A stretch of 64,000 bases of DNA from Prevotella sp. (GTDB taxonomy: Bacteria > Bacteroidota > Bacteroidia > Bacteroidales > Bacteroidaceae), in the NCBI GenBank assembly GCA_017651265.1, contig JAGCDO010000059.1, positions 1 to 64,000 on the forward strand, given 5' to 3'. Position 1 is the stretch's first letter; each line of letters begins with the position of its first letter. The position numbers and the translations under genes were made by a program. The notes below the pieces were generated by a model, which saw only the letters and a program-made list of their open reading frames with translations, was not told the DNA's origin and did no database searches. Below are positions 1 through 64,000 of the stretch, piece after piece.

Positions 1-85
1 GTCGGGTTACACCCATCTCGGCACTTTCTACCGCAATTATAAAATTGTAACAGGAAAAACACCTGCAAAAGCAAGTATTTTGTGA
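1..85 (+). CDS. C-terminal fragment of an AraC-family HTH regulator (cut by window edge)
   Basis: The frame starting at base 2 encodes 27 residues ending in TGA at 83-85. They read SGYTHLGTFYRNYKIVTG followed by KTPAKASIL. The pattern G(Y/F)xxxxxFxRxYKxxTGxTP is the end of the second helix-turn-helix of AraC/XylS regulators, which in Bacteroidales also ends hybrid two-component regulators. The N-terminal part lies outside the window, so sensor type and targets cannot be judged. It ends about 50 bp before the promoter of the secreted-protein cluster, so it may regulate that cluster; this is inference from position only. Confidence 0.75.
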   Translation, partial: SGYTHLGTFYRNYKIVTGKTPAKASIL

Positions 86-137
86 TTTTGAGAATTCTTT
101 TATCTGTTTTGAGAAAGATTGTTATATATAAATAAGG

Positions 138-145
138 TATATTTG
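138..145 (+). promoter_or_regulatory. Bacteroidota -7 promoter element TATATTTG
   Basis: TATATTTG followed by C matches the Bacteroidota sigma-ABfr -7 consensus TAnnTTTG. TTG/TTTG triplets lie 17-28 bp upstream (110-121) as a possible -33 element. It is the only clear promoter before the first gene of the surface-protein cluster and probably starts its transcript. Confidence 0.6.
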
Positions 146-175
146 CACCTATATATAACTGATCAACTCAAACTT

Positions 176-280
176 ATGAAAAAAAGAATATTGATATCGC
201 TGTGCATGGCAGTTCTTGCCAGTGTGTCGACCTACCGGATATTTATATCCTGTAATGGCCGTATGGTGATTCTAATTTGA
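176..280 (+). CDS. 34-aa signal-peptide-like small ORF
   Basis: An ATG at 176 about 30 nt after the promoter opens a 34-codon frame starting MKKRILISLCMAVLASVS and ending at TGA 278-280. The lysine-rich N-terminus and hydrophobic core look like a Sec signal peptide, but almost nothing follows. It may be the stub of a secreted protein truncated by deletion, or a short leader peptide for the cluster. I recognise no family. The spacing from promoter to ATG supports real translation; the length makes this uncertain. Confidence 0.35.
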   Translation: MKKRILISLCMAVLASVSTYRIFISCNGRMVILI

Positions 281-330
281 TAGAGACTTACGTATAATAC
301 AAAATATAATAACTAAAAACCATAAAGAAA

Positions 331-1440
331 ATGAAAGCAAAAAGATTTATTTTTTCAGTTATTGTGCTCTGCTTCACAATGGTAGCTGGGGCGCAAGAGA
401 ATGAGGTTGCTACGGCTATATTGCAACATGGTGAGGGGGCTACCGTTTATACTGGTTTGGATGCCCTTGTGAATGCATGTGCTGCTGCTGATAATGGTGA
501 TGTCATCACGCTGTCGTCAGGAACTTTTAATAGTGCAAATATCACAAAGTCTATCAGTGTCTATGGCGCGGGTTATGAAGTGGATGCGAACACAGATACT
601 GGTGTCACTCAAATCGTTAATGGTTCTAACGGTGTTTTGAGAGTCGGGGTTGAAAATGCAACATTGAGCGGAGTGCACCTTGAAGGCTTGAGGGTGGAGT
701 GTGAAATCAACCTAGGTAATATCTGGTGGAATCAGGAAACAACATCCGTAGAAGATGTCGTTATAACAAAGTGCTATGAAAATAAGCACATCGGTATTCA
801 TTGTAATGTCAAAGATGTGGATATCTCACAATGTGTGATCTTAGGAGATATTGGAAGCTATAACAATGAGCAGTTGGCCACAAATCTCTTTGTGAAGAAC
901 TGTCACATAACTGGTAGGGTTTGTAGAATGAAGAGCGGTAGCGAAGTATGGGTTGACCATTGTATTCAAAGGGGCGGTTTCTACCATGACAGTTCCAGGG
1001 ATGGAGGTGCTCTTGATCACTCGGCATTTCGCTGGACTAACTGCATTTTCACTATCAGCAGTGAAATTCATCGTGCTGTAGGTATCGGTAGTACCGTCCA
1101 GAATTGTATCTGTCCTACCATCGAATATTGCTTCCTGGTGTTACCGGGCTTTGATGTCAATAACTCTGGCTTAATAGAAATCGCTGAAGCTGGGATGTTC
1201 GAAGGCGGAGTTAATTCTGAATATTCAACAGAGAAGACTTTCAATATTGCCAATCCCACAGAATGGATAGGAACCGACAATACAGAAATCGGTATCAACG
1301 GTGGTATCGGCTTCAACAAGGTACCTGCTACACCTGTGGTGAAGGACCTCTCTGCTACGGTGGATGGTAAGAAGCTCATTGTGAACTTCCAAACACATGT
1401 ACGCCCTGTTCCCACAACAAATCTTGAACCAGAACCCTAA
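331..1440 (+). CDS. Secreted right-handed beta-helix-like protein (paralogue of 4472-5479)
   Basis: 369 aa with a Sec signal peptide (MKAKRFIFSVIVLCFTMVAGAQ, cleavage near residue 22). Residues about 30-90 (ATVYTGLDALVNAC.., DVITLSSGTFNSANITKSISVYGAG) resemble the opening strands of pectate-lyase/DUF1565-like parallel beta-helices. They are followed by irregular short beta segments with recurring VxxCxI patterns to about residue 280. The end (TPVVKDLSATVDGKKLIVNFQ) matches the end of the 4472-5479 product, so the two genes are duplicates. It has no GIYIxNGKK tail, unlike its neighbours. Start chosen at the ATG with the signal peptide; the leader AACTAAAAACC before it is also found before 4472. 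Exact function unknown; perhaps glycan or host-surface binding. Confidence 0.7.
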   Translation: MKAKRFIFSVIVLCFTMVAGAQENEVATAILQHGEGATVYTGLDALVNACAAADNGDVITLSSGTFNSANITKSISVYGAGYEVDANTDTGVTQIVNGSNGVLRVGVENATLSGVHLEGLRVECEINLGNIWWNQETTSVEDVVITKCYENKHIGIHCNVKDVDISQCVILGDIGSYNNEQLATNLFVKNCHITGRVCRMKSGSEVWVDHCIQRGGFYHDSSRDGGALDHSAFRWTNCIFTISSEIHRAVGIGSTVQNCICPTIEYCFLVLPGFDVNNSGLIEIAEAGMFEGGVNSEYSTEKTFNIANPTEWIGTDNTEIGINGGIGFNKVPATPVVKDLSATVDGKKLIVNFQTHVRPVPTTNLEPEP

Positions 1441-1447
1441 CACGCCT

Positions 1448-2476
1448 ATGCTTATGAACAGGAAAAGGTTTATATTGCTGACCTGTGCTGTGGCTTTCTG
1501 TTTCGCGGCAAAGGCACAGAGCAGCAGTATCGTGGCGATGGAATACTGGATTGACCAGAAAATCGACGACCGGCAGCCGATAGCAAGTGCGCCGGCACAG
1601 ATCGACATTAATGATCTGTCACCAGGGTTCCATTGTATCAGTGTGCGAGTCAAAGACGATACGGGGCTTTGGAGTGCAGTGCAGACTAAATACTTCATGG
1701 TACTTCGTCCTGAATCAGTAGCTACCAGTATCGTTAAGATGGAGTATTGGCTCGATGGGAAGATTAATAACAAGGAACCATTGAGTAGTTCAAAGGCCAT
1801 TATTGAGATTGATGACTTATCCCCGGGAATCCATTATATCAGCGTGCGCTCCCAAGATGATACAGGCTTGTGGAGTGGCGTTACAACAAAATATTTCGTG
1901 ATAGCACGTCCCACCACCATAGCAAACAGTATCGCAAGCATGGAATATTGGTTTGATGGTAAGATCGGTGAGAGTCAGACCTTGACAAACAATGTGGCTG
2001 AGATCAATATCGAAGCACTGTCACCTGGATTCCATTCCATCAGTGTGCGCTCGAAAGATGATACAGGTATATGGAGTAGTGTGATGACGAAATACTTCAT
2101 CATACCAAGAATAGTTGAAACGGCAACAATCACGCATTATTGCTATTGGTTTGATGAAAACACGGAGAATACCACCATTGAGGCATCCACCAATCCCATC
2201 AACCTGTTAGAACTCAATCTAACAGGATTAAGTTACTACACGGAACACACGCTCTACTTGGCTGTATGTGACTCCAAAGGTGCGTATAGTACGGTGATGG
2301 AAGAAATATTTATCATTGAGCCGATCACGACGGGAGTTGAGTCGTTGAATGGTCAAAGGGATTCGGTCAAAGATCAAAAGGAAGACTGGTATTCTCTTGA
2401 TGGAAAGAAACTCAACGAGCGACCCACTCAAAAAGGTATCTACATCCGCAATGGGAAAAAGATCATCATCAAGTAA
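1448..2476 (+). CDS. Secreted YWID-repeat protein with C-terminal GIYIxNGKK tail
   Basis: 342 aa from ATG 1448 (an in-frame ATG at 1454 gives 340). The signal peptide is MNRKRFILLTCAVAFCFAAKAQ. Three repeats of about 60 residues follow, each built as (M)EYW(I/L/F)D.KI...(A/I)xI(D/N)I..LSPGxHxISVR.(K/Q)DDTG(L/I)WS..(T/K)KYF, then a fourth degenerate one. The C-terminus (WYSLDGKKLNERP.QKGIYIRNGKKIIIK) is the short tail common in Prevotella secreted proteins, probably a type IX secretion or surface-anchoring signal. It begins 7 bp after the previous stop. The same repeats form the N-terminus of the 5517-7523 product. Each repeat looks like an Ig-like beta-sandwich. Function unknown. Confidence 0.75.
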   Translation: MLMNRKRFILLTCAVAFCFAAKAQSSSIVAMEYWIDQKIDDRQPIASAPAQIDINDLSPGFHCISVRVKDDTGLWSAVQTKYFMVLRPESVATSIVKMEYWLDGKINNKEPLSSSKAIIEIDDLSPGIHYISVRSQDDTGLWSGVTTKYFVIARPTTIANSIASMEYWFDGKIGESQTLTNNVAEINIEALSPGFHSISVRSKDDTGIWSSVMTKYFIIPRIVETATITHYCYWFDENTENTTIEASTNPINLLELNLTGLSYYTEHTLYLAVCDSKGAYSTVMEEIFIIEPITTGVESLNGQRDSVKDQKEDWYSLDGKKLNERPTQKGIYIRNGKKIIIK

Positions 2477-2535
2477 AGCACCGAACCTCTCCATAAGGAG
2501 GGGGAAAGAAAGAACTATTACTAACAATAATAAAG

Positions 2536-4422
2536 ATGAAAACAAGACGGTTTATTATTTCTGCAATCGCGCTGATCTGCACCATGGGGGGTGCATGGGC
2601 AAGTTCAATCCCAGGAACTTTACCTGGCCTTTTTACCATCAATGTCAGTGGCGAAAAAGTTGTGTTCTCACAAGGCAACCTGCAGTATCAGGCATCAACC
2701 AATACTTGGCGTTTCGCTGAGCATCAGTATGACTATATCGGCAATGTTGATGGAAATACCTCTCCTTCTTCAAGCCAGGCAGAATGGATAGATTACTTCA
2801 ACTGGGGTACGAGTGGCTATAATCACGGTGCAAACTGTTACCAGCCATGGAGCACAAGCACTTCTCGAAGCGATTATTATGCCTATGGCTCGAACTCTAA
2901 GAATCTCTATGATGCTAAAGATGACGGCACCATGCGTGGTCAGGCCGATTGGGGATATAACGCTATAAGTAATGGTGGCAACGCAGAAAACATTGGTTGG
3001 CGCACACTCACCAAGGAAGAATGGGCTTATATCATCAACAGCCGCAGCGGTGACTATAGATATGCCAAGGGTACAGTACATAACAAGAACGGATTTATTA
3101 TTTTCCCTGATGGATTTACTCTCCCTGAAGGTATAAGTATTACCAATGCCAACACGTCTGATGCTGGATATACGTCGTATAGTGATGATGACTGGGCCGC
3201 TCTGGAAACGAATGGGTGTGTGTTCCTGCCTGCCACAGGTATGCGAAATAGGACAAGTGTTTATGAAACTGGTTCCGTTGGTAATTATTGGTCAAGTTCC
3301 TATATGAATAACGACAGGGTTTATAATATTCGTTTTGATGGGAGTTCTTTAAAAATTGAAAATGACGGTGATAGACAGAATGGCTTTCCCGTTCGCCTCG
3401 TAAAAGCCTCCTTGGATCAAGACAACGGAGGCTACTACCTCATTGGTTGTGTGCAGGATTGGAAGGACTTCGCTACGCTGGTTGAGACAACTCCAATGGC
3501 CAATGCTAAGATGACGGCTGACATTGACTTAAGTACAGATGTGACGATGGTAGGAACGGAGAGTATTCCTTATCAAGGAACATTCGATGGACAAGGACAT
3601 AAACTGACTGTGAATTGGAGTGTCAATGGAGGAGGAAATGGCGTAGCTCCTTTCCGCTATGTCAGTGGGGCGACCATTCAGAAACTTCACGTTGATGGAA
3701 ACATCAGTGCTACTGGAAGTGAGCAAAGAGGAGCTGCAAGTATCGCCGCATTTAGTAAAGGAAGTACAACAACAACCATTAGTGAATGTTGGGGGGCTGT
3801 ATCATTAACATGTTATGATACTATGGGAGGTTTGTTTAGTGTAGCATACGAAACTAGCACAGTAAATATTACTGACTGTCTGTTCAGTGGTACTATCAAT
3901 CCAACGCACTCCGGCCAAGGATTTTGCGCAGGTTTTGCTTCACAAGCAATGAAAGATGGTTCAAATGTCCCAACGATTAATATTACACGTGGACTATATT
4001 TGGGTAAATATACTGGCAGTACTGAGAATTGTTACAATTTTGTGCGAATGGATCGTCCAGATTGGTTTGGTACGCATACAATAACGGATTGCTACTATAA
4101 AGATGCTTATGGTACAGCACAAGGAACACAAGTATCATCTGAAGAATTGGCAGACGGCACGGTTACCAATGGACTGAATAATGGTCGCACTGGTGATGAA
4201 GCTCCTTGGATACAGGATCCTGTTACCAATCTTCCTATGTTGAAGAGCTTTGTATCAAAGAACTCAGGAATCTCTACTGGCTTCATCCCTATTGAAAATG
4301 GGAAATTGGAAATGGAGAATGAAGCAAATGGTTGGTATAGCATCAGTGGCCAAAAGCTTAAGGGGAAACCTGCGGCCAAGGGTATTTATATACGCAAGGG
4401 AAAGAAAGTGATTATCAATTAA
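2536..4422 (+). CDS. Secreted FISUMP-like plus GLUG-repeat protein with C-terminal tail
   Basis: 628 aa with signal peptide MKTRRFIISAIALICTMGGAWA. Residues about 30-290 form a FISUMP-like, C-type-lectin-fold module: FSQGNLQY, WGTSGYN, GWRTLTKEEW, GNYWSSSY, GFPVRLVK. Residues about 300-560 hold GLUG-type beta-helix repeats (GTFDGQGHKLTV, VAPFRYVSGATIQKLHVDGNI). The C-terminus (WYSISGQKL..KPAAKGIYIRKGKKVIIN) is a sorting-like tail. Stretches at about 3240-3400 and 3720-4110 are visibly more AT-rich than the rest, suggesting exchange of variable segments. It follows 59 bp after the YWID-repeat gene and probably shares its transcript. Likely a surface adhesin or carbohydrate-binding protein; this is inferred from domain types. 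Confidence 0.75.
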   Translation: MKTRRFIISAIALICTMGGAWASSIPGTLPGLFTINVSGEKVVFSQGNLQYQASTNTWRFAEHQYDYIGNVDGNTSPSSSQAEWIDYFNWGTSGYNHGANCYQPWSTSTSRSDYYAYGSNSKNLYDAKDDGTMRGQADWGYNAISNGGNAENIGWRTLTKEEWAYIINSRSGDYRYAKGTVHNKNGFIIFPDGFTLPEGISITNANTSDAGYTSYSDDDWAALETNGCVFLPATGMRNRTSVYETGSVGNYWSSSYMNNDRVYNIRFDGSSLKIENDGDRQNGFPVRLVKASLDQDNGGYYLIGCVQDWKDFATLVETTPMANAKMTADIDLSTDVTMVGTESIPYQGTFDGQGHKLTVNWSVNGGGNGVAPFRYVSGATIQKLHVDGNISATGSEQRGAASIAAFSKGSTTTTISECWGAVSLTCYDTMGGLFSVAYETSTVNITDCLFSGTINPTHSGQGFCAGFASQAMKDGSNVPTINITRGLYLGKYTGSTENCYNFVRMDRPDWFGTHTITDCYYKDAYGTAQGTQVSSEELADGTVTNGLNNGRTGDEAPWIQDPVTNLPMLKSFVSKNSGISTGFIPIENGKLEMENEANGWYSISGQKLKGKPAAKGIYIRKGKKVIIN

Positions 4423-4471
4423 ACATGATACATCAAAGATAAATAGATATATAACTAAAAACCTATAAACA

Positions 4472-5479
4472 ATGAAAGCAAAAAGATTATTTATTTCAGT
4501 TATCGCGCTCTGCTGCACAATGGTAGCATGGGCGCAGAATGAAGCAGCCGTGGCAATATTGCAGAAGAGCAATGGCGAAGTGAAAATCTACAACGGAAGT
4601 AGTGCCCTGCAGAACGCATATAATGATGCGGAAGAAACTGGCAGTGTGATAACTCTTTCCTCTGGTACGTTCAACTCACCAGGCAATATCCAAAAGTCGG
4701 TTAATATCTATGGCAATGGCTTCGAGGTAAATGAACAGAACGGTATTACTACTCCAACCACCATTAGTAGTGGACTGAATTTTAGTACTGGTAGTGATGA
4801 AAAAAGTCTGGAGAAATTCAGAATAGAGGGCATTTACATTAATGGTGAAGTAAAAGTTCAGCAGACAAAAGAACTCGTTATCTCAAAGTGCCGTCTCACT
4901 GACTTTACTATTTCTGGGAACAATGCTGAGGCCCTTACCATACAGCAAAGTCTCTTAACACGCTCTATACAAGGGAATTACGAAATCAAAGGACTGACTA
5001 TTAAGAATAGTTATATTGGATTAAGAGTAACAGCAAGCCATGCAGACAATCAAATTCTCATTGATCACTGCCTGCTGCCTACAGGAGCTGAGGGTGGACA
5101 TGCAAAAGCTGTCTATAAGAATTGTATTTTTCATGGCTTATATCGTGCAAGTATAGCAACCAACTCAACGGTTAAGCATTGTATCCTTAGAGATATTAGT
5201 GTTGATGGGTGTATTGTAGAAGGAAACTGGACCACTAATGGTACAGGTATTTTTGAAGACGGAGGATATCTTGAAAACTATTATGGTTGTTTCTACGATG
5301 CTGCCCGCACCTATAAACTGAGTGATCCTGAGACTTATGTTGGTACTGATGGAACAGAGGTTGGTATTCAAGGTGGTATGGGCTTTAATAAGGTTCCTTC
5401 TACTCCCGTTGTAAAAAGTTTAAGTCCTACCGTGGAGGGTAACACACTGAAGATTAACTATGAGGTAGAGTTACGATAA
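4472..5479 (+). CDS. Secreted right-handed beta-helix-like protein (paralogue of 331-1440)
   Basis: 335 aa with signal peptide MKAKRLFISVIALCCTMVAWAQ, nearly the same as that of the first gene. Shared segments include AAVAILQ, G.VITLSSGTFNSPGNIQKSVNIYGNGFEV, YVGTDGTEVGIQGGMGFNKVPSTPVVKSLSPTV, and the ending (NTLKINYEVELR). The middle differs strongly, as expected for a beta-helix whose exposed surface has diverged. The upstream leader (ATATAACTAAAAACC) is also duplicated, so the duplication included regulatory sequence. No C-terminal GIYIxNGKK tail. It ends 37 bp before the 5517 gene, so the order beta-helix then YWID protein is the same as in the first copy. Confidence 0.7.
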   Translation: MKAKRLFISVIALCCTMVAWAQNEAAVAILQKSNGEVKIYNGSSALQNAYNDAEETGSVITLSSGTFNSPGNIQKSVNIYGNGFEVNEQNGITTPTTISSGLNFSTGSDEKSLEKFRIEGIYINGEVKVQQTKELVISKCRLTDFTISGNNAEALTIQQSLLTRSIQGNYEIKGLTIKNSYIGLRVTASHADNQILIDHCLLPTGAEGGHAKAVYKNCIFHGLYRASIATNSTVKHCILRDISVDGCIVEGNWTTNGTGIFEDGGYLENYYGCFYDAARTYKLSDPETYVGTDGTEVGIQGGMGFNKVPSTPVVKSLSPTVEGNTLKINYEVELR

Positions 5480-5516
5480 GTTTCTGGTAAATAGTTCAAC
5501 ATTCATCGGTAATAAA

Positions 5517-7523
5517 ATGAACAGATTACTAATCGTATACTGCTTCCTTATGAGCAGTCTCGCCATGATGGGGCAGGGCAGTATCACTGATAAGGAATAC
5601 TGGATAGATCAGCAGATAGATGAACGCCAGTCGTTGGGTCTGTCTCCTACAGAGGTGGATATCTCGCAACTCTCTACAGGAGTACATGCAGTGACGGTGC
5701 GAGTGAAGGATAATAACAACTTGTGGAGTGCTCCAGTTACGAAGTATTTCGTCATCACTCCACCAAGCAGTAAGGCTACCACTATTTCAGAAAGGGAATA
5801 CTGGTTCGATGGTCATATTGGTGAACGGCAATCACTTGATAATTCCGTTGCTACAATCGATATACCTGATTTGTCTATGGGCGTTCACTCCATAACAGTG
5901 CGTGTGAAGGACAATAACAACCTGTGGAGCAGCGCGGTAACGAAATACTTCCTCGTTCCACAAAAGACAACGGAAACAAGTATCGTCCGCTATATGTATT
6001 GGATTGACGATGATATCGACAACAAGGTTATTGTTGAAACAGTTGGATCCGAACGTATCATCAATGTTGAGGTGGGAGAACTCTCTGAGGGCAAGCACAT
6101 ATTATATTGGCGTGTAGGTGACTCTAATGGTACGTGGAGTCAGGAAGTGAACAACCGTCTCTTTAATTATGTATTGCCTGTAACGGGCATCGGAGCCCTC
6201 AGCAGCGACATGAATCTGGCATTACATGATAATTTGCAAGCTGGTTACTTAACAGAATATGACGCAGATAATAAGCATATTATGGTAGAAGATCTAACAG
6301 CGATCCCTGCAAATATTGGTGTGCTTCTTCGCGGAAAGGGTTCACAAAAAGTAACATTACTGGAAGCAGCAAGCTGCGAGGATGAGACAGAGGGTAACGG
6401 TCTTGTTCCTGTGAAAGAAGAGATTAACCTGATGACGGATATGGCTGTTCCCAACGGTGCATTCCTCATCAGTTCTGTAGATGACTGGAAGAGTTTTGCT
6501 TCCCAGGTAAGTAGCAAGCCGGATTTAAATGCGGTAATGACAACAGATATTGACTTGGGTGATGAGCAGACAAAGATCGGAACATCGAGCAAACCATATA
6601 AAGGAGTCTTCGATGGCCAGGGACATACACTGACGGTACATCTGACGGGTGGTAATGACATTGCCCCATTCGTAAGTATTTCCAATGCTAAAATAAAAAA
6701 CCTTCATGTGGATGGAACAATCACAATTACTGGTATGCATGGATCTGGCATTGCCAGCTATGTTGCAGGTAATAGTACCATCGAGAACTGTCATTCATCG
6801 GTAATCATCACCACATCCCGTAGTTCTGATTTCGATGGTGGTGGCTTTATCGGACGAGTCAATAGTGGAAATACCGTATCCTTCACCAATTGTCTCTTCG
6901 ACGGTCAGCTGCTCGCAACAAGTAGTGCCTATTCATGCGGTGGTTTCGTAGGGTGGACACAAAGTAATACTTCTGTAACGTTGGAGAACTGTTTCTTTAA
7001 CCCGTCAGCACCCGTAAATGTCGCGGTATATACCAACAGCAGAACGTTTGTTTCTGGCAATACCGCAGGCACAATTACCAACTGTTATCACACATCGACG
7101 TTTGGTGAAGTGCAAGGAACGGATGCTACTGAAATGAGTCCTTCCAATTTGGCTACTGCTCTCGGTGCAAGATGGGAGATTCGGAATGATCAAGTGGTAC
7201 CCATTATGACAGATGGTAATGAAGGTGACTATACCAACTTCTATCTTAACAATTCCCTCTTCTTGAAAGTGGAATCTATGGTGATCATTCCTGCCAACAG
7301 GGCATATCTCCGATTGCCATCATCCGTAGTTGGCGATACAAAGATTGTCAAACTATGGTGGGGTAATGAGGAACCATCTCCTATTGCTACTAGCATCAGT
7401 GAAGCTACACAAGATAAGATTCAAAGTGATGAGTGGTTCACCATCGAGGGCATAAAACTCAATGGGAAACCTACTGAAAAGGGTATCTATATCCGTAATG
7501 GCCGTAAGGTAATTCTCAAGTAG
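5517..7523 (+). CDS. Secreted YWID-repeat / GLUG mosaic protein with C-terminal tail
   Basis: 668 aa with signal peptide MNRLLIVYCFLMSSLAMMGQG. Residues about 24-215 hold two clear YWID repeats plus a third divergent one like those of the 1448-2476 product. Residues about 220-300 (IPANIGVLLRGKGSQKVTLL) begin a beta domain that resumes near 590 (YTNFYLNNSLFLKV..IIPANRAYLRLPSS). Between the halves, about 305-560, sits a GLUG block (GVFDGQGHTLTV, IKNLHVDGTI) like that of the 2536-4422 product. This appears to be a domain inserted inside another domain. The tail is WFTIEGIKLNGKPTEKGIYIRNGRKVILK. Probably a surface-exposed, multi-domain protein; function unknown. Confidence 0.75.
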   Translation: MNRLLIVYCFLMSSLAMMGQGSITDKEYWIDQQIDERQSLGLSPTEVDISQLSTGVHAVTVRVKDNNNLWSAPVTKYFVITPPSSKATTISEREYWFDGHIGERQSLDNSVATIDIPDLSMGVHSITVRVKDNNNLWSSAVTKYFLVPQKTTETSIVRYMYWIDDDIDNKVIVETVGSERIINVEVGELSEGKHILYWRVGDSNGTWSQEVNNRLFNYVLPVTGIGALSSDMNLALHDNLQAGYLTEYDADNKHIMVEDLTAIPANIGVLLRGKGSQKVTLLEAASCEDETEGNGLVPVKEEINLMTDMAVPNGAFLISSVDDWKSFASQVSSKPDLNAVMTTDIDLGDEQTKIGTSSKPYKGVFDGQGHTLTVHLTGGNDIAPFVSISNAKIKNLHVDGTITITGMHGSGIASYVAGNSTIENCHSSVIITTSRSSDFDGGGFIGRVNSGNTVSFTNCLFDGQLLATSSAYSCGGFVGWTQSNTSVTLENCFFNPSAPVNVAVYTNSRTFVSGNTAGTITNCYHTSTFGEVQGTDATEMSPSNLATALGARWEIRNDQVVPIMTDGNEGDYTNFYLNNSLFLKVESMVIIPANRAYLRLPSSVVGDTKIVKLWWGNEEPSPIATSISEATQDKIQSDEWFTIEGIKLNGKPTEKGIYIRNGRKVILK

Positions 7524-7575
7524 AAAGAATTTTATTATATAAACAAAAGTAATTAACTAACCAATTAAAACAATT

Positions 7576-7737
7576 ATGAACAAGAAACAAAGAAGAAAGT
7601 ATTCCGCACCCTTGATAAAGGTGCGTAGAATTTACGTAGAGCAGTGTTTACTCGCTGCGAGTATGGGCTCGGGTGCCAAGCTGCAGGGTGCCGGTGTTGA
7701 TGAGAGTGGTGCAGATTCTAATGGTGAAATTTGGTAA
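7576..7737 (+). CDS. 53-aa conserved-type small peptide upstream of fimbrillin-like lipoprotein
   Basis: ATG 7576 to TAA 7735-7737 gives 53 aa starting MNKKQRRKYSAPLIKVRRIY, then VEQCLLAASMGSGAKLQGAG and ending VDESGADSNGEIW. The plan fits the very common short Bacteroidales peptides found next to fimbrillin-type genes: basic start, Y..P.I.V, VE..LLA.S, acidic/glycine-rich end with terminal tryptophan. It has no signal peptide. The stop lies 5 nt before the lipoprotein start at 7743, so the two are probably translationally coupled. The role of such peptides is not established to my knowledge. It is short enough that automated gene calling may miss it. Confidence 0.6.
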   Translation: MNKKQRRKYSAPLIKVRRIYVEQCLLAASMGSGAKLQGAGVDESGADSNGEIW

Positions 7738-7742
7738 GGCGT

Positions 7743-9110
7743 ATGAAAAAGACATTGTTTTTAGCATCTTCTGCGATGACGATGATCCTCGCCGGATGCA
7801 CCTCAGAAGCTTATGAGCCAGAGAAAGCAGTTCTGCCTGAAAGCAGCAATCATGTAACACTTACCGTATCGGCTGTCACGAAGAGTCCCGATCTGGTCGG
7901 TGACCCCGAGACGAGAATCGCGTATGGCAGTGAAGATGCCACATGGGAGGAGGGCGACAAGATCTTCCTCATCAAGAGTGACGGTACCACAATTACGCTG
8001 ACACTGAGCGACGGTGCCGGGACAAGTACAGGTTCTTTTACCTCTACCGATGCCGTTACTGCAGGTTCTTACACCCCGTATGCTGTCAGTGCTACTTCCC
8101 TTTCGAAGGGGTATGTTAGCGTATCCGATGGGGCAATCTCCCTGGATCTTTCCACAGCTGGCGGCGGCACGTTGGCTGATGCCCTTGAGCACGACATCCT
8201 AAAGGGTGATGCATTGGAACTGACCGATGATCAGGCCGAGGCCGAGATCACGGGGCTTACCACACATATCCTCAGCTACCTTCGCTTCAGGTTCACATCT
8301 GAATCAAAGGCTATCGCCTCTATCGGCATGAAATCGGCAGGCGGTGTCTATAAAACTGTTACGATTGCCTCCGATGGTAACGTCAGCGGTAGCGATGCTT
8401 CTACGGATGTGGTCAGTGTAACAGCATCCGACGATGGTGCTGGTACCTATGCAGGCTACTTCGCTGTCTATGGCTCAACAAATACCAGTCTACTGGCTCA
8501 TGCAGAGGATGCCGATGGCGGTAAGTACTCACGACTGGTATCTACCAAGGAAGCCACTTACACCGCTGGAACGGTTTATGGCAAGACCTTCACTTTGAGT
8601 GAGGACATGGTGACAGCTGATGCCTCTGGAACACTTTCGGATCAAACTTGGAAGAATTTAGGTCTCAGCGTCAAATGGTCAGAATATTACGTTTATACTA
8701 GCGAAGAGTTTGCTTACAACCGCAGTTTTGATACAAATGGAAATACTGATCCACCAGCATCCTGGTCAGGCTGGCGACTGCCAACTCGTGAAGAAGTCAA
8801 TGAATTGTATTATGCTAGTACTTTAGAATGGATTTCTTCTGATACTGGTCCAAATGGAATGAAATTCAATTGTAATGGTAATTATATAGCTATGGGAGCT
8901 AGCGGTTATTATTATGATTGGGAAGTTGGTGATAGAGTTAGCCAGGAAGGAGAAAATATTTATTTCTTTATCGATGAAAAGTCAGGAGATAATCGTTTAT
9001 GGTCAAATATCACAAGTACTGGTCTTTCATTTGCTAATGCTGGTTCTCGTTGTACTAACGTTCGTTGCTTTACCTATTATGGTGCTATGCGCCTTGTCTG
9101 TGACTATTAA
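7743..9110 (+). CDS. Fimbrillin-like lipoprotein with FISUMP-like C-terminal domain
   Basis: 455 aa from ATG 7743. A TTG four codons upstream is open but overlaps the stop of the small peptide, so ATG is preferred. The lipoprotein signal MKKTLFLASSAMTMILAGC has lipobox LAGC with Cys19. Residues about 32-290 (VTLTVSAVTKSP, TRIAYGSEDATWEEGDKIFLI, SYTPYAVS) are typical of fimbrillin-family (FimA/Mfa-like) immunoglobulin-fold proteins. Residues about 300-455 (WKNLGLSVKWSEYYVY, WSGWRLPTREEVNELYYAS, MRLVCDY) are a FISUMP-like module. Base composition shifts near 8640 from GC-rich to AT-rich codons, suggesting a chimeric gene. Likely outer-membrane anchored and surface exposed, as a pilus-tip-like adhesin or accessory protein. 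Confidence 0.75.
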   Translation: MKKTLFLASSAMTMILAGCTSEAYEPEKAVLPESSNHVTLTVSAVTKSPDLVGDPETRIAYGSEDATWEEGDKIFLIKSDGTTITLTLSDGAGTSTGSFTSTDAVTAGSYTPYAVSATSLSKGYVSVSDGAISLDLSTAGGGTLADALEHDILKGDALELTDDQAEAEITGLTTHILSYLRFRFTSESKAIASIGMKSAGGVYKTVTIASDGNVSGSDASTDVVSVTASDDGAGTYAGYFAVYGSTNTSLLAHAEDADGGKYSRLVSTKEATYTAGTVYGKTFTLSEDMVTADASGTLSDQTWKNLGLSVKWSEYYVYTSEEFAYNRSFDTNGNTDPPASWSGWRLPTREEVNELYYASTLEWISSDTGPNGMKFNCNGNYIAMGASGYYYDWEVGDRVSQEGENIYFFIDEKSGDNRLWSNITSTGLSFANAGSRCTNVRCFTYYGAMRLVCDY

Positions 9111-9139
9111 CCATTGTGCACTAAACATATCATACCAAG

Positions 9140-9220
9140 ATTCTTGATGGAAAGAAGCTCAACGGATGACCGACTATGAAGGGTATCTATATCCGCAATG
9201 GCCACAAGGTGATTATGAAA
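9140..9220 (+). pseudogene. Orphan C-terminal sorting-tail remnant after the fimbrillin-like gene
   Basis: The frame from 9140 reads ILDGKKLNG, a TGA stop at 9167-9169, then PTMKGIYIRNGHKVIMK. This matches the C-terminal tails of the cluster proteins, with one Arg codon (CGA) apparently mutated to TGA. It lies 30 bp after the stop of the lipoprotein gene, in another frame, and just before a terminator. It is the leftover 3' end of a tail-bearing gene whose body has been replaced or deleted. Confidence 0.65.
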
Positions 9221-9227
9221 TCAATTA

Positions 9228-9258
9228 GAGGAGAGTTTCACACACTCTCCTCTTTTTA
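9228..9258 (+). terminator. Rho-independent terminator of the surface-protein cluster
   Basis: Perfect 9-bp stem GAGGAGAGT / ACTCTCCTC (9228-9236 with 9244-9252), 7-nt loop, followed by TTTTTATT. Confidence 0.85.
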
Positions 9259-9290
9259 TTTATCATCATTGGATGATGGTTTCCATTGGA

Positions 9291-9728
9291 CTACCTCCAT
9301 AGATAATCTTCGACAAAACCATCGTATTGCGGTTCTTTCATCCATCCGCACTTTTGACATACCTCACGGATAAATGCCTGTTTCTGGGGCGGTATGAGTC
9401 GTTTGCCGTTACGATATTCATAATATATGGTACGTCCATAGGCAGCAATGAGCTGTCCTTTGATGAGTACCTCCATCTTTCGCGGCATTTCATCGTAGAA
9501 CTGCATCATTCCTTTTGCCATTCGTATCTTTTTATCATCCAGATACAATGGGCATTTTCCCTTTGCCACATCCTTATGTCTGGGATTGATACACGTCAAC
9601 GTCATACGGTCTTTAGCTACATACTCACGCAGTTGCCAACGCAGACAATTCTCTCGTTTTTCACATATTCCGTTCAAACAAATCAATGCTTTCTCTGCTT
9701 GTTTCTTGAAAACTTCATCTTTTGTCAT
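9291..9728 (-). CDS. Conserved Bacteroidales protein of unknown function (possibly DUF6078)
   Basis: 145 aa from the ATG at 9728 (MTKDEVFKKQAEKALICL). A longer frame to 9791 exists, but the preferred start has GAAGGT just upstream and a promoter at 9758-9765. Cysteines fall in pairs: CLNGICEKRENCLRW near residues 17-31, one in GKCPLY near 60, and CQKCGWM near 127-130. This suggests a small zinc-binding or cytosolic redox-stable fold. KGQLIAAYGRTIYYEYRNGKRLIPP is a conserved-looking block. It resembles DUF6078-type proteins of Bacteroidales, but I am not certain. Its upstream region holds the 22-bp palindrome array, 60-170 bp before the -7 box. Confidence 0.6.
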   Translation of the reverse strand: MTKDEVFKKQAEKALICLNGICEKRENCLRWQLREYVAKDRMTLTCINPRHKDVAKGKCPLYLDDKKIRMAKGMMQFYDEMPRKMEVLIKGQLIAAYGRTIYYEYRNGKRLIPPQKQAFIREVCQKCGWMKEPQYDGFVEDYLWR

Positions 9729-9757
9729 ATACCTTCGAATAGTTGATAATGGAAACG

Positions 9758-9765
9758 CAAAGGTA
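9758..9765 (-). promoter_or_regulatory. -7 promoter element (TACCTTTG on minus strand)
   Basis: CAAAGGTA on the plus strand reads TACCTTTGC on the minus strand and matches TAnnTTTG. It sits about 30 nt before the ATG at 9728, a normal Bacteroidota leader length. Confidence 0.65.
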
Positions 9766-9826
9766 CAAAACTTTTCCGACATATCATTCAAAACATATAT
9801 AAAATCGAAGAAAAAGTGTTCGGGAA

Positions 9827-9936
9827 GTGTTTATATATTATGAACACTGTGTTTGTAAGTAATAAACACTGTGTTTATGGCTGACAAACATCATGTTTAT
9901 CAATAAAAAACACGGTGTTTATCTATGATAAACAAA
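9827..9936. repeat. Five tandem 22-bp palindromic units (GTGTTTAT-N6-ATAAACAC type)
   Basis: Five consecutive 22-bp units start at 9827, 9849, 9871, 9893 and 9915 with no spacing error. Each begins (G/A)TGTTT(A/G)T and ends with a variant of ATAAACAC(T). Junctions between units therefore form palindromes AAACACnGTGTTT centred at 9848, 9870, 9892 and 9914. The middle of each unit is not conserved. The array lies in the intergenic region upstream of the leftward gene at 9291-9728 and downstream of the leftward gene at 10033-10419. Two helical turns per unit put every site on the same DNA face, suggesting cooperative binding of a dimeric protein. It is not CRISPR: there are no long spacers. Confidence 0.85.
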
Positions 9937-9949
9937 TGTATATACAGTT

Positions 9950-9992
9950 CGAGCCGCAACATTTAGTCATTTGACCAATATGCTGCGGCTCG
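9950..9992. terminator. Strong hairpin downstream of the 10033-10419 gene
   Basis: The arms CGAGCCGCAACAT and ATGCTGCGGCTCG (9950-9962 with 9980-9992) pair over 13 positions with one mismatch, and an inner GTCA/TGAC pair tightens the loop. It lies just past the stop of the leftward gene. Neither side has a clear T-run, so it may be a 3'-end stabiliser or a weak terminator rather than a classic one. Confidence 0.5.
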
Positions 9993-10032
9993 TTATCGTT
10001 ACAAAAGTCTTGCGGTTATATCTTCGAGATCT

Positions 10033-10419
10033 TTAGAGGTACTTGTTGCGAAGAGTAGTACCCAGTAACATCATGTAGGTGTCAAACTGTTTGCCATTCA
10101 ATACTGTACGCATCTTATCCACATCGTTCTTCACAGCCTGACGAACCTTTGCTGAGCGGTGGAAACCATGAGCACTTGCTGCTGACTGCATCTCATCGTT
10201 GAAGATGTCCTGGATGATCTGAACTGCATTCATTTGGTCGAATGTGAGATCCAGCTTCTCAGCCAATCTGCGAACGTCGAAAGACATATCATAGTCTGCT
10301 GCGTTTCTTACATGCATCATGCGACGCTCCATCTGCTTTGTACCTTCATTGTTGTCTGACTTTGCGAAACCACATGTCATTGTCATGATTGCCACTACGA
10401 ATAATACGATCCTTTTCAT
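10033..10419 (-). CDS. Small secreted helical protein, Spy/CpxP-like in appearance
   Basis: 128 aa with signal peptide MKRIVLFVVAIMTMTCGFA. The mature part is mostly predicted helical and charged: MERRMMHVRNAADYDMSFDVRRLAEKL, LTFDQMNAVQIIQDIFNDEMQSAA, VDKMRTVLNGKQFDTYMMLL. The pattern L.LT.(D/E)QM..VQ.I......M...L...Q...Y resembles Spy/CpxP-like periplasmic chaperone-type proteins, but no hallmark LTxxQ pair is perfect, so family assignment is tentative. Start ATG 10419 is preceded by GGAG at a good distance, a notable Shine-Dalgarno. It lies next to the candidate oriC with no obvious operon partner. Confidence 0.6.
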   Translation of the reverse strand: MKRIVLFVVAIMTMTCGFAKSDNNEGTKQMERRMMHVRNAADYDMSFDVRRLAEKLDLTFDQMNAVQIIQDIFNDEMQSAASAHGFHRSAKVRQAVKNDVDKMRTVLNGKQFDTYMMLLGTTLRNKYL

Positions 10420-10581
10420 TTTTTTTCTCCTTTACTTTTTTTATTTCAGGACTGCCACTGTTTGTCATAAATAGCTTTCATCCTTACTTGTGATTAATAA
10501 TTTTGTTTCTGTTTTCTGGTTATTTGACGCAGGGTTTGAAGAATAGTTTAATCGACCCCTAAATTTTTTATTCTCTGCAAG

Positions 10582-10974
10582 TTATGCACATGCACGTGTG
10601 GATAAATAGGTATATTATATATAGAAAATTCACAAAAAAAAATTTTTTTTCTTTTGTATGTGGATATCTCAAAACTTGTTTTTATGTTTTTCTAAAGTTT
10701 TCCACGTTTTCTATTGGAAAAAAGATATAAACTTAGTATTTTTGCACCAGAATAGCAGAATGTGGATAAAGTACATAACTTGTTTATCGTAAAGAAGAAA
10801 CAATGAGTATAGTGTGTGGAAAACTCGTTCTCAGACGTTGATATCTTCATATCCAAACAATTTGATGAAAAGTTTTTCACATATCAACAGCTAATCATCA
10901 TTCTACTAATAGGAATTAAAGAAAAATAAAAACTAAAGATAATAATTATATGAAGTTGAAAAAAGTGTGGATAA
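10582..10974. other. Candidate chromosomal origin: DnaA-box cluster in AT-rich DNA
   Basis: Exact DnaA boxes TGTGGATAA occur at 10597-10605, 10761-10769 and 10966-10974; the last lies inside the first codons of nadA. Single-mismatch boxes are TTATGCACA 10582-10590, TGTGGATAT 10659-10667 and TGTGGAAAA 10815-10823. Two weaker ones are TTTTCCACG 10698-10706 and TTTTTCACA 10873-10881. Between them is a very AT-rich stretch including nine A then eight T near 10634-10650. The region 10420-10949 has no convincing gene. Box density plus parS sites 25 kb away supports oriC. DnaA or another protein using such boxes for regulation is the alternative. Confidence 0.55.
10737..10744 (+). promoter_or_regulatory. 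-7 promoter element TATTTTTG upstream of nadA
   Basis: TATTTTTGC matches the Bacteroidota -7 consensus. It would give a leader of about 200 nt to nadA that crosses two DnaA-like boxes, so transcription could affect the putative origin. Confidence 0.5.
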
Positions 10975-11942
10975 AGCAAGGGTATATTGATGAACCGGTT
11001 GCTGAAGGAACAGACTTGAAGAAAGAGATTAGAAGATTGTGTGATGAGAAAGGTGCTATAATCCTGGCTCATTATTACACGATAGGAGATATTCAAGATA
11101 TAGCCGACTTTGTTGGTGATTCCTTGGCATTAGCCAGAAAGGCAGCAGAGACTGATGCTAAGGTAATGGTGATGTGTGGTGTTCACTTCATGGCTGAAAC
11201 CTGTAAGCTGTTATCTCCTGATAAGGTTGTATTATGTCCTGATCTGAATGCTGGCTGTTCATTAGCTGATAGTTGTAAGGCAGAGGATTTGAAGAAATTT
11301 AAAGACGAACATCCTGGTTATCAGGTGGTGAGTTATGTGAATACTACAGCTGCTGTAAAAGCATTGACTGATGTGGTTGTAACAAGTGGTAATGCCAAGA
11401 AAGTAATTGATCAATTACCTGAAGATGCCAAGTTGATATTCGGACCTGACTATAACTTAGGAAACTATATCAATGAGGTTACTGGTAGGAAGATGTTATT
11501 ATGGAATGGCGGTTGTCATGTACATGAACGTTTCTCTATTGATAGTATTATTGCCTTGAAGAAGGAATATCCAGAAGCAGTTGTGATGGCTCATTTGGAA
11601 TGTAAGGGTCCGGTATTGGCTTTAGCCGATGTAAAGGGCAGTACAGCTACGATGTTGAATTATGCTCAACAGAGTGATAAGAAGCAGTTTATTGTAGCCA
11701 CAGAAGCCGGTATTCTTCACGAGATGCAACGAACTTGTCCTGATAAAGAATTTATTCCTGTACCGCCAGAAATCAGCGAGGGAGGCTTAGGATGCAGTTG
11801 TAATGAATGTCAGTATATGAAGATGAATACGTTGTTGAAAATCTACAACGCATTAAAGTATGACTGGCCATCAGTGGAAGTTGATTCAGAGATAGCTAAA
11901 GAGGCTGTAAAGCCGATTGAGAAGATGCTGGCTCTTAGTTAG
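10950..11942 (+). CDS. nadA: Quinolinate synthase
   Basis: 330 aa, the normal length of NadA, the cytosolic [4Fe-4S] enzyme that condenses iminoaspartate with dihydroxyacetone phosphate to quinolinate in NAD biosynthesis. Seen motifs: HYYTIGDIQDIADFVGDSL near residues 41-59, CGVHFMAET (Cys76), GCSLADSC, AHLECKGPV (Cys218) and CSCNECQYMKMNTL (Cys287). Cys76, Cys218 and Cys287 are the expected cluster ligands. Start MKLKKVWIKQ at 10950; the third exact DnaA box overlaps codons 6-9. No nadB or nadC is adjacent. Its stop overlaps the stop of convergent porZ by 4 bp (11939-11942), leaving no room for a separate terminator. Confidence 0.95.
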   Translation: MKLKKVWIKQGYIDEPVAEGTDLKKEIRRLCDEKGAIILAHYYTIGDIQDIADFVGDSLALARKAAETDAKVMVMCGVHFMAETCKLLSPDKVVLCPDLNAGCSLADSCKAEDLKKFKDEHPGYQVVSYVNTTAAVKALTDVVVTSGNAKKVIDQLPEDAKLIFGPDYNLGNYINEVTGRKMLLWNGGCHVHERFSIDSIIALKKEYPEAVVMAHLECKGPVLALADVKGSTATMLNYAQQSDKKQFIVATEAGILHEMQRTCPDKEFIPVPPEISEGGLGCSCNECQYMKMNTLLKIYNALKYDWPSVEVDSEIAKEAVKPIEKMLALS

Positions 11943-14074
11943 TTAATTATAGCTATCTTACAAACCGTACCTTTCTTACCATCTTGTGTAGCAGTGTTTA
12001 CCATGTAGATACCGCTTGCTACACGTCTGCCATTTTGATCGTTTCCATCCCAAACAAAAGAACCGCCATTACTACGTCCTTCTTTTACTAAAGTACCATT
12101 AACGGTAAGGATTTTCACATCGGCATTATAAGTAAGACCAGTAATGGTGATATAACCAGTATAATCAGGACGAACAGGATTTGGATAGGCATATACCTGA
12201 TCCTTAATCATTTCCTCAGCTGTCTCACTGGCATCACTCATATACGAACACAATCCCTTACTGGTACCAAAGAATACCTCACCAGTCTTGTTATTAACCT
12301 CAATACTCTCAATAGTATTGGACAAGAGATTACTGTTTGTTTCAGTAAAATGTTCAATTTGCGTATTGTTGTCTTCACTGATCAGATAGACACCTTTATT
12401 GTCTGTACCAAACCATTTTCTACCAGCTCCATCAACAGTCATGCAAGTAACGAACACACCATTGAGCAGATAGTCAGCAAAGTCGGTTCCATCGTTTCTG
12501 GGTACCTTAATCTGCGTGAAACCCAATGTAGGATCATTGATTTGTTCTTCAGTCAACATCAACGGTCCTGCTTCAGTGCAAAGCCATATATTACCTTGAA
12601 GATCTTCACTTACATTTGGTACACGATAGATGGTAAACGTAACACCATCTTGGTTTTTGAAATTTACGAACCTTTTTCCAGTTTTATTAACCGTATCAAA
12701 ACAGAATAAAGCAGGATAGTTACCATAATCATTAACTATCCAATAACGGCGTTTTCTATCCAGACAAGTACGCGTAAGATTACTATATCCGTTACCATCT
12801 GTTCCCATCAGTTCATCAGGATGATAAGTAAGCCATTTCCTATCAGGAGTAAAAGCAATAACAGGATTTGGAGAATAGCCATTTACCAACCAAAGTACAC
12901 CATCCGGATCATAGACAACACCATCGGCACGTACATAATTCTGGTTGATATTAACGGTTCTCAAAGTAGAATAGATAGCATCATCGCTATTACCATGTGT
13001 AAAGTTATTTACTTTCTCTCCATCCTTAAATTCATACATACCAGTACCACCTGTTCCAACAAAGAAATGGGTAGGATCTTTTGGATCAACAGCAATGCTT
13101 GATACATCCTGGAAATTCCTTCCGAAATCGGGTTTCACATCCCTTCCATAGATGGTCCAGTTGTTATCTTCGTCTAAGATCTGTATCATTCCAGGACGTA
13201 AGAACTTATCTACCCACGACCATCCTCCAGGTACTGTATATAGCTTGTTATTGAACACTTTCATGAAGTAGAAATAGTTGGATTGAGGTCCGTCAGGATG
13301 AATACCTTCAAGCTTCATGACAGGTTCTTTATTTTCATCTAAAACAAACGACTGCAGGTTACCTTTTTGATCGTCCGACCAATAACAATCGTTCTTCTTG
13401 TCATATACAACAACATTGGCAGTAGAAAGCGTAATAGCCTTTTCATCTTCTTTGAAAATGTCAGATTTATTTCCATCAAACAAAGTCCAGTTATTCGGAT
13501 CCAACAAGTTATCCTTGATGTTAGCCTGATAGATTTTCCTTCCTTTACTATTGATCGCATACATCACCTGATCGATAATCGTCATATCTGCAATATTATC
13601 ATTCAGTTGATAGGAATCAGCTATCTCTTCTTTCTTCACATCGATTTTCAAAATACCGAATCCGGTACACAGATAGGCAAACTGATCGATGATTACCACC
13701 TTGTTGATTGTCTTGTCGAGTGAAGTGGATTTCTGATAGTAATCGGGCAGGTTGATATAGTTATCATCCTGATCAATAAAGTCAATGTTATAGTTATCAA
13801 AAATCACGACAAGTTTCTTGGTTTGATCACACCAGGATATATGCGTGATTCCCGCATCACTCAATCCATGTCCTTTACCATAGGTCTTCACACTGTTATC
13901 ACTCAGATGATAGGAAAATAAGTTCCCTGAAGACAGCACATAAACGGTGTTTCCTGCTGGTTGAATGTCGGTGATATCTCCATAAGCAGGATAAACATTC
14001 CATTCTCCTATCGTGGCTGCTTGAAGAAAGAGAGGAGACAGGATGGATAATATGATGACTGCGATTCTGTTCAT
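11939..14074 (-). CDS. porZ: PorZ-like T9SS beta-propeller protein
   Basis: 711 aa with signal peptide MNRIAVIILSILSPLFLQA. Residues about 22-600 are beta-propeller blades: GEWNVYPAYGDITDIQPAGNTVYVLSSGNLFSY, TYGKGHGLSDAGITHISW, W(L/F)GTDN.GVYLIS near 560. The C-terminus (YPNPVRPDYTGYITITGL, VKILTVNGTLV, ASGIYMVNT) is a type A T9SS C-terminal domain. This is the layout of P. gingivalis PorZ, the surface protein that works with PorU to remove C-terminal signals and attach anionic lipopolysaccharide. It is the last gene of leuS-yitT-rdgB-GT2-porZ, 4 bp after the glycosyltransferase. Its presence suggests the short tails on other proteins here are processed by a T9SS. Confidence 0.8.
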   Translation of the reverse strand: MNRIAVIILSILSPLFLQAATIGEWNVYPAYGDITDIQPAGNTVYVLSSGNLFSYHLSDNSVKTYGKGHGLSDAGITHISWCDQTKKLVVIFDNYNIDFIDQDDNYINLPDYYQKSTSLDKTINKVVIIDQFAYLCTGFGILKIDVKKEEIADSYQLNDNIADMTIIDQVMYAINSKGRKIYQANIKDNLLDPNNWTLFDGNKSDIFKEDEKAITLSTANVVVYDKKNDCYWSDDQKGNLQSFVLDENKEPVMKLEGIHPDGPQSNYFYFMKVFNNKLYTVPGGWSWVDKFLRPGMIQILDEDNNWTIYGRDVKPDFGRNFQDVSSIAVDPKDPTHFFVGTGGTGMYEFKDGEKVNNFTHGNSDDAIYSTLRTVNINQNYVRADGVVYDPDGVLWLVNGYSPNPVIAFTPDRKWLTYHPDELMGTDGNGYSNLTRTCLDRKRRYWIVNDYGNYPALFCFDTVNKTGKRFVNFKNQDGVTFTIYRVPNVSEDLQGNIWLCTEAGPLMLTEEQINDPTLGFTQIKVPRNDGTDFADYLLNGVFVTCMTVDGAGRKWFGTDNKGVYLISEDNNTQIEHFTETNSNLLSNTIESIEVNNKTGEVFFGTSKGLCSYMSDASETAEEMIKDQVYAYPNPVRPDYTGYITITGLTYNADVKILTVNGTLVKEGRSNGGSFVWDGNDQNGRRVASGIYMVNTATQDGKKGTVCKIAIIN

Positions 14075-14078
14075 ATAC

Positions 14079-14948
14079 TTATTGTTTTATTTGTGCGAAA
14101 TACATCAACTTGTATATATTAAACAAAAAAACAGGCATTTTATTGTGTATAAGGCGTTTTCTTAGACTTTTACCCAGTAAGGGGTAGAACAGTCCGGCCA
14201 GCTTCCGATAGGCGCCTGGAAGGCTTAATAAGCGCGAATAGCCTTGAAGTTCCGATTGGAATTGGTGGAGTGTATGCAAAGATTCCTCGGTTTTAGCAAC
14301 GAAATGTTCATTGTCTTCGAAATCTTCAAAGCTCGCAGGATTATCGATATGGGTGATGGTATAGCCGTTTTCCCTTAATGTTTTCCCCCATAACACATCC
14401 TCATAGCCATAGGATGTGAATCGCTCATCAAGCGGTAAGGAAAGCATAATACTTCTTTTCACCCTGAAATTCGACGTATGGAAGTCCATGAACGGTTGTT
14501 TGTTGCGTTCCGAAGCATTCCTTTGTACATGGTTGTTAAGCTCGTAGCGATAGCGCAAATTGACTTGTAAGGCATCTTCTTCCATGGGTATGTCATAACC
14601 GCCATAGCATACATCCGCTTCGTTCTCGAGATATTGGGCGATGAAAGCATCGTTTCTTACGCTCATATCCCCATCGATGAACAACAGATAGTCGTATTGT
14701 GCCAGCTGAGCCAAATAGTTTCTCACCCCTGCCCTACCCCTGTTCTGTTCTTCTATATGGTATGTGCAATGTGGCAATGCTGTGATGACCTGGTTCTCTT
14801 GGATACAAGCTGTGTCATGACTTCCATCATCTACCACGATGATTTCAAAGGTGACAGGTTGTTCCATGAGCTGCTGATGTAAGGAATAGACGAGATCCTT
14901 ACATCTACAGTGATAGGTGGGAATCAACACAGACAATGCTTGTATCAT
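14079..14948 (-). CDS. Family 2 glycosyltransferase
   Basis: 289 aa with a GT-A fold: [16 protein letters not shown] at the N-terminus, [10 protein letters not shown] near residues 34-43, [12 protein letters not shown] near 70, LFIDGDM near 92-98 (DxD-like metal site), and [17 protein letters not shown] near 185 (ED motif of the acceptor/catalytic region). No signal peptide; a hydrophobic patch near the C-terminus may touch the membrane. It would transfer a nucleotide-sugar residue to a surface polysaccharide or lipid. It overlaps rdgB by ATGA (14945-14948) and precedes porZ by 4 bp, so the genes are co-translated. Since PorZ binds anionic LPS, a link to surface glycan synthesis is attractive but inferred. 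Confidence 0.8.
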
Positions 14949-15574
14949 GTATTCAGCAGATAGTGGGTTAGCTTGTTAACGGCTCGAGCCCTGTGGGATA
15001 TTTTGTTTTTAACCGATAAACCCAGTTCGGCAAAGGTATTATCGTAGCCAGTGGGCTGGAAGATAGGATCGTAGCCGAAGCCCTCCCCTCCCCTACGTTC
15101 ACGGATAATCTTGCCTTCAACGATTCCCTCAAAGAGAACAGTCTTGGGTTTTCCTTCTTCTTCCATGATCAAAGCAATCACAGTGCGGAAACGTGCCTTG
15201 CGGTTGCTTTCATCCTCCAGTTCTCTCAACAGGCGAGCCATGTTGGCCTCGCTGTCATGACTGGCAGGTCTAGTAGAACTAGTATTACTAGAAGTACTAG
15301 TTTCCATACTGGCATAGCGAGCACTATAGATACCTGGGGCACCATTCAGCGCTTCCACCTCCAAGCCGGTATCGTCGGCAAAGACGTTCATATGGTAATG
15401 ATCGTAGATATACTGCGCTTTTTGCAAGGCATTCTCCTCAAGGGTAGCACCCGTTTCAGGGATATCTACATCGCAGCCGATATCCTTCAAGGACAACACC
15501 TCTACCCTATCGCCCAGGATCTCTCTGATCTCTTTGAGCTTATTCTTATTGTTTGTTGCAAAGACTATTCTCAC
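14945..15574 (-). CDS. rdgB: dITP/XTP pyrophosphatase (RdgB/HAM1), with low-complexity insertion and GTG start
   Basis: 209 aa; it hydrolyses non-canonical purine NTPs to keep them out of DNA. Motifs: [14 protein letters not shown] at the start (nucleotide site), [24 protein letters not shown] near 66-89 (catalytic Asp pair), GFGYDPIF near 170 and [11 protein letters not shown] at the end. After SARYA comes [12 protein letters not shown], encoded by four 9-bp repeats, in a surface loop where typical family members are shorter. The only possible start is GTG at 15572-15574; a stop lies in frame 9 nt upstream. The 7-bp repeat array ends 2 nt from this start, so no Shine-Dalgarno is present. Confidence 0.92.
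15270..15305. repeat. Four 9-bp CTAG-containing repeats inside rdgB
   Basis: CTAG occurs at 15270, 15279, 15288 and 15297, exactly every 9 bp, in variants of CTAGTAGAA. Nine bp equals three codons, so the reading frame is kept and the copies encode Thr/Ser-rich triplets in RdgB. CTAG is normally a rare tetranucleotide, which makes the cluster conspicuous. Confidence 0.8.
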
Positions 15575-15576
15575 TT

Positions 15577-15625
15577 TGAACTATGAACTATGAATTATGA
15601 ACTATGCACTATGAACTATGAACTA
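15577..15625. repeat. Seven tandem heptamers TGAACTA abutting the rdgB start
   Basis: Seven consecutive 7-mers: TGAACTA at positions 1, 2, 4, 6 and 7, TGAATTA at 3, TGCACTA at 5. The array fills the gap between the yitT stop (15635) and the rdgB GTG (15574). It could expand or contract by slippage and so change spacing or translation of rdgB. Confidence 0.85.
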
Positions 15626-15634
15626 TTGTGCTCC

Positions 15635-16549
15635 TTATTTCACCTTGATGGAATCAAATCCCTCGCCAAAGACACCGATGACGGCACTCTGGGAAACGAA
15701 GGCATGGGGGTCTATCATCTTGATGATACGGAAGATGTTTACGCTTTCGTTTTTCTTGGCAAGAATACAGAGTACCTTACGCTCCTGACCCGTATACCAG
15801 CCGTGAGCATCAAGGATGGTTACTCCGTGATCCATCTGTGTACCGATAGCGTTGGCAATCTCCTGCCATTTCTGGGAGAAGATCATGAACTGAACCGACT
15901 GCCGCTGACGGTTGTAGATATAGTCGAGCATGAAATTCTCAATGACCATCGTACAGAAGCCGAACACCACCATATAAGCGCGTTCAAGCATTGTTCCGAA
16001 CTGTGGGATGAACATACAGGAGCCGATGATGATGAAATCAATAATCATCAAGACGGTACCCAACGAGAAGTTATAATACTTGTTTACCGATGCCGCCACG
16101 ATATCACTGCCGCCCGTGGAACCATTGTTCAGGAACACGATACCCAAGGCAGAACCGGTCATGATACATCCAATGATGAGCGACATGAAATTCTGTCCTT
16201 CGCCCAGAATCTTCACCATGTTCCCTTGCTCATCAACCGGTGCTATCTGCTTCATGAGCCACAAGAGGAAAGTAAGCATCAAGATGGCATAGATGGTCTT
16301 CATCAGGAACTTCCACCCCAATATCTTCAATCCCACAACCAACAAGGCTGCATTCACCAAGAAGTAAGTATAGGAAATGGGAAAGTTGGTGGCATAGTAG
16401 ATAATGGCACCAATACCCGATACACCTCCTGTAACGATTTCATACGGCATTAGGAAGAAGGTGAATCCGAACGAATACAAAATAAGGCCAAGGGTTATAG
16501 AGATATAATCCTTAGCCTCATTCCAGATGATTTGATGATCAATAGTCAT
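15635..16549 (-). CDS. YitT family membrane protein
   Basis: 304 aa. Five to six hydrophobic spans cover residues about 15-200, including ISITLGLILYSFGFTFFLMP, VTGGVSGIGAIIYY and LGIVFLNNGSTGGSDIVA, which are hallmark YitT/DUF161 segments. A soluble DUF2179 domain ends the protein (GVTILDAHGWYTGQERKVL, IIKMIDPHAFVSQSAVIGVFGEGF). The family is widespread in Bacteroidota and Firmicutes; the transported substrate is not established. It begins 3 nt after the leuS stop and precedes rdgB across the heptamer repeat, so it is inside the leuS operon. Confidence 0.9.
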   Translation of the reverse strand: MTIDHQIIWNEAKDYISITLGLILYSFGFTFFLMPYEIVTGGVSGIGAIIYYATNFPISYTYFLVNAALLVVGLKILGWKFLMKTIYAILMLTFLLWLMKQIAPVDEQGNMVKILGEGQNFMSLIIGCIMTGSALGIVFLNNGSTGGSDIVAASVNKYYNFSLGTVLMIIDFIIIGSCMFIPQFGTMLERAYMVVFGFCTMVIENFMLDYIYNRQRQSVQFMIFSQKWQEIANAIGTQMDHGVTILDAHGWYTGQERKVLCILAKKNESVNIFRIIKMIDPHAFVSQSAVIGVFGEGFDSIKVK

Positions 16550-16552
16550 TCA

Positions 16553-19396
16553 TTATTTGATTACTACATTCACCATACGTTTAGGGACGATGATAACCTT
16601 GATGATTTGTTTTCCTTCGAGGTACTTGGCGGCTTTCTCATCCGCAAGCACAGCCTCTTGGATGGTCTGGTTGTCGGCATCAGCGGCAAACTCCATCTCG
16701 AAGCGGGTCTTACCATTGAAGGCCACACCCAACTTCACCGTGTTCTCCACCAGATACTCTTCGTTCCAGGTGGGCCATGCAGCGTCGCATACAGAGCCTT
16801 GTCCGCCAAGCTGCTCCCACAGTTCCTCAGCGATATGCGGAGCAAACGGGACAATCAGAGCCACGAGTGTCTTCATCAGCTCCTTGTTCTTGCTCTTGAG
16901 CTGCGAGAGTTCATTCACGCAGATCATGAAAGCAGAGATGGAAGTGTTGTAGCTGAAATGCTCAATATCCTGAGAAACCTTCTTGATGAGCTTGTGTACA
17001 CTCTTCAGTTCCTCGGGGGTAGCCGTTTGAGCTGTTCCTGTATCACCACAGCCAGCAGAGCAGAGGTTCCAGAACTTCTTCAGGAAGCGGTGGCAGCCAT
17101 CAATACCATTGGTATCCCAAGGCTTACTCTGCTCCACAGGACCCAAGAACATCTCGTAGAGACGCAGGGTATCGGCACCGTATTTCTCAACGATCATATC
17201 CGGGTTCACCACATTGAACATCGACTTAGACATCTTCTCAATGGCCCAGCCACACTTGTACTGACCATTTTCAAGGATGAACTCAGCATGGTTATATTCA
17301 GGGCGCCAAGCCTTGAAGGCCTCTATGTCGAGAATATCAGCAGAAACGATGTTCACATCCACATGGATAGGAGTAACATCATATTGGTCCTTCAGACCGA
17401 AGCTCACGAACTTACCCTTATCAGCACCTTCGTTCTCGATACGATAGACAAAGTTACTGCGGCCCTGAATCATACCCTGGTTCACCAGTTTCTTGAAAGG
17501 CTCGTCCTCGCAAGAGTAACCACCATCATACAGGAACTTGTTCCAGAAACGGGAATAGATCAAGTGACCAGTTGCATGCTCTGTACCACCTACATAGAGA
17601 TCCACATTGCGCCAGTATTCATCTACCTCCTTGTCAACCAAGGCATCCTCGTTCTTAGGATCCATATAGCGCAGATAATAGGCACTGGATCCAGCGAAAC
17701 CAGGCATGGTGTTCAGTTCCAAGGCGAAGATGGTTTGGTTGTCGATGAGATCTTTCGATACTACCTTGTTGGTCTTTGTATCCCAAGCCCATACCTTAGC
17801 GCGTCCCAATGGGGGCTCACCAGTTTCAGTAGGCTTGTATTCATCAATCTCAGGCAACTCCAAGGGAAGGCACTCCTGAGGAATCATATAAGGCATCTCG
17901 TCCTTGTAATAAACAGGGAACGGCTCTCCCCAATAGCGCTGACGAGAGAAGATGGCATCACGCAAACGGTAGTTCACCTTGACACGACCCAAGTTTTGTT
18001 CGGTAACGAACTTCTTTGTAGCAGCGATGGCCTCCTTTACCGTAAGACCATTCAGACTGAACTTCGCACTGGCTGAGTTGCACATGATACCTTCCTTGGC
18101 GTCATAGCTTTCTTCAGACACATCAGCACCCTCAATCAGCGGAATGATGGGCAGGTTGAAATGCTTGGCAAAGGCATAGTCGCGAGAATCATGAGCAGGT
18201 ACAGCCATGATAGCACCTGTTCCATAACCAGCCAACACATATTCTGCAATCCAGATAGGAATCTTCTCATCAGTGAAAGGATTGATGGCATAGGAACCAG
18301 AGAACACACCCGTTACCTTATGATCCATCTGGCGGTCGCGTTCGGTACGTTTCTTCACGTAATCGAGATACTGGTCAACCTCCGCTTTCTGTTCGGGTGT
18401 CGTCAGCTCAGCCACCAGCTCTGATTCAGGAGCCAGTACCATGAAGGTAACACCGAACATCGTATCGGCACGAGTGGTAAAGATGGTGAAGTGCTTGTCG
18501 GAATCAGCCACGTTGAATTCCACCTCAGTACCTTCTGAACGACCAATCCAGTTGCGCTGGGTTTCTTTCAGTGAGTCGGTCCAATCAATTTTCTCCAGAC
18601 CGTCGAGCAATCGCTGTGCATAAGCAGAAACACGAAGGCACCACTGGCGCATCTTCTTCTGTTCCACAGGATAGCCACCACGAACAGAAACACCCTCAAC
18701 CACCTCGTCGTTGGCCAATACCGTTCCGAGTTTGGGGCACCAGTTCACCATCGTATAAGCCAAGTAGGCAATACGGTAGTTCATCAATACCTCCTGTTGC
18801 TTCTTCTCATCCCAGCTGTTCCACTCATCAGCAGTAAAAGAAAGCTCTTCGCTGCAGGCCACTTTGATCAGTCCGCCATCGTCGCTCAGGGTTCCTTTGG
18901 TCTGGAACCGCTCGATGAGCTTCTCAATGGGCATAGCCTTTTGATGCTTGTTGCAGTAGAAAGAGTTGAACATCTTCTGGAAGGCCCACTGTGTCCACTT
19001 GTAGTAGATAGGATCACAAGTGCGAACCTCGCGGTTCCAGTCGAAACAGAAGCCGATCTTGTCGAGCTGACTGCGATATCTGTCGATGTTCTCAAAGGTG
19101 GTCTTCTCAGGGTGCTGACCGGTTTGAATGGCATATTGCTCTGCCGGCAGACCGTAGGCGTCATAGCCCATGGGGTTCAGAACGTTGAATCCCTGCTGAC
19201 GCTTATAGCGGGCATAGATATCACTGGCGATATATCCCAGTGGATGTCCCACATGCAAACCTGCACCACTGGGGTACGGAAACATGTTGAGAACATAGTA
19301 TTTCTTCTTGTTCTTATCCTCAACAACACGATAGGTCTGCTGTTCAACCCATCGCTGTTGCCATTTCTTTTCGATGTCCCTGAAATTGTATTCCAT
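16553..19396 (-). CDS. leuS: Leucyl-tRNA synthetase
   Basis: 947 aa from ATG 19396 ([16 protein letters not shown]), which matches the family N-terminus; the frame stays open 51 codons further upstream but that part overlaps the promoter. HIGH motif as HVGH at residues 48-51 in [21 protein letters not shown] motif near residue 720 ([16 protein letters not shown]). The editing CP1 domain includes [19 protein letters not shown] near 240 and [19 protein letters not shown] near 340. It charges tRNA-Leu in the cytosol. First gene of the leftward operon leading to porZ, with a promoter at 19433-19440. Confidence 0.97.
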
Positions 19397-19432
19397 TGCT
19401 TTATAATACTTTACTTCTTTTAATTTTGTGTG

Positions 19433-19440
19433 CAAAGGTA
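19433..19440 (-). promoter_or_regulatory. -7 promoter element (TACCTTTG on minus strand) for leuS operon
   Basis: CAAAGGTA on plus, read as TACCTTTGC on minus, 37 nt before the leuS ATG. This fixes the leuS start downstream of it. Confidence 0.7.
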
Positions 19441-19609
19441 CGCATAAGTGAGCGAAATACCAAATGATTTTAGGTTTTTCCGAGCGGAAGTACGCTTTAA
19501 CGCAGTTAAAGGTACGAAATAAACTTGGAACAAACAACGGTCGATGCAAATTTTATAAACACACCTCAGATTTCTCTCTTTTCCAGATTGTCATATCAGA
19601 AAAAAACAC

Positions 19610-19617
19610 TATCTTTG
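19610..19617 (+). promoter_or_regulatory. -7 promoter element TATCTTTG
   Basis: TATCTTTGC lies 38 nt before ATG 19656 and matches the Bacteroidota consensus. It drives the repeat-rich secreted protein. Confidence 0.7.
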
Positions 19618-19655
19618 CAATCGAAAGTATCATTTAAACTAAAACATTTAAGCTT

Positions 19656-21908
19656 ATGAAACATTTTTTACGCTATTCATTGATGTGTGTTTTGTCTATC
19701 CTTTGGGGAACGGCATTCGCACAGACAGAAGTGAAGTTCGACTTCGACAACGGTGATGCAGCCTTATTCGGACTGCCTGGAGTATCATGCAATGCTGACG
19801 AGGCGAATGGAATTGCTGAATCTCATGACGGTGACTTCACCCAAGATGCAACAGCCACCAAGGATGGTGTTTCCATCACAGTATCGGCAGCTGAAGAAGG
19901 AGCAAAGAATGCCAACCGTATCTGGAACAAATCTGCTGTTCTTCGTATGTACAGTGGTTCGCTGACTATCGAAGCTCCGGGACACAAGATTACCAAACTG
20001 GTGATCAATTACAGTAAAGACAAGTGGCAAGCAGACAGCAAGCCCGATGTTGGTGCATTTATCTCTTCTACCGACCAAACGACCATCTGGTCAGGTTCAT
20101 CCTCAAAGGTTGTGATCAAGATTGCCGGTAATTCACAGATGAAAGACATTACTGTAACCTTGGACGGTGAGTCTGGTGGACAAGGTAGTGGTGATACGAA
20201 CTATGGTACAGCTGAGGCTCCTCTGACTGTTGCTGAGGCTTTAACTATTGCAACCGCTCTGGATGCAGATGCTTCTACTTCTGAGGATGTATTTACAAAG
20301 GGTGTTGTAACTGAGATTACAACCGCTTGGAGTTCTCAGTATAAGAACGTAAGCTTCAACATCTCTAACGATGGTGGCACCATCAATCTTGCTGTTTTCC
20401 GTTGCAAGGCTGAGACCGAGGATTATGTTCTCGTTGGTGATGAGGTGATTATCAAGGGTAAGCTGAAGAACTACAAGGGTAATACTCCTGAGTATGATGC
20501 AGGTTGTGAGATTGTTAGTCTGGTTCCTGGTGACGGTCATGATACAACACCACATACAGACGTGAAGTTCGACTTCGACAATGGTGATGCAGCCTTGTTC
20601 GGTCTGCCTGGTGTATCATGCAATGCTGATGAAGCGAATGGAATTGCTGAGTCTCATGATGGTGACTTCACCCAAGATGCAACCGCTACCAAGGATGGTG
20701 TTTCCATTACAGTATCAGCAGCTGAAGAAGGGGCAAAGAATGCCAACCGTATCTGGAACAAATCTGCTGTTCTCCGTATGTACAGTGGCTGGCTGACCAT
20801 CGAAGCTCCGGGACGCACCATTACCAAACTGGTGATCAATTACAGTAAAGACAAGTGGCAAGCAGACAGCAAGCCCGATGTTGGTGCATTTACCTCTTCT
20901 ACCAACCAAACGACCATCTGGGAAGGTTCATCCTCAAAGGTTGTGATCAAGATTGCCGGTAATTCACAGATAACTGACATTACTGTAACTCTCGATGGTG
21001 AGTCTGGTGGACAAGGTAGTGGCGATACGAACTATGGTACAGCCGAGGCTCCTCTGACTGTTGCTGAGGCTATTGCAGCTGCCATTGCTAATGGAGACAC
21101 TGCTTCCAAGGAAGATTACTATGTAAAGGGTAAGATCTGCAGCATTAAGTACGAGTATAGTGCTCAGTATGGTACTGCCACCTATAACATTTCAGAGGAT
21201 GGTTCAGAAGGAACAGAGTTCACGGTATACAGCAGCTATTACTTCGACAACAAGAGCTGGCTGGATGGTGACACTCAGATTAAAGTGGGTGATGAGGTAA
21301 TCGTTTGTGGTAAGATCATCAACTACAACGGTAATACTCCTGAGTTCGCTTCCAAGCAGAACTATCTGATTTCTCTGAATGGTAAGACATCATCAGGAAC
21401 AAGTGAAGACCCGGAGGCTGCTTTGAATCATGGTACAGCTGATGCTCCTCTGACTGTTGCTGATGCTATTGCCGCTGCCGAGGTTGTTGGAACCAAAGCC
21501 TCTACTGGCGATTTCTATGTAAAGGGTAAGATCTGCAGCATTAAGTATGAGTATAGTGCTGAGTATGGTACTGCTACCTATAACATTTCCGAGGATGGTT
21601 CCGAAGGAACAGAGTTCACGGTATATAGCAGCTATTACCTTGACAACAAGAAGTGGCAGGAAGGCGACAATCAGATCGCTGTAGGCGATGAGGTAATCGT
21701 TTGTGGTAAGATCATCAACTACAATGGTAACACCCCAGAGTTCGCTTCCAAGCAGAACTATCTGGTTGCTTTGAATAAGGCTACTGGTATCCAGAACGTG
21801 AAGATCAGCAAGGCAAACGGTGCTATCTATAACCTTGCCGGACAGCAAGTAGAGAAGGCTACCAAGGGTATCTATATCCAGAACGGTAAAAAGTTCATCG
21901 TTAAGTAA
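19656..21908 (+). CDS. Secreted repeat protein with duplicated beta modules, DUF6359-like OB modules and C-terminal tail
   Basis: 750 aa with signal peptide MKHFLRYSLMCVLSILWGTAFAQ. Module A (VKFDFDNGDAALFGLPGVSC to DITVTLDGES) occurs at residues about 26-172 and again, nearly identical, 277 residues later. Module B (GTAEAPLTVAEA.., YVKGKICSIKYEYSA, VGDEVIVCGKIINYNGNTPEFASKQNYL) occurs three times, at about 185-290, 462-575 and 593-705. It resembles DUF6359/OB-like domains in Bacteroidales secreted proteins. The order is A-B-A-B-B-tail. The tail is IYNLAGQQV..ATKGIYIQNGKKFIVK. It stands alone between its own promoter and a strong terminator. Probably exported and surface bound; ligand unknown. 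Confidence 0.75.
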   Translation: MKHFLRYSLMCVLSILWGTAFAQTEVKFDFDNGDAALFGLPGVSCNADEANGIAESHDGDFTQDATATKDGVSITVSAAEEGAKNANRIWNKSAVLRMYSGSLTIEAPGHKITKLVINYSKDKWQADSKPDVGAFISSTDQTTIWSGSSSKVVIKIAGNSQMKDITVTLDGESGGQGSGDTNYGTAEAPLTVAEALTIATALDADASTSEDVFTKGVVTEITTAWSSQYKNVSFNISNDGGTINLAVFRCKAETEDYVLVGDEVIIKGKLKNYKGNTPEYDAGCEIVSLVPGDGHDTTPHTDVKFDFDNGDAALFGLPGVSCNADEANGIAESHDGDFTQDATATKDGVSITVSAAEEGAKNANRIWNKSAVLRMYSGWLTIEAPGRTITKLVINYSKDKWQADSKPDVGAFTSSTNQTTIWEGSSSKVVIKIAGNSQITDITVTLDGESGGQGSGDTNYGTAEAPLTVAEAIAAAIANGDTASKEDYYVKGKICSIKYEYSAQYGTATYNISEDGSEGTEFTVYSSYYFDNKSWLDGDTQIKVGDEVIVCGKIINYNGNTPEFASKQNYLISLNGKTSSGTSEDPEAALNHGTADAPLTVADAIAAAEVVGTKASTGDFYVKGKICSIKYEYSAEYGTATYNISEDGSEGTEFTVYSSYYLDNKKWQEGDNQIAVGDEVIVCGKIINYNGNTPEFASKQNYLVALNKATGIQNVKISKANGAIYNLAGQQVEKATKGIYIQNGKKFIVK
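19731..21071 (+). repeat. Recent intragenic direct duplication (about 510 bp, offset 831 bp)
   Basis: 19731-20240 and 20562-21071 align without gaps at an offset of 831 bp (277 codons) with only scattered, mostly synonymous differences. A second, shorter duplication links roughly 21043-21370 and 21430-21770 (module B). Such repeats can recombine and change domain number. Confidence 0.85.
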
Positions 21909-21940
21909 CCCCTACTCTACCCTACTAAAGAACAATGATG

Positions 21941-21976
21941 CTCCCTGCGGATCCGACAGTCCGCAGGGAGTGTTTT
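21941..21976 (+). terminator. Strong rho-independent terminator
   Basis: Perfect 11-bp stem CTCCCTGCGGA / TCCGCAGGGAG (21941-21951 with 21960-21970), 8-nt loop, then TGTTTTTA. Confidence 0.92.
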
Positions 21977-22021
21977 TATAGGAAAATACCACAATCATTT
22001 TGTCAGTTCAGAAAAACTTCG

Positions 22022-22029
22022 TATTTTTG
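22022..22029 (+). promoter_or_regulatory. -7 promoter element TATTTTTG for mutS
   Basis: TATTTTTG 27 nt before ATG 22056, with TTTG about 20 bp upstream near 22000 as the -33 box. Confidence 0.65.
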
Positions 22030-22055
22030 TCAGTCAAATAACAGAAAGACAAAAG

Positions 22056-24683
22056 ATGGCCAATAAAGGGAGCAAGGAACTCACTCCGATGATGAAACAG
22101 TTCTTCGACTTGAAGGCGAAGCATCCTGATGCTTTGCTGCTGTTTCGTTGCGGTGACTTCTACGAAACCTACTGCGATGATGCCGTTATCGCAGCAGGCA
22201 TCTTGGGTATCACCTTGACACACCGAAACAATGGAGCGGGTGCCAAAGGCGATGAGATGGCCGGCTTCCCTCATCATGCCCTCGACACCTATCTGCCTAA
22301 ACTGATCAGAGCGGGTAAGCGAGTGGCCATCTGTGACCAGCTGGAAGATCCTAAACTCACCAAGAAACTGGTGAAGAGGGGGATCACAGAACTGGTTACT
22401 CCGGGTGTGGCCATGAGCGATAACGTACTGAACTACAAGGAGAATAACTTCTTGGCGGCTGTTCACTTTGGCAAATCGGCTTGTGGTGTGGCTTTCTTGG
22501 ATATTTCCACCGGTGAGTTCCTGACAGGTGAGGGTACTTACGACTATGTGGAGAAGCTCTTAGGGAACTTCCAACCTAAGGAGATCTTGTTTGACAGAAC
22601 GCGTAGGCACGACTTTGAACGCTATTTCGGAACGAAGTTCTTTACCTTTGAGTTGGACGACTGGGTGTTTACCGACCAGACGGCTAAACAAAAGCTGTTG
22701 AAGCATTTCCAGGTTAAGAACCTCAAAGGATTCGGCGTAGATCATCTGCATAACGGTATTATTGCCAGCGGAGCGATCCTTCAGTATCTGGAGGTAACGC
22801 TGCATACGAGTATCGGACATATTACCACACTCTCTCGTATTGAGGAGGAACGGTATGTCCGACTGGATAAATTCACGGTTCGTTCTCTTGAACTGGTGTA
22901 TCCGATGCAGGAGGATGGAAAGTCGTTACTGGATGTGATTGACAAGACCGTATCGCCCATGGGGGCCCGTATGCTGAAACGATGGATGGTGTTCCCCTTG
23001 AAGGAGGTGGGCCGAATCAATAAGCGTCTGGATGTGGTGGAGTATTTCTTCCGTCATCCGGAATTCAAGGAACTGGTGGATGAGCAGTTCCATCGCATTG
23101 GCGACCTGGAGAGAATCATCTCCAAGGCTGCTGTAGGAAGGGTTTCACCGCGTGAAGTGGTGGCACTGAAGGTGGCCTTACAGGCTTTGCAGCCTGTGAA
23201 AGCGGCGTGTAACATGGCAGATAACCAAGAGCTGAACAGGTTTGGCGAACAGCTGGATCTTTGTGACGCTTTGGTGCATCGTATTGATCATGAGGTACAG
23301 AATGATCCTCCGCAACTGGTAAACAAGGGTGGGGTGATCAAGGAAGGCGTGAGTGATGAGCTGGATGAGCTGCGCCGCATTGCCTATAGTGGAAAGGATT
23401 ATCTGCTGAAGATTCAGGAGCGTGAGACCGAGCTGACGGGTATTGCCTCGCTGAAGATAGGCTATAACAATGTGTTCGGCTACTATCTGGAGGTGCGGAA
23501 CACCTATAAGGATAAGGTGCCGGCCGACTGGATTCGTAAGCAGACGTTGGCACAGGCGGAGCGTTATATCACCCAGGAACTGAAGGAATATGAAGAGAAG
23601 ATCCTGGGCGCAGAGGATAAGATCCTTTCGTTGGAAACCCGTCTGTTCAACGAGCTGGTCATGGCCATGCAGGAATTTATCCCTGCCATTCAGGTGAATG
23701 CGAGTCTGATTGCCCAACTCGACTGTCTGCTGAGCTATGCCAAGGTGGCTGAAGAGAACGGATATATTCGTCCGGTGATTGATGATACGGATGTGATAGA
23801 CATCAAGCAGGGTAGGCACCCTGTGATAGAAACTGAGCTGCCCTTGGGTGAGCAGTATGTACCGAATGATATCTACCTTGATACACAGAAGCAACAAATC
23901 ATGATTATTACCGGTCCGAATATGGCTGGTAAATCGGCGCTGTTGCGTCAAACGGCCTTGATTGTACTGTTGGCCCAGATTGGTTGCTTTGTGCCGGCAG
24001 AGAGCGCGAGAATCGGTCTGGTTGACAAGATATTCACAAGGGTAGGGGCTTCGGATAACATTTCGCTGGGAGAATCTACGTTTATGGTGGAGATGACCGA
24101 GGCTTCGAACATCTTGAACAACGTTACTCCGAAGTCGTTGGTGCTCTTTGACGAGTTGGGAAGAGGTACTTCTACTTACGATGGTATCAGTATTGCCTGG
24201 GCCATTGTGGAGTATCTGCATGAACATCCCAAAGCGCAGGCCCGGACATTGTTTGCTACACACTACCATGAGCTGAACGAAATGGAGAAGAACTTCAGTC
24301 GTATCAAGAACTATAATGTGAGTGTGAAGGAGGTGGATAACCAGGTGATCTTCCTGCGTAAGCTGATGCGTGGGGGCTCTGAACACTCGTTCGGTATCCA
24401 TGTGGCGCAGATTGCGGGAATGCCGAAGAGCATTGTAAAACGGGCAAACGTCATTCTGAGTCAGCTGGAGAATGATAACAGTGGGGTAGGGAGCGTAGGA
24501 AAACCCTCGGCCGAGGCCCTAAACAAGAGTCGTGACGGTATGCAGCTCTCCTTCTTCCAGCTCGACGACCCGGTACTCTGTCAGGTTCGTGACGAGATTC
24601 TGGGTTTGGATGTGAATAACCTAACGCCTCTTGAAGCCCTTAATAAGCTCAACGACATCAAGCGAATTGTAAGTGGAAAATAA
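22056..24683 (+). CDS. mutS: DNA mismatch repair protein MutS
   Basis: 875 aa, full length for MutS1. The mismatch-recognition Phe-x-Glu is F35-Y36-E37 in RCGDFYETY. Walker A is [14 protein letters not shown] near residue 620, Walker [17 protein letters not shown] near 700, and FATHYHEL near 735. The clamp/lever helices lie between, and a short C-terminal helical region follows ([16 protein letters not shown]). It binds mispaired bases and, with MutL, starts repair. It is monocistronic here, followed by a 22-bp palindrome array and convergent lgt. Confidence 0.97.
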
Positions 24684-24753
24684 GTGGATTTCATCCGACC
24701 TTTTCTCGCCAAGGCAGAAAGTTAACTTTCTGCCCTCCTGGCTTATGAAAACG

Positions 24754-24819
24754 TTCCCACCTTGGGAATGTTTTGTTCCCAACGTGGGAATATTTTGTTC
24801 CCAGCATGGGAACACTTTG
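24754..24819. repeat. Three tandem 22-bp units of TTCCCAnnnTGGGAA palindrome
   Basis: The 15-bp palindromes TTCCCACCTTGGGAA, TTCCCAACGTGGGAA and TTCCCAGCATGGGAA start at 24754, 24776 and 24798, each followed by 7 bp ending in TTTG. The period is exactly 22 bp. The arms are conserved and the middle three bases vary. The array fills the gap between the stops of convergent mutS and lgt. The same unit occurs four times at 47442-47522. Confidence 0.88.
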
Positions 24820-24822
24820 TTT

Positions 24823-25752
24823 CTAAGATGAAAACTCTTTCTTTCTTGACCTGATCATGCACCAGATGCCGATGATGATGAAGGGGATGGAAAGCAGCTG
24901 TCCCATATTGAACATCATCCCTTCCTCGAAAGCTTCCTGCACGTCCTTCGTGTATTCAATGAAGAAGCGGAAGGTGAAGATATAGGTCAGGCAGAATCCG
25001 AAATACCAACCTGTTCCCACCTGTGGCGTACCGGTTTTCTTACTACGTTTGTAGATAGCCCACATGATGAAGAAAAGGATGGCGTAGGCGATGGCCTCGT
25101 AGAGCTGTCCGGGGTGGCGTGGAAACATATCCACACGCTCAAAGATAAATGCCCAGGGCACATCGGTTACCTTACCGATGATCTCTGAGTTCATCAGGTT
25201 ACCCAAGCGGATGAAACAGGCGGTAGTTCCTGTGGCAATAGCGATATTGTCAAGAACGGTCCATACCTTTAGTTTCGACCAGCGAACATAGAGGATCAGG
25301 GCAATGATCAGACCGAGTGTTCCGCCATGACTGGCAAGTCCTTCATAGCCGGTGAATTTCCAACCTCCATCGGCCATGAAATGAATGGGCAGGAACATCT
25401 CTACTAAGTGCTTGCCGGAAGTGAGGAAATAGTCGGGCTGATAGAACAGGCAGTGTCCTAAGCGTGCACCGATCAGGATTCCCAGGAAGCAGTAGATGAA
25501 GAGCGGGTCAAAAACATTCTCCTTTTCCTTTTTCCCTTTCGCATTGACTATCGTACGCTCTGCAATATTCTGTTCATAGAACAGTTTGCGCACAATGAAA
25601 TAGGCTAATCCCAAGCCAATGAGCCAGCACAGGGAGTACCAGCGGAAAGGACCGATGGTTAACGATGGGTTCCAGGTGATGAATAAGAGACCCCTCCCAG
25701 CCTCCCCTATAAGGGAGGAGTAATTAGCGATGGCAGTTAATAATATGTTCAT
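24823..25752 (-). CDS. lgt: Prolipoprotein diacylglyceryl transferase
   Basis: 309 aa integral membrane enzyme that moves diacylglycerol from phosphatidylglycerol to the lipobox Cys. Seven hydrophobic spans are visible. Motifs: [19 protein letters not shown] near 33-51, [17 protein letters not shown] near 90-106, [13 protein letters not shown] near 136-148, [14 protein letters not shown] near 178 (signature) and [11 protein letters not shown] near 205. The first about 20 residues ([12 protein letters not shown]) are encoded by a 43-bp intergenic-type repeat, and no other start lies nearer the core. It follows ychF by 69 bp and would serve the lipoproteins at 7743 and 53107. Confidence 0.95.
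25687..25729. repeat. 43-bp G/C-tract repeat inside the 5' end of lgt (copy 1)
   Basis: Contains CCTCCCCTATAAGGGAGG, a self-complementary core, flanked by a CCC-rich side and TAATTA. It matches the reverse complement of 25781-25823 over about 43 bp with scattered differences. It is translated as part of the Lgt N-terminus. Confidence 0.7.
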
Positions 25753-25780
25753 ATAACGTGATGAATAATCTAAGTTGAAA

Positions 25781-25823
25781 GGTAATAACTCCCTCCCTAT
25801 AGGGAGGGTAGGGGTGGGTCTTT
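25781..25823. repeat. 43-bp G/C-tract repeat between lgt and ychF (copy 2, inverted)
   Basis: Core CCCTCCCTATAGGGAGGG with GGGGTGGGTC on one side and TAATAACT on the other. It is the inverted partner of 25687-25729. The lgt start codon (25752) lies between the two copies, so the transcript could fold with the start in a loop. Confidence 0.7.
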
Positions 25824-26922
25824 AAACATTAAAGCGGAAGTGCATGATGTCACCGTCTTGAACGACGTAATCCTTACCTTCGATGCCCATCTTACCGGCC
25901 TCGCGGACTGCAGCTTCTGAGCCATACTGGATATAGTCGTCGTACTTGATCACCTCTGCACGGATAAAGCCTTTCTCGAAGTCGGTATGGATCACACCGG
26001 CACACTGCGGAGCCTTCCAGCCTTTCTTGTAGGTCCAGGCCTTTACTTCCATCTCACCGGCAGTGATGAAGGTTTCGAGGTTGAGTAGGGCATAGGCCTT
26101 CTTGATCAGGCGGTTCACACCACTCTCCTCCAAGCCAAGCTCTTCGAGGAACATCTGCTTGTCTTCATAGCTCTCGAGCTCAGCAATATCCTCTTCGGTC
26201 TTGGCGGCAATAATCATGGCCTCTGCACCTTCTTCCTTGGCCAGTGCCTCTACCTTCTTGGTGAAGTCGTTACCGCTCTTAGCCTCTGCCTCACTGACAT
26301 TGCATACATACAGCACAGGCTTGGCAGTGAGCAGGAAGAGGTTCTTGGCGCAGTCTTGCTCATCCTTGGTGTCGAACTCCACGATGCGGGCATTCTTTCC
26401 CTGCTCCAGCACATCTTTGTATGCTTTCAATACCGTTACTTCTATCTTCGCATCCTTATTACCTGCGGCGGCAGCCTTCTCGGTCTTGGCCAATCGGCTC
26501 TCAATGGTTTCGAGGTCTTTCAATTGCAATTCTGTATCAATGATTTCCTTGTCGCGGATGGGATCGATAGTACCATCCACATGGGTGATATTATCATCCT
26601 CGAAACAACGCAGTACATGGATAATCGCATCGGTCTCACGGATGTTTCCCAGGAACTTGTTTCCCAGTCCTTCGCCCTTGGAAGCGCCTTTTACCAAGCC
26701 TGCTATATCTACAATCTCGCAGGTGGCAGGAACGATGCGTCCCGGATGAACCAGTTCTGCCAGTTTGGTGAGTCGTTCATCAGGAACGGTAATGACACCC
26801 ACATTGGGTTCGATTGTACAGAAAGGGAAATTGGCTGCCTGTGCCTTGGCACTGCTCAGACAGTTGAACAAAGTGGATTTACCCACATTGGGTAATCCTA
26901 CAATACCACATTTTAATGCCAT
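25822..26922 (-). CDS. ychF: Redox-regulated ATPase/GTPase YchF
   Basis: 366 aa, the family length. Obg-type G domain: GLPNVGKSTLFN near 8-19 (P-loop), VDIAGLVKGASKGEGLGN near 71-88 (G3) and YVCNVSEAEA near 205 (variant G4, as in ATP-preferring YchF). A coiled-coil insertion spans about 130-170, and the C-terminal TGS-like domain ends GKDYVVQDGDIMHFRFNV. It binds ribosomes and is involved in stress/oxidative regulation of translation. Promoter at 26952-26959; lgt follows. Confidence 0.96.
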   Translation of the reverse strand: MALKCGIVGLPNVGKSTLFNCLSSAKAQAANFPFCTIEPNVGVITVPDERLTKLAELVHPGRIVPATCEIVDIAGLVKGASKGEGLGNKFLGNIRETDAIIHVLRCFEDDNITHVDGTIDPIRDKEIIDTELQLKDLETIESRLAKTEKAAAAGNKDAKIEVTVLKAYKDVLEQGKNARIVEFDTKDEQDCAKNLFLLTAKPVLYVCNVSEAEAKSGNDFTKKVEALAKEEGAEAMIIAAKTEEDIAELESYEDKQMFLEELGLEESGVNRLIKKAYALLNLETFITAGEMEVKAWTYKKGWKAPQCAGVIHTDFEKGFIRAEVIKYDDYIQYGSEAAVREAGKMGIEGKDYVVQDGDIMHFRFNV

Positions 26923-26951
26923 GTTCTTTTATAAACGTTTATATTTGTGTG

Positions 26952-26988
26952 CAAAGGTACACATTTTCGTTGATTTTTAGTACTTTTG
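26952..26988. promoter_or_regulatory. Divergent promoter pair for ychF (minus) and pgeF (plus)
   Basis: CAAAGGTA 26952-26959 is TACCTTTG on the minus strand, 30 nt before the ychF ATG. TACTTTTG 26981-26988 is the plus-strand -7 box, 17 nt before the pgeF ATG at 27006. The two -7 boxes are only 22 bp apart, so the polymerases must share or compete for this DNA. Confidence 0.7.
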
Positions 26989-27005
26989 CAAGTAAAAATC
27001 AGAAT

Positions 27006-27839
27006 ATGGTACAACCGGAACTGCATTTCTATCCTCTTGATGAGCATGTAACAGCCTTCAGTACGACAAGACATGGCGGTTACAGCGAAGGTAACTATGG
27101 TGCGTTCAACATCAATCGTTATTGTGGTGACAGTGAGGAGGCGATTTGTAAAAACCGCGACTTACTGTGCCGACTGTTGGGGATAGATGACTGCCACCTG
27201 ATGATGCCACATCAGGTACATCAGACCGAAATGGTGACTATCGACCAAGACTTCCTGGGACTTTCTTTTGAAGAGCAGAAGGAACGCCTTGAGGGTGTTG
27301 ATGCGCTGATGACGGATGTGAAGGGGATATGCATCGGTGTCTCTACCGCAGATTGTATTCCCGTGCTCTTATATGATAAGGTGCACCATTGCGCTTGCGC
27401 CATTCATGCAGGGTGGAGAGGAACGGTAAAACGCATCGTGGAAAAGGCGGTAGGGGAGATGATGGCCGTTTATGACTCGCATCCTGCAGATATCGTGGCC
27501 CAGATAGGACCAGGCATTCATTTGGACAGTTTCGAGGTGGGTGACGAGGTCTATGAGGCCTTTGAAAAAGAAGGCTTCAATATGGAGTCTATCTCTAAAA
27601 GGTATCCGATAAACGACAGCGGTAGCAAATTATTCACTATTCTCTATTCACATTTACCTTCTAAATGGCACATCGACTTACCCGCCTGCAACCGTCAGCA
27701 GCTGATCTCTTCAGGCATTCCTTCCAGTCAGATAGCCGTCTCTGATGATTGTACCTTCCAACAGTACGAAACCTTTTTCTCTGCCCGTCGTCTGGGCATC
27801 AATTCGGGTCGTGTGTTCACAGGAATCTTACTTCGCTAA
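27006..27839 (+). CDS. pgeF: Peptidoglycan editing factor / purine nucleoside phosphorylase-like (YfiH family)
   Basis: 277 aa from ATG 27006; the open frame extends 30 codons upstream but crosses the promoter. Family motifs: FSTTRHGGYSEGNYGAFNIN near 18-37, MPHQVHQTEMV near 66, GVSTADCIPVLLYD near 112 with a metal Cys, HAGWRGTVKRIV near 135, and IGPGIHLDSFEVGDEV near 170. Family members are Cu/Zn proteins with purine nucleoside phosphorylase, adenosine deaminase and laccase-like activity (LACC1 relatives). Its 3' end overlaps convergent bcp by 12 bp. Confidence 0.92.
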   Translation: MVQPELHFYPLDEHVTAFSTTRHGGYSEGNYGAFNINRYCGDSEEAICKNRDLLCRLLGIDDCHLMMPHQVHQTEMVTIDQDFLGLSFEEQKERLEGVDALMTDVKGICIGVSTADCIPVLLYDKVHHCACAIHAGWRGTVKRIVEKAVGEMMAVYDSHPADIVAQIGPGIHLDSFEVGDEVYEAFEKEGFNMESISKRYPINDSGSKLFTILYSHLPSKWHIDLPACNRQQLISSGIPSSQIAVSDDCTFQQYETFFSARRLGINSGRVFTGILLR

Positions 27840-28280
27840 GATCTGTTCGGCATGCTCTTTGGTCTTTACTTGTTTACCAGCGAAGATCTGCTCGATAATA
27901 CCCTCCTCGTTGATGATAAAAGTGGTGCGGATAGTACCCATCGTCTTCTTACCGTACATGGTCTTTTCGCCCCAGGCACCCATCGCTTCCATCAGCGTTT
28001 TATCCACATCGGCAATCAATGGGAAGGGTAGTTCGTGCTTCTCCTTGAACTTTACATGCGAGGCTGCAGAGTCCTTACTCACACCCACCACTTCGTAACC
28101 GGCTCCTTGCAGTTCACCATAATGGTCACGCAGACTGCAGGCTTCGGCCGTACAGCCGCTGGTGTTGTCTTTGGGGTAGAAGTAGAGAACTAACTTACGA
28201 CCCTTGTAGTCACTCAGACGAATGTCGCGTCCTTGCTCATCCTTGCCCAAAATCTCGGGCGCTTTGTCTCCAATATTCAT
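27828..28280 (-). CDS. bcp: Thioredoxin-dependent peroxiredoxin (BCP/PrxQ)
   Basis: 150 aa. The peroxidatic Cys lies in YFYPKDNTSGCTAEACSLRD (about residue 39), with a second Cys five residues later as in resolving-Cys PrxQ members; GVSKDSAASHVKFKEKHELPFPLI follows. It reduces hydrogen and organic peroxides using thioredoxin. It follows polA by 39 bp on the same strand and may be co-transcribed. Confidence 0.96.
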   Translation of the reverse strand: MNIGDKAPEILGKDEQGRDIRLSDYKGRKLVLYFYPKDNTSGCTAEACSLRDHYGELQGAGYEVVGVSKDSAASHVKFKEKHELPFPLIADVDKTLMEAMGAWGEKTMYGKKTMGTIRTTFIINEEGIIEQIFAGKQVKTKEHAEQILAK

Positions 28281-28319
28281 AATGATTCGATTATTGACTG
28301 TTGTTTAATGATGCATGAA

Positions 28320-31085
28320 TTAGTGGGCCTCGAGCCAGTTCTGACCGAAGCCTGAATCAGCTACGAGAGGTACACTGAGGGGGAAGGCGTTCTGCATCTC
28401 TTCGATGACGATGCGCTCCACGATCTCTTTCTCCTCGGGATAGACGCTGAAGTTGAGTTCGTCGTGTACCTGAAGAATCATCTTTGAGCGAATACCCTCG
28501 GCTTTGAAACGGTTGAAGATGCGGATCATGGCCACCTTGATGATATCTGCTGCGCTACCTTGGATGGGGGCATTGATGGCGTTGCGCTCAGCGAAGTTGC
28601 GGACCGTAGCGTTGTGGGAGTTGATGTCGGGTAGGTAACGACGGCGGTGGAACACTGTCTCAGCATAGCCTTTCTCGCGGGCTTTCTGCTTCGACGCTTC
28701 CATGTATTGGTGTACTTGCGGGAAGGTCTGGAAGAAACCATCGATGAGTTGTTTGGCTTCATCGCGGGAGATATCCAGTCGTTCAGCGAGTCCGAAGACG
28801 GTGATACCATAGATGATACCGAAATTGGCGCGTTTCGACTTGGTTCGCTCATCGCGGCTCACGTCGTTAATCTCCTTTTTATAGATGGTGGCAGCGGTGG
28901 CTGCATGCAAATCCTTGCCTTCGCGGAACACATTCATCATGTTCTCGTCTTGGGAAAGATGGGCCATCACTCGCAATTCTATCTGACTGTAGTCGGCTGA
29001 AAAAAACAGACAACCTGGTTCAGGGATGAAAGCCTTGCGGATCTCTTTCCCATCCTCGCCACGTATCGGGATATTCTGCAGGTTGGGATCACTCGAAGAG
29101 AGTCGGCCCGTGGCCGTGATGGTCTGGTTAAACGAAGTATGGATATGACCTGTTCGTGGATTGATCAGTTTGGGTAAGGCATCGATATAGGTGCCGAGCA
29201 GTTTCTTTAATCCTCTGTGGTTGAGGATGTCTTCTACAATCTCACTCTTGTGCTTCAACTGCATGAGTACTTCCTCATTGGTGACAAACTGACCTGTCTT
29301 GGTTTTCTTAGGCTTGTCAATAATCTTCATCTTACCAAAGAGGATATCACCTACTTGTTTGGGCGAGGCGATATTGAATTGTTCACCGGCCAACTCATAG
29401 ATTCGTTGCTCGAGTTCCTGCATCCTATTGGTGAAAATCTTTGATGTTTCATTCAGTGAATCGGTGTCAATGCATACACCGTTCATTTCCATTTCCGCCA
29501 AGACAGGTACTAAAGGCATCTCGATGTCATAGAACAGATGTTCCACACCCGACTCTTTGAGTTTCGGTTCCAAAACGTTCTTCAGCTTCAATGTCACATC
29601 CGCATCCTCACAAGCATACTCATAGACAAGGGTAGGGGGGAGGTCGCGCATGGATTTCTGGTTCTTTCCCTTGGGTCCGATCAACTCATCAATATGAATG
29701 GTTTTGTAGTTGAGCAGTGTCTCGGCCATGTAATCCATGTTGTGTCTGAGTTCGGGTTGGATGAGATAGTGGGCAATCATCGTATCCCATAACTCTCCCT
29801 TCAGTTCGACTCCATAGTTGCGTAGTACTTCAAGATCGTATTTAATGTTCTGTCCAATTTTTAAGATCTTGGGGTTTTCATACAGCGGTTTGAAGATATT
29901 AACATATTTTTCGGCTTCTTGACGATTAGAAGGAATGGCGACATAAAACGCTTCATTTTCCTTCACAGCGAAGCTTAATCCCACCAATTCGGCATCAATC
30001 GGGTTCGTTGAAGTGGTTTCTGTATCTAAAACGAGAATTTCATTTGTCCGTAAAAAGTCACATAAATCCTGCGCATCCTTCTCATTCTCAACCAATTTGT
30101 AATTATGATTAACATCTTTTAATGAAAAAAACTGGGGGTTTTCATGACTTTCCGTACTGGTGGGGGCGAAAAAGCCAAACAGATCGGGTTGAGATTCGAC
30201 CTTTGCAGGTGCCTTTTGTGGTTTGTTGAGGAACTTGTCGGCCAGTGTCCGAAATTCCAGTTCGGTGAATATTTGTCGCAATGACTTCTCATCAGGTTCC
30301 ATCACCTTCAATTCATCCATGTTCAGTTCGATGGGTACATCGGTCCGAATAGTGGCGAGGAACTTCGACATCTTGATATCGTCTACTGCAGCTTCGATCT
30401 TCTCACGTAGCTTACCTTTTACTTGTTCTGTATTGTTCAACAGGTTTTCTACCGTTCCAAACTCATTGATTAGTTTCACAGCCGTTTTTTCTCCAACACC
30501 AGGACAGCCAGGGAAATTATCGGCTGAGTCGCCCATCAATGCCAGCAAATCAATGACATGAAGTGGAGTAGGGATACCATATTTATTACAAACACCCATT
30601 TCATCGAGCGTTTCATAACCACCACCATGACGTGGTCGATAGATGAAGACATTCTTTTTTACCAACTGTCCATAGTCCTTATCTGGTGTTAGCATATAGG
30701 TAGAAACGCCGGTTTCACCGCTCTTGGTGGCCAATGTGCCGATAACATCATCTGCCTCAAAGCCATCTACCTGTAGTACAGGTATTCGCATAGCGGCAAG
30801 AATCTCCTTGATGATGGGCACTGAGGCGCGAATATCCTCTGGTGTTTCTTCACGCTGGGCCTTGTAAGCCGGAAAAGCTTCTGTGCGGAAGGTAGGACCG
30901 TGGGGATCAAAAGCCACACCCAGATGAGTTGGCTTTTCCTTTTCAAGAACTTCATGAAGTGTGTTGCAGAATCCCATAATGGCCGATGTGTTCAGTCCTT
31001 TGGAATTGATGCGAGGGTTCTTCATGAATGCGTAATAGGCGCGGTAAATGAGTGCGTAAGCGTCTAAAAGAAACAATTTATCCAT
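28320..31085 (-). CDS. polA: DNA polymerase I
   Basis: 921 aa with all three domains. The 5'-3' nuclease domain is at about 1-290 (LFLLDAYALIYRAYYAF, VDGFEADDVIGTLA, LMGDSADNFPGCPGVGEKTA). The 3'-5' exonuclease has an intact acidic motif VLDTETTSTNP near 345. The polymerase domain has FFSADYSQIELRVMAHL near 690, KRANFGIIYGITVFGLA near 745 and ILQVHDELNFSV near 880. It fills gaps and removes primers. Its -7 box TAATTTTG lies at 31105-31112 on the minus strand. It heads a transcript that probably includes bcp. Confidence 0.97.
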   Translation of the reverse strand: MDKLFLLDAYALIYRAYYAFMKNPRINSKGLNTSAIMGFCNTLHEVLEKEKPTHLGVAFDPHGPTFRTEAFPAYKAQREETPEDIRASVPIIKEILAAMRIPVLQVDGFEADDVIGTLATKSGETGVSTYMLTPDKDYGQLVKKNVFIYRPRHGGGYETLDEMGVCNKYGIPTPLHVIDLLALMGDSADNFPGCPGVGEKTAVKLINEFGTVENLLNNTEQVKGKLREKIEAAVDDIKMSKFLATIRTDVPIELNMDELKVMEPDEKSLRQIFTELEFRTLADKFLNKPQKAPAKVESQPDLFGFFAPTSTESHENPQFFSLKDVNHNYKLVENEKDAQDLCDFLRTNEILVLDTETTSTNPIDAELVGLSFAVKENEAFYVAIPSNRQEAEKYVNIFKPLYENPKILKIGQNIKYDLEVLRNYGVELKGELWDTMIAHYLIQPELRHNMDYMAETLLNYKTIHIDELIGPKGKNQKSMRDLPPTLVYEYACEDADVTLKLKNVLEPKLKESGVEHLFYDIEMPLVPVLAEMEMNGVCIDTDSLNETSKIFTNRMQELEQRIYELAGEQFNIASPKQVGDILFGKMKIIDKPKKTKTGQFVTNEEVLMQLKHKSEIVEDILNHRGLKKLLGTYIDALPKLINPRTGHIHTSFNQTITATGRLSSSDPNLQNIPIRGEDGKEIRKAFIPEPGCLFFSADYSQIELRVMAHLSQDENMMNVFREGKDLHAATAATIYKKEINDVSRDERTKSKRANFGIIYGITVFGLAERLDISRDEAKQLIDGFFQTFPQVHQYMEASKQKAREKGYAETVFHRRRYLPDINSHNATVRNFAERNAINAPIQGSAADIIKVAMIRIFNRFKAEGIRSKMILQVHDELNFSVYPEEKEIVERIVIEEMQNAFPLSVPLVADSGFGQNWLEAH

Positions 31086-31104
31086 AAATAATCTAATTTT
31101 CGCT

Positions 31105-31153
31105 CAAAATTACAAATTCTTTTTCATTAATCCGAAGAAATTACTTAATTTTG
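31105..31153. promoter_or_regulatory. Divergent promoter pair for polA (minus) and polyprenyl synthase (plus)
   Basis: CAAAATTA 31105-31112 reads TAATTTTG on the minus strand, 20 nt before the polA ATG. TAATTTTG 31146-31153 faces right, 18 nt before ATG 31171. Both have short leaders. Confidence 0.65.
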
Positions 31154-31170
31154 CATGAAATTTCTATGAC

Positions 31171-32145
31171 ATGGATAATCAATTGGTCATAACAGCACCT
31201 ATTCAGACGGAATTGAACGACTTCATTGAGATGTTCAATCAGGCCCTGACACATCCTGACGGCTTACTGGGTCAGGCTTTGTCGCATATCCGGAATAGGG
31301 GTGGGAAGCGCATGCGTCCCATACTTGTTTTGCTCATGGCCAAGAACTTCGGGCAGGTTAACGAAGCAACGCTACATTCTGCCGTAGGACTGGAATTACT
31401 TCATACGGCAAGTTTGGTGCATGATGACGTGGTGGATGAAGCGCAAGAACGCCGTGGTCAGCAGTCCGTGAACGCCTGTTATGATAATAAGGTGGCCGTG
31501 CTTGTTGGCGATTATGTTCTTTCTACTGCACTTTTTCATGTCAGTATGACCCATCAGGAAGCCATCTTCCGTCAGATTGCAGTACTGGGTAGGGCGCTTG
31601 CTAACGGTGAGATTCTTCAGCTTACAAACACCGATGAAAACGGTCTTTCTGAAGAGAAATACTTCCAAGTCATTGAGAATAAGACAGGCGCTTTGTTCGA
31701 GTCGTGCTGTATCATCGGTGCTCTTTCAGCTGGCCTGACCATGAATGATATTCAGGAGGTTAAACGATTTGGCAGTATTATCGGTACCATCTTCCAGATT
31801 CGTGATGATATCTTTGATTATTATGACTCCAAAGAGATAGGTAAACCTACTGGCAATGATATGGCTGAAGGTAAGCTCACGCTTCCTGTTCTATATGCAT
31901 TGAACCATACCGATGATGCTGCTATGCAATCATTGGCCAAGAAGGTAAAGAGTGGAACGGTAACTCCCGATGAAATTGGCACTTTAGTATCCTTCACTAA
32001 AGCGCATGGAGGTATTGAATATGCGGTGCAAAAGATGGACGAACTCGCCGCAGAAGGTCTTGAGTTTATCCGTAAAAGCGTCAAGCCGGAGTTGCAAGAC
32101 GCCTTTACGGCCTATCTCGAATATGTTATTCAGCGTAAGAACTAA
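31171..32145 (+). CDS. ispB: Trans-polyprenyl diphosphate synthase (octaprenyl-type)
   Basis: 324 aa. The first aspartate-rich motif is HDDVVDEAQERRGQQSVN near 88, preceded by RNRGGKRMRPILVLL. The second is IFQIRDDIFDYYDS near 210, then GKPTGNDMAEGKLTLPVLYAL. The length and DDxxD motifs fit a long-chain prenyl diphosphate synthase making the side chain of menaquinone, the quinone that frdCAB uses. Chain length cannot be read reliably from sequence. Transcribed alone from its own promoter; a perfect hairpin covers its stop codon. Confidence 0.9.
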   Translation: MDNQLVITAPIQTELNDFIEMFNQALTHPDGLLGQALSHIRNRGGKRMRPILVLLMAKNFGQVNEATLHSAVGLELLHTASLVHDDVVDEAQERRGQQSVNACYDNKVAVLVGDYVLSTALFHVSMTHQEAIFRQIAVLGRALANGEILQLTNTDENGLSEEKYFQVIENKTGALFESCCIIGALSAGLTMNDIQEVKRFGSIIGTIFQIRDDIFDYYDSKEIGKPTGNDMAEGKLTLPVLYALNHTDDAAMQSLAKKVKSGTVTPDEIGTLVSFTKAHGGIEYAVQKMDELAAEGLEFIRKSVKPELQDAFTAYLEYVIQRKN

Positions 32146-32173
32146 GTTTCACGTAAAGTCGAGAAACTTAGTT
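32140..32173. terminator. Hairpin at convergent ispB/deoC ends
   Basis: Perfect 11-bp arms AACTAAGTTTC / GAAACTTAGTT (32140-32150 with 32163-32173) with a 12-nt loop; the left arm includes the ispB stop codon. No T-run on either strand, so termination is uncertain. The stem/loop junction carries TTTCACGTaAA, a broken parS-like string. Confidence 0.5.
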
Positions 32174-32195
32174 CCCACATTATTTCATCTTTGTT

Positions 32196-33119
32196 TTAGA
32201 AGAACTTCACTTCTGTGCCTTCAATTTCTGAAAGTAACAGGTTGGCGAGTCTTGATGTACCAAGACGGAACCATTTGTTGGTAAGCCATTTCTCGCCCAA
32301 CACTTCCTTGACAATCGTGTAGTAGATCATCGCATCCATCACGCTATTGATGCCGCCAGCGGGCTTGAAACCAATCTGAATACCGGTCTCATCATAGTAT
32401 TCCTTAATGGCTTGGCACATCACATAGGCTGCCTCTGGGGTGGCAGAAATCTTCTCCTTACCCGTACTTGTCTTGATATAGTCGGCCCCTGCATACATTG
32501 ACAGAATGGAAGCTTTCTTGATGTTAGAGGCTGTTACAAGACAACCCGTCTCGAGAATTACCTTCATAGCAGCATCGCCACAGGCTTGTTTCATCTCACT
32601 GATATCATCGCACAATGACTCATAGTCACCACTGAGGAATTTTCCTACAGGCATCACGATATCAATCTCTGTAGCACCATCTTTTACAGCCAGCATGGTC
32701 TCAGCTACCTTCACCTCTATCAAAGCTTGTGATGACGGGAAACTACCTGATACACAAGCTATTTCCACTCCGTCAACTTCCAATGTTTCGGAAACAGTCT
32801 TGGCAAAGCAAGGATAGACACAGATGGTTGCTACATGGGGTAGGTCGGTATATTGTTCATCGAACTGGTTCACCCTTTCCGTGAAAGCCATGATGCTTTC
32901 ATCAGAATCGGTGGTCTTTAACGATGTCAGCTCAATGCTTCCAAAGAGGAATTTCTTTACTTCCATCGTGTCGTTTTCTGGTACTCTTTCAGCAATGATC
33001 TTCTTCACGGCTGCTTTCACCTCTTCATCATTGATCTCGAGGTTATACTTACTAAGAGCCTCTTCGTATTTGCTCTTTTGTGGCATCTCAAAATGATGCT
33101 CGTGTTGATGGTCTGCCAT
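32196..33119 (-). CDS. deoC: Deoxyribose-phosphate aldolase
   Basis: 307 aa, longer than the classic about 220-aa DeoC because of an N-terminal extension with a His-rich start (MADHQHEHHFEMPQKSKYEEAL). Core motifs: VATICVYP near 95, EIDIVMPVGKFLSGDY near 150, VILETGCL near 185 and ADYIKTSTGKEKISATPEAA near 210 with the Schiff-base Lys in KTSTGK. It cleaves 2-deoxyribose-5-phosphate to acetaldehyde and glyceraldehyde-3-phosphate. Last gene of mnmG-apt-uvrC-dtd-mazG-deoC. Confidence 0.95.
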   Translation of the reverse strand: MADHQHEHHFEMPQKSKYEEALSKYNLEINDEEVKAAVKKIIAERVPENDTMEVKKFLFGSIELTSLKTTDSDESIMAFTERVNQFDEQYTDLPHVATICVYPCFAKTVSETLEVDGVEIACVSGSFPSSQALIEVKVAETMLAVKDGATEIDIVMPVGKFLSGDYESLCDDISEMKQACGDAAMKVILETGCLVTASNIKKASILSMYAGADYIKTSTGKEKISATPEAAYVMCQAIKEYYDETGIQIGFKPAGGINSVMDAMIYYTIVKEVLGEKWLTNKWFRLGTSRLANLLLSEIEGTEVKFF

Positions 33120-33158
33120 AATTGTTATTCTTTAGTTAGTAATGTAATTATCTGTATA

Positions 33159-33485
33159 TCACGCCTTTAGCTTGGGATTCTCCAAGTGGCGGGTTTTATC
33201 ACGGAAGGTCTTTTTCTGGATAGATTTCTGTAATTCTTCAGTAAGATCTACCCCTGTCTGATTGGCCAGACAGATGAGAACCCAGAGTACGTCGGCCATC
33301 TCCTCTCCAAGGTTGTCTTTCTCTCCTGGTTTGAAGCTTTGGTCACCATATTTGCGTGCCATCACTCGTGCCAATTCGCCAACTTCTTCTGTCAACACAG
33401 TCATGTTGGTCAGTTCTGAGAAATAGCGAACGCCATATTCCTTAATCCAGCGGTCAACCGCCTCTTGCGCCTCCTTAATGGTCAT
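33159..33485 (-). CDS. MazG-like nucleotide pyrophosphohydrolase
   Basis: 108 aa single-domain all-alpha NTP pyrophosphatase: LTEEVGELARVMARK near 32-46 and NLGEEMADVLWVLICLANQTGVDLTEEL near 59-86, giving the metal-binding E-x-x-E...E-x-x-D layout. The substrate nucleotide is not predictable. It lies 22 bp after dtd and 39 bp before deoC on the same strand, so it belongs to the nucleotide-maintenance operon. Confidence 0.92.
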   Translation of the reverse strand: MTIKEAQEAVDRWIKEYGVRYFSELTNMTVLTEEVGELARVMARKYGDQSFKPGEKDNLGEEMADVLWVLICLANQTGVDLTEELQKSIQKKTFRDKTRHLENPKLKA

Positions 33486-33507
33486 ATTTCAACTGAATAG
33501 GTTAATA

Positions 33508-33960
33508 TCACTCTTTGTTTTTAGTGTCCATGCAGATGGTTACCGGACCGTCATTCAGCAGTTCAACCTTCATATCTGCTCCGAATTCGCCTGTACCAAT
33601 AGGCTTTCCAATAGCATCAGAGAGACAGTTGCAGAAGGATTCATAGAGAGGGATGGAATGTTCATGAGAACCTGCTCTGAACCATGAGGGACAGTTTCCT
33701 TTCTTATAGCTTGCAAACAGCGTGAATTGCGAAATCACGAGAATCTCTCCATCGATATCAAGTATTGAGCGATTCATGACATGGTTCTCGTCGTCAAACA
33801 CCCGTAATCCTGCAATCTTATGTACCAGCCAATCTACATCTTCCATGGTATCTTCGTCACAGATGCCTAACAGAATAAGGAATCCGTTCTGGATGGATGA
33901 CTTCACAGCGCCTTCTATGGTAACGCTTGCGCGACTAACTCTCTGTATTACTACTCTCAT
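33508..33960 (-). CDS. dtd: D-aminoacyl-tRNA deacylase
   Basis: 150 aa from ATG 33960 (MRVVIQRVSRASVTIEG), the conserved family start; the frame stays open 44 codons further upstream but that lies across a promoter. Motifs: GILILLGI-type strand (GFLILLGICDEDT), SQFTLFASYKKGNCPSWFRAG near 80-100 (active-site SQFTL) and NDGPVTICMDT near 137. It removes D-amino acids from tRNA and recycles them. A -7 box ends only 4 nt before the ATG, so a leaderless dtd transcript is likely in addition to the operon mRNA. Confidence 0.94.
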   Translation of the reverse strand: MRVVIQRVSRASVTIEGAVKSSIQNGFLILLGICDEDTMEDVDWLVHKIAGLRVFDDENHVMNRSILDIDGEILVISQFTLFASYKKGNCPSWFRAGSHEHSIPLYESFCNCLSDAIGKPIGTGEFGADMKVELLNDGPVTICMDTKNKE

Positions 33961-33964
33961 TCTG

Positions 33965-33972
33965 CAAAGATA
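33965..33972 (-). promoter_or_regulatory. -7 promoter element giving a leaderless dtd transcript
   Basis: CAAAGATA on plus is TATCTTTG on minus, followed by CAGA then ATG. With normal spacing the start site would fall at or beside the A of the ATG. Confidence 0.6.
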
Positions 33973-34015
33973 CGGATTAGTGAGCGAAGTACAAAATATA
34001 TTGCTGTTTTTTTGT

Positions 34016-35836
34016 TTAGTGGAAATGACTGAAAATAATGTCTGCTTTCGCCTTTCCGACAACGTCAGAGAGTGTGGAAAGGTCTGCTTCACTTACCTTC
34101 TTTACTGTTTTGAAGTGTTTTAGAAGCGTTTCCTTCGACTTTTCCCCAATCCCCTTGATCTCATCCAGCTCAGAGTGCAAAGCACGCTTAGAACGCTTGT
34201 CTCGGTGGAATTTGATGGCATATCGGTGCACTTCATCCTGTACTTTGGTAAGGAAATGAAAGAGTTCAGTGTCTGTTTTCATTCCAATGACCACGGGTGG
34301 AAAGCCAAACAGGAGCTCGTTGGTTCGATGACGGTTGTCTTTTGCCAGTCCTGCAATGGGAATCGTCAGTTTCAACTCGTCTTCCACCACTTGACGAACC
34401 ACTTCCATTTGTCCTTTACCACCGTCTGTAATGATGAGATCGGGTAGGGGAGTTCCTTCTTCAATCATCCTACTATATCTTCTTCGCACCACCTCCTGCA
34501 TGGAAGCATAATCATCCGGTCCTTCAACAGTCTTGATGTTATACTTCCGATAGTCGTTTTTCGACGGTTTCATCCCCTTAAACACCACGCATCCAGCTAC
34601 TGCATCGGTACCTGATATATTAGAATTGTCGAAACACTCTATCTGATATGGTAGTTTCTCGAGTTTCAAGGCATTCTGCAGTTCTTTCATCAATCGTGTG
34701 TGTTTCTGCTCAGGATTCAGCTTCTCAGCCTGTTTAAGGCGGTCGAATCGGTATTGTTTACCATTCATGATAGAGAGGTCAAGCAGGGTTTTCTTATCTC
34801 CTCTTTGCGGAATGGTAAGAACAGTATCTTTGATTCCTGTTTCCAAAGCGAAAGGAACGATGATTTCCTTGGATTTACTCTTCACCTGTTCACGTATCTG
34901 AACAATACCTAAACTCAAGATCTCTTCTTCTGATTCGTTCAGTTTCTTCTTGAATTCGTATGTAAATGCGGCATTGATGCTGCCGTTGGTAACGTGCATA
35001 TAGTTGATATAGGCTATCTTTTCATCATTGGTGATAGAGAACACATCTACATCATCAATGGTATGACTTACCACCTCACTCTTTCCAGCATAGTTTTCGA
35101 GCGCCAAAAAGCGGTTCTTCAATACTTCTGCATCTTCGAAACGAAGCTCTTCTGCGGCCTTCTGCATTTCTTGGAAGAGGATTTTCTGAACTGCTCTTGA
35201 CCGACCTTTTAATATTTCCTGTGCCTGAGCGATATTATTTATATAGTCTTCATACGACTGTTTGCCAATGCATGGTGCATCACAATTATGGATGTGATAC
35301 TCAAGGCAGGGCTTAAATCGCCCTTCTGCAATTCCTTCTTTCGAAAGGGGCAAACGGCATCTCCTGGGTTTATACAGCTTGTTGATCAGGTCTAATACGG
35401 CATACATACTTCCTATATGACTGTATGGACCATAGTAGATGCCTGTTTTTTTGTTAATGGTGCGGGTCTTGAAGATTCTTGGGAAGCATTCTTTTGTTAC
35501 GCAGATACTCGGATAAGTCTTACCGTCCTTCAAAAGGATGTTGTATCTGGGCTTGTACTTCTTGATCAGACTGTTCTCCAATAACAGTGCGTCCTCTTCC
35601 GTATTGACAACCGTGTAGGTAATGTCGTGAATCTTACTGACGAGTACTTTTGTCTTAAAGCGGTCAACCTCTTTATGGAAATAGGAAGAAACACGACTCT
35701 TGAGGTTCTTTGCTTTGCCAACATAGATGATGACACCTTGCTCGTCATAGTATTGATAGCTCCCCGGTTTCTCAGGTAAGCTGCTAACAATACCATGAAG
35801 TTTCTCTAACCTCTTCTCGTTTTCTTCTTTGGTCAT
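34016..35836 (-). CDS. uvrC: Excinuclease ABC subunit C
   Basis: 606 aa. The GIY-YIG nuclease is at about 18-100 (KPGSYQYYDEQGVIIYVGKAKNLKSRVSSYF); here the first motif is SYQYY instead of GIYxx, as in other Bacteroidales UvrC. The UVR domain is near 205 (EMQKAAEELRFEDAEVLKNR) and the RNase H-like nuclease near 395-500 (IECFDNSNISGTDAVAGCVVF, DLIITDGGKGQ). C-terminal helix-hairpin-helix: LDEIKGIGEKSKETLLKHF. With UvrAB it incises both sides of DNA lesions. It follows apt, separated by a parS site. Confidence 0.96.
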   Translation of the reverse strand: MTKEENEKRLEKLHGIVSSLPEKPGSYQYYDEQGVIIYVGKAKNLKSRVSSYFHKEVDRFKTKVLVSKIHDITYTVVNTEEDALLLENSLIKKYKPRYNILLKDGKTYPSICVTKECFPRIFKTRTINKKTGIYYGPYSHIGSMYAVLDLINKLYKPRRCRLPLSKEGIAEGRFKPCLEYHIHNCDAPCIGKQSYEDYINNIAQAQEILKGRSRAVQKILFQEMQKAAEELRFEDAEVLKNRFLALENYAGKSEVVSHTIDDVDVFSITNDEKIAYINYMHVTNGSINAAFTYEFKKKLNESEEEILSLGIVQIREQVKSKSKEIIVPFALETGIKDTVLTIPQRGDKKTLLDLSIMNGKQYRFDRLKQAEKLNPEQKHTRLMKELQNALKLEKLPYQIECFDNSNISGTDAVAGCVVFKGMKPSKNDYRKYNIKTVEGPDDYASMQEVVRRRYSRMIEEGTPLPDLIITDGGKGQMEVVRQVVEDELKLTIPIAGLAKDNRHRTNELLFGFPPVVIGMKTDTELFHFLTKVQDEVHRYAIKFHRDKRSKRALHSELDEIKGIGEKSKETLLKHFKTVKKVSEADLSTLSDVVGKAKADIIFSHFH

Positions 35837-35875
35837 CCTTGCAAATCCCTATTATAATTGCAGTTAAGAAAGCGA

Positions 35876-35891
35876 TGTTTCACGTGAAACA
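35876..35891. other. parS chromosome-partition site 1
   Basis: TGTTTCACGTGAAACA is a perfect 16-bp palindrome identical to the widely conserved ParB-binding parS consensus. It lies in the 106-bp gap between the apt stop and uvrC start. An identical site occurs 623 bp away. Confidence 0.88.
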
Positions 35892-35942
35892 AACACACGT
35901 ATCTTATATTTTACCATAATTATAGGCTTTAGGTATTTCCTC

Positions 35943-36473
35943 CTATTCCGTAATCAATGTTGTTATTTCTGTTTCCTTGTCGAAGATGTCTCGGCCATGC
36001 AGACCCTCATCGGTAATCTCAATGATGAAGTTGACGTAGATGTTCTTCGGGTTGAACTTCTTGACAAGGTTGTAAGCAGCCTTCATGGTTCCACCGGTGG
36101 CGAGGAGATCGTCGTGAAGTAAGACGACATCATTCTCATCAATGGCATCTTTGTGGATCTCAATTGTATCGGTGCCATACTCCTTACTATAACTCTCTTG
36201 TACGGTTTCAGCGGGTAATTTGCCTGGTTTGCGGCACAGAACCACACCAGCACCTAACTTAACGGCCAAGGCAGAAGCCATGACAAACCCTCGGCTTTCG
36301 ATTCCAACGATTTTAGTAATACCTTTGTCTTTGTAGATTTCGTAGAGTTCATCGAGCATGATCTCTAAACACTCATGACTCTTAAATAACGTTGTTACAT
36401 CTCTGAAGTTGATGCCCTTCACGGGGAAGTCCTTAATGCATCTTAGGTTTTGTAATAGAATCTTGTTGTTCAT
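35943..36473 (-). CDS. apt: Adenine phosphoribosyltransferase
   Basis: 176 aa from ATG 36473 (MNNKILLQNLRCIKDFP); the frame extends to 36515 but that part overlaps parS site 2. Motifs: GINFRDVTTLF near 21, IVGIESRGFVMASALAVKLGAG near 55, GKLPAETVQESYSKEYGTDTIEIH near 84 and VVLLHDDLLATGGTMKAA near 116 (PRPP loop). It converts adenine and PRPP to AMP. It is flanked on both sides by parS sites within mnmG-apt-uvrC. Confidence 0.95.
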   Translation of the reverse strand: MNNKILLQNLRCIKDFPVKGINFRDVTTLFKSHECLEIMLDELYEIYKDKGITKIVGIESRGFVMASALAVKLGAGVVLCRKPGKLPAETVQESYSKEYGTDTIEIHKDAIDENDVVLLHDDLLATGGTMKAAYNLVKKFNPKNIYVNFIIEITDEGLHGRDIFDKETEITTLITE

Positions 36474-36498
36474 ATGATATTTGTTTGTTGTTTTATCG

Positions 36499-36514
36499 TG
36501 TTTCACGTGAAACA
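36499..36514. other. parS chromosome-partition site 2
   Basis: Second perfect TGTTTCACGTGAAACA palindrome. It ends on the base adjacent to the mnmG stop codon (36515-36517) and lies just upstream of apt. Confidence 0.88.
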
Positions 36515-38407
36515 TTATCTTCCTAACAGCACCAATAACACATTGATATCACTGGGTGAAACCCCAGGAATCCTGCTTGCCTGTGCTAATGTGTCAGGGT
36601 TTATGCGGTTAAGTTTCTGTCGGCATTCAGTTGACAACGACTGCAGTGAATCATAATCAAATCTTCCTTTAATCTTGATGTTTTCCAGTCGGTGCATCTT
36701 GTCGGCAATCACTCGTTCGCGTTCAATATAGCCAGCATATTTCATTTTTACCTCTGCGGCCTCGATGATTTCTTCTTTTCTGTTAGGAAGAGAATCGAGA
36801 ACGTTAGACAGTTCGGGTATTAACTGACTTAGGATGGGCAGAGAGATTTGCGGTCTGCTGATGAGATCAATGGCTTTGCATCCGGCGCGGAGTGGGGTGG
36901 TACCCAGTGCTTCTAACTCACCATTGATGAATTTGGGCTTAACGGGAGCTTGCTGACAGCATTCAATAATCTTGTTGATTGCTTCTTTCTTTTCCAACCA
37001 CCAATCGTATCTGTCGCGCTTAGCTACTCCTAAAGCGTAAGCCTTTTCGGTAAGACGGGCATCTGCATCGTCTTGTCGCAGTAGGATGCGGTATTCTGCC
37101 CGTGAGGTAAACATCCTGTATGGCTCATCCACTCCTTTTGTTACCAGATCATCAATCAATACACCAATATAACTCTCATCGCGGTGCATTACAAACGGTT
37201 CCGTATTCGACGGACTCTGTTTGTCTTGTCCTGCAAAGATGGCTGCGTTGATGCCAGCTACTAATCCTTGTCCTGCCGCCTCTTCATAGCCAGTCGTTCC
37301 GTTTACTTGTCCTGCAAAGAACAAACCTTTCACAATCTTCGATTCCAACGAATGGTTCAGTTGAGTAGGATCGAAGAAATCATATTCTATTGCATAACCA
37401 GGGCGATACACCTTGATGTCACGCAGGGCAGGAATCTTTTTCAGCGCTTCTATCTGAACCTCCATGGGCATACTCGACGAGAAGCCATTGAGATACATCT
37501 CGTTGGTGTTCTCACCTTCCGGTTCCAAGAACAAAGGATGGGAATCCCTGTCAGGGAAGGTCATGAGCTTGGTTTCGATGGAAGGGCAGTAACGCGGACC
37601 GATACTTTGGATCTGTCCGTTATACAAAGGAGAATCAGCCAGTCCTGAACGCAATATTTCATGCACCTCCGCATTGGTATTGAAGGTCCAGCAGGGCAGT
37701 TGCCTACTTGTATGTGGAATATTCAAATAAGAGAATCCTGTATGCGAGTCCTCTCCTGGTTGAATCTCACTGTCTTCGAAATGCACACTACGACGGTCGA
37801 TGCGGACAGGTGTACCCGTTTTCATGCGCTCTGAATGGATACCATGACGGGTAATACTCTCTGTGAAATGGGCCACAGCAGGTTCTGCAATTCTACCTCC
37901 AGGAACCATTTTCCGTCCTATATGGAGCAGTCCGTTGAGGAATGTGCCAGCAGTAATCACCACAGCCTTGGCGCGAATCTCAGCGCCCCAGATGGTCTTG
38001 ACGCCTACAGCCTCACCATTCTCTACTAACAGTTCATCGGCTTGGTCTTGCCAGATATCCAACCCATCTGTAATATCCAGTTGGTGACGCCAAGCCCAGA
38101 TGAATTTCTCACGGTCGCATTGGGCTCTCGGACTCCACATGGCAGGTCCTTTAGAGCGGTTCAGCATACGAAATTGAATAGCGGTCTGGTCGGTTACGAT
38201 ACCCATCCTGCCGCCCAGAGCATCAATCTCTCGCACAATCTGTCCTTTAGCAATACCGCCGACGGCAGGATTGCACGACATTTGTGCTATCTTGTTCATG
38301 TCCATGGTCACCAAAAGCGTTCTGGCACCCATGTTCGCACTGGCACATGCAGCTTCACAACCAGCATGTCCACCGCCAATGACGATGACATCATATTTTA
38401 GAATCAT
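36515..38407 (-). CDS. mnmG: tRNA uridine-5-carboxymethylaminomethyl modification enzyme MnmG (GidA)
   Basis: 630 aa FAD enzyme. N-terminal dinucleotide site DVIVIGGGHAGCEAACASANMGA near 6-28; SCNPAVGGIAKGQIVREIDALGG near 44-66; GYEEAAGQGLVAGINAA near 372 and TSRAEYRILLRQDDADARL near 427 are signature blocks. The C-terminal helical domain ends LARIPG-like (QASRIPGVSPSDINVLLVLLGR). With MnmE it modifies the wobble uridine of tRNAs. mnmG is often near oriC in bacteria, which fits the nearby parS sites. It heads the leftward operon; -7 box at 38432-38439. Confidence 0.97.
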   Translation of the reverse strand: MILKYDVIVIGGGHAGCEAACASANMGARTLLVTMDMNKIAQMSCNPAVGGIAKGQIVREIDALGGRMGIVTDQTAIQFRMLNRSKGPAMWSPRAQCDREKFIWAWRHQLDITDGLDIWQDQADELLVENGEAVGVKTIWGAEIRAKAVVITAGTFLNGLLHIGRKMVPGGRIAEPAVAHFTESITRHGIHSERMKTGTPVRIDRRSVHFEDSEIQPGEDSHTGFSYLNIPHTSRQLPCWTFNTNAEVHEILRSGLADSPLYNGQIQSIGPRYCPSIETKLMTFPDRDSHPLFLEPEGENTNEMYLNGFSSSMPMEVQIEALKKIPALRDIKVYRPGYAIEYDFFDPTQLNHSLESKIVKGLFFAGQVNGTTGYEEAAGQGLVAGINAAIFAGQDKQSPSNTEPFVMHRDESYIGVLIDDLVTKGVDEPYRMFTSRAEYRILLRQDDADARLTEKAYALGVAKRDRYDWWLEKKEAINKIIECCQQAPVKPKFINGELEALGTTPLRAGCKAIDLISRPQISLPILSQLIPELSNVLDSLPNRKEEIIEAAEVKMKYAGYIERERVIADKMHRLENIKIKGRFDYDSLQSLSTECRQKLNRINPDTLAQASRIPGVSPSDINVLLVLLGR

Positions 38408-38431
38408 ATCAAATCATGTGAATATGCGATG

Positions 38432-38439
38432 CAAAAATA
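38432..38439 (-). promoter_or_regulatory. -7 promoter element (TATTTTTG) for mnmG operon
   Basis: CAAAAATA on plus reads TATTTTTGC on minus, 25 nt before the mnmG start. It is preceded by AAGATTTTG, an upstream extension shared with other promoters in this window. Confidence 0.65.
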
Positions 38440-38537
38440 CAAAATCTTTTGATAAAACAGGAAGAACTAAAAAGGTTTTTTTGCTGATTAAAAAGCGATT
38501 TTTATTAAAAATACTTTGTACTCTCATTAAAATATGT

Positions 38538-38545
38538 TATATTTG
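38538..38545 (+). promoter_or_regulatory. -7 promoter element TATATTTG for frdCAB
   Basis: TATATTTGC with TTTG at 38515-38518 as the -33 box. It gives a leader of about 145 nt before frdC. The leader 38553-38698 holds small inverted repeats (ATACC..GGTAT near 38576-38583, TCAAC..GTTGA near 38614-38630) but no ORF that I can support. Confidence 0.65.
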
Positions 38546-38698
38546 CAAACCAATAGGGAGGAAATATACCTATTAAAAGGTATTGTTCATGCAATAGCAG
38601 ATGTGGAAGAGTCAACCATTAACCGTTGATTCTTACCCACTAAACGAGGGCTTCTGAAACGAAAGTCTAACAATTAAATAATTTAAAATCAATCATTT

Positions 38699-39421
38699 AT
38701 GTGGTTAATCAATTCATCAATTGGTAGGAAAGTTGTAATGTCCGTTACGGGTATTGCGCTGATCCTGTTCCTGACCTTTCATGGTTGTATGAACGTGGTT
38801 GCGCTTTTCTCGGCGAAAGGTTACAACATGATTTGCGAATTCCTGGGCGCCAACTGGTATGCTGTAGTGGCTACTCTTGGCTTGGCTGCCTTGGCAGTGA
38901 TTCACATTGTCTATGCATTCATCCTGACAGCACAGAACCGTACCGCTCGTGGAAACAACCGCTATGAGGTATCAACAACTGTGAATTCAGGAAAGGTGGA
39001 GTGGGCTTCAAAGAACATGCTCGTACTGGGTATCATTATCCTGTTGGGTTTGTTGCTCCATCTCTGGAACTTCTGGTACAACATGATGTTTGCAGAGCTT
39101 GTGGGTGCTACAACAGCTTACAGTCCGACCGACGGCATTGCATGGATTAAGGAGACTTTCTCTAATCCTGTGTTTGTTGTGCTCTATGTGATCTGGCTTA
39201 CTGCCATCTGGTTCCATCTTACCCATGGTTTCTGGTCAGCTTTGCAGACCCTTGGCTTGAGCGGTAAGACTTGGTTCAAGCGCTGGAAGTGCATCGGTTA
39301 CATCTACGTAACCTTGTTGATGCTCTGTTTCTTGGTAGTTGTTTTGGCCTTCGCTTTCGGTATTGCACCTCTCTGCTGCGATGGAGCAAGTTGCTGTGCT
39401 GAAGCTGCTAGCTGCTGCTAA
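38699..39421 (+). CDS. frdC: Fumarate reductase / succinate dehydrogenase cytochrome b subunit
   Basis: 240 aa with five transmembrane spans: SVTGIALILFLTFHGCMNVV near 17-36, ATLGLAALAVIHIVYAFIL near 60, VLGIIILLGLLLHLWNFW near 103, VFVVLYVIWLTAIWFHLTHGFW near 157, YIYVTLLMLCFLVVVLAFAFG near 201. Intramembrane His residues (H29, H68, H111, H172, H175) are candidates for two hemes b. This is the Bacteroidota-type di-heme anchor that passes electrons from menaquinol to FrdAB. The end is unusual: CCDGASCCAEAASCC, six Cys in three pairs. First gene of frdCAB. Confidence 0.95.
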   Translation: MWLINSSIGRKVVMSVTGIALILFLTFHGCMNVVALFSAKGYNMICEFLGANWYAVVATLGLAALAVIHIVYAFILTAQNRTARGNNRYEVSTTVNSGKVEWASKNMLVLGIIILLGLLLHLWNFWYNMMFAELVGATTAYSPTDGIAWIKETFSNPVFVVLYVIWLTAIWFHLTHGFWSALQTLGLSGKTWFKRWKCIGYIYVTLLMLCFLVVVLAFAFGIAPLCCDGASCCAEAASCC

Positions 39422-39459
39422 TTACGCATTATGTATTAAGAATTAAGCATTAAAGAATT

Positions 39460-41439
39460 ATGGCAAAAGTAATTGATTCTAAGATTCCCGCAGGTCCAGT
39501 ACCTGAGAAATGGAAGGAATATAAGGCTCATCAGCGTTTGGTAAACCCCAAGAACAAGCTGAAGCTGGATGTAATCGTGGTTGGTACCGGTCTGGCTGGT
39601 GCTTCTGCAGCTGCTTCACTTGGTGAGATGGGCTTCAACGTCATCAACCTGTGTATCCAGGATTCACCTCGTCGTGCTCACTCTATTGCAGCTCAGGGTG
39701 GTATCAACGCCGCCAAGTGTTATCAGAACGATGGTGACTCTGTTTATCGTTTGTTCTATGATACCGTGAAGGGTGGTGACTACCGTGCTCGTGAGGCCAA
39801 CGTTTATCGTCTGGCAGAGGTTTCCAACAATATTATCGACCAGTGCGTAGCTCAGGGTGTTCCCTTTGCTCGTGAGTATGGCGGTATGCTGGCCAACCGT
39901 TCATTCGGTGGTGCGCAGGTAAGTCGTACATTCTATGCTAAGGGTCAGACAGGTCAGCAGCTTCTGCTGGGCGCCTACAGTTCTCTGAGCTGTCAGGTAA
40001 AGGCTGGCAAGGTAAAGCTTTATACCCGTTATGAGATGGAAGATGTAGTGATCGTTGACGGTCGTGCCCGTGGTATCATCGCCAAGGATCTCTGCACAGG
40101 TAAGCTGATTCGCTTCAGCGCCAATGCTGTGGTAATCGCTACTGGTGGTTATGGTAACACCTACTTCCTCTCTACCAACGCAATGGGTTGTAACTGTACA
40201 GCAGCTGTTCAGTGCTATCGTAAGGGTGCATATTTTGCAAATCCTTCTTATGTACAGATTCACCCCACCTGTATCCCTGTTCATGGTGACAAGCAGTCTA
40301 AGCTGACGCTGATGTCTGAGTCACTGCGTAACGACGGTCGTATCTGGGTTCCCAAGAAGATTGAGGATGCTAAGGCACTGCAGGCAGGAACCAAGCAGGG
40401 CTGGGAGATTCCCGAGGAAGATCGTGACTACTATCTGGAGCGCCGCTATCCTGCCTTCGGTAACCTCGTTCCTCGTGACGTGGCCTCTCGTGCCGCTAAG
40501 GAGCGTTGCGACAAGGGCTTCGGCGTGAACAACACAGGTTTGGCCGTGTTCCTCGACTTCTCAGAGTCTATCAACCGTCTGGGTATTGACATCATCATGC
40601 AGCGTTATGGTAACCTCTTCGAGATGTACGAGGAAATCACTGACGTATTCCCTGGCGACCTGGCCAATGAGATCAATGGCGTGAAGTACTACAAGCCGAT
40701 GATGATCTATCCCGCTATCCACTACACCATGGGTGGTATCTGGGTTGACTATGAGCTGCAGACCTCTATTCCTGGTCTGTTCGCCATCGGTGAGTGTAAC
40801 TTCTCTGACCACGGTGCTAACCGTCTGGGTGCTTCTGCTTTGATGCAGGGTCTGGCCGATGGTTACTTCGTATTACCTTATACAATTCAGAACTATCTTG
40901 CAGACCAGAGCATCTGGGGCAAGGTATCTACCGATCTGCCCGAGTTTGAAGAGGCAGAAAAGAAGGTTGACGCCGAGCAGGATCGTCTGTTGAACATTAA
41001 GGGTAAGCGTTCTGTTGACTCTATCCATAAGGAACTCGGTCACATCATGTGGGAGTATGTGGGTATGGGTCGTACAGCTGAAGGCCTGAAGACTGGTCTG
41101 AAGAAGATGCACGAACTGGAGGAAGAGTTCGATAAGAACCTCTTCGTTCCTGGAACCAAGGAAGGCTTGAACATCGAGCTCGACAAGGCTATCCACCTGC
41201 GTGACTTCTTTACTATGGGTCAGCTCGTTGCTTTCGATGCTCTTTCTCGTAATGAGTCTTGCGGTGGTCACTTCCGCGAGGAGTACCAGACCGAGGAAGG
41301 CGAGGCTAAGCGCGATGATGAGAACTACTTCTACGTAGGCTGCTGGGAGTACAAAGGCAAGGGCAACGAGCCCGAGCTCATCAAGGAGCCGCTGGAGTAC
41401 GAGGCTATCAAGGTACAGACACGTAACTATAAAAACTAA
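39460..41439 (+). CDS. frdA: Fumarate reductase / succinate dehydrogenase flavoprotein subunit
   Basis: 659 aa. The FAD site is [22 protein letters not shown] near 37-58. [24 protein letters not shown] near 71-94 carries the His for covalent flavin (about His74). The active site is [32 protein letters not shown] near 268-299. The capping domain and C-terminal helices are complete, ending [16 protein letters not shown]. In anaerobic Bacteroidales it reduces fumarate to succinate as the final electron sink. It sits 38 bp after frdC, in a gap containing the AT-rich words ATTATG, ATTAAG. Confidence 0.97.
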
Positions 41440-41445
41440 GGAATT

Positions 41446-42204
41446 ATGGCTAAGAATATAAGCTTTACAATAAAGTTCTGGCGCCAGAATGGCCCCAAGG
41501 ACCAGGGACACTTCGATACCCATGAAATGAAGGACATCCCCGATGATACCTCGTTCCTTGAAATGCTTGACATTTTGAACGAGGAACTCATCAACGAGGG
41601 CAAGGAGCCCTTCGTGTTCGACCATGACTGCCGCGAGGGTATCTGCGGTATGTGCTCACTCTACATCAACGGTACACCTCATGGACTCACTGAGCGTGGT
41701 GCTACCACCTGTCAGCTCTACATGCGCCGCTTCAATGATGGTGATGTCATCACCGTTGAGCCTTGGCGTTCAGCTGCCTTCCCAGTGATTAAGGACTGTA
41801 TGGTTGACCGTAATGCCTTCGATAAGATCATCCAGGCTGGTGGTTATACTACCATCCGCACCGGTCAGGCTCAGGATGCTAATGCTATCCTGATTCCGAA
41901 GGAAGATGCTGATGAAGCTATGGACTGCGCTTCTTGTATCGGTTGTGGTGCTTGCGTAGCAGCTTGTAAGAATGGTTCAGCCATGCTCTTTGTATCGTCT
42001 AAAGTTTCTCAGCTCGCCCTGCTTCCTCAGGGTCGTGTAGAAGCAGCCAAGCGTGCAAAAGCTATGGTCATGGCTATGGAAGAGGCCGGCTTTGGTAACT
42101 GTACCAATACTCGTGCCTGTGAGGCTGTTTGTCCGAAGAACGAGACCATTGCCAACATCGCTCGCCTGAACCGCGAGTTCATCAAGGCAAAGCTTGCTGA
42201 CTAA
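41446..42204 (+). CDS. frdB: Fumarate reductase / succinate dehydrogenase iron-sulfur subunit
   Basis: 252 aa, starting 6 bp after frdA. The [2Fe-2S] ligands are in [23 protein letters not shown] near 57-79 plus a later Cys in ATTC. The second cluster set is in [20 protein letters not shown] near 164-183, and a third in [15 protein letters not shown] near 219-233. It carries electrons between FrdC hemes and FrdA flavin. A bidirectional terminator follows at 42226-42258. Confidence 0.97.
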
Positions 42205-42225
42205 TCGTCGTAAGACCTTTATATA

Positions 42226-42258
42226 AATAGGTGAGTCCAATCGGGCTCACCTATTTTG
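42226..42258. terminator. Bidirectional terminator between frdB and murQ
   Basis: AATAGGTGAG(T)CC pairs with GG(G)CTCACCTATT (42226-42238 with 42243-42255), with A-rich flank left and TTTTGTTTT right, so it can end both convergent transcripts. Confidence 0.85.
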
Positions 42259-42266
42259 TTTTCCTA

Positions 42267-43076
42267 TCATTTATTCTTCAGTGCCTTATCCACGCTGCCT
42301 GTTGTCAGGAGGCGTTGGCGGGCTTCTTCGTAATCCAAACCTAACGACTCCTGAATCATTCGTGTTCCGCGATCAATGAGCTTAGCGTTGGTTAACTGCA
42401 TCTTCACCATACGGTTTCCTTCCACACGACCCATACGAATCATCAGCGAGGTTGAAATCATGTTCAGTACCATTTTTTGTGCTGTTCCACTTTTCATACG
42501 ACTCGAGCCGGTCACGAATTCCGGTCCGACAATGGTTTCAATGGGATAATCGGATGCCTCAGCCAATGGCGTATGCGGATTACTGGTGATGCAACCTGTT
42601 AGTAATCCGTGCTGTTTAGCTTCCAGGATAGCACCAACAACATAGGGTGTAGTGCCCGAAGCGGCAATGCCAATCACAGAATCATCTTCCGAAGGCTGGT
42701 AGTTCAGCAAGTCTTGCCACCCCTGCTCTGTAATGTCTTCTGCCTTCTCAACAGCATGTCGCAAAGCCTTGTCTCCCCCTGCAATAACACCCACAACCCA
42801 ATGGTCAGGCACACCAAACGTAGGCGGCAATTCGCTTGCATCCAGTACACCCAATCGTCCACTGGTGCCTGCACCGACATAGAACAGTCTGCCCCCACGT
42901 TTCATCCTCGGCTCAATGGCCTCTACCAGTCGTGTTATCTGAGGAAGAACCCGTTTCACAGCCTTTGCCACCAGCGCATCCTCTTCATTGATGTGCTGCA
43001 ACAACTCGGCTACCGACATTTGCTCCAGGTGGTCGTAGTGTGATGGTTGTTCGGTAATTCTTGTTTCTAAATCCAT
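42267..43076 (-). CDS. murQ: N-acetylmuramic acid 6-phosphate etherase
   Basis: 269 aa from ATG 43076 (MDLETRITEQPSHYDHLEQM); ATG 43082 and GTG 43088 are also in frame, but 43088 overlaps the promoter. SIS domain: RLFYVGAGTSGRLGVLDASELPPTFG near 57-82, AGGDKALRHAVEKAEDITEQG near 95 (catalytic Glu), VIGIAASGTTPYVVGAI near 127, GSSRMKSGTAQKMVLNMIS near 188. It cleaves the lactyl ether of MurNAc-6-P in cell-wall recycling. The mRNA is nearly leaderless, since TATCTTTG ends 5-11 nt before the candidate ATGs. Confidence 0.95.
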   Translation of the reverse strand: MDLETRITEQPSHYDHLEQMSVAELLQHINEEDALVAKAVKRVLPQITRLVEAIEPRMKRGGRLFYVGAGTSGRLGVLDASELPPTFGVPDHWVVGVIAGGDKALRHAVEKAEDITEQGWQDLLNYQPSEDDSVIGIAASGTTPYVVGAILEAKQHGLLTGCITSNPHTPLAEASDYPIETIVGPEFVTGSSRMKSGTAQKMVLNMISTSLMIRMGRVEGNRMVKMQLTNAKLIDRGTRMIQESLGLDYEEARQRLLTTGSVDKALKNK

Positions 43077-43087
43077 TGACATCGCCA

Positions 43088-43095
43088 CAAAGATA
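43088..43095 (-). promoter_or_regulatory. -7 promoter element giving a leaderless or near-leaderless murQ transcript
   Basis: CAAAGATA on plus is TATCTTTG on minus, immediately before TGGCGATG. Transcription should start close to ATG 43082 or a few nt before ATG 43076. Confidence 0.65.
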
Positions 43096-43137
43096 CAAAT
43101 TTTTCATTACATTATTCTTTTCTTCGAGAAGATTTTG

Positions 43138-43145
43138 TAATTTTG
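43138..43145 (+). promoter_or_regulatory. -7 promoter element TAATTTTG for the EamA pair
   Basis: TAATTTTGCC, 58 nt before ATG 43203. About 37 bp covering this promoter resemble the promoter at 45126-45133 (ATTATTCTTTT, AAGATTTTGTA shared). Confidence 0.65.
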
Positions 43146-43202
43146 CCGCCTGAAATACAATTAACACGAAGTGTAATAGCTTTTATACCCGATAAACCAT
43201 CC

Positions 43203-44141
43203 ATGGCATATATAGGTGAACTGATATCAATAGGTGTAGCGTTCTCGTGGACAGCTACAGCGTTGCTGAGTGAGTTTGGCTCCAAACGACTGGGCAACCT
43301 GACGCTGAATGTGCTGCGAATGGGACTGGCACTGTTGTTTTCGCTGGTGCTGTTCGGTGTGGTTACCGGGAATCCCTTACCAGCTGGTGTTCCCGCCGAT
43401 GCCTGTGGTTGGATGCTCTTGTCGGGATTGGTGGGCTATGTCATCGGCGATTACTGTCTTTTCCAGTGTTATATCCTCATCGGTTCGCGTTTCGGTCAGC
43501 TCTTTATGACCCTCGCTCCACTTTCTGCCGCCTTGATGGCCTGGATAACACTGGGGCAGCAGATGAAACCCATGAGTATTGTGGCGATGTTGGTTACCCT
43601 CTTCGGTATTGGCATCTCTGTGTTAGGTCGAAATGAGCACCACATGGTCTCCTTGAAACTACCCCTCAATGGCGTGCTGTTTGCCATTGGTGCAGCTATG
43701 TGTCAGGGCATTGGCTTGGTGTTGAGTAAGATCGGCATGGACCATTACGATATGACAGCCATGGCAAAGGCAGGCGTATCCGAATGGCTGATACCCTTCA
43801 GTGCCAATTTCTACCGTTGCATTGCGGGTATCATCGGCTTTACGATATTACTCTATTTCCGCGATGGAATCGGTCATTTACGCGAGGCCATGCACGACCG
43901 GAAGGGTCTTTCTGTTGCTATAGCCACCACTATCTTCGGTCCTTTCGTGGGCGTCGGCTTTTCTTTGATGGCTGTCCAATACACCGCTGCAGGCATTGCC
44001 TCTACGCTCATGGCCATGACGCCGATTATTATCCTCCTTCCTTCTTATTGGCTCTTCCACGAGAAGATAACATGGAAAGCCGTTTTGGGTGCTTTCATCT
44101 CTGTGATTGGTGTCAGCTTATTCTTCTTTGGTGGTGAGTAA
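43203..44141 (+). CDS. EamA (DMT superfamily) transporter
   Basis: 312 aa from ATG 43203 (MAYIGELISIGVAFSWTATALL); the frame extends 20 codons upstream into the promoter, so the later ATG is chosen. Ten hydrophobic spans form two EamA halves: LLSGLVGYVIGDYCLFQCYILIGSRFGQLFMTLAPLSAALMAWI in the first, and VAIATTIFGPFVGVGFSLMAVQYTAAGIASTLMAMTPIIILLPSYW in the second. Substrate unknown (metabolite exporter family). It ends 16 bp before a second EamA gene. Confidence 0.85.
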   Translation: MAYIGELISIGVAFSWTATALLSEFGSKRLGNLTLNVLRMGLALLFSLVLFGVVTGNPLPAGVPADACGWMLLSGLVGYVIGDYCLFQCYILIGSRFGQLFMTLAPLSAALMAWITLGQQMKPMSIVAMLVTLFGIGISVLGRNEHHMVSLKLPLNGVLFAIGAAMCQGIGLVLSKIGMDHYDMTAMAKAGVSEWLIPFSANFYRCIAGIIGFTILLYFRDGIGHLREAMHDRKGLSVAIATTIFGPFVGVGFSLMAVQYTAAGIASTLMAMTPIIILLPSYWLFHEKITWKAVLGAFISVIGVSLFFFGGE

Positions 44142-44157
44142 ATCAGTGAAAAGACCG

Positions 44158-45036
44158 ATGAACGAGACAAGAAAAGGATTTGTTCAGTTGCACCTGAGTG
44201 TGCTCTTGGCAGGCTTTACGGGCTTGTTCGGACGACTGATTACGCTCAACGAAGTAGATATCGTATGGTATCGTATGCTCTTTACCAGTATGATATTATT
44301 GGTCTTTACGGGTCTGCCAAGGGTAGGGTGGCGTAGGTTCCTACAGCTCTGCGGTTGCGGAGCCCTGTTGGGATTCCATTGGATCCTGTTCTATGGCAGC
44401 ATCAAGGCCTCGAATGTCTCTATCGGTGTGATTTGTTTCTCGCTCATCGGTTTCTTTACAGCCGTATTTGAACCGCTGTTGTTCAAGAAACGCTTTTCGT
44501 GGCTTGAGCTGCTTTTCTCGCTGATTACCGTGGCAGGTGTGCTTTGCATCTTCTCGCTTGATGCCCGCTACCGTTATGGTATAGCCATTGGTATTGCTTC
44601 TTCAGCGGTTTGTGCCCTGTATGCCATCTGTAACAAGAAGGTGAGTAAAGGCATTCGGAGTCGTACCGTACTGATGTATCAGATGTCAGGAGGTCTTTTG
44701 GCCGTATCAGTCATCATTCCCATCTATCTCATCTTCTTCCCTTCATCGCAACCCGTCATGGTTGTTCCAGAAGGAGCTAACCTTTGGTTCATGCTCTGTC
44801 ATTCGTTGTTCTGTACCGTTTGCATGTATCTCTTGCAGATCCAAGCCCTGAAGCGTCTTTCGGCCTTTACCGTCAACCTTACCTATAATCTGGAGCCCTG
44901 CTACACCATCATCTTAGCTTTTCTCATCTTTGGCGAAGGCCGTGAAATCAACTTCTCCTTCTACATCGGCATTACATTGATTCTCCTCAGCGTTCTTCTT
45001 CAAACGCAAAGGGTATGGAAGAAGAAAGAATCATGA
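44158..45036 (+). CDS. EamA (DMT superfamily) transporter, second of a tandem pair
   Basis: 292 aa from ATG 44158 (MNETRKGFVQLHLSVLLAGF). Ten hydrophobic spans; features ITLNEVDIVWYRMLFTSMIL, GFHWILFYGSIKASNVSIGVICFSLIGFFTAVFEPLLF and LTYNLEPCYTIILAFLIFGEG (the usual LePlfa.l.a.l.l-GE motif). Sequence similarity to the preceding protein is low, so this is not a recent duplication. The close spacing suggests one operon. Substrate unknown. Confidence 0.88.
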   Translation: MNETRKGFVQLHLSVLLAGFTGLFGRLITLNEVDIVWYRMLFTSMILLVFTGLPRVGWRRFLQLCGCGALLGFHWILFYGSIKASNVSIGVICFSLIGFFTAVFEPLLFKKRFSWLELLFSLITVAGVLCIFSLDARYRYGIAIGIASSAVCALYAICNKKVSKGIRSRTVLMYQMSGGLLAVSVIIPIYLIFFPSSQPVMVVPEGANLWFMLCHSLFCTVCMYLLQIQALKRLSAFTVNLTYNLEPCYTIILAFLIFGEGREINFSFYIGITLILLSVLLQTQRVWKKKES

Positions 45037-45125
45037 TATATCCTTTTTATTGAAGAGTCTTGACAGATTTGCAACTTGCAATACAACTTTTTTACCACAT
45101 TATTCTTTTATTCAAAAAGATTTTG

Positions 45126-45133
45126 TATATTTG
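45126..45133 (+). promoter_or_regulatory. -7 promoter element TATATTTG upstream of the structured LRR leader
   Basis: TATATTTGCC about 365 nt before the LRR start codon; the transcript would carry both structured RNA segments described below. Confidence 0.65.
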
Positions 45134-45201
45134 CCCTCAGAAAGAATGTTTTAATTGAAGTAATAACTTTTAATAGATTAGTTAATGATATAGAAACAGA
45201 A

Positions 45202-45298
45202 CGAAAAGAACGCTAACCGGCTTATGATGAGACTCAGTCTCACAAAGCTACAGAGACTTTACAATTAATATTAACTTACAGAATAGCGTTTCTGTTCG
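45202..45298 (+). ncRNA. Structured leader RNA segment 1 (unrecognised)
   Basis: The left arm CGAAAAGAACGCTA (45202-45215) pairs with TAGCGTTTCTGTTCG (45284-45298) over about 13 pairs with one bulge and one mismatch. An inner perfect hairpin TGAGAC-TCA-GTCTCA lies at 45228-45242. It is followed by a small hairpin GAGCT-TTT-AGCTC (45317-45329) with TTTGTTCTTT, a weak terminator candidate. No known RNA family is recognised. Confidence 0.45.
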
Positions 45299-45338
45299 TA
45301 CTTATACATAGATATTGAGCTTTTAGCTCTTTGTTCTT

Positions 45339-45491
45339 TAATCTCGAAACCGCCAAATCTTCGAAACGGAAAGAACAAGTTGTTGAAGGTTCACGCTTAA
45401 TAGGCGTGAGCTATTCATGCTTGTTTCCGTTCATGGTTACTTGGCGGTACCAGAGATTAGATAAGCATCGAATGGTTCCGCCTTTATTTTT
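45339..45491 (+). promoter_or_regulatory. Candidate attenuator/riboswitch in the leader of the LRR gene
   Basis: Closing stem P1: TAATCTC 45339-45345 with GAGATTA 45453-45459, and CCGCCAA 45350-45356 with TTGGCGG 45441-45447. P2: ACGGAAA 45366-45372 with TTTCCGT 45424-45430. P3: GTTCACGC 45389-45396 with GCGTGAGC 45404-45411. In competition, GGCGGtACC 45443-45451 can pair with GGTtCCGCC 45474-45482, directly followed by TTTATTTTT: a classic intrinsic terminator ending 8 nt before the ATG at 45499. P1 and the terminator use the same GGCGG and cannot coexist. This is the architecture of an attenuator or riboswitch; ligand and family are unknown. Confidence 0.6.
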
Positions 45492-45498
45492 CTTCGCT

Positions 45499-46788
45499 AT
45501 GAAACAAATAATTGTTTTATTAACTTTGGTGGCATTTGCTATTAATGTGAATGCCTATGATTTTTCAGTGAAAAATGCTGATGGAATTAATATTTACTAC
45601 AACTATATTAATAATGGAAAAGAAGTCGCAGTTACTTATGAAGGATACTATAAAACATGGAGTTCAAGTAAACTGGATTACATTTATTGGTATGGTGGTT
45701 ATAGAGGAATAGGGGATTGTTTAGTTGTTCCTGAGACAGTCACGTATAATGATCGTACATACCCTATTACACAAATTGCAACTAATGCTTTTCGCGATTC
45801 TCACGTTGAGACAATTATTCTTCCTAACAGCATAAAATATCTTGGTAGTTATTCGTTTACAGATAGTTGGATAGAGGAAATAACGATACCAAATGGTATC
45901 AAAGAACTAAAAAGTGGTGTTTTTTCAGGATGCACAGATTTAAAGAAGGTTTCTCTTCCAGAAGGTCTTGAGGTGATTGATAGTTATGTTTTTGATGGTT
46001 GCAAGTCATTAACTTCAATTTCTATTCCAGAAAGTGTTACTGTTTTAAAAGGTTTTACAGACTGTACAGGATTAACTTCAATAACTATACCAAAGAATGT
46101 TACTGATGTCTATTTTTCTGGTTGTGACAATTTGTTGAAGATATATTCTTATATTGAAGATCCTAGAGATATCTCTTATCCGTCAATTGCATTTTCAAAG
46201 AACACATATTATAGTGGTACATTATATGTACCTAAAGGGACAATAGAGAAATATAAATCAAAAGAAGGTTGGAAATCATTTACTTGGATTGAAGAGATGT
46301 CAAGTTCTGGTGATAACAGGTGTGCTACTCCTACATTGTCATATTCATACAAAGAGATAAAATATGATTGTGAAACAAGCGGCGCTACTATTCATGAAAC
46401 GATAAAGTGCTCCGACGCTGCAACTACAACTTTTTCAGGTTCCCATAAACTCAATGCTGTCTATGAAATAACAGCTTATGCTACTGCAGATGGATATTCT
46501 CCATCAGAGACAATCAATGCAAAGCTATTCTGGATAGATGGTTCATTAGAATCTACCAGTATAAATAGTATTAGAGCAAACACCAGAGGCATCTTAATTC
46601 AAAATGATGATGGCTTCTTAAAAGTATCTGGACTGAATAACAATGAGCAAGTAACCATATTTGATATTAGTGGCACACAATTGGGTACAGCTAAATCAAT
46701 TGATGGAACCGCTGTTTTCAACATTAATTCGATAGACAAAGTTATTGTAGTCAAAGTAGGAAACGATTCTGTAAAGGTTCAGTTATAA
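45499..46788 (+). CDS. Secreted BspA-type leucine-rich repeat protein
   Basis: 429 aa from ATG 45499 (MKQIIVLLTLVAFAINVNA signal peptide). The frame is open 56 codons upstream, through the structured RNA, but the signal peptide fixes this start. Residues about 85-260 are LRR_5/BspA repeats: VETIILPNSIKYLGSYSFTDS, IEEITIPNGIKELKSGVFSGC, LKKVSLPEGLEVIDSYVFDGC, LTSISIPESVTVL. Then YVPKGTIEKYKSKEGWKSF, a CHB_HEX-like segment (ATTTFSGSHKLNAVYEITAYATADGYSPSE), and a C-terminal T9SS-like domain (VTIFDISGTQLGTAKS..VIVVKVGNDSVKVQL). BspA proteins bind host matrix or other bacteria. AT-rich compared with neighbours. Confidence 0.82.
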   Translation: MKQIIVLLTLVAFAINVNAYDFSVKNADGINIYYNYINNGKEVAVTYEGYYKTWSSSKLDYIYWYGGYRGIGDCLVVPETVTYNDRTYPITQIATNAFRDSHVETIILPNSIKYLGSYSFTDSWIEEITIPNGIKELKSGVFSGCTDLKKVSLPEGLEVIDSYVFDGCKSLTSISIPESVTVLKGFTDCTGLTSITIPKNVTDVYFSGCDNLLKIYSYIEDPRDISYPSIAFSKNTYYSGTLYVPKGTIEKYKSKEGWKSFTWIEEMSSSGDNRCATPTLSYSYKEIKYDCETSGATIHETIKCSDAATTTFSGSHKLNAVYEITAYATADGYSPSETINAKLFWIDGSLESTSINSIRANTRGILIQNDDGFLKVSGLNNNEQVTIFDISGTQLGTAKSIDGTAVFNINSIDKVIVVKVGNDSVKVQL

Positions 46789-46832
46789 AACTATTAAAAA
46801 GATAATCAAGGTACAGCTAGTAAATAGATATC

Positions 46833-46863
46833 ATGTGGAAGCCATGCGGCTTCCACATTTTCT
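46833..46863 (+). terminator. Rho-independent terminator after the LRR gene
   Basis: Perfect 11-bp stem ATGTGGAAGCC / GGCTTCCACAT (46833-46843 with 46848-46858), 4-nt loop, then TTTTCTT. Confidence 0.92.
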
Positions 46864-47262
46864 TGCCCTATTATGCTTTTTGTGACGTAAAGAATCACGG
46901 AGACAGGTTTTGATACCAGAGTGCTGAAATAGAACAATTTCTCGTTTTTAACGTATAAGCTAAAGACGAAAAATATTGGTAACTAATTCTCCGCCAGATG
47001 GTGTAGTCGTTTGAGTTACAGAGAGATGACGGTGGAGGATTATTGTTGTAGCGCTATTGCAAAGAGTATGGAAGCATAAAGAAGACAAATAAGAAAGTTA
47101 GTAATTCGTATGGAGTTAAGATGTAGTTGTGGGTGAAATTGGGGGACAGTGCGCGTTGAGGTAAAGAGAGAGGTGTAGCTCTTGCGAAAGATTTCGCAAC
47201 GTAAAATTTCGCATAAGTTTTGAATTTGTTTGTTAGTTAAAATAAAATGTGTTTCAAAACGG
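46864..47262. other. Intergenic stretch without a convincing gene
   Basis: About 400 bp with only short open frames of atypical composition. The one clear structure is the perfect inverted repeat TTGCGAAA-GA-TTTCGCAA at 47182-47199. A minus-strand frame (47040-47357) is open for 105 codons but lacks a signal, domain or promoter and runs through the 22-bp repeats, so it is not called. Confidence 0.5.
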
Positions 47263-47314
47263 GTATAGGCACACAATCGTTTGGGTATAGGCGAACAATC
47301 GTTTGCGTATAGGC
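47263..47314. repeat. 22-bp direct repeats GTATAGGCnnACAATCGTTTGn (2.4 copies)
   Basis: GTATAGGC starts at 47263, 47285 and 47307, exactly 22 bp apart. The first two units share ACAATCGTTTG; the third is cut after GTATAGGC. The sequence is unrelated to the TTCCCA and AAACAC arrays but has the same period. Confidence 0.8.
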
Positions 47315-47418
47315 AATCGATGGAAAAGATGCTGTTTTCTCCCTTAATCAATGGCATTTTGTACTTCTATACGATATTTCTTGACCTGTTATCTGACATA
47401 TTTATCATTCTTTTTTCG

Positions 47419-47426
47419 TATATTTG
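47419..47426 (+). promoter_or_regulatory. -7 promoter element TATATTTG for the GH30 gene
   Basis: TATATTTGC lies 16 bp before the TTCCCA palindrome array, so the array would form the 5' untranslated region of the GH30 mRNA, starting within about 10 nt of the cap-proximal end. Confidence 0.65.
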
Positions 47427-47441
47427 CAAACGTAATCATCA

Positions 47442-47522
47442 TTCCCATGCTGGGAATAAAATGTTCCCATGCTGGGAATAAGTTGTTCCCACGTTGGGAA
47501 TAAAGTGTTCCCATGTTGGGAA
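47442..47522. repeat. Four tandem 22-bp units of TTCCCAnnnTGGGAA palindrome
   Basis: Palindromes start at 47442, 47464, 47486 and 47508: TTCCCATGCTGGGAA twice, TTCCCACGTTGGGAA and TTCCCATGTTGGGAA. Each is followed by 7 bp (TAAAATG, TAAGTTG, TAAAGTG, TAAATGG). Same family and period as 24754-24819 but with a different spacer word. It lies between promoter and start codon of the GH30 gene, so each unit can fold as an RNA hairpin. Confidence 0.9.
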
Positions 47523-47550
47523 TAAATGGAAACTCGTAAAGAAAGATATA

Positions 47551-50361
47551 ATGAAACAGAAAAGACGTTGGTTTCTTGCAGTCGTTTGCTGTGTGATGAA
47601 CAGTGCTTTGTGGGCCCAGTCAAATGTATTACAAGACACGCTGCGCTATGAGGTCAACCCGTTGCAGGTGCGACAGCACTTCGATGGCTGGGGCGTATCG
47701 TTGTGCTGGTGGGCAGGACAATGCGGCAAGTGGGATGACGAGAAGATAGATGAGATTGTCACCTGGCTCGTCAGTCCTGAAGGTCTTAACTATAATCATT
47801 TCCGTTATAACATCGGTGGAGGTGATGATCCCTTGAACCGTCATTGCACTCCCCACCACATGGGGCGTGGAAAAGGGTTGCGGGCCGAGATGGAAGGATT
47901 CAAGGATTCCCTCGATGATGTTTACCATTGGGACAGAGATGCAGCCCAACGTAAGATAATGCTGAAGATTAAGGAGAAGCGACCAGATGCCGTATTCGAG
48001 GCTTTCAGTAACTCTTGTCCTTACTATATGACCTATAGCGGCTGTGTTGGCGGTCATGAAGACGGTGGTAAGGATAACCTCCGCCCGGAGTATTATGAGG
48101 CGTTTGCCCACTATCTGGTAGATGTGTGCAAGCATTATAAGGATACATACGGCATTGAGTTCAAGACATTGGCACCTTTCAACGAGTCGGCTGCCAACTA
48201 CTGGCACGCCAATGGCTCACAAGAAGGCTGTCATTTCGACTACGAGTCGCAAATCAAGTTCATCCAAGTGCTTGAGCCCATTCTCCGTCAGTCGGGTTTG
48301 AATACCGTCATCTCTGCCGCCGATGAGACCAATGTGGGGCAGGCCATTGCAGGACTGAACCGTTATGTCTCGGCAGGCATTGACAAACACATCGGTCAGT
48401 GGAACACCCATACCTATGGAGGAAACAATGAAGAACGAATACGCTATGGAGAACTGGCCCGTAAGACCGGCAAACACCTTTGGATGAGTGAAACAGGAGC
48501 AGGTGGCAATGGAATAGCCGGGAACCTCAGTCTGACACAACGCCTCTTTGACGATATGCGTTACATTCAGCCGGAGGCCTGGATAGACTGGCAATATATG
48601 GAAGAGGCCAACGATCAATGGTGTACCATCCGTGGTAGCTTTGCCAATCAGACATACGCGAAGGTGAAGAACTACTATGTACGACAGCAGTGTTCACGTT
48701 TCATCAAGCCAGGTTATACCATTATCACCTCCGATTGTAGGCAGTCGTTGGCTGCCCTCAATGCCCATTGTGACACATTAGTGGTGGTTGTTCTGAACCA
48801 AGGTAAGGCGAACACCCATGATATCGATCTATCCTATTTCCCCAACTATATAAGTAGCATCAGCGCCTATCGTACTTCTGAGAACGAGAATCTTGCCGAT
48901 GCAGCCAACAGTGTCGCACTTAATGAGAGTCATCTCTTCGTCGATATGCCTTCACAGAGTATTACCACCTTGGTGATTCACTTTGATGATACCCATGCTG
49001 TGACTGCAAAGATGGATAGGAGTCTGGCTAAAAAGACCGACGGGAAGCCAAGACTTGTGGTGTGTACAGACATTGCCCCAGCAGATGTTGAGCCAGACGA
49101 CATGGAATCGATGGTCAGACTGATGTCCTATGCCGACCAGTTCGAGATCGAGGCTCTTATCACCACGGTGGGATGGAACTGCGATCCCTATCCTGTTGAA
49201 TGGGCGAATTATCTGCAGCGGGTGATTGATGCCTACCGAAAGGATGTACCGAAGCTGATGAAACGCTCAGGACAGCGCGTTTTTCTCTCGTTAGAGAAAG
49301 AAAATGGAACGCAGCGCATTGGCTATTGGCCCAGTGCCGACTATCTCAAGAGTCGTGCCGTCATGGGTAGTGTGCATGGTGGAATCAAGGTGATAGGCGA
49401 GGGCAATGATTCGCAGGGCAGCGACTTACTCATCCGTTTGGCCGATGAAGACGACCCCCGACCGATCTATGTGGCAGCATGGGGTGGGGCGAACACCTTG
49501 GCCCAGGCTATCTGGCGGGTAAAGCAGACTCGTTCGCCAGAGGAACTGAAACGATTCGTGCAGAAGTTCCGTATCTATACCATTACCGATCAGGATATGC
49601 AGTACAATATGCGTATGAATCGTGCCTATAGCTCTCATCAATGGCTGCGACAAGTCTTTCCATACGACCTTCAGTTCGTTTGGGATGAGGGTACGTGGCA
49701 GGAACAATGCGAGTTGGGTAAGCAAAACTGGCAGCTGCATAAGAATCATATCCAGGGAAAAGGTGCATTGGGAAAGGAGTATCCCGACTACAAATGGGGA
49801 GTGGAAGGCGATACATCCAGTTTCCTCTATGTGTTACCTAACGGACTCAATGATCCTGAAGATCCAAGACAGGCTGGATGGGCGGGTTATCATGAACGCG
49901 GACTTTGTGCTGATTCGCTCACAACAGCCTGGACCAGTTGGCAAGAGCCTGTTTACAGTACTTCCGTTGCCTACAAGAGACGCTTCTATCCCGATGAAAT
50001 CGCCGATTTTATGGCTCGTATGCAGTGGGCTGACGAAGGTAAAGGAAACAGAAATCCAAAGGTAATCGTAAACAACAGTAAAGGACTTCAGCCTCTTGTC
50101 ATCCATGCGAAAGCAGGATCGACCGTACGACTTAATGCCTCGAAATCGAAGGATCCCGATGGAGATGCCCTTTCTTTCCATTGGTGGCAGCAACCTGAGA
50201 TCGGGAAGACGAAAGTGACGATCAATCCTTCTGATGGACCTAAAGTGTCGATACAGATTCCTGATTCCATCGGTGATACCATTCATCTTGTTTGTGAAGT
50301 ACACGACAACGGACCATTCCATCTGGTGTCGTATCGTAGAATTATCATATATATCGAATAG
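47551..50361 (+). CDS. Secreted GH30-type glycosidase fused to a Sde182/DUF1593 nucleoside-hydrolase-like domain
   Basis: 936 aa from ATG 47551 (MKQKRRWFLAVVCCVMNSALWAQ signal peptide); the frame opens 19 codons earlier inside the repeat array. Residues about 30-480 are a GH30 (beta-1,6-galactanase/glucosidase-like) barrel: HFDGWGVSLCWWAG, FRYNIGGGDDP, LAPFNESAANYWHANGSQEGC (acid/base Glu212), WMSETGAGGNG (nucleophile Glu314). Residues about 500-830 are a DUF1593 domain (RLVVCTDIAPADVEPDDMESMVRLMSYADQFEIEALITT), and about 845-936 the Ig/cadherin-like Sde182 C-terminal domain (VRLNASKSKDPDGDALSFHWW). The fusion is unusual. Likely degrades plant side-chain glycans. Confidence 0.82.
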   Translation: MKQKRRWFLAVVCCVMNSALWAQSNVLQDTLRYEVNPLQVRQHFDGWGVSLCWWAGQCGKWDDEKIDEIVTWLVSPEGLNYNHFRYNIGGGDDPLNRHCTPHHMGRGKGLRAEMEGFKDSLDDVYHWDRDAAQRKIMLKIKEKRPDAVFEAFSNSCPYYMTYSGCVGGHEDGGKDNLRPEYYEAFAHYLVDVCKHYKDTYGIEFKTLAPFNESAANYWHANGSQEGCHFDYESQIKFIQVLEPILRQSGLNTVISAADETNVGQAIAGLNRYVSAGIDKHIGQWNTHTYGGNNEERIRYGELARKTGKHLWMSETGAGGNGIAGNLSLTQRLFDDMRYIQPEAWIDWQYMEEANDQWCTIRGSFANQTYAKVKNYYVRQQCSRFIKPGYTIITSDCRQSLAALNAHCDTLVVVVLNQGKANTHDIDLSYFPNYISSISAYRTSENENLADAANSVALNESHLFVDMPSQSITTLVIHFDDTHAVTAKMDRSLAKKTDGKPRLVVCTDIAPADVEPDDMESMVRLMSYADQFEIEALITTVGWNCDPYPVEWANYLQRVIDAYRKDVPKLMKRSGQRVFLSLEKENGTQRIGYWPSADYLKSRAVMGSVHGGIKVIGEGNDSQGSDLLIRLADEDDPRPIYVAAWGGANTLAQAIWRVKQTRSPEELKRFVQKFRIYTITDQDMQYNMRMNRAYSSHQWLRQVFPYDLQFVWDEGTWQEQCELGKQNWQLHKNHIQGKGALGKEYPDYKWGVEGDTSSFLYVLPNGLNDPEDPRQAGWAGYHERGLCADSLTTAWTSWQEPVYSTSVAYKRRFYPDEIADFMARMQWADEGKGNRNPKVIVNNSKGLQPLVIHAKAGSTVRLNASKSKDPDGDALSFHWWQQPEIGKTKVTINPSDGPKVSIQIPDSIGDTIHLVCEVHDNGPFHLVSYRRIIIYIE

Positions 50362-50366
50362 ACAAT

Positions 50367-50380
50367 AGGAGGAAACAGTA
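50367..50380 (+). promoter_or_regulatory. Perfect Shine-Dalgarno AGGAGG before the glycosylase-like gene
   Basis: AGGAGG at 50367-50372, 8 nt before ATG 50381. Bacteroidota rarely use strong Shine-Dalgarno sites, so this one is notable and fixes the start. Confidence 0.7.
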
Positions 50381-50962
50381 ATGAACCAAGCAGACAAGGT
50401 GGAAATCCACCCCTTTGAACCCTTCCTGCCCGACGGAGCGAAACTGCTGATGCTGGGTACGTTTCCTCCTGCAGAGAAGCGGTGGTCGATGCCTTTCTTT
50501 TACCCGAACTTCACCAATGACATGTGGCGCATTGTGGGATATTGTTTCTTTGGCGATAAGCTGCATTTCGTGGAAGACGATGGGAGGCACTATCGGTTGG
50601 AGGAGCTTAAGGAGTTTCTCACTTCCCATGGCATTGCCCTGTATGATACTTGCACACAAATCATCCGGACAAAGAACACAGCCAGCGACAAGGATCTGAA
50701 GGTGGTGCAGCAGACCGATATTAAAAGTATGCTGAGGCGCTTGCCGAAATGCACAACCATCGTCACGGCAGGTCAGCTGGCCACTTCACTTTGCGCCCAG
50801 CAGATGGGCGTGGAGGAGCCTAAGGTGGGAACTTTCGTCGCCATAGACTTTGAAGGACGAGCGTTGCGACTATACCGTATGCCGAGTTCATCACGTGCTT
50901 ATCCGATGAGTATAGAGAAGAAGGCAGCGTTCTATCAGACGGTTTTCGACTCGTTAGTATGA
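50381..50962 (+). CDS. Uracil-DNA glycosylase superfamily protein
   Basis: 193 aa, cytosolic. LLMLGTFPPAEKRWSMPFFYPN near 22-43 matches the GxxPp..g motif (motif A) of UDG-fold proteins, and RMPSSSRAYPMSIEKKAAFYQTVF near 167-190 the HPSP-like motif B, here MPSSSRAY, as in the MUG-like or hypoxanthine-DNA glycosylase branch. The enzyme probably excises a deaminated base, but substrate choice cannot be predicted. It follows the GH30 gene by 19 bp, an odd partner for a glycan enzyme. Confidence 0.75.
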   Translation: MNQADKVEIHPFEPFLPDGAKLLMLGTFPPAEKRWSMPFFYPNFTNDMWRIVGYCFFGDKLHFVEDDGRHYRLEELKEFLTSHGIALYDTCTQIIRTKNTASDKDLKVVQQTDIKSMLRRLPKCTTIVTAGQLATSLCAQQMGVEEPKVGTFVAIDFEGRALRLYRMPSSSRAYPMSIEKKAAFYQTVFDSLV

Positions 50963-51012
50963 TCCATGTGTATTTTCTTTGTCTTGATAAGTGAAATATG
51001 TAATAAAAGTTG

Positions 51013-51020
51013 TATCTTTG
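51013..51020 (+). promoter_or_regulatory. -7 promoter element TATCTTTG for the GH97 gene
   Basis: TATCTTTG lies 25 nt before ATG 51046 and starts a transcript that may run through ldcA. Confidence 0.65.
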
Positions 51021-51045
51021 TCCCATCATTTAAAACCAAAAACCC

Positions 51046-53052
51046 ATGAAGAGACTATTCGCTATTGCAGCGGCTTTACTGACAACCATCTCATTGATGG
51101 CAGAGACAAGAACCTGGCCTTCGTCGAACGGACGACTGGCACTGACAGTTAGTGATGATGGTGGAATAGCCACCTACAGCGTAGAATATGATGGTGTACA
51201 GGTAATGGCACCATCGCGCTTGGGCTTTGAGGCCGATTTCGGGGATTTCACAAAAGACCTGAAGATGGGCGAATCAAAGATGGAGTTCAGGGATGTCACC
51301 TTTTATGCCATACCGCCGTATTTGAAGAAGTCGGAAATCAAGAAGAATGCAGAACGTTTCACCGTAGAGTTCACGAATGCCAGGAAGCAGCTGATGAAGG
51401 TGGTGTTCCAGATAACCAACAACAGCGTGGCTTACTGTTATGAGATTCCTCGACCTAGCGAGAATCCTAAGTGTGCCGTTATCCGTCGCGAGGTTTCTTC
51501 ATTCAACTTCCCCGAAGGCACCAGCACCTTCCTTTGTCCGCAGATTGGTCCTATGACTGGCTGGGAGCGCACTAAGCCCAGCTACGAAGAGGATTATAAG
51601 GCGGATGCGCCGATGACCGATCGTTCGCGTTTCGGACAGGGATATACTTTCCCTTGTCTGTTCCGTGTGCCAGTGACTATTGAGAGTAAAGGTGGAAAGA
51701 AAGCGAAGACTGCTGACACCTTCAATGCTTGGGTACTGGTTAGCGAGGTGGGCGTTGATGGTAGCTATGTGGGTTCACATCTGAGCGACTATCAGTCGGA
51801 AACGGGTTATACCATTGCTTTCCCGCAGGCTGGTGAAAACAATGGAAATGGAACGCCGTTTGCGGGCATTCCTCTTCCTTATACCACTCCGTGGCGTACC
51901 ATCGTTGTTGGTGCCTCCCTGAAACCGATTGTAGAGGATATGACGGGTATAGGACTGGTGTCGGAGAAGTACAAAGCCTCACAGGAATACAAGCCGGGTA
52001 GATACACTTGGTCATGGCTCGTGTGGCAGGATGAATCCATTAACTACGACGATCAGGTGCAGTTCATCGATCTTGCTGCAGCCATGAACTTCGAATACTG
52101 TCTTGTGGATAACTGGTGGGATCAGCGTATCGGTCGTGACAGAATAGAGGAACTGTCGAAATATGCACAGTCGAAAGGTGTTTCACTGATGTTGTGGTAT
52201 AACTCCAATGGTTATGAGAATGATGCCCCACAGACGCCACGCGACTGTTTGTCAACGGCTATTGCCCGCGACAAGGAGATGGCTTGGCTTCAGAAGATTG
52301 GCGTGAAGGGCATCAAGGTGGATTTCTTTGGTGGCGACAAGCAGCCCACGATGCAGCTCTATGAGGACATCCTGTATGATGCAAACCGTTATGGTCTGCA
52401 GGTCATCTTCCACGGTTGCACCATGCCTCGTGGCTGGGAGCTGATGTATCCCAACTATGTGGCCTCCGAAGCTGTGCTTGCTTCAGAGAATGTGTTCTTC
52501 TCTGAGGGCCATGCCAAAGGCGAGGCTTTCGAACTTTGTCTGCATCCCTTTATCCGTAATGCCGCAGGACCGATGGATTGGGGAGGCACTATCATGAACA
52601 AATACCTGTCGAGAGATAATAAGAGCAGGCATCGCCGATACACTACTGATATCTTTGAGATGGCTGTAGCCATTGTTACACAGACTCCCATACAGTGTAT
52701 TGCCATCCAACCCAATAACCTGAAGGAACTGCCGCAGTTCGAGCTTGACTTCCTGAAGAAGGTTCCTACAACGTGGAACAACACCCGTTTCCTTGACGGC
52801 TATCCTGGAAAGTACGTGGTACTAGCTCGTCAGCATGGTGATAACTGGTATGTGGCTGGTCTGAATGCTGAGTCGCAGGCTAAGACACTGACCATTAAGA
52901 TGCCTGAATGGAAAGGTAAGACCGTTAACTACTATGTGGACGATGCTCTTGAAGGTCCGCAACTGCGTCAGCTGAAGTTCGACAAGACAGGTCAGGCGAA
53001 GGCTACGATACAGCCTAATGGCGGTATCATCCTGACAGATATGGCACCTTAA
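51046..53052 (+). CDS. Glycoside hydrolase family 97 protein (retaining alpha-galactosidase type likely)
   Basis: 668 aa with signal peptide MKRLFAIAAALLTTISLMA. The N-terminal beta-super-sandwich is at about 20-280 (WPSSNGRLALTVSDDGGIATYSVEYDGVQVMAPSRLGF is typical). The (beta/alpha)8 domain is at about 290-560: WQDESINYDDQVQFIDLAAAMNFEYCLVDNWW, GIKVDFFGGDKQPTMQLYEDIL near 423-444, AVLASENVFFSEGHA, HPFIRNAAGPMDWGG. A C-terminal beta domain follows. In GH97, an Asp in the KVDF strand (about residue 426) marks the retaining alpha-galactosidase branch, whereas SusB-type inverting members lack it. Exported, probably periplasmic. Confidence 0.9.
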   Translation: MKRLFAIAAALLTTISLMAETRTWPSSNGRLALTVSDDGGIATYSVEYDGVQVMAPSRLGFEADFGDFTKDLKMGESKMEFRDVTFYAIPPYLKKSEIKKNAERFTVEFTNARKQLMKVVFQITNNSVAYCYEIPRPSENPKCAVIRREVSSFNFPEGTSTFLCPQIGPMTGWERTKPSYEEDYKADAPMTDRSRFGQGYTFPCLFRVPVTIESKGGKKAKTADTFNAWVLVSEVGVDGSYVGSHLSDYQSETGYTIAFPQAGENNGNGTPFAGIPLPYTTPWRTIVVGASLKPIVEDMTGIGLVSEKYKASQEYKPGRYTWSWLVWQDESINYDDQVQFIDLAAAMNFEYCLVDNWWDQRIGRDRIEELSKYAQSKGVSLMLWYNSNGYENDAPQTPRDCLSTAIARDKEMAWLQKIGVKGIKVDFFGGDKQPTMQLYEDILYDANRYGLQVIFHGCTMPRGWELMYPNYVASEAVLASENVFFSEGHAKGEAFELCLHPFIRNAAGPMDWGGTIMNKYLSRDNKSRHRRYTTDIFEMAVAIVTQTPIQCIAIQPNNLKELPQFELDFLKKVPTTWNNTRFLDGYPGKYVVLARQHGDNWYVAGLNAESQAKTLTIKMPEWKGKTVNYYVDDALEGPQLRQLKFDKTGQAKATIQPNGGIILTDMAP

Positions 53053-53106
53053 TAAGTATTGGCAAACGAACCATCATAGCGAACTAAAAACTAAAAACCC
53101 GATAAC

Positions 53107-55242
53107 ATGAAGAAGAAACTGATGACATTAGGAATCTCGGCAGCAGTGCTGTCAACCTCCATGATGCAGCTCACCGCTTGTCAGGAGACCCAACGTGAAA
53201 ACCCATTGCTGCTAGAGAGCACTCTACCCTTTGGTGCTCCCGACTTCAGTAAGATCAAACCGTCTGACTATCTGCCTGCCTTTGAGGTGGCTATCCAGCA
53301 GACAAAGGATGAGATTGCTCAGATTACAGAGAACAAGGATTCGGCTACTTTCGAGAATACCATCCTTGCCTATGAGGAGAGTGGAAAGACTCTTGACCGC
53401 GTGACACGCACCTTCTTTGCTTTGGTAGAGGCTGATAAGACGCCTGAGATTGGTGAGACAGAAAAGAAGGTGACGCCCATGCTGACGGATCTTGAGAATG
53501 AGATCTCATTCAACAAGGCCTTGTTTGAACGTATCCGACAAGTATATGAACGGGAACATGATTCTCTTCAGGGCGAAGACAAGAAGTTGCTGGAAGAGAC
53601 TTACAAGGAGTTTGTAAGAAAAGGTGCCCTGTTGCCGGAAGACAAGATGACACGGATGAAGGAAATCAACATGCGCATCTCTGATCTGCAGCAGCAATGG
53701 GGTGAGATGTTACCTGATGCCACCAATGATGCGGTGGTTTGGGTTGACAGTAAAGAACAGTTGGCCGGACTTAGCGAGGCTGATATCGCCCAGTGTGCCA
53801 AGGATGCGGAGAGTCGTGGAAAGAAAGCACCTTATGCCATTGTCATCGTCAACACCACGCAGCAGGCTCCTTTGGCCAGTCTCGACAATCGTGAACTGCG
53901 CAAGAAGGTCTATGAGGCTTCTATCCATCGTGCTGACGGAACGGGTAAGTACAATACCTTCCCCATCGTGGTGGAGATTGCCAAACTCCGCGCTGAACAG
54001 GCTGAGATCATGGGTTATCCTAACTATGCTTCCTACTCGCTTGAGAAGACCATGGCAAAGACCCCCGAGAATGTCTATGACTTCCTGATGAACCTGATTA
54101 AGGCCTATGTGCCCAAGGCTGATGCCGAGACAAAGGCCATCGAGGATTTTGCCCGTAAGAGTCAGGGTGCCGAATTCCAGTTGCAGGCCTACGACTATTT
54201 CTACTATTCTGCCAAGATGAAGAAGGAACTGCTTGATATCTCTGAGGACGAGGTGAAGCCTTATTTCAATGTGGATAGCGTGCTCACCAATGGTGTGTTC
54301 TATGCAACCAATCGTGCCTATGGACTGACGTTCAAGGAACGTACCGACATCCCGACATACCATCCCGACATGAAAGTCTTTGAGGTGTTCGATAAGGATG
54401 GAAAGTCGAAAGCCCTTTTCTATTGCGATTATTTCCGTCGCCCCACCAAGCGCGGTGGTGCATGGATGGACGGCTTCCAGAAACAGAGTCGTCAGCGCCA
54501 GCAGCTGCCCATCATCTTCAATGTGTGCAACAACGCCAAGGCTCCTGAGGGACAGCCCTCATTGCTTACATGGGACGAGGTGACCACGATGTTCCATGAG
54601 TTCGGACATGCGCTGCATGGCATTCTTTCCGACTGTCAGTACAACAAACTGAGCGGTACTTCTGTGGCTCGTGACTTCGTTGAAATGCCCTCACAGTTCA
54701 ACGAGTCGTTTGCTGCTATCCCAGAAGTGTTCGATAATTATGCCCGTCATTACAAGACTGGAGAGCCCATGCCTGCCGATCTGAAGGAGCGTATGCTGAA
54801 GAGCATCAATTTCCAACCGTGCTATGCCTTGGGTGAGAATCTCGCTGCCACCTGTGTCGATCTGGCTTGGCACATGCTTTCATCGAAGGATATCCCAACG
54901 GCTGAAAAGGCTATTGAGTTCGAGACAGAATCGTTGCGTAAGGTAGGACTTCTGAATCCTTTTATTCCAATTCCGCCACGTTATCACACTAGTTACTTCA
55001 ATCATGTGTGGGGTGGTGGTTATGCAGCAGGTTACTATAGTTATCTGTGGACCGAGGTGCTGGCAGATAATATTGCCGACGTCTTTGCAAAGCGTGGTCC
55101 GCTGCTTCCTAAAACAGGACAGGATTTCCGCGATAAGATCTTAAGTCGGGGTAACACAGGCGACCTGATGCAGATGTTTACTGATTTTACTGGAATGAAG
55201 AGTCCCGATGTTTCCAGCTTACTCAGGGCAAGGGGATTATAA
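53107..55242 (+). CDS. dcp: M3 family metallopeptidase lipoprotein (peptidyl-dipeptidase Dcp type)
   Basis: 711 aa. Lipoprotein signal MKKKLMTLGISAAVLSTSMMQLTAC has lipobox LTAC (Cys25). The zinc site is TMFHEFGHALHGIL near 494-507 (HExxH) with the downstream Glu in FVEMPSQFNESFA near 525. M3 family blocks: GYPNYASYSLEKTMAKTPENVYDFL near 305, and a C-terminal YHTSYFNHVWGGGYAAGYYSYLWTEVLADNIADVF. It cleaves dipeptides from peptide C-termini, here in the periplasm or at the outer membrane. 54 bp after GH97. Confidence 0.93.
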   Translation: MKKKLMTLGISAAVLSTSMMQLTACQETQRENPLLLESTLPFGAPDFSKIKPSDYLPAFEVAIQQTKDEIAQITENKDSATFENTILAYEESGKTLDRVTRTFFALVEADKTPEIGETEKKVTPMLTDLENEISFNKALFERIRQVYEREHDSLQGEDKKLLEETYKEFVRKGALLPEDKMTRMKEINMRISDLQQQWGEMLPDATNDAVVWVDSKEQLAGLSEADIAQCAKDAESRGKKAPYAIVIVNTTQQAPLASLDNRELRKKVYEASIHRADGTGKYNTFPIVVEIAKLRAEQAEIMGYPNYASYSLEKTMAKTPENVYDFLMNLIKAYVPKADAETKAIEDFARKSQGAEFQLQAYDYFYYSAKMKKELLDISEDEVKPYFNVDSVLTNGVFYATNRAYGLTFKERTDIPTYHPDMKVFEVFDKDGKSKALFYCDYFRRPTKRGGAWMDGFQKQSRQRQQLPIIFNVCNNAKAPEGQPSLLTWDEVTTMFHEFGHALHGILSDCQYNKLSGTSVARDFVEMPSQFNESFAAIPEVFDNYARHYKTGEPMPADLKERMLKSINFQPCYALGENLAATCVDLAWHMLSSKDIPTAEKAIEFETESLRKVGLLNPFIPIPPRYHTSYFNHVWGGGYAAGYYSYLWTEVLADNIADVFAKRGPLLPKTGQDFRDKILSRGNTGDLMQMFTDFTGMKSPDVSSLLRARGL

Positions 55243-55260
55243 TATATATTTATAATAGGT

Positions 55261-56484
55261 ATGAAAAAACGTGTATACTGCCTGATGGCAATGATGGTGA
55301 TGCTAAGCACTGCCATGGCGCAGAAACTGGTTCTCGTTGGTCGTTACGGTAAAGTCTGGAAGACGGAAAGTGTGTCTAACAAGAATAAGCCTAATGGTAA
55401 CATGTTCCGACTTCGTCAGGATGTGCAGCGCACCGATCTGCCTCGAGTGCCTGAGACCGAAGGCTTGGAGTTGTATATCTCGGAACCGATAGATATGGGA
55501 TGGCTGGGGTTCTATAGACTGCCGACAAGTGACGATAACTATAACTTTGTGGTGGTGATTTATAATAACGACCTGAAGCCGATACATGTGCTGAACCTGT
55601 GTGATATAGCCAACAACCGCTATTGCGAGGTGCAGGATGTGCGTTGGGATGCCGATAACCACAACCTGCTGTTCAATATGGCTTGTCCGAGTTATGCTGA
55701 GTTGATTAACGGTAAAGGCAGTAAACTTTATTGTTATAGCGTAGCCGACCAGCGTATTGTCTGGGAAACGGATTATCTGGTAAGCAATGATATCTTCATC
55801 CTCAATGATAAATATGTGTTCTGCTCGTATGGCTTTACCTCGGAGAAGAAGTTCCTGTATATGCTCGACAAGCTGACGGGTAAGGTATATAGTAAGCTTC
55901 CCATGGTGTATAAGGTGGAGTATATGGAGCTGCAGGAGGTGAACGGTAAGGAGATGCTCTATGTTGTTGATTACAATGACAATCTCTATACTTACAACAT
56001 CAGTAAAGGACAGACTGCTGCGAAAAGCAGCGGCGTGCAGAAACCGAAAGTGTTTACAGTGGTCTATGCTACATCTAATGACGGTTTCCTGAATGTCAGG
56101 GCAGGGGCTTCAACCAAGTCGAAGGTCTTGACAAAGCTATATGGACAGATGCATGGTCTTGGCTCTGGCGTATTACTGGAGAAGGGAAGCACATGGAGTA
56201 AGATCAGTGTGGATCGTGTGACAGGCTGGGTATATAATAAATACCTGGGATCTCAGAACTGGTATGATGGCAGTGGCAAGACGGTCTTGATTGCCAATCG
56301 CAACAACATGCCTATCTATGGGGAGAACTATGTGGGTGAAGGCGATGATCCAGTGTTCACCACTGTTCCTAAAGGAACTGTCATAGCCGACCAATATGAT
56401 GAACATGGTGATTACTATGAACTGAAGACAGGGCATGATTATCTGTTCATCAAGAAGAATGATGTGAGGATTGAGAAGAAATGA
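55261..56484 (+). CDS. Secreted protein with C-terminal SH3b domain, function unknown
   Basis: 407 aa with signal peptide MKKRVYCLMAMMVMLSTAMAQ. Residues about 60-250 form short beta repeats that look like a propeller or WD-like fold (EPIDMGWLGFYRLPTSDDNYNFVVVIYNN, VLNLCDIANNRYCEVQDVRWDADNHNLLFNMAC, LYCYSVADQRIVWETDYLV). Residues about 265-330 are a bacterial SH3 domain (SNDGFLNVRAGASTKSKVLTKL, WSKISVDRVTGWVYNKYL), a fold that usually binds peptidoglycan stem peptides. It overlaps ldcA by ATGA and lies 18 bp after the M3 peptidase, so a cell-wall role is plausible. Confidence 0.7.
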   Translation: MKKRVYCLMAMMVMLSTAMAQKLVLVGRYGKVWKTESVSNKNKPNGNMFRLRQDVQRTDLPRVPETEGLELYISEPIDMGWLGFYRLPTSDDNYNFVVVIYNNDLKPIHVLNLCDIANNRYCEVQDVRWDADNHNLLFNMACPSYAELINGKGSKLYCYSVADQRIVWETDYLVSNDIFILNDKYVFCSYGFTSEKKFLYMLDKLTGKVYSKLPMVYKVEYMELQEVNGKEMLYVVDYNDNLYTYNISKGQTAAKSSGVQKPKVFTVVYATSNDGFLNVRAGASTKSKVLTKLYGQMHGLGSGVLLEKGSTWSKISVDRVTGWVYNKYLGSQNWYDGSGKTVLIANRNNMPIYGENYVGEGDDPVFTTVPKGTVIADQYDEHGDYYELKTGHDYLFIKKNDVRIEKK

Positions 56485-57479
56485 GAAAGCAGGTAACCAG
56501 ACTTCTCTTGATGGCATTGCTGACTTCATTCACTTTATGTGTTGAGGCTCAACAAAGGATAGTGATGCCTACGCCATTGAAGACTGGTGATACCATTGCT
56601 GTAATCTCTCCTTCGAGCGTTCCTGATTCTGCTACGGTGGCAAAAGGTTGCGCTACGCTTCGCTCATGGGGCTATGTGCCTGTGGTGGGAGCTCATGCGT
56701 TAAACAGTTATCATGGCTTTGCAGGAACGGCAGATGAACGGGCTGCAGATTTGCTATGGGCCTTGAGGGAAACGTCCGTCAAGGCCATCATCTGTAGTCG
56801 AGGGGGTGATGGTGCCGTACAAGTACTACAGCGCATTCCCTTAAAGGAGTTCCGTGATCATCCAAAGTGGGTGATGGGGTTCAGTGATGTAACGGCTTTA
56901 CATAGTGCTGAGGTAGCAGCGGGCGTGATGAGTATCCATAGTTCGATGTGTGACGGCATAGCCATGAGAGGGGAACGCGACTCGGTGAACATGATTCTTC
57001 GTAAGCTGTTACAAGGTGAGCTTCCTACTTATCAGGCACCTGCCCATCCCTTGAACCAACAAGGGGAGGCCACAGGAATACTCGTTGGTGGTAACTTCTC
57101 TGTGTTTTGCGGTTTGGCTGGTTCGGAATATGATTTCCTGAATCGGGCGGATGAGGGTCTGATACTCTTCATCGAAGATACTGATGAGTCGATGACAAAA
57201 GTTGACCGGATGCTACATCAGTTAGAGATCCGTGGTGTTCTCTCCAAGCTCAATGGCATCATTGTAGGACATTTCTCCAAATACAAATCTCCAGAGAATG
57301 GTTTTGCCGATATGTACGAGATGCTTCACGAGTACTTACAGCACTACCATATCCCTGTCTGCTATGATTTCCCTGTTGGTCATCATAGCGGCAAGAACTA
57401 TCCGATGGTGGAAGGTTGTAGGATAAATCTAAAAGTAGGTCAGGATGGTACGCTTATTCAGTTCGTACATCCTGAATGA
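56481..57479 (+). CDS. ldcA: LD-carboxypeptidase (S66 family), exported
   Basis: 332 aa with signal peptide MRKQVTRLLLMALLTSFTLCVEAQ, so it acts outside the cytosol, unlike E. coli LdcA. Motifs: VMPTPLKTGDTIAVISPSS near 28-46, AIICSRGGDGAVQVL near 97, WVMGFSDVTALHSAEVAAG near 126-144 with the nucleophile Ser in GFSDVTAL, LIFIEDTDES near 220 (catalytic Glu) and DFPVGHHSGKNYPMVEGCR near 300 with the His. It cleaves the terminal D-Ala from murein tetrapeptides. Starts inside the stop of the SH3 gene (ATGA at 56481-56484). Confidence 0.92.
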   Translation: MRKQVTRLLLMALLTSFTLCVEAQQRIVMPTPLKTGDTIAVISPSSVPDSATVAKGCATLRSWGYVPVVGAHALNSYHGFAGTADERAADLLWALRETSVKAIICSRGGDGAVQVLQRIPLKEFRDHPKWVMGFSDVTALHSAEVAAGVMSIHSSMCDGIAMRGERDSVNMILRKLLQGELPTYQAPAHPLNQQGEATGILVGGNFSVFCGLAGSEYDFLNRADEGLILFIEDTDESMTKVDRMLHQLEIRGVLSKLNGIIVGHFSKYKSPENGFADMYEMLHEYLQHYHIPVCYDFPVGHHSGKNYPMVEGCRINLKVGQDGTLIQFVHPE

Positions 57480-57488
57480 TGAGAGGAA

Positions 57489-58514
57489 TCAGAACTCATC
57501 GTCCATGGGGTAGTGTACACCCCATTTCTTCCGGAAGTCATCCATCAGCTGCATGATATAAAGTGTTTCCTCATGCGGCATTTCGCGAGGTTCCAGGAGT
57601 CCTTCAATCAGTGCTTCACGACAAGCTAAGAACTGGTATTCATACCCAGTGATCTGCTTTGGTACATGGATATCCTCTACGAACTCTCGATCGTGGGTGT
57701 TCACGGTAATCTTCTGCGGATTATTGATGTTGTCGATAATCAGATTTCCGTCGGTACCTGCAATCACACCGATGTTATCACCTACACAGGCAGCACTCGA
57801 CTGCAGGTTACACAGTAAGCCGTCCTCGAGTACAAGACTGATGGCATTCGTCAGATCCATGCCCGTTTTGCTCTTCACGCACTGACTCTCTATCTGAACA
57901 ATGTTCGCAGGGAAGAACATACGTACGAAATTCAGGGCATAAACACCTAGATCCAACAAAGCACCGCCACAGAGGTCAGCCCGCATGATGCGAGGCTTAT
58001 CGCCCATGGAATAGCCTAAGGTGGCTGTAACGAGTCGTGGCGTTCCAATGCGACCGCTGTTAATCAGATCACGCACCATCTTGACCACTGGCTGATAACG
58101 TGTCCAGATGGCCTCAGCCAGGAACACCTTCCGTTCGTGAGCCAATTGGATAATCTCTGCCGACTGCCGGTAGTTTGCCATGAAAGCCTTCTCCACCAGA
58201 CAAGGCTTATCATTCAGCAATGCCTCTTTGGTAACATCAAAATGATGCGAATGAGGCGTGCCCACATATACAAGGTCGACCGCCTCATCCGCAATCAGTT
58301 CGCTATAGGAACCATACGCCTTCTTCACCTTCCATTGCTTGGCAAAAGCCTCAGCCTTTTCCAAGGTGCGTGAAGCGACGGCATAGCATTCACATTCTGT
58401 AAGTCCGTTCAGTGTGATGGCTGCCTTCTCGGCAATCCATCCTGTTCCAATAATGCCAACCCGCAACACTTTTTGTGAGCTGACAGGATACTGTTGGTTG
58501 TTATTCTCCTTCAT
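57489..58514 (-). CDS. Gfo/Idh/MocA family oxidoreductase
   Basis: 341 aa, cytosolic. Rossmann NAD(P) site VLRVGIIGTGWIAEKAA near 16-32, then LVYVGTPHSHHFDVTKEAL near 82 and KPCLVEKAFMANYRQS near 104 (EK(P/A) motif, catalytic Lys). The C-terminal beta-sheet domain includes GGALLDLGVYALNFVRMFF near 183. It oxidises or reduces a sugar or polyol; substrate not predictable. Last gene of the xylanase-DUF3237-oxidoreductase operon, 20 bp after DUF3237, so a plant-sugar substrate is plausible. Confidence 0.88.
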   Translation of the reverse strand: MKENNNQQYPVSSQKVLRVGIIGTGWIAEKAAITLNGLTECECYAVASRTLEKAEAFAKQWKVKKAYGSYSELIADEAVDLVYVGTPHSHHFDVTKEALLNDKPCLVEKAFMANYRQSAEIIQLAHERKVFLAEAIWTRYQPVVKMVRDLINSGRIGTPRLVTATLGYSMGDKPRIMRADLCGGALLDLGVYALNFVRMFFPANIVQIESQCVKSKTGMDLTNAISLVLEDGLLCNLQSSAACVGDNIGVIAGTDGNLIIDNINNPQKITVNTHDREFVEDIHVPKQITGYEYQFLACREALIEGLLEPREMPHEETLYIMQLMDDFRKKWGVHYPMDDEF

Positions 58515-58534
58515 TTGTTATTCCTTTTTAATCG

Positions 58535-59047
58535 TTATTTTACTCTCCAAACATTCAGTACGATACCTTGGAAGCCCTGTGAGAAAGAGGGTGCGCAGAG
58601 GAAGAGCGAGTTGTTCAGCCAGGCATACTTACTATCTGAGGGTGCCTCAAACTGAGGGGCACATCTGAAATAGAAAGACGGTCTGCCTTCTTCTGCTTGA
58701 CCAGAGGAGATGATTCCTCTGTTGCGGATATGGATATAGATACCATCATCGGTCTTGATGCTGTAGATGGCCTCAATCTCCGTTCGTCCTCCATTTGCCA
58801 ACTGATAGTCGGCTCCACCATTCAGGATGGTTCCTTTGATGTTAGGACCTTCAAAGGTGCCGCCAGTAATAGGGATAACGGTACGTCGTCCATGTTGTGT
58901 CTCACCGCAGGAGTAGGTTTCTCCCAATGTCACTTTCAGTTGCATGACAAACTCCAATTGAGGAGCGTCAGCACCCACCTGATTCTGTGCGCTGACATTC
59001 AGTACGAATGCCAGCAGCACAGCGATCAATGTTATAGTCTTTTTCAT
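58535..59047 (-). CDS. Secreted DUF3237 protein
   Basis: 170 aa with signal peptide MKKTITLIAVLLAFVLNVSAQ. The rest is a DUF3237/UPF0311 beta-barrel: LEFVMQLKVTLGETYSCG, GRRTVIPITGGTFEGPNIKGTILNGGADYQL, RTEIEAIYSIKTDDGIYIHIRNRG, WLNNSLFLC. Function is not established. Its ATG (59045-59047) directly touches the xylanase stop (TAAATG), indicating translational coupling, so it is likely exported together with the xylanase and may bind or modify its products or esters. Confidence 0.88.
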   Translation of the reverse strand: MKKTITLIAVLLAFVLNVSAQNQVGADAPQLEFVMQLKVTLGETYSCGETQHGRRTVIPITGGTFEGPNIKGTILNGGADYQLANGGRTEIEAIYSIKTDDGIYIHIRNRGIISSGQAEEGRPSFYFRCAPQFEAPSDSKYAWLNNSLFLCAPSFSQGFQGIVLNVWRVK

Positions 59048-61675
59048 TTACTTATTGATGATTTTCTTACCGTTCTGGATGATGATGCCCTTATAGCTGT
59101 CGTTCACCTTACGTCCGAAGAGGTCGTAGCTGCCCTGCTGTGAGGCAGCATCGTTGTTGATGTCAATGATGCCAGTGGCTGTATTGCTGAACTGGATCTT
59201 GTCGATATTACAGTTAGAACCTGTAATCACGATACGAAGAATCTGCTCTCCGGCCTCCAGTGGTTCACTCAGTGTTCCCTCCACTACTCTGTAGGTATCC
59301 CAGCTGTTATTACCAGTCTGAGGAACCCTGATGTCAGCCAGCTTCGTAATCTTACCATTCTTATTCAGGTTGATAGAGAAGCCTGAATTGTTAACACCAG
59401 AAGAGACGGTGGCCTTGAAGGAATAGTTTCCTGCTTCCTGTACATCGATGGTGTATTCCACCCATTCGCCAGTACTTGTATAACCGAGGGCCCTGCCGTT
59501 ATTACCATTTACGATATCCACGCCTTCGCTGGCTCTGTAGTTGGCATCGCCTTGGTTCTGAGTATCGTTATCATGATAAGCAGCGCCTTCACCACCCTTG
59601 TCATAATACTCAGTCTGAAGAGTTCCAGGAAGAGTAGCGGGCTTACCAGCTGTGAACGGCTCACGCTTAGCAGTCACTTTCAGTGTATAGGATGCAGAAT
59701 TAGAATGACCTTCAGCATCTGTAGCGATTGCCGTAACGGTAACTTTACCATTTCCTGTAGGTTCATATTCAACGGTGTAAGGAGCTTCAGTCAGCGTGGC
59801 AACCAGCAGGTTGTTGATATACACCTTCACGTTATTGATGGTACTTGTCTTTGAAGAAGCATCCACTGTGATAGTGGCTTTCTCGCCTCCAAGTATTTCA
59901 ACAGGTGAATCAACAAAGCTAACACTGATATTCTCATCCTGTTCTTCTTTCTGGAACGCTATACTCTTGATATAGAAACCACCCTTGTCGATATTCAGAC
60001 AGATTCTGTGTTGACCAGCAGTCAACGGCATCTTCAATTCTCCATGCATCACCTGGAAGTCGGTTGTACTACCTGTATTTGGCACTGCAATGAAATCAGA
60101 AAGATACTTCAGTCCGTCGAGAGAATACTCTGCCAGGTGGAAGACACCAGATGAGCTTGTTGAGGCAACCTCAGCATCGAACGAATAGATGCCATCTTCC
60201 TTCACGTTAACCGTATATTCCATCCAGCCGTCTGATTGCATGGATGATGTGCCAGTGCGAGATGCTTTGTTGTAAGAAACAGTTTGAGCACCTTTATCGA
60301 ATTCAGTCACATTAATAGTACCAGGCAGTTCAACCGGAGCTCCATTGAAAGGCTCTCTCAGCTCGGTTGAATTGAGTACGTTGAAGCGTGAGTAACGCTC
60401 GTAGGTAGAGCCATCGGTAGCTGTAATGACAGCCTTCAGCTCCTTCCATCCTGCTTCAGCATCTGCGGGAACAGCATATTCCGTCAGATAAGGAGCCTCT
60501 GTCAAGGTGGCAATCAGCTCTTCACCCACATAGAGGTCGATCTTTTCGATAGTCTTGGTGGCCATGCTTGCACGAAGTTTGATAGGCAGCTTGTCGCCTT
60601 TTGCCACATTCATGTCTGCCGGTCGGATATAAACAGAAGCCTCTTTCTTCATTCCAGGGAACGGACTCTTGGCATTCTTGGCTGCATCACTTTGCATATA
60701 CTCACGCAACCAAGTCATGGCAGGACGGTCCTTACCGTTCTTGATGATACCCGAGTTGCTTACCCATGTAGCACCATGGATATATCCCCAGATGGTGACA
60801 CCGGCACACTGCTCAGCTTCCCACATAATAGGGAAGATATCTTCATATTGTTTCTTTTGTTTATTGTCATCAGCGATGTCAATATCCAACTCCGTGATAT
60901 ACATCGGCATCTTCAATCCGTCATTCAGCGTTTTCATCGAGCTTTTCAGTTTATCCACGCTGATATCATTCACATCATGCGACTGGTTTCCGTAGGCATC
61001 AATAGGAGCTCCGAAATCACGCAACGTCCTGACAAGTTCAAGATAGCTATTGGTGTCATGCTGGAAGGTGTTGAAGTCGTTGTAGATCAAGATAGCATCG
61101 GGATAGCGCTCATAAGCCATTTCAAAGGCCCTGATAAGCCAGTCGTAACCGGTTTTGCCACCACCGCCCAACGACTCCTTCATCAAGGGGTTGCCCTGCT
61201 GGTGCATACCTACTGCTTCGTTCACCACATCAATCATGGGCAGCTCAGGATACTTTTTCTTCACGGCATCAAACCATGTGACAATGGCTTTATAGCGCTC
61301 GCTGATGGACAAGCTGTTACTAAACCAATTGGGATACTGTGCTCCCCAAACGAAAGCATGGAACTTATAGGTGAACCCATATTTCTTAGCATAGTTAAAG
61401 GGAGTGTCGCATCCCCAGTTGAAACTACCTCTTGTTCCTTCAACCGATCCCCACTTTGATTCGTTCTCAGGGGTTACTTGGTTCCAGAGCTTGTAATACG
61501 GATCTACTCCGCCTCCAGCATCCATCTGGTACCTTGTTGTGATGTTCCCAAGGAACTTATCAGGGTTAGACGACAACTGGGCATTGACTTTCATCGGAGA
61601 AAGGCAAGCCAACATGGTTACGAAACAAAGAGTTCTCTGTTTTCGAGAGCGTAGTAAGGTAGAAATTTTCATCAT
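59048..61675 (-). CDS. Multidomain GH10 endo-1,4-beta-xylanase
   Basis: 875 aa. An N-terminal signal (to about residue 32, ..SPMKVNA) precedes the GH10 barrel at about 36-345: WNQVTPENESKWGSVE, MIDVVNEAVG (acid/base Glu153), DAYGNQSHDV, MYITELDIDIAD (nucleophile Glu262). Next come an Ig-like domain about 350-440, a CBM6-like module about 445-580 (DGWMEYTVNVKEDGIYSFDAEVAS, CLNIDKGGFYIKSIAF), a second Ig-like about 590-670 and a second CBM6-like about 685-835. The tail YDLFGRKVNDSYKGIIIQNGKKIINK suggests T9SS export and surface attachment. It cleaves xylan outside the cell. Confidence 0.95.
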   Translation of the reverse strand: MMKISTLLRSRKQRTLCFVTMLACLSPMKVNAQLSSNPDKFLGNITTRYQMDAGGGVDPYYKLWNQVTPENESKWGSVEGTRGSFNWGCDTPFNYAKKYGFTYKFHAFVWGAQYPNWFSNSLSISERYKAIVTWFDAVKKKYPELPMIDVVNEAVGMHQQGNPLMKESLGGGGKTGYDWLIRAFEMAYERYPDAILIYNDFNTFQHDTNSYLELVRTLRDFGAPIDAYGNQSHDVNDISVDKLKSSMKTLNDGLKMPMYITELDIDIADDNKQKKQYEDIFPIMWEAEQCAGVTIWGYIHGATWVSNSGIIKNGKDRPAMTWLREYMQSDAAKNAKSPFPGMKKEASVYIRPADMNVAKGDKLPIKLRASMATKTIEKIDLYVGEELIATLTEAPYLTEYAVPADAEAGWKELKAVITATDGSTYERYSRFNVLNSTELREPFNGAPVELPGTINVTEFDKGAQTVSYNKASRTGTSSMQSDGWMEYTVNVKEDGIYSFDAEVASTSSSGVFHLAEYSLDGLKYLSDFIAVPNTGSTTDFQVMHGELKMPLTAGQHRICLNIDKGGFYIKSIAFQKEEQDENISVSFVDSPVEILGGEKATITVDASSKTSTINNVKVYINNLLVATLTEAPYTVEYEPTGNGKVTVTAIATDAEGHSNSASYTLKVTAKREPFTAGKPATLPGTLQTEYYDKGGEGAAYHDNDTQNQGDANYRASEGVDIVNGNNGRALGYTSTGEWVEYTIDVQEAGNYSFKATVSSGVNNSGFSINLNKNGKITKLADIRVPQTGNNSWDTYRVVEGTLSEPLEAGEQILRIVITGSNCNIDKIQFSNTATGIIDINNDAASQQGSYDLFGRKVNDSYKGIIIQNGKKIINK

Positions 61676-61718
61676 GTTGTTTTTAAATGATAATTGTTAG
61701 TAAGTACATATTACGTTG

Positions 61719-61726
61719 CAAAGATA
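61719..61726 (-). promoter_or_regulatory. -7 promoter element (TATCTTTG) for the xylanase operon
   Basis: CAAAGATA on plus reads TATCTTTGC on minus, 43 nt before the xylanase ATG at 61675. Confidence 0.65.
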
Positions 61727-61794
61727 TAAAAAACTTGTTATAGTTGTTTTGTAAATCGTAATAAAAATGTTATTCTGTGAATCATTTCTTACTG

Positions 61795-61813
61795 AAAAAG
61801 CCCGATAACGGGC
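61795..61813 (-). terminator. Second terminator after the CoA-transferase gene
   Basis: On the minus strand GCCCG-TTAT-CGGGC is followed by TTTTT (plus-strand stem 61800-61813, A-run 61795-61799). Confidence 0.8.
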
Positions 61814-61822
61814 ATACATGAT

Positions 61823-61901
61823 AAAAAAACTACGAGAGAATTTATGAGGAAGTGGCATACTTTCTGATGGAAAGTGCCATAGTTTCTCACAAATTCTCTC
61901 G
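61823..61901 (-). terminator. Long hairpin terminator after the CoA-transferase gene
   Basis: The plus-strand arms CGAGAGAATTTATGAG.. (61833 on) and ..CTCACAAATTCTCTCG (to 61901) pair over about 30 positions with several mismatches. On the minus strand the hairpin is followed by seven T (A-run 61823-61829). It is longer than needed for termination and may be a decayed inverted-repeat element reused as terminator. Confidence 0.7.
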
Positions 61902-61961
61902 AGAATGATTCAGTAAGTGCGCCACTTGGTGGTAGTATCTTACTTGCTATGTTTTGCCAAC

Positions 61962-63467
61962 TTACTTCACATACTCTGCAAAGTCGGTCAGCTTCATGTC
62001 GCCCTTGCGAGCCAATGTGTCGTGCATAGCGAAGGCGGCAGGCAGGTTATGACGCGTCTGTCCCATCTTCGCAATCTTCAGGTAATCCCACAGCAGCTGC
62101 TTGTAGTCGGGATGTGCACAGTTTTCGATAATGGTTTCTGCGCGCTGGATGGGGCCCTTACCACGAAGGTCGGCTACACCCTGCTCGGTTACGATAATGT
62201 TCACATCGTGCTCTGAGCTGTCCTGATGAGAGACGAACGGAACGATGGAAGAGATGACACCGCCCTTGGCCACTGACGGACAAGTGAAGATGGACAGATA
62301 AGCGTTGCGGATGAAGTCGCCTGAACCGCCAATACCGTTCATCATCTTCGTTCCACTGATATGGGTGGAGTTCACATTACCGTAGAGGTCGGCCTCGATG
62401 GCAGTGTTAATGGCAATAACACCTAATCGGCGAATAATCTCAGGACTATTGGAGATCTCGCTCTGACGCAGGGTGAGGTGGTTCTTGAAGTAGTCCATAT
62501 TGTCGTATACCTGCATCAAACACTCGTTGCTTACTGTCAGAGAGCAGGCAGAAGCATCCTTTACTCGTCCGCTAAGCATCATGGCCACCACGCTGTCCTG
62601 CAGCACTTCGGTGTAGATATTGAAGTCGGGCACATGCTTATCCTGTCCAAGTGCGCCGAGGATGGCATTGGCTGTAGAACCCACACCACTCTGCAGCGGC
62701 AGGAACTCCTTGGGGATACGACCCTTGTGCATCTCCTCTACGAGGAACTCAGCTGTAAGAAAACCAATCTTATCAGTAACAGGATCAGAATCCTTGAAAG
62801 CGCGAGCCTCATCGGGGATATTACATTCTACCACGCATACCACCTTCTCCTTGGGGATGGAAACGTAGGGTACACCGATGCGATCGCTTACATGCTCAAT
62901 GGGAATAGCCTTGCGGTAAGGCGGATCGAGTGGTTCATATACATCATGGATGTGCTTTGCGTTCGGATTGTGGAATGAGTTCAGCTCCAGAATCACATGC
63001 TTGGCCAGACGGGCAGCAGTAGGAGAGATACCACCTGCAGCAGTCAGGTATACATGATAGTCGTTACCTACTTCCTCAATGTCGCAAACCTCAAGGATAG
63101 CCCAGTCAACATCTCCATAGAAGCCATAGCGAAGCTCCTGTGCCATATGACTCAGGTGCAGGTCGTTATAGGGAATCTCACCCAAGTTGACGTGCTTGCG
63201 GAAATCGGGATTGGTGGTGTAAGGAGCACGATAAAGAATAGCCTGGGCATTGGCCAGGTCGCCATCAGTGCTCTGTCCTGTTGAGGCTCCAGTAAAGATT
63301 GCTACTTTGAATTCCCTTCCAGCCTCATGTTCGGCAACGGCGATTTTTGCTAACTCCTTTGTAGTGGCTTTGGCAACACCTGCAGGTGTGAAGCCACTCA
63401 TGGCGATATGGTCACCATTTTTAATCAGTGCTGCAGCTTCGGCAGCGGTCATACGTGTATAAGCCAT
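61962..63467 (-). CDS. Acetyl-CoA hydrolase/transferase family (succinate- or propionate-type CoA-transferase)
   Basis: 501 aa with both CoA-transferase class I-like domains: GDHIAMSGFTPAGVAKATTKELA near 18-40, FTGASTGQSTDGDLA near 58, LPLQSGVGSTANAILGALG near 257-275, NIYTEVLQDSVVAMML near 283 (catalytic Glu in YTEVLQDS), INGIGGSGDF-type block NGIGGSGDFIRNAYLSIFTCPS near 380, and a C-terminal VTEQGVADLRGKGP. It exchanges CoA between succinate, acetate or propionate. With frdCAB it fits succinate/propionate fermentation. Monocistronic, own promoter at 63504-63511. Confidence 0.92.
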   Translation of the reverse strand: MAYTRMTAAEAAALIKNGDHIAMSGFTPAGVAKATTKELAKIAVAEHEAGREFKVAIFTGASTGQSTDGDLANAQAILYRAPYTTNPDFRKHVNLGEIPYNDLHLSHMAQELRYGFYGDVDWAILEVCDIEEVGNDYHVYLTAAGGISPTAARLAKHVILELNSFHNPNAKHIHDVYEPLDPPYRKAIPIEHVSDRIGVPYVSIPKEKVVCVVECNIPDEARAFKDSDPVTDKIGFLTAEFLVEEMHKGRIPKEFLPLQSGVGSTANAILGALGQDKHVPDFNIYTEVLQDSVVAMMLSGRVKDASACSLTVSNECLMQVYDNMDYFKNHLTLRQSEISNSPEIIRRLGVIAINTAIEADLYGNVNSTHISGTKMMNGIGGSGDFIRNAYLSIFTCPSVAKGGVISSIVPFVSHQDSSEHDVNIIVTEQGVADLRGKGPIQRAETIIENCAHPDYKQLLWDYLKIAKMGQTRHNLPAAFAMHDTLARKGDMKLTDFAEYVK

Positions 63468-63503
63468 GATCTGATATTAAAATTGTATATTGATTATTTG
63501 GTG

Positions 63504-63511
63504 CAAAGGTA
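63504..63511 (-). promoter_or_regulatory. -7 promoter element (TACCTTTG) for the CoA-transferase
   Basis: CAAAGGTA on plus reads TACCTTTGC on minus, 37 nt before ATG 63467. Confidence 0.65.
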
Positions 63512-63604
63512 CTTCAAATCAGCGGGATTACAAAATTTCTATATATTTTTTTAGAATATCATGTCACAAATTCCGTTATATTACGTAATAAGGGTAAACA
63601 AGTC

Positions 63605-64000
63605 ATGATGACGCAAGAGGAATTCAAACAGGAAGTGAAACGGATCAGATCCCATCTGGTGACAACCGCCCAGCGGTATCTCCATGATGCCGACGAGGCG
63701 GAAGACATCGTACAGGATGTGCTGCTGCAGCTTTGGCAGATGATCGATACCTTGCGGATTCCTTTTGATTCCCTGGCTGGAATCCTAGTGCGAAACCGCT
63801 GTATTGACAAGGTGAGACGGCAAAAGCCCGTTGTACGGATGGAACAGCTGGTGGATGCTTATGAGGAAGATGTTGATCAAGACCTGCTGGAACGTACCAT
63901 GCGCATGGTGGAAACATTGCCTGATATGCAGCAGACCATTATCCGGCTCCGCCATATGGAGGGAATGCAGATGAGTGAGATAGCGCAGCTAACAGGCTCT
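63605..64000 (+). CDS. ECF-type RNA polymerase sigma factor (3' end beyond window)
   Basis: ATG 63605 (or 63608) opens a frame of 132 codons that runs off the window. Region 2: VTTAQRYLHDADEAEDIVQDVLLQLW near 19-44, with the DA(E/D)DIVQD(V/T) signature, then a region 2.4-like segment IPFDSLAGILVRNRCIDKVRRQ. Region 4: LPDMQQTIIRLRHMEGMQMSEIAQLTGS near 105-132. It lacks the extra domains of primary sigma factors, so it is an ECF factor; FecI-like members in Bacteroidota often pair with an anti-sigma gene downstream, which is not visible here. Confidence 0.88.
   Translation, partial: MMTQEEFKQEVKRIRSHLVTTAQRYLHDADEAEDIVQDVLLQLWQMIDTLRIPFDSLAGILVRNRCIDKVRRQKPVVRMEQLVDAYEEDVDQDLLERTMRMVETLPDMQQTIIRLRHMEGMQMSEIAQLTGS

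What the first reader, a model, noticed from the sequence alone, without database searches (positions are those of the whole stretch)
45339..45498. Possible undescribed attenuator or riboswitch in the leader of a BspA-like LRR gene
A three-stem RNA (P1 45339-45356/45441-45459, P2 45366-45372/45424-45430, P3 45389-45396/45404-45411) competes with a strong terminator hairpin: GGCGGtACC 45443-45451 with GGTtCCGCC 45474-45482, then TTTATTTTT. Both folds use the same GGCGG, so closing P1 frees the gene and opening it ends transcription 8 nt before the ATG. The gene downstream encodes a surface adhesin. I know no RNA family with this layout. The 168-nt stretch also lacks stop codons in the gene's frame, so translation through it is a second possibility to exclude.
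Basis: partly seen in the sequence, partly recalled or inferred. Interest (0 to 1): 0.82.

Follow-up and report, generated by a model that had tools for sequence, protein, structure and literature searches.

The report
Widespread RNA switch before accessory genes
In front of a surface-protein gene lies an RNA that can fold in two competing ways, one of which should stop transcription; relatives of this RNA, some with a two-codon mini-gene near their start, precede many unrelated accessory genes in the Bacteroidota and matched no catalogued RNA family in the searches made.

Summary
The leader at 45315-45491 belongs to a large structured-RNA family; no Rfam 15 family matched it at gathering score. 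The terminator is real, but its conserved 5' strand is that of P3/P2 (45402-45426 with 45459-45483), not P1's GGCGG. A further helix, 45316-45339/45370-45393, is kept. The layout is attenuator-like. Own genome counted, R1 hits 162 of 299 genomes of the genus, 125 of 251 of the family, 45 of 198 of the order; R2 hits 38 of 296 of the phylum. Near copies lie a median 16 nt before genes that vary from copy to copy; 74 of 86 have a hydrophobic N-terminus, against 89 of 266 other ORFs. A two-codon ORF (ATG-NNN-stop) near the 5' end: 35 of 105 leaders have TGCYN-ATG, and 34 of these stop at codon 3, with three stop codons and ten second codons. Read-through translation is not conserved. Against: energy models favour the read-through fold in 99 of 106 relatives. 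The signal is unknown; mini-ORF translation is my leading guess.

The parts
45126..45133 (+). promoter-like motif TATATTTG (TAnnTTTG, recalled as the Bacteroidetes -7 motif)
   Evidence: sequence; the motif is enriched at a fixed distance upstream of relatives; 59 nt before the mini-ORF by coordinates, relatives 47-61 nt in 25 of 28
45185..45193 (+). two-codon mini-ORF ATG-ATA-TAG
   Evidence: in relatives ATG-NNN-stop in 34 of 35 with the TGCYN-ATG context; this copy has the ORF but another context
45194..45315 (+). 5' domain of the leader (type A), with AACTTACAGAATAGCGTTTCTGTTCG
45316..45339 (+). strand alpha (region 1), pairs with beta
45339..45356 (+). P1 5' strand; core ACCGCCAA 45349-45356
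45370..45393 (+). strand beta (region 2), pairs with alpha or with gamma
45365..45431 (+). P2 (45365-45380/45419-45431) and P3 (45384-45398/45402-45417)
45402..45426 (+). strand gamma (region 3), pairs with beta or with delta
45441..45459 (+). P1 3' strand (core 45441-45448, extension 45453-45459)
45459..45483 (+). strand delta (region 4), 3' arm of the terminator
45483..45491 (+). U-tract TTTATTTTT
45499..46788 (+). downstream gene: 429 aa with BspA-type leucine-rich repeats
   Evidence: PF13306, E 7.4e-27

Best explanation
The leader is a transcription attenuator of a family found across the Bacteroidota. Four strands make two exclusive folds. Read-through: beta pairs with gamma (P2, P3) inside P1, leaving delta without its best partner. 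Stop: alpha holds beta, gamma pairs with delta, and the gamma:delta hairpin plus U-tract ends transcription just before the start codon. Shown: the helices, their covariation, their place and their spread. Inferred: that they control termination. The likely input, inferred only, is a ribosome on the two-codon mini-ORF near the leader's 5' end. Its residence time, set by start, stop and release of peptidyl-tRNA rather than by one amino acid, would change the 5' domain and so whether alpha captures beta. The switch sits before accessory genes, mostly for proteins that look exported; some copies lie near phage- or integrase-like ORFs.
For: P1-P3 in 106 copies: 89.5% paired against 32-43% for slid partners, covariation score 0.367 against 0.07-0.11 slid and 0.190 shuffled. 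In 31 distant copies: 83.7% against 40-50%, 0.484 against 0.09-0.14, 25 pairs with double changes (4 of 500 shuffles reach that), P1 core with CG, UA, GC and AU at one position. gamma:delta 87.6% paired, 10 pairs with double changes against 5.8 shuffled; far 92.9%, 7 against 1.8. alpha:beta 91.4%. Place: 83 of 86 near-group downstream ORFs start within 54 nt, median 16. TAnnTTTG peaks: 23 hits at -200 to -176 in 86 near loci, 7 at -225 to -201 in 17 mid, 10 at -75 to -51 in 41 far. Mini-ORF: 34 of 35 with a stop at codon 3 (16 TAG, 16 TAA, 2 TGA), ten second codons; far group 13 of 45 elements, against 10 of 360 control windows and a shuffle mean of 1.8, maximum 7 in 2000. It lies 47-61 nt behind the promoter motif in 25 of 28. 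R2 hits 0 of 20 control regions of the same genomes.
Against: Energy models favour the read-through fold: P1 core probability above 0.5 in 99 of 106 and 30 of 31, terminator in 6 of 106 and 0 of 31; the window copy is an exception at 0.86. delta is predicted to pair with alpha in 27 of 31 far and 19 of 106 near copies, a third state that my scheme does not use. In one search the number of pairs with double changes (23) and of pair types (96) does not exceed shuffles (245 and 450 of 500 reach them); a one-column slide gives as many pairs with double changes. Parts of P2/P3 pair poorly in far copies (helices at 49% and 57%), and alpha:beta is weaker there (75.4%). The mini-ORF context is in only 35 of 105 near and mid leaders and was chosen after seeing the ORFs; type B leaders lack it there; related copies are not independent. 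In 20 regions picked from complete or own genomes 6 copies have no ORF of 60 aa within 250 nt and 4 lie 228-236 nt before one. No expression data; the export test is crude.
Confidence: 0.6

Rival explanations
1. A true riboswitch: P1-P3 form an aptamer for a small molecule or ion, and binding holds the read-through fold or its opposite.
For: P1-P3 has the highest covariation score of the helices counted; conserved letters flank the P1 core (GAA before it, ACC after it); a terminator follows.
Against: The downstream genes show no common pathway: 38 Pfam families among 103 proteins, the commonest in 11. Much of the conserved sequence is explained by the alternative pairings (inference). Ligand binding was not testable.
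Confidence: 0.2
2. A protein or small RNA in trans is the input: it binds the 5' domain or the loops and decides between the folds. In the stop fold two hairpin loops would show complementary 8-mers (ACCGCCAA and UUGGCGGU), so copies could also meet in trans.
For: Unrelated genes under one leader suggest one general regulator; several copies in many genomes.
Against: The P1 core differs between copies of one genome (L104-L110 from G557), which fits pairing in cis better than cross-talk. I saw no recurring partner gene, but did not search for one systematically.
Confidence: 0.15
3. Not a switch: one very long imperfect hairpin that ends an upstream small RNA or stabilises the 5' end of the mRNA, with expression by steady read-through.
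For: alpha:delta is predicted in 27 of 31 far copies, making one long hairpin; the read-through fold dominates in 99 of 106; quasi-palindromic, weak match on the other strand.
Against: gamma:delta keeps its own pairing with double changes above shuffles, and delta complements gamma, not the P1 strand; the gene start lies at a tight distance in the near group.
Confidence: 0.15
4. A DNA element: a recombination or insertion site of mobile genes, read as a hairpin in single-stranded DNA, with the RNA fold incidental.
For: Different cargo behind the copies; some neighbours look like tyrosine or serine recombinases, ArdA or phage terminase (read by eye); Phage_int_SAM_5 in 2 of 131 neighbours and not among the 25 control families shown.
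Against: Control regions also match PHROG integrase families (two). Promoter motif, mini-ORF, U-tract and start codon keep order and spacing where present. Two elements on one locus were found in 6 of 149 sources, flanks being short. 6 of 29 other LRR homologue loci have a weak element match.
Confidence: 0.08

Closest known systems
trp-type leader-peptide attenuators (mechanism recalled; Bacteroid-trp RF01692 seen in a table passage of PMC2864571)
   Same: four strands, 1:2 plus 3:4 terminator against 2:3; a short ORF upstream
   Different: the ORF has two codons with ten different second codons, lies about 130 nt (near) or 30 nt (far) before strand 1, and a covarying P1 closes the 2:3 fold; the genes behind it are not one biosynthetic pathway
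Two-codon minigenes in leaders, axe-txe and LEE1/ler (PMC8708949, abstract and passages seen)
   Same: ATG-NNN-stop ORF in a leader
   Different: there it acts on expression of a gene close by (15 nt in axe-txe); here it sits at the far end of an attenuator-like RNA
Flavo-1 (RF01705; PMC9723704 and PMC2864571, passages seen)
   Same: structured motif widespread in Bacteroidetes, reported in sense or antisense of transcribed regions
   Different: no family except tRNA, outside the elements, reached its gathering score in the window or in 29 loci holding relatives
Structured 5' regions of Flavobacterium psychrophilum (64 listed, some conserved beyond the species; PMC9723704, passages seen)
   Same: leaders with strong structure, some without Rfam match
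   Different: [quoted passage not shown] overlap with this family could not be tested
Palindromic Bacteroidetes candidates HMP2_4205 and HMP_4078 (PMC8040213, passages seen; supplement not available)
   Same: palindromic, 132 and 109 bp; the first predicted to be a terminator, the second near phage integrase and D5 domains
   Different: models not available, so overlap could not be tested

Membership tests
Any of 4227 Rfam 15 families | score at or above the family's gathering cut-off at the element | tested here: not met
   window 0 matches; 20 loci only two tRNAs, 9 loci only three tRNAs, none at an element; permissive scans of three copies gave sub-threshold hits only
Transcription attenuator | conserved hairpin followed by a U-tract before the gene | tested here: met
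Transcription attenuator | mutually exclusive conserved helix that shares a strand with the terminator | tested here: met
   beta:gamma against gamma:delta
Transcription attenuator | the two folds are close enough in energy to switch | tested here: inconclusive
   read-through fold dominates in 99 of 106; the window copy favours the terminator
Transcription attenuator | terminated and read-through transcripts in varying ratio | not testable with these tools
   no RNA data
Leader-peptide (trp-type) attenuator | short ORF in the leader | tested here: inconclusive
   context in 35 of 105 near and mid leaders, 34 with a stop at codon 3; 13 of 45 far elements
Leader-peptide (trp-type) attenuator | run of codons for the regulated amino acid | tested here: not met
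   two codons, ten different second codons
Riboswitch | binds a ligand directly | not testable with these tools
   none
Riboswitch | downstream genes linked to one ligand | tested here: not met
   diverse Pfam families

The most novel reading that the evidence does not exclude
A phylum-wide class of regulatory RNA in Bacteroidota in which a ribosome on a two-codon ORF, sensing the general state of translation initiation or termination, sets a four-strand terminator switch; accessory and mobile genes, mostly for exported proteins, carry it as a ready-made control unit, so that unrelated genes answer to one signal.
Probability: 0.3. Interest if true: 0.9.

Novelty: new variant of a known kind. 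Interest (0 to 1): 0.76.

Why it matters
To my knowledge (recalled) few cis-regulatory RNAs have been worked out in Bacteroidota, major gut and rumen degraders. This one is in about half of the sampled genomes of its family and reaches Chryseobacterium, Christiangramia and Polaribacter. It may tie many accessory genes, surface proteins above all, to one unknown signal, and it makes a testable case for regulation by a two-codon ORF.

Tried and rejected
Translation through the leader: 5 of 135 copies open across the element and 12 of 135 (window copy included) open for 168 nt or more; rejected as a conserved feature. Link to BspA genes only: LRR_5 in 11 of 103; of 29 other LRR homologue loci, 6 have weak element matches of 19-42 bits. 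sdhB as home site: several near copies lie right behind an sdhB end (read by eye), but none of 29 other sdhB loci has one in the flank held, 1.5 kb or less. Phage records: no match. Plasmid records: 0 and 1. Viral contigs pattern: 2 stretches. Neighbourhoods: Pfam leans to accessory genes, but only 25 of 112 and 25 of 193 families were shown; PHROGs gave no clear excess, and control regions matched two integrase families. One search had a faulty group filter (its blocks mix all groups); one search replaces its counts. A cruder count gave the terminator in 7 of 106 and 1 of 31, against 6 and 0.

Rows dropped before counts. Near set: 89 of 90 matches (one opposite-strand match left out). Far set: 45 of 52 (seven opposite-strand matches of the same places left out). 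Mid set: 18 copies, two left out as already in the near set, opposite-strand and partial matches left out. A7: 105 of 107 near and mid elements plus the window (L001 is the window's copy; L174 left out for a long insertion). A8: 31 of 45 far elements (nine near-like, three very distant, one part match, one duplicate left out). A11: 26 of 35; 39 of 40 proteins; 131 of 132. Neighbourhood genes are up to seven per region, none over 900 residues, cut at 350. In one search downstream ORFs are 60 aa or more and background ORFs 150 aa or more. The 20 element regions were chosen for their R2 hits, apart from one found with both models, so that 20 of 20 is by construction; the 0 of 20 controls is the test.

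Full report
What was checked. The stretch 45330-45495 folds at -57 kcal/mol, z -5.6 against 200 shuffles, with P1, P2 and P3 as described. No Rfam family reaches its cut-off in the window, and a permissive scan gives only sub-threshold hits. The ORF tool gives an open frame from 45331 into the gene. The gene has BspA-type leucine-rich repeats.

Relatives. BLAST with 45140-45500 finds matches in 94 of 299 genomes of the genus, own genome counted. In the 30 loci examined the alignment stays good up to the terminator and breaks down behind it; the genes behind it, where one could be read, are mostly unrelated by eye (two loci gave no ORF over 37 aa). Model R1, built from these 30, finds the element in 162 of 299 genomes of the genus at E<=0.01, and at E<=0.001 in 125 of 251 genomes and 21 of 30 genera of the family, 45 of 198 genomes of the order and 6 of 198 of the phylum. 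Model R2, built from distant copies, finds 38 of 296 genomes of the phylum at E<=1e-4. All these counts include the own genome. The searches cap the scored candidates per genome and use strict filters, so that copy numbers are lower bounds; E-values are rough. R2 gives two further copies in the own genome, C66:54536-54703 and C23:37387-37585, which R1 did not list. These last six loci gave R1 matches, the Winogradskyella one weak and cut by the contig end.

Structure. On a plain MAFFT alignment of 106 copies P1-P3 is 89.5% paired, against 32-43% for slid partners, with covariation score 0.367 against 0.07-0.11 slid and 0.190 shuffled. The five P1-extension pairs have changes on both sides in 34-53 sequences each. 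The number of pairs with such changes and of pair types, however, does not exceed shuffles there. On 31 distant copies both do (4 and 0 of 500 shuffles reach them), and the P1 core itself changes in step, with C-G, U-A, G-C and A-U at one position; two inner helices pair poorly (49% and 57%). gamma:delta is 87.6% paired and 92.9% in distant copies, with more double changes than shuffles in both, though a one-column slide has as many. alpha:beta is 91.4% and 75.4%. Its longest run of pairs is no longer than with shuffled delta (5.4 against 5.9 near, 5.7 against 6.1 far), whereas gamma's is (9.6 against 6.1, 7.9 against 5.4). The conserved design is therefore four strands with exclusive pairings, plus P1 closing the middle fold.

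Balance of the folds. Partition-function folding gives P1-P3 in 106 of 106 copies before delta is made and in 99 of 106 after; the terminator dominates in 6 of 106 and 0 of 31. The window copy is one of the few that favour the terminator (0.86), and loses it when alpha is left out. delta tends to pair with alpha in 27 of 31 distant and 19 of 106 near copies. This counts against a simple balanced switch: something not in the energy model, or folding during transcription, must open P1-P3 if termination is to occur.

Place and promoter. Of 89 near copies, 86 have an ORF of 60 aa or more starting within 250 nt, 83 of them within 54 nt, median 16. By a crude hydrophobicity test 74 of 86 look exported, against 89 of 266 other ORFs of at least 150 aa in the loci; mid 14 of 17, far 25 of 40. 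Distances are looser in the far group (median 55). Of 20 copies in other complete genomes and the own genome, 6 have no such ORF within 250 nt and 4 lie 228-236 nt before a large ORF; some of these look like SusC or sigma factors by eye. The motif TAnnTTTG peaks at -200 to -176 before alpha in the near group (23 hits, 86 loci), -225 to -201 in the mid group (7, 17) and -75 to -51 in the far group (10, 41).

Mini-ORF. In near and mid leaders the context TGCYN-ATG occurs in 35 of 105 with enough upstream sequence; in 34 of the 35 the third codon is a stop (16 TAG, 16 TAA, 2 TGA) and the second codon takes ten forms. I chose this context after seeing the ORFs, and the sequences are related, so that this is not a blind test; the stop is not part of the context. 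In far leaders 13 of 45 have ATG-NNN-stop at -45 to -21, against 10 of 360 local control windows and a shuffle mean of 1.8, maximum 7 in 2000. It lies 47-61 nt behind the start of the promoter motif in 25 of 28 near and mid leaders where both were found. Changing codons with a fixed stop position is what a translated two-codon ORF would show. The window has ATG-ATA-TAG at 45185-45193, in another context, 59 nt behind its promoter motif.

Genes and surroundings. Pfam hits of 103 near and mid downstream proteins: LRR_5 in 11, then other repeats, DUF4468 (4), TonB_C (2), Lipocalin_4 (2), Peptidase_C10 (1) and others, 38 families in all. Far group, 39 proteins: BACON, HisKA, EcoRI methylase, HSDR_N, PDDEXK_2 and others. 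By eye: two Christiangramia copies follow tyrosine-integrase-like ORFs, the Polaribacter copy a serine-recombinase-like ORF; two copies lie within 3 kb of ArdA-like ORFs; one copy on a 16-kb viral contig lies between terminase-like ORFs and a lipoprotein-like gene, as a moron would (recalled term). Of neighbourhood families, the 25 of 112 shown for element regions include GmrSD (first protein), Phage_int_SAM_5 (2), TraQ, PDDEXK_2 and SusD-like_3 (7); the 25 of 193 shown for controls are mostly metabolism and transport, with SusD-like_3 in 2. Controls also match two PHROG integrase families. This is suggestive only.

Reading. I take it as an attenuator family. That a two-codon ORF feeds it is an inference from conservation and position. 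Trans-acting factors, a ligand or plain structural roles remain open. Searches of the open paper library for Prevotella or Bacteroidetes leaders, attenuators, RNA motifs and two-codon ORFs showed no description of it in the listings, and none in the passages read of five papers. Closest in print are two-codon minigenes in other bacteria (PMC8708949), palindromic Bacteroidetes candidates (PMC8040213), structured 5' regions of Flavobacterium psychrophilum (PMC9723704) and long Bacteroides thetaiotaomicron 5' UTRs with putative short ORFs (PMC7366714); for the last three overlap could not be tested.

Noticed in passing
47442-47529 and 24754-24830: 22-nt tandem hairpin repeats (TTCCCAnnnTGGGAA type), in opposite orientation at the two sites.
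   Followed up: no
47494-50361: One ORF joins a GH30-like domain, a Sde182 nucleoside-hydrolase-like domain and a Sde0182 C-terminal domain.
   Followed up: no
L014, L018, L019, L023, L025, L030-L033, L036: A second kind of leader start (type B) in which I saw no TAnnTTTG at the usual place, with CTCTC and a CCAYCG..GGTGG-like hairpin; a similar hairpin lies behind sdhB in L343, where no element was found.
   Followed up: partly
L080, L116, L117, L123, L280, L431: Leaders followed at once by a small XRE-like ORF of 66-91 aa (by eye), in some cases with exported-looking genes next.
   Followed up: partly
L034, L016, L037: Insertions of roughly 30-70 nt within the 5' domain, elsewhere well conserved.
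   Followed up: no
L132 1258-2541: Two near-identical elements 1.1 kb apart, each before a paralogous gene.
   Followed up: no
G000:C66:54536-54703: Another copy in the window's own genome precedes a 1106-aa ORF that looks like a helicase by eye.
   Followed up: no
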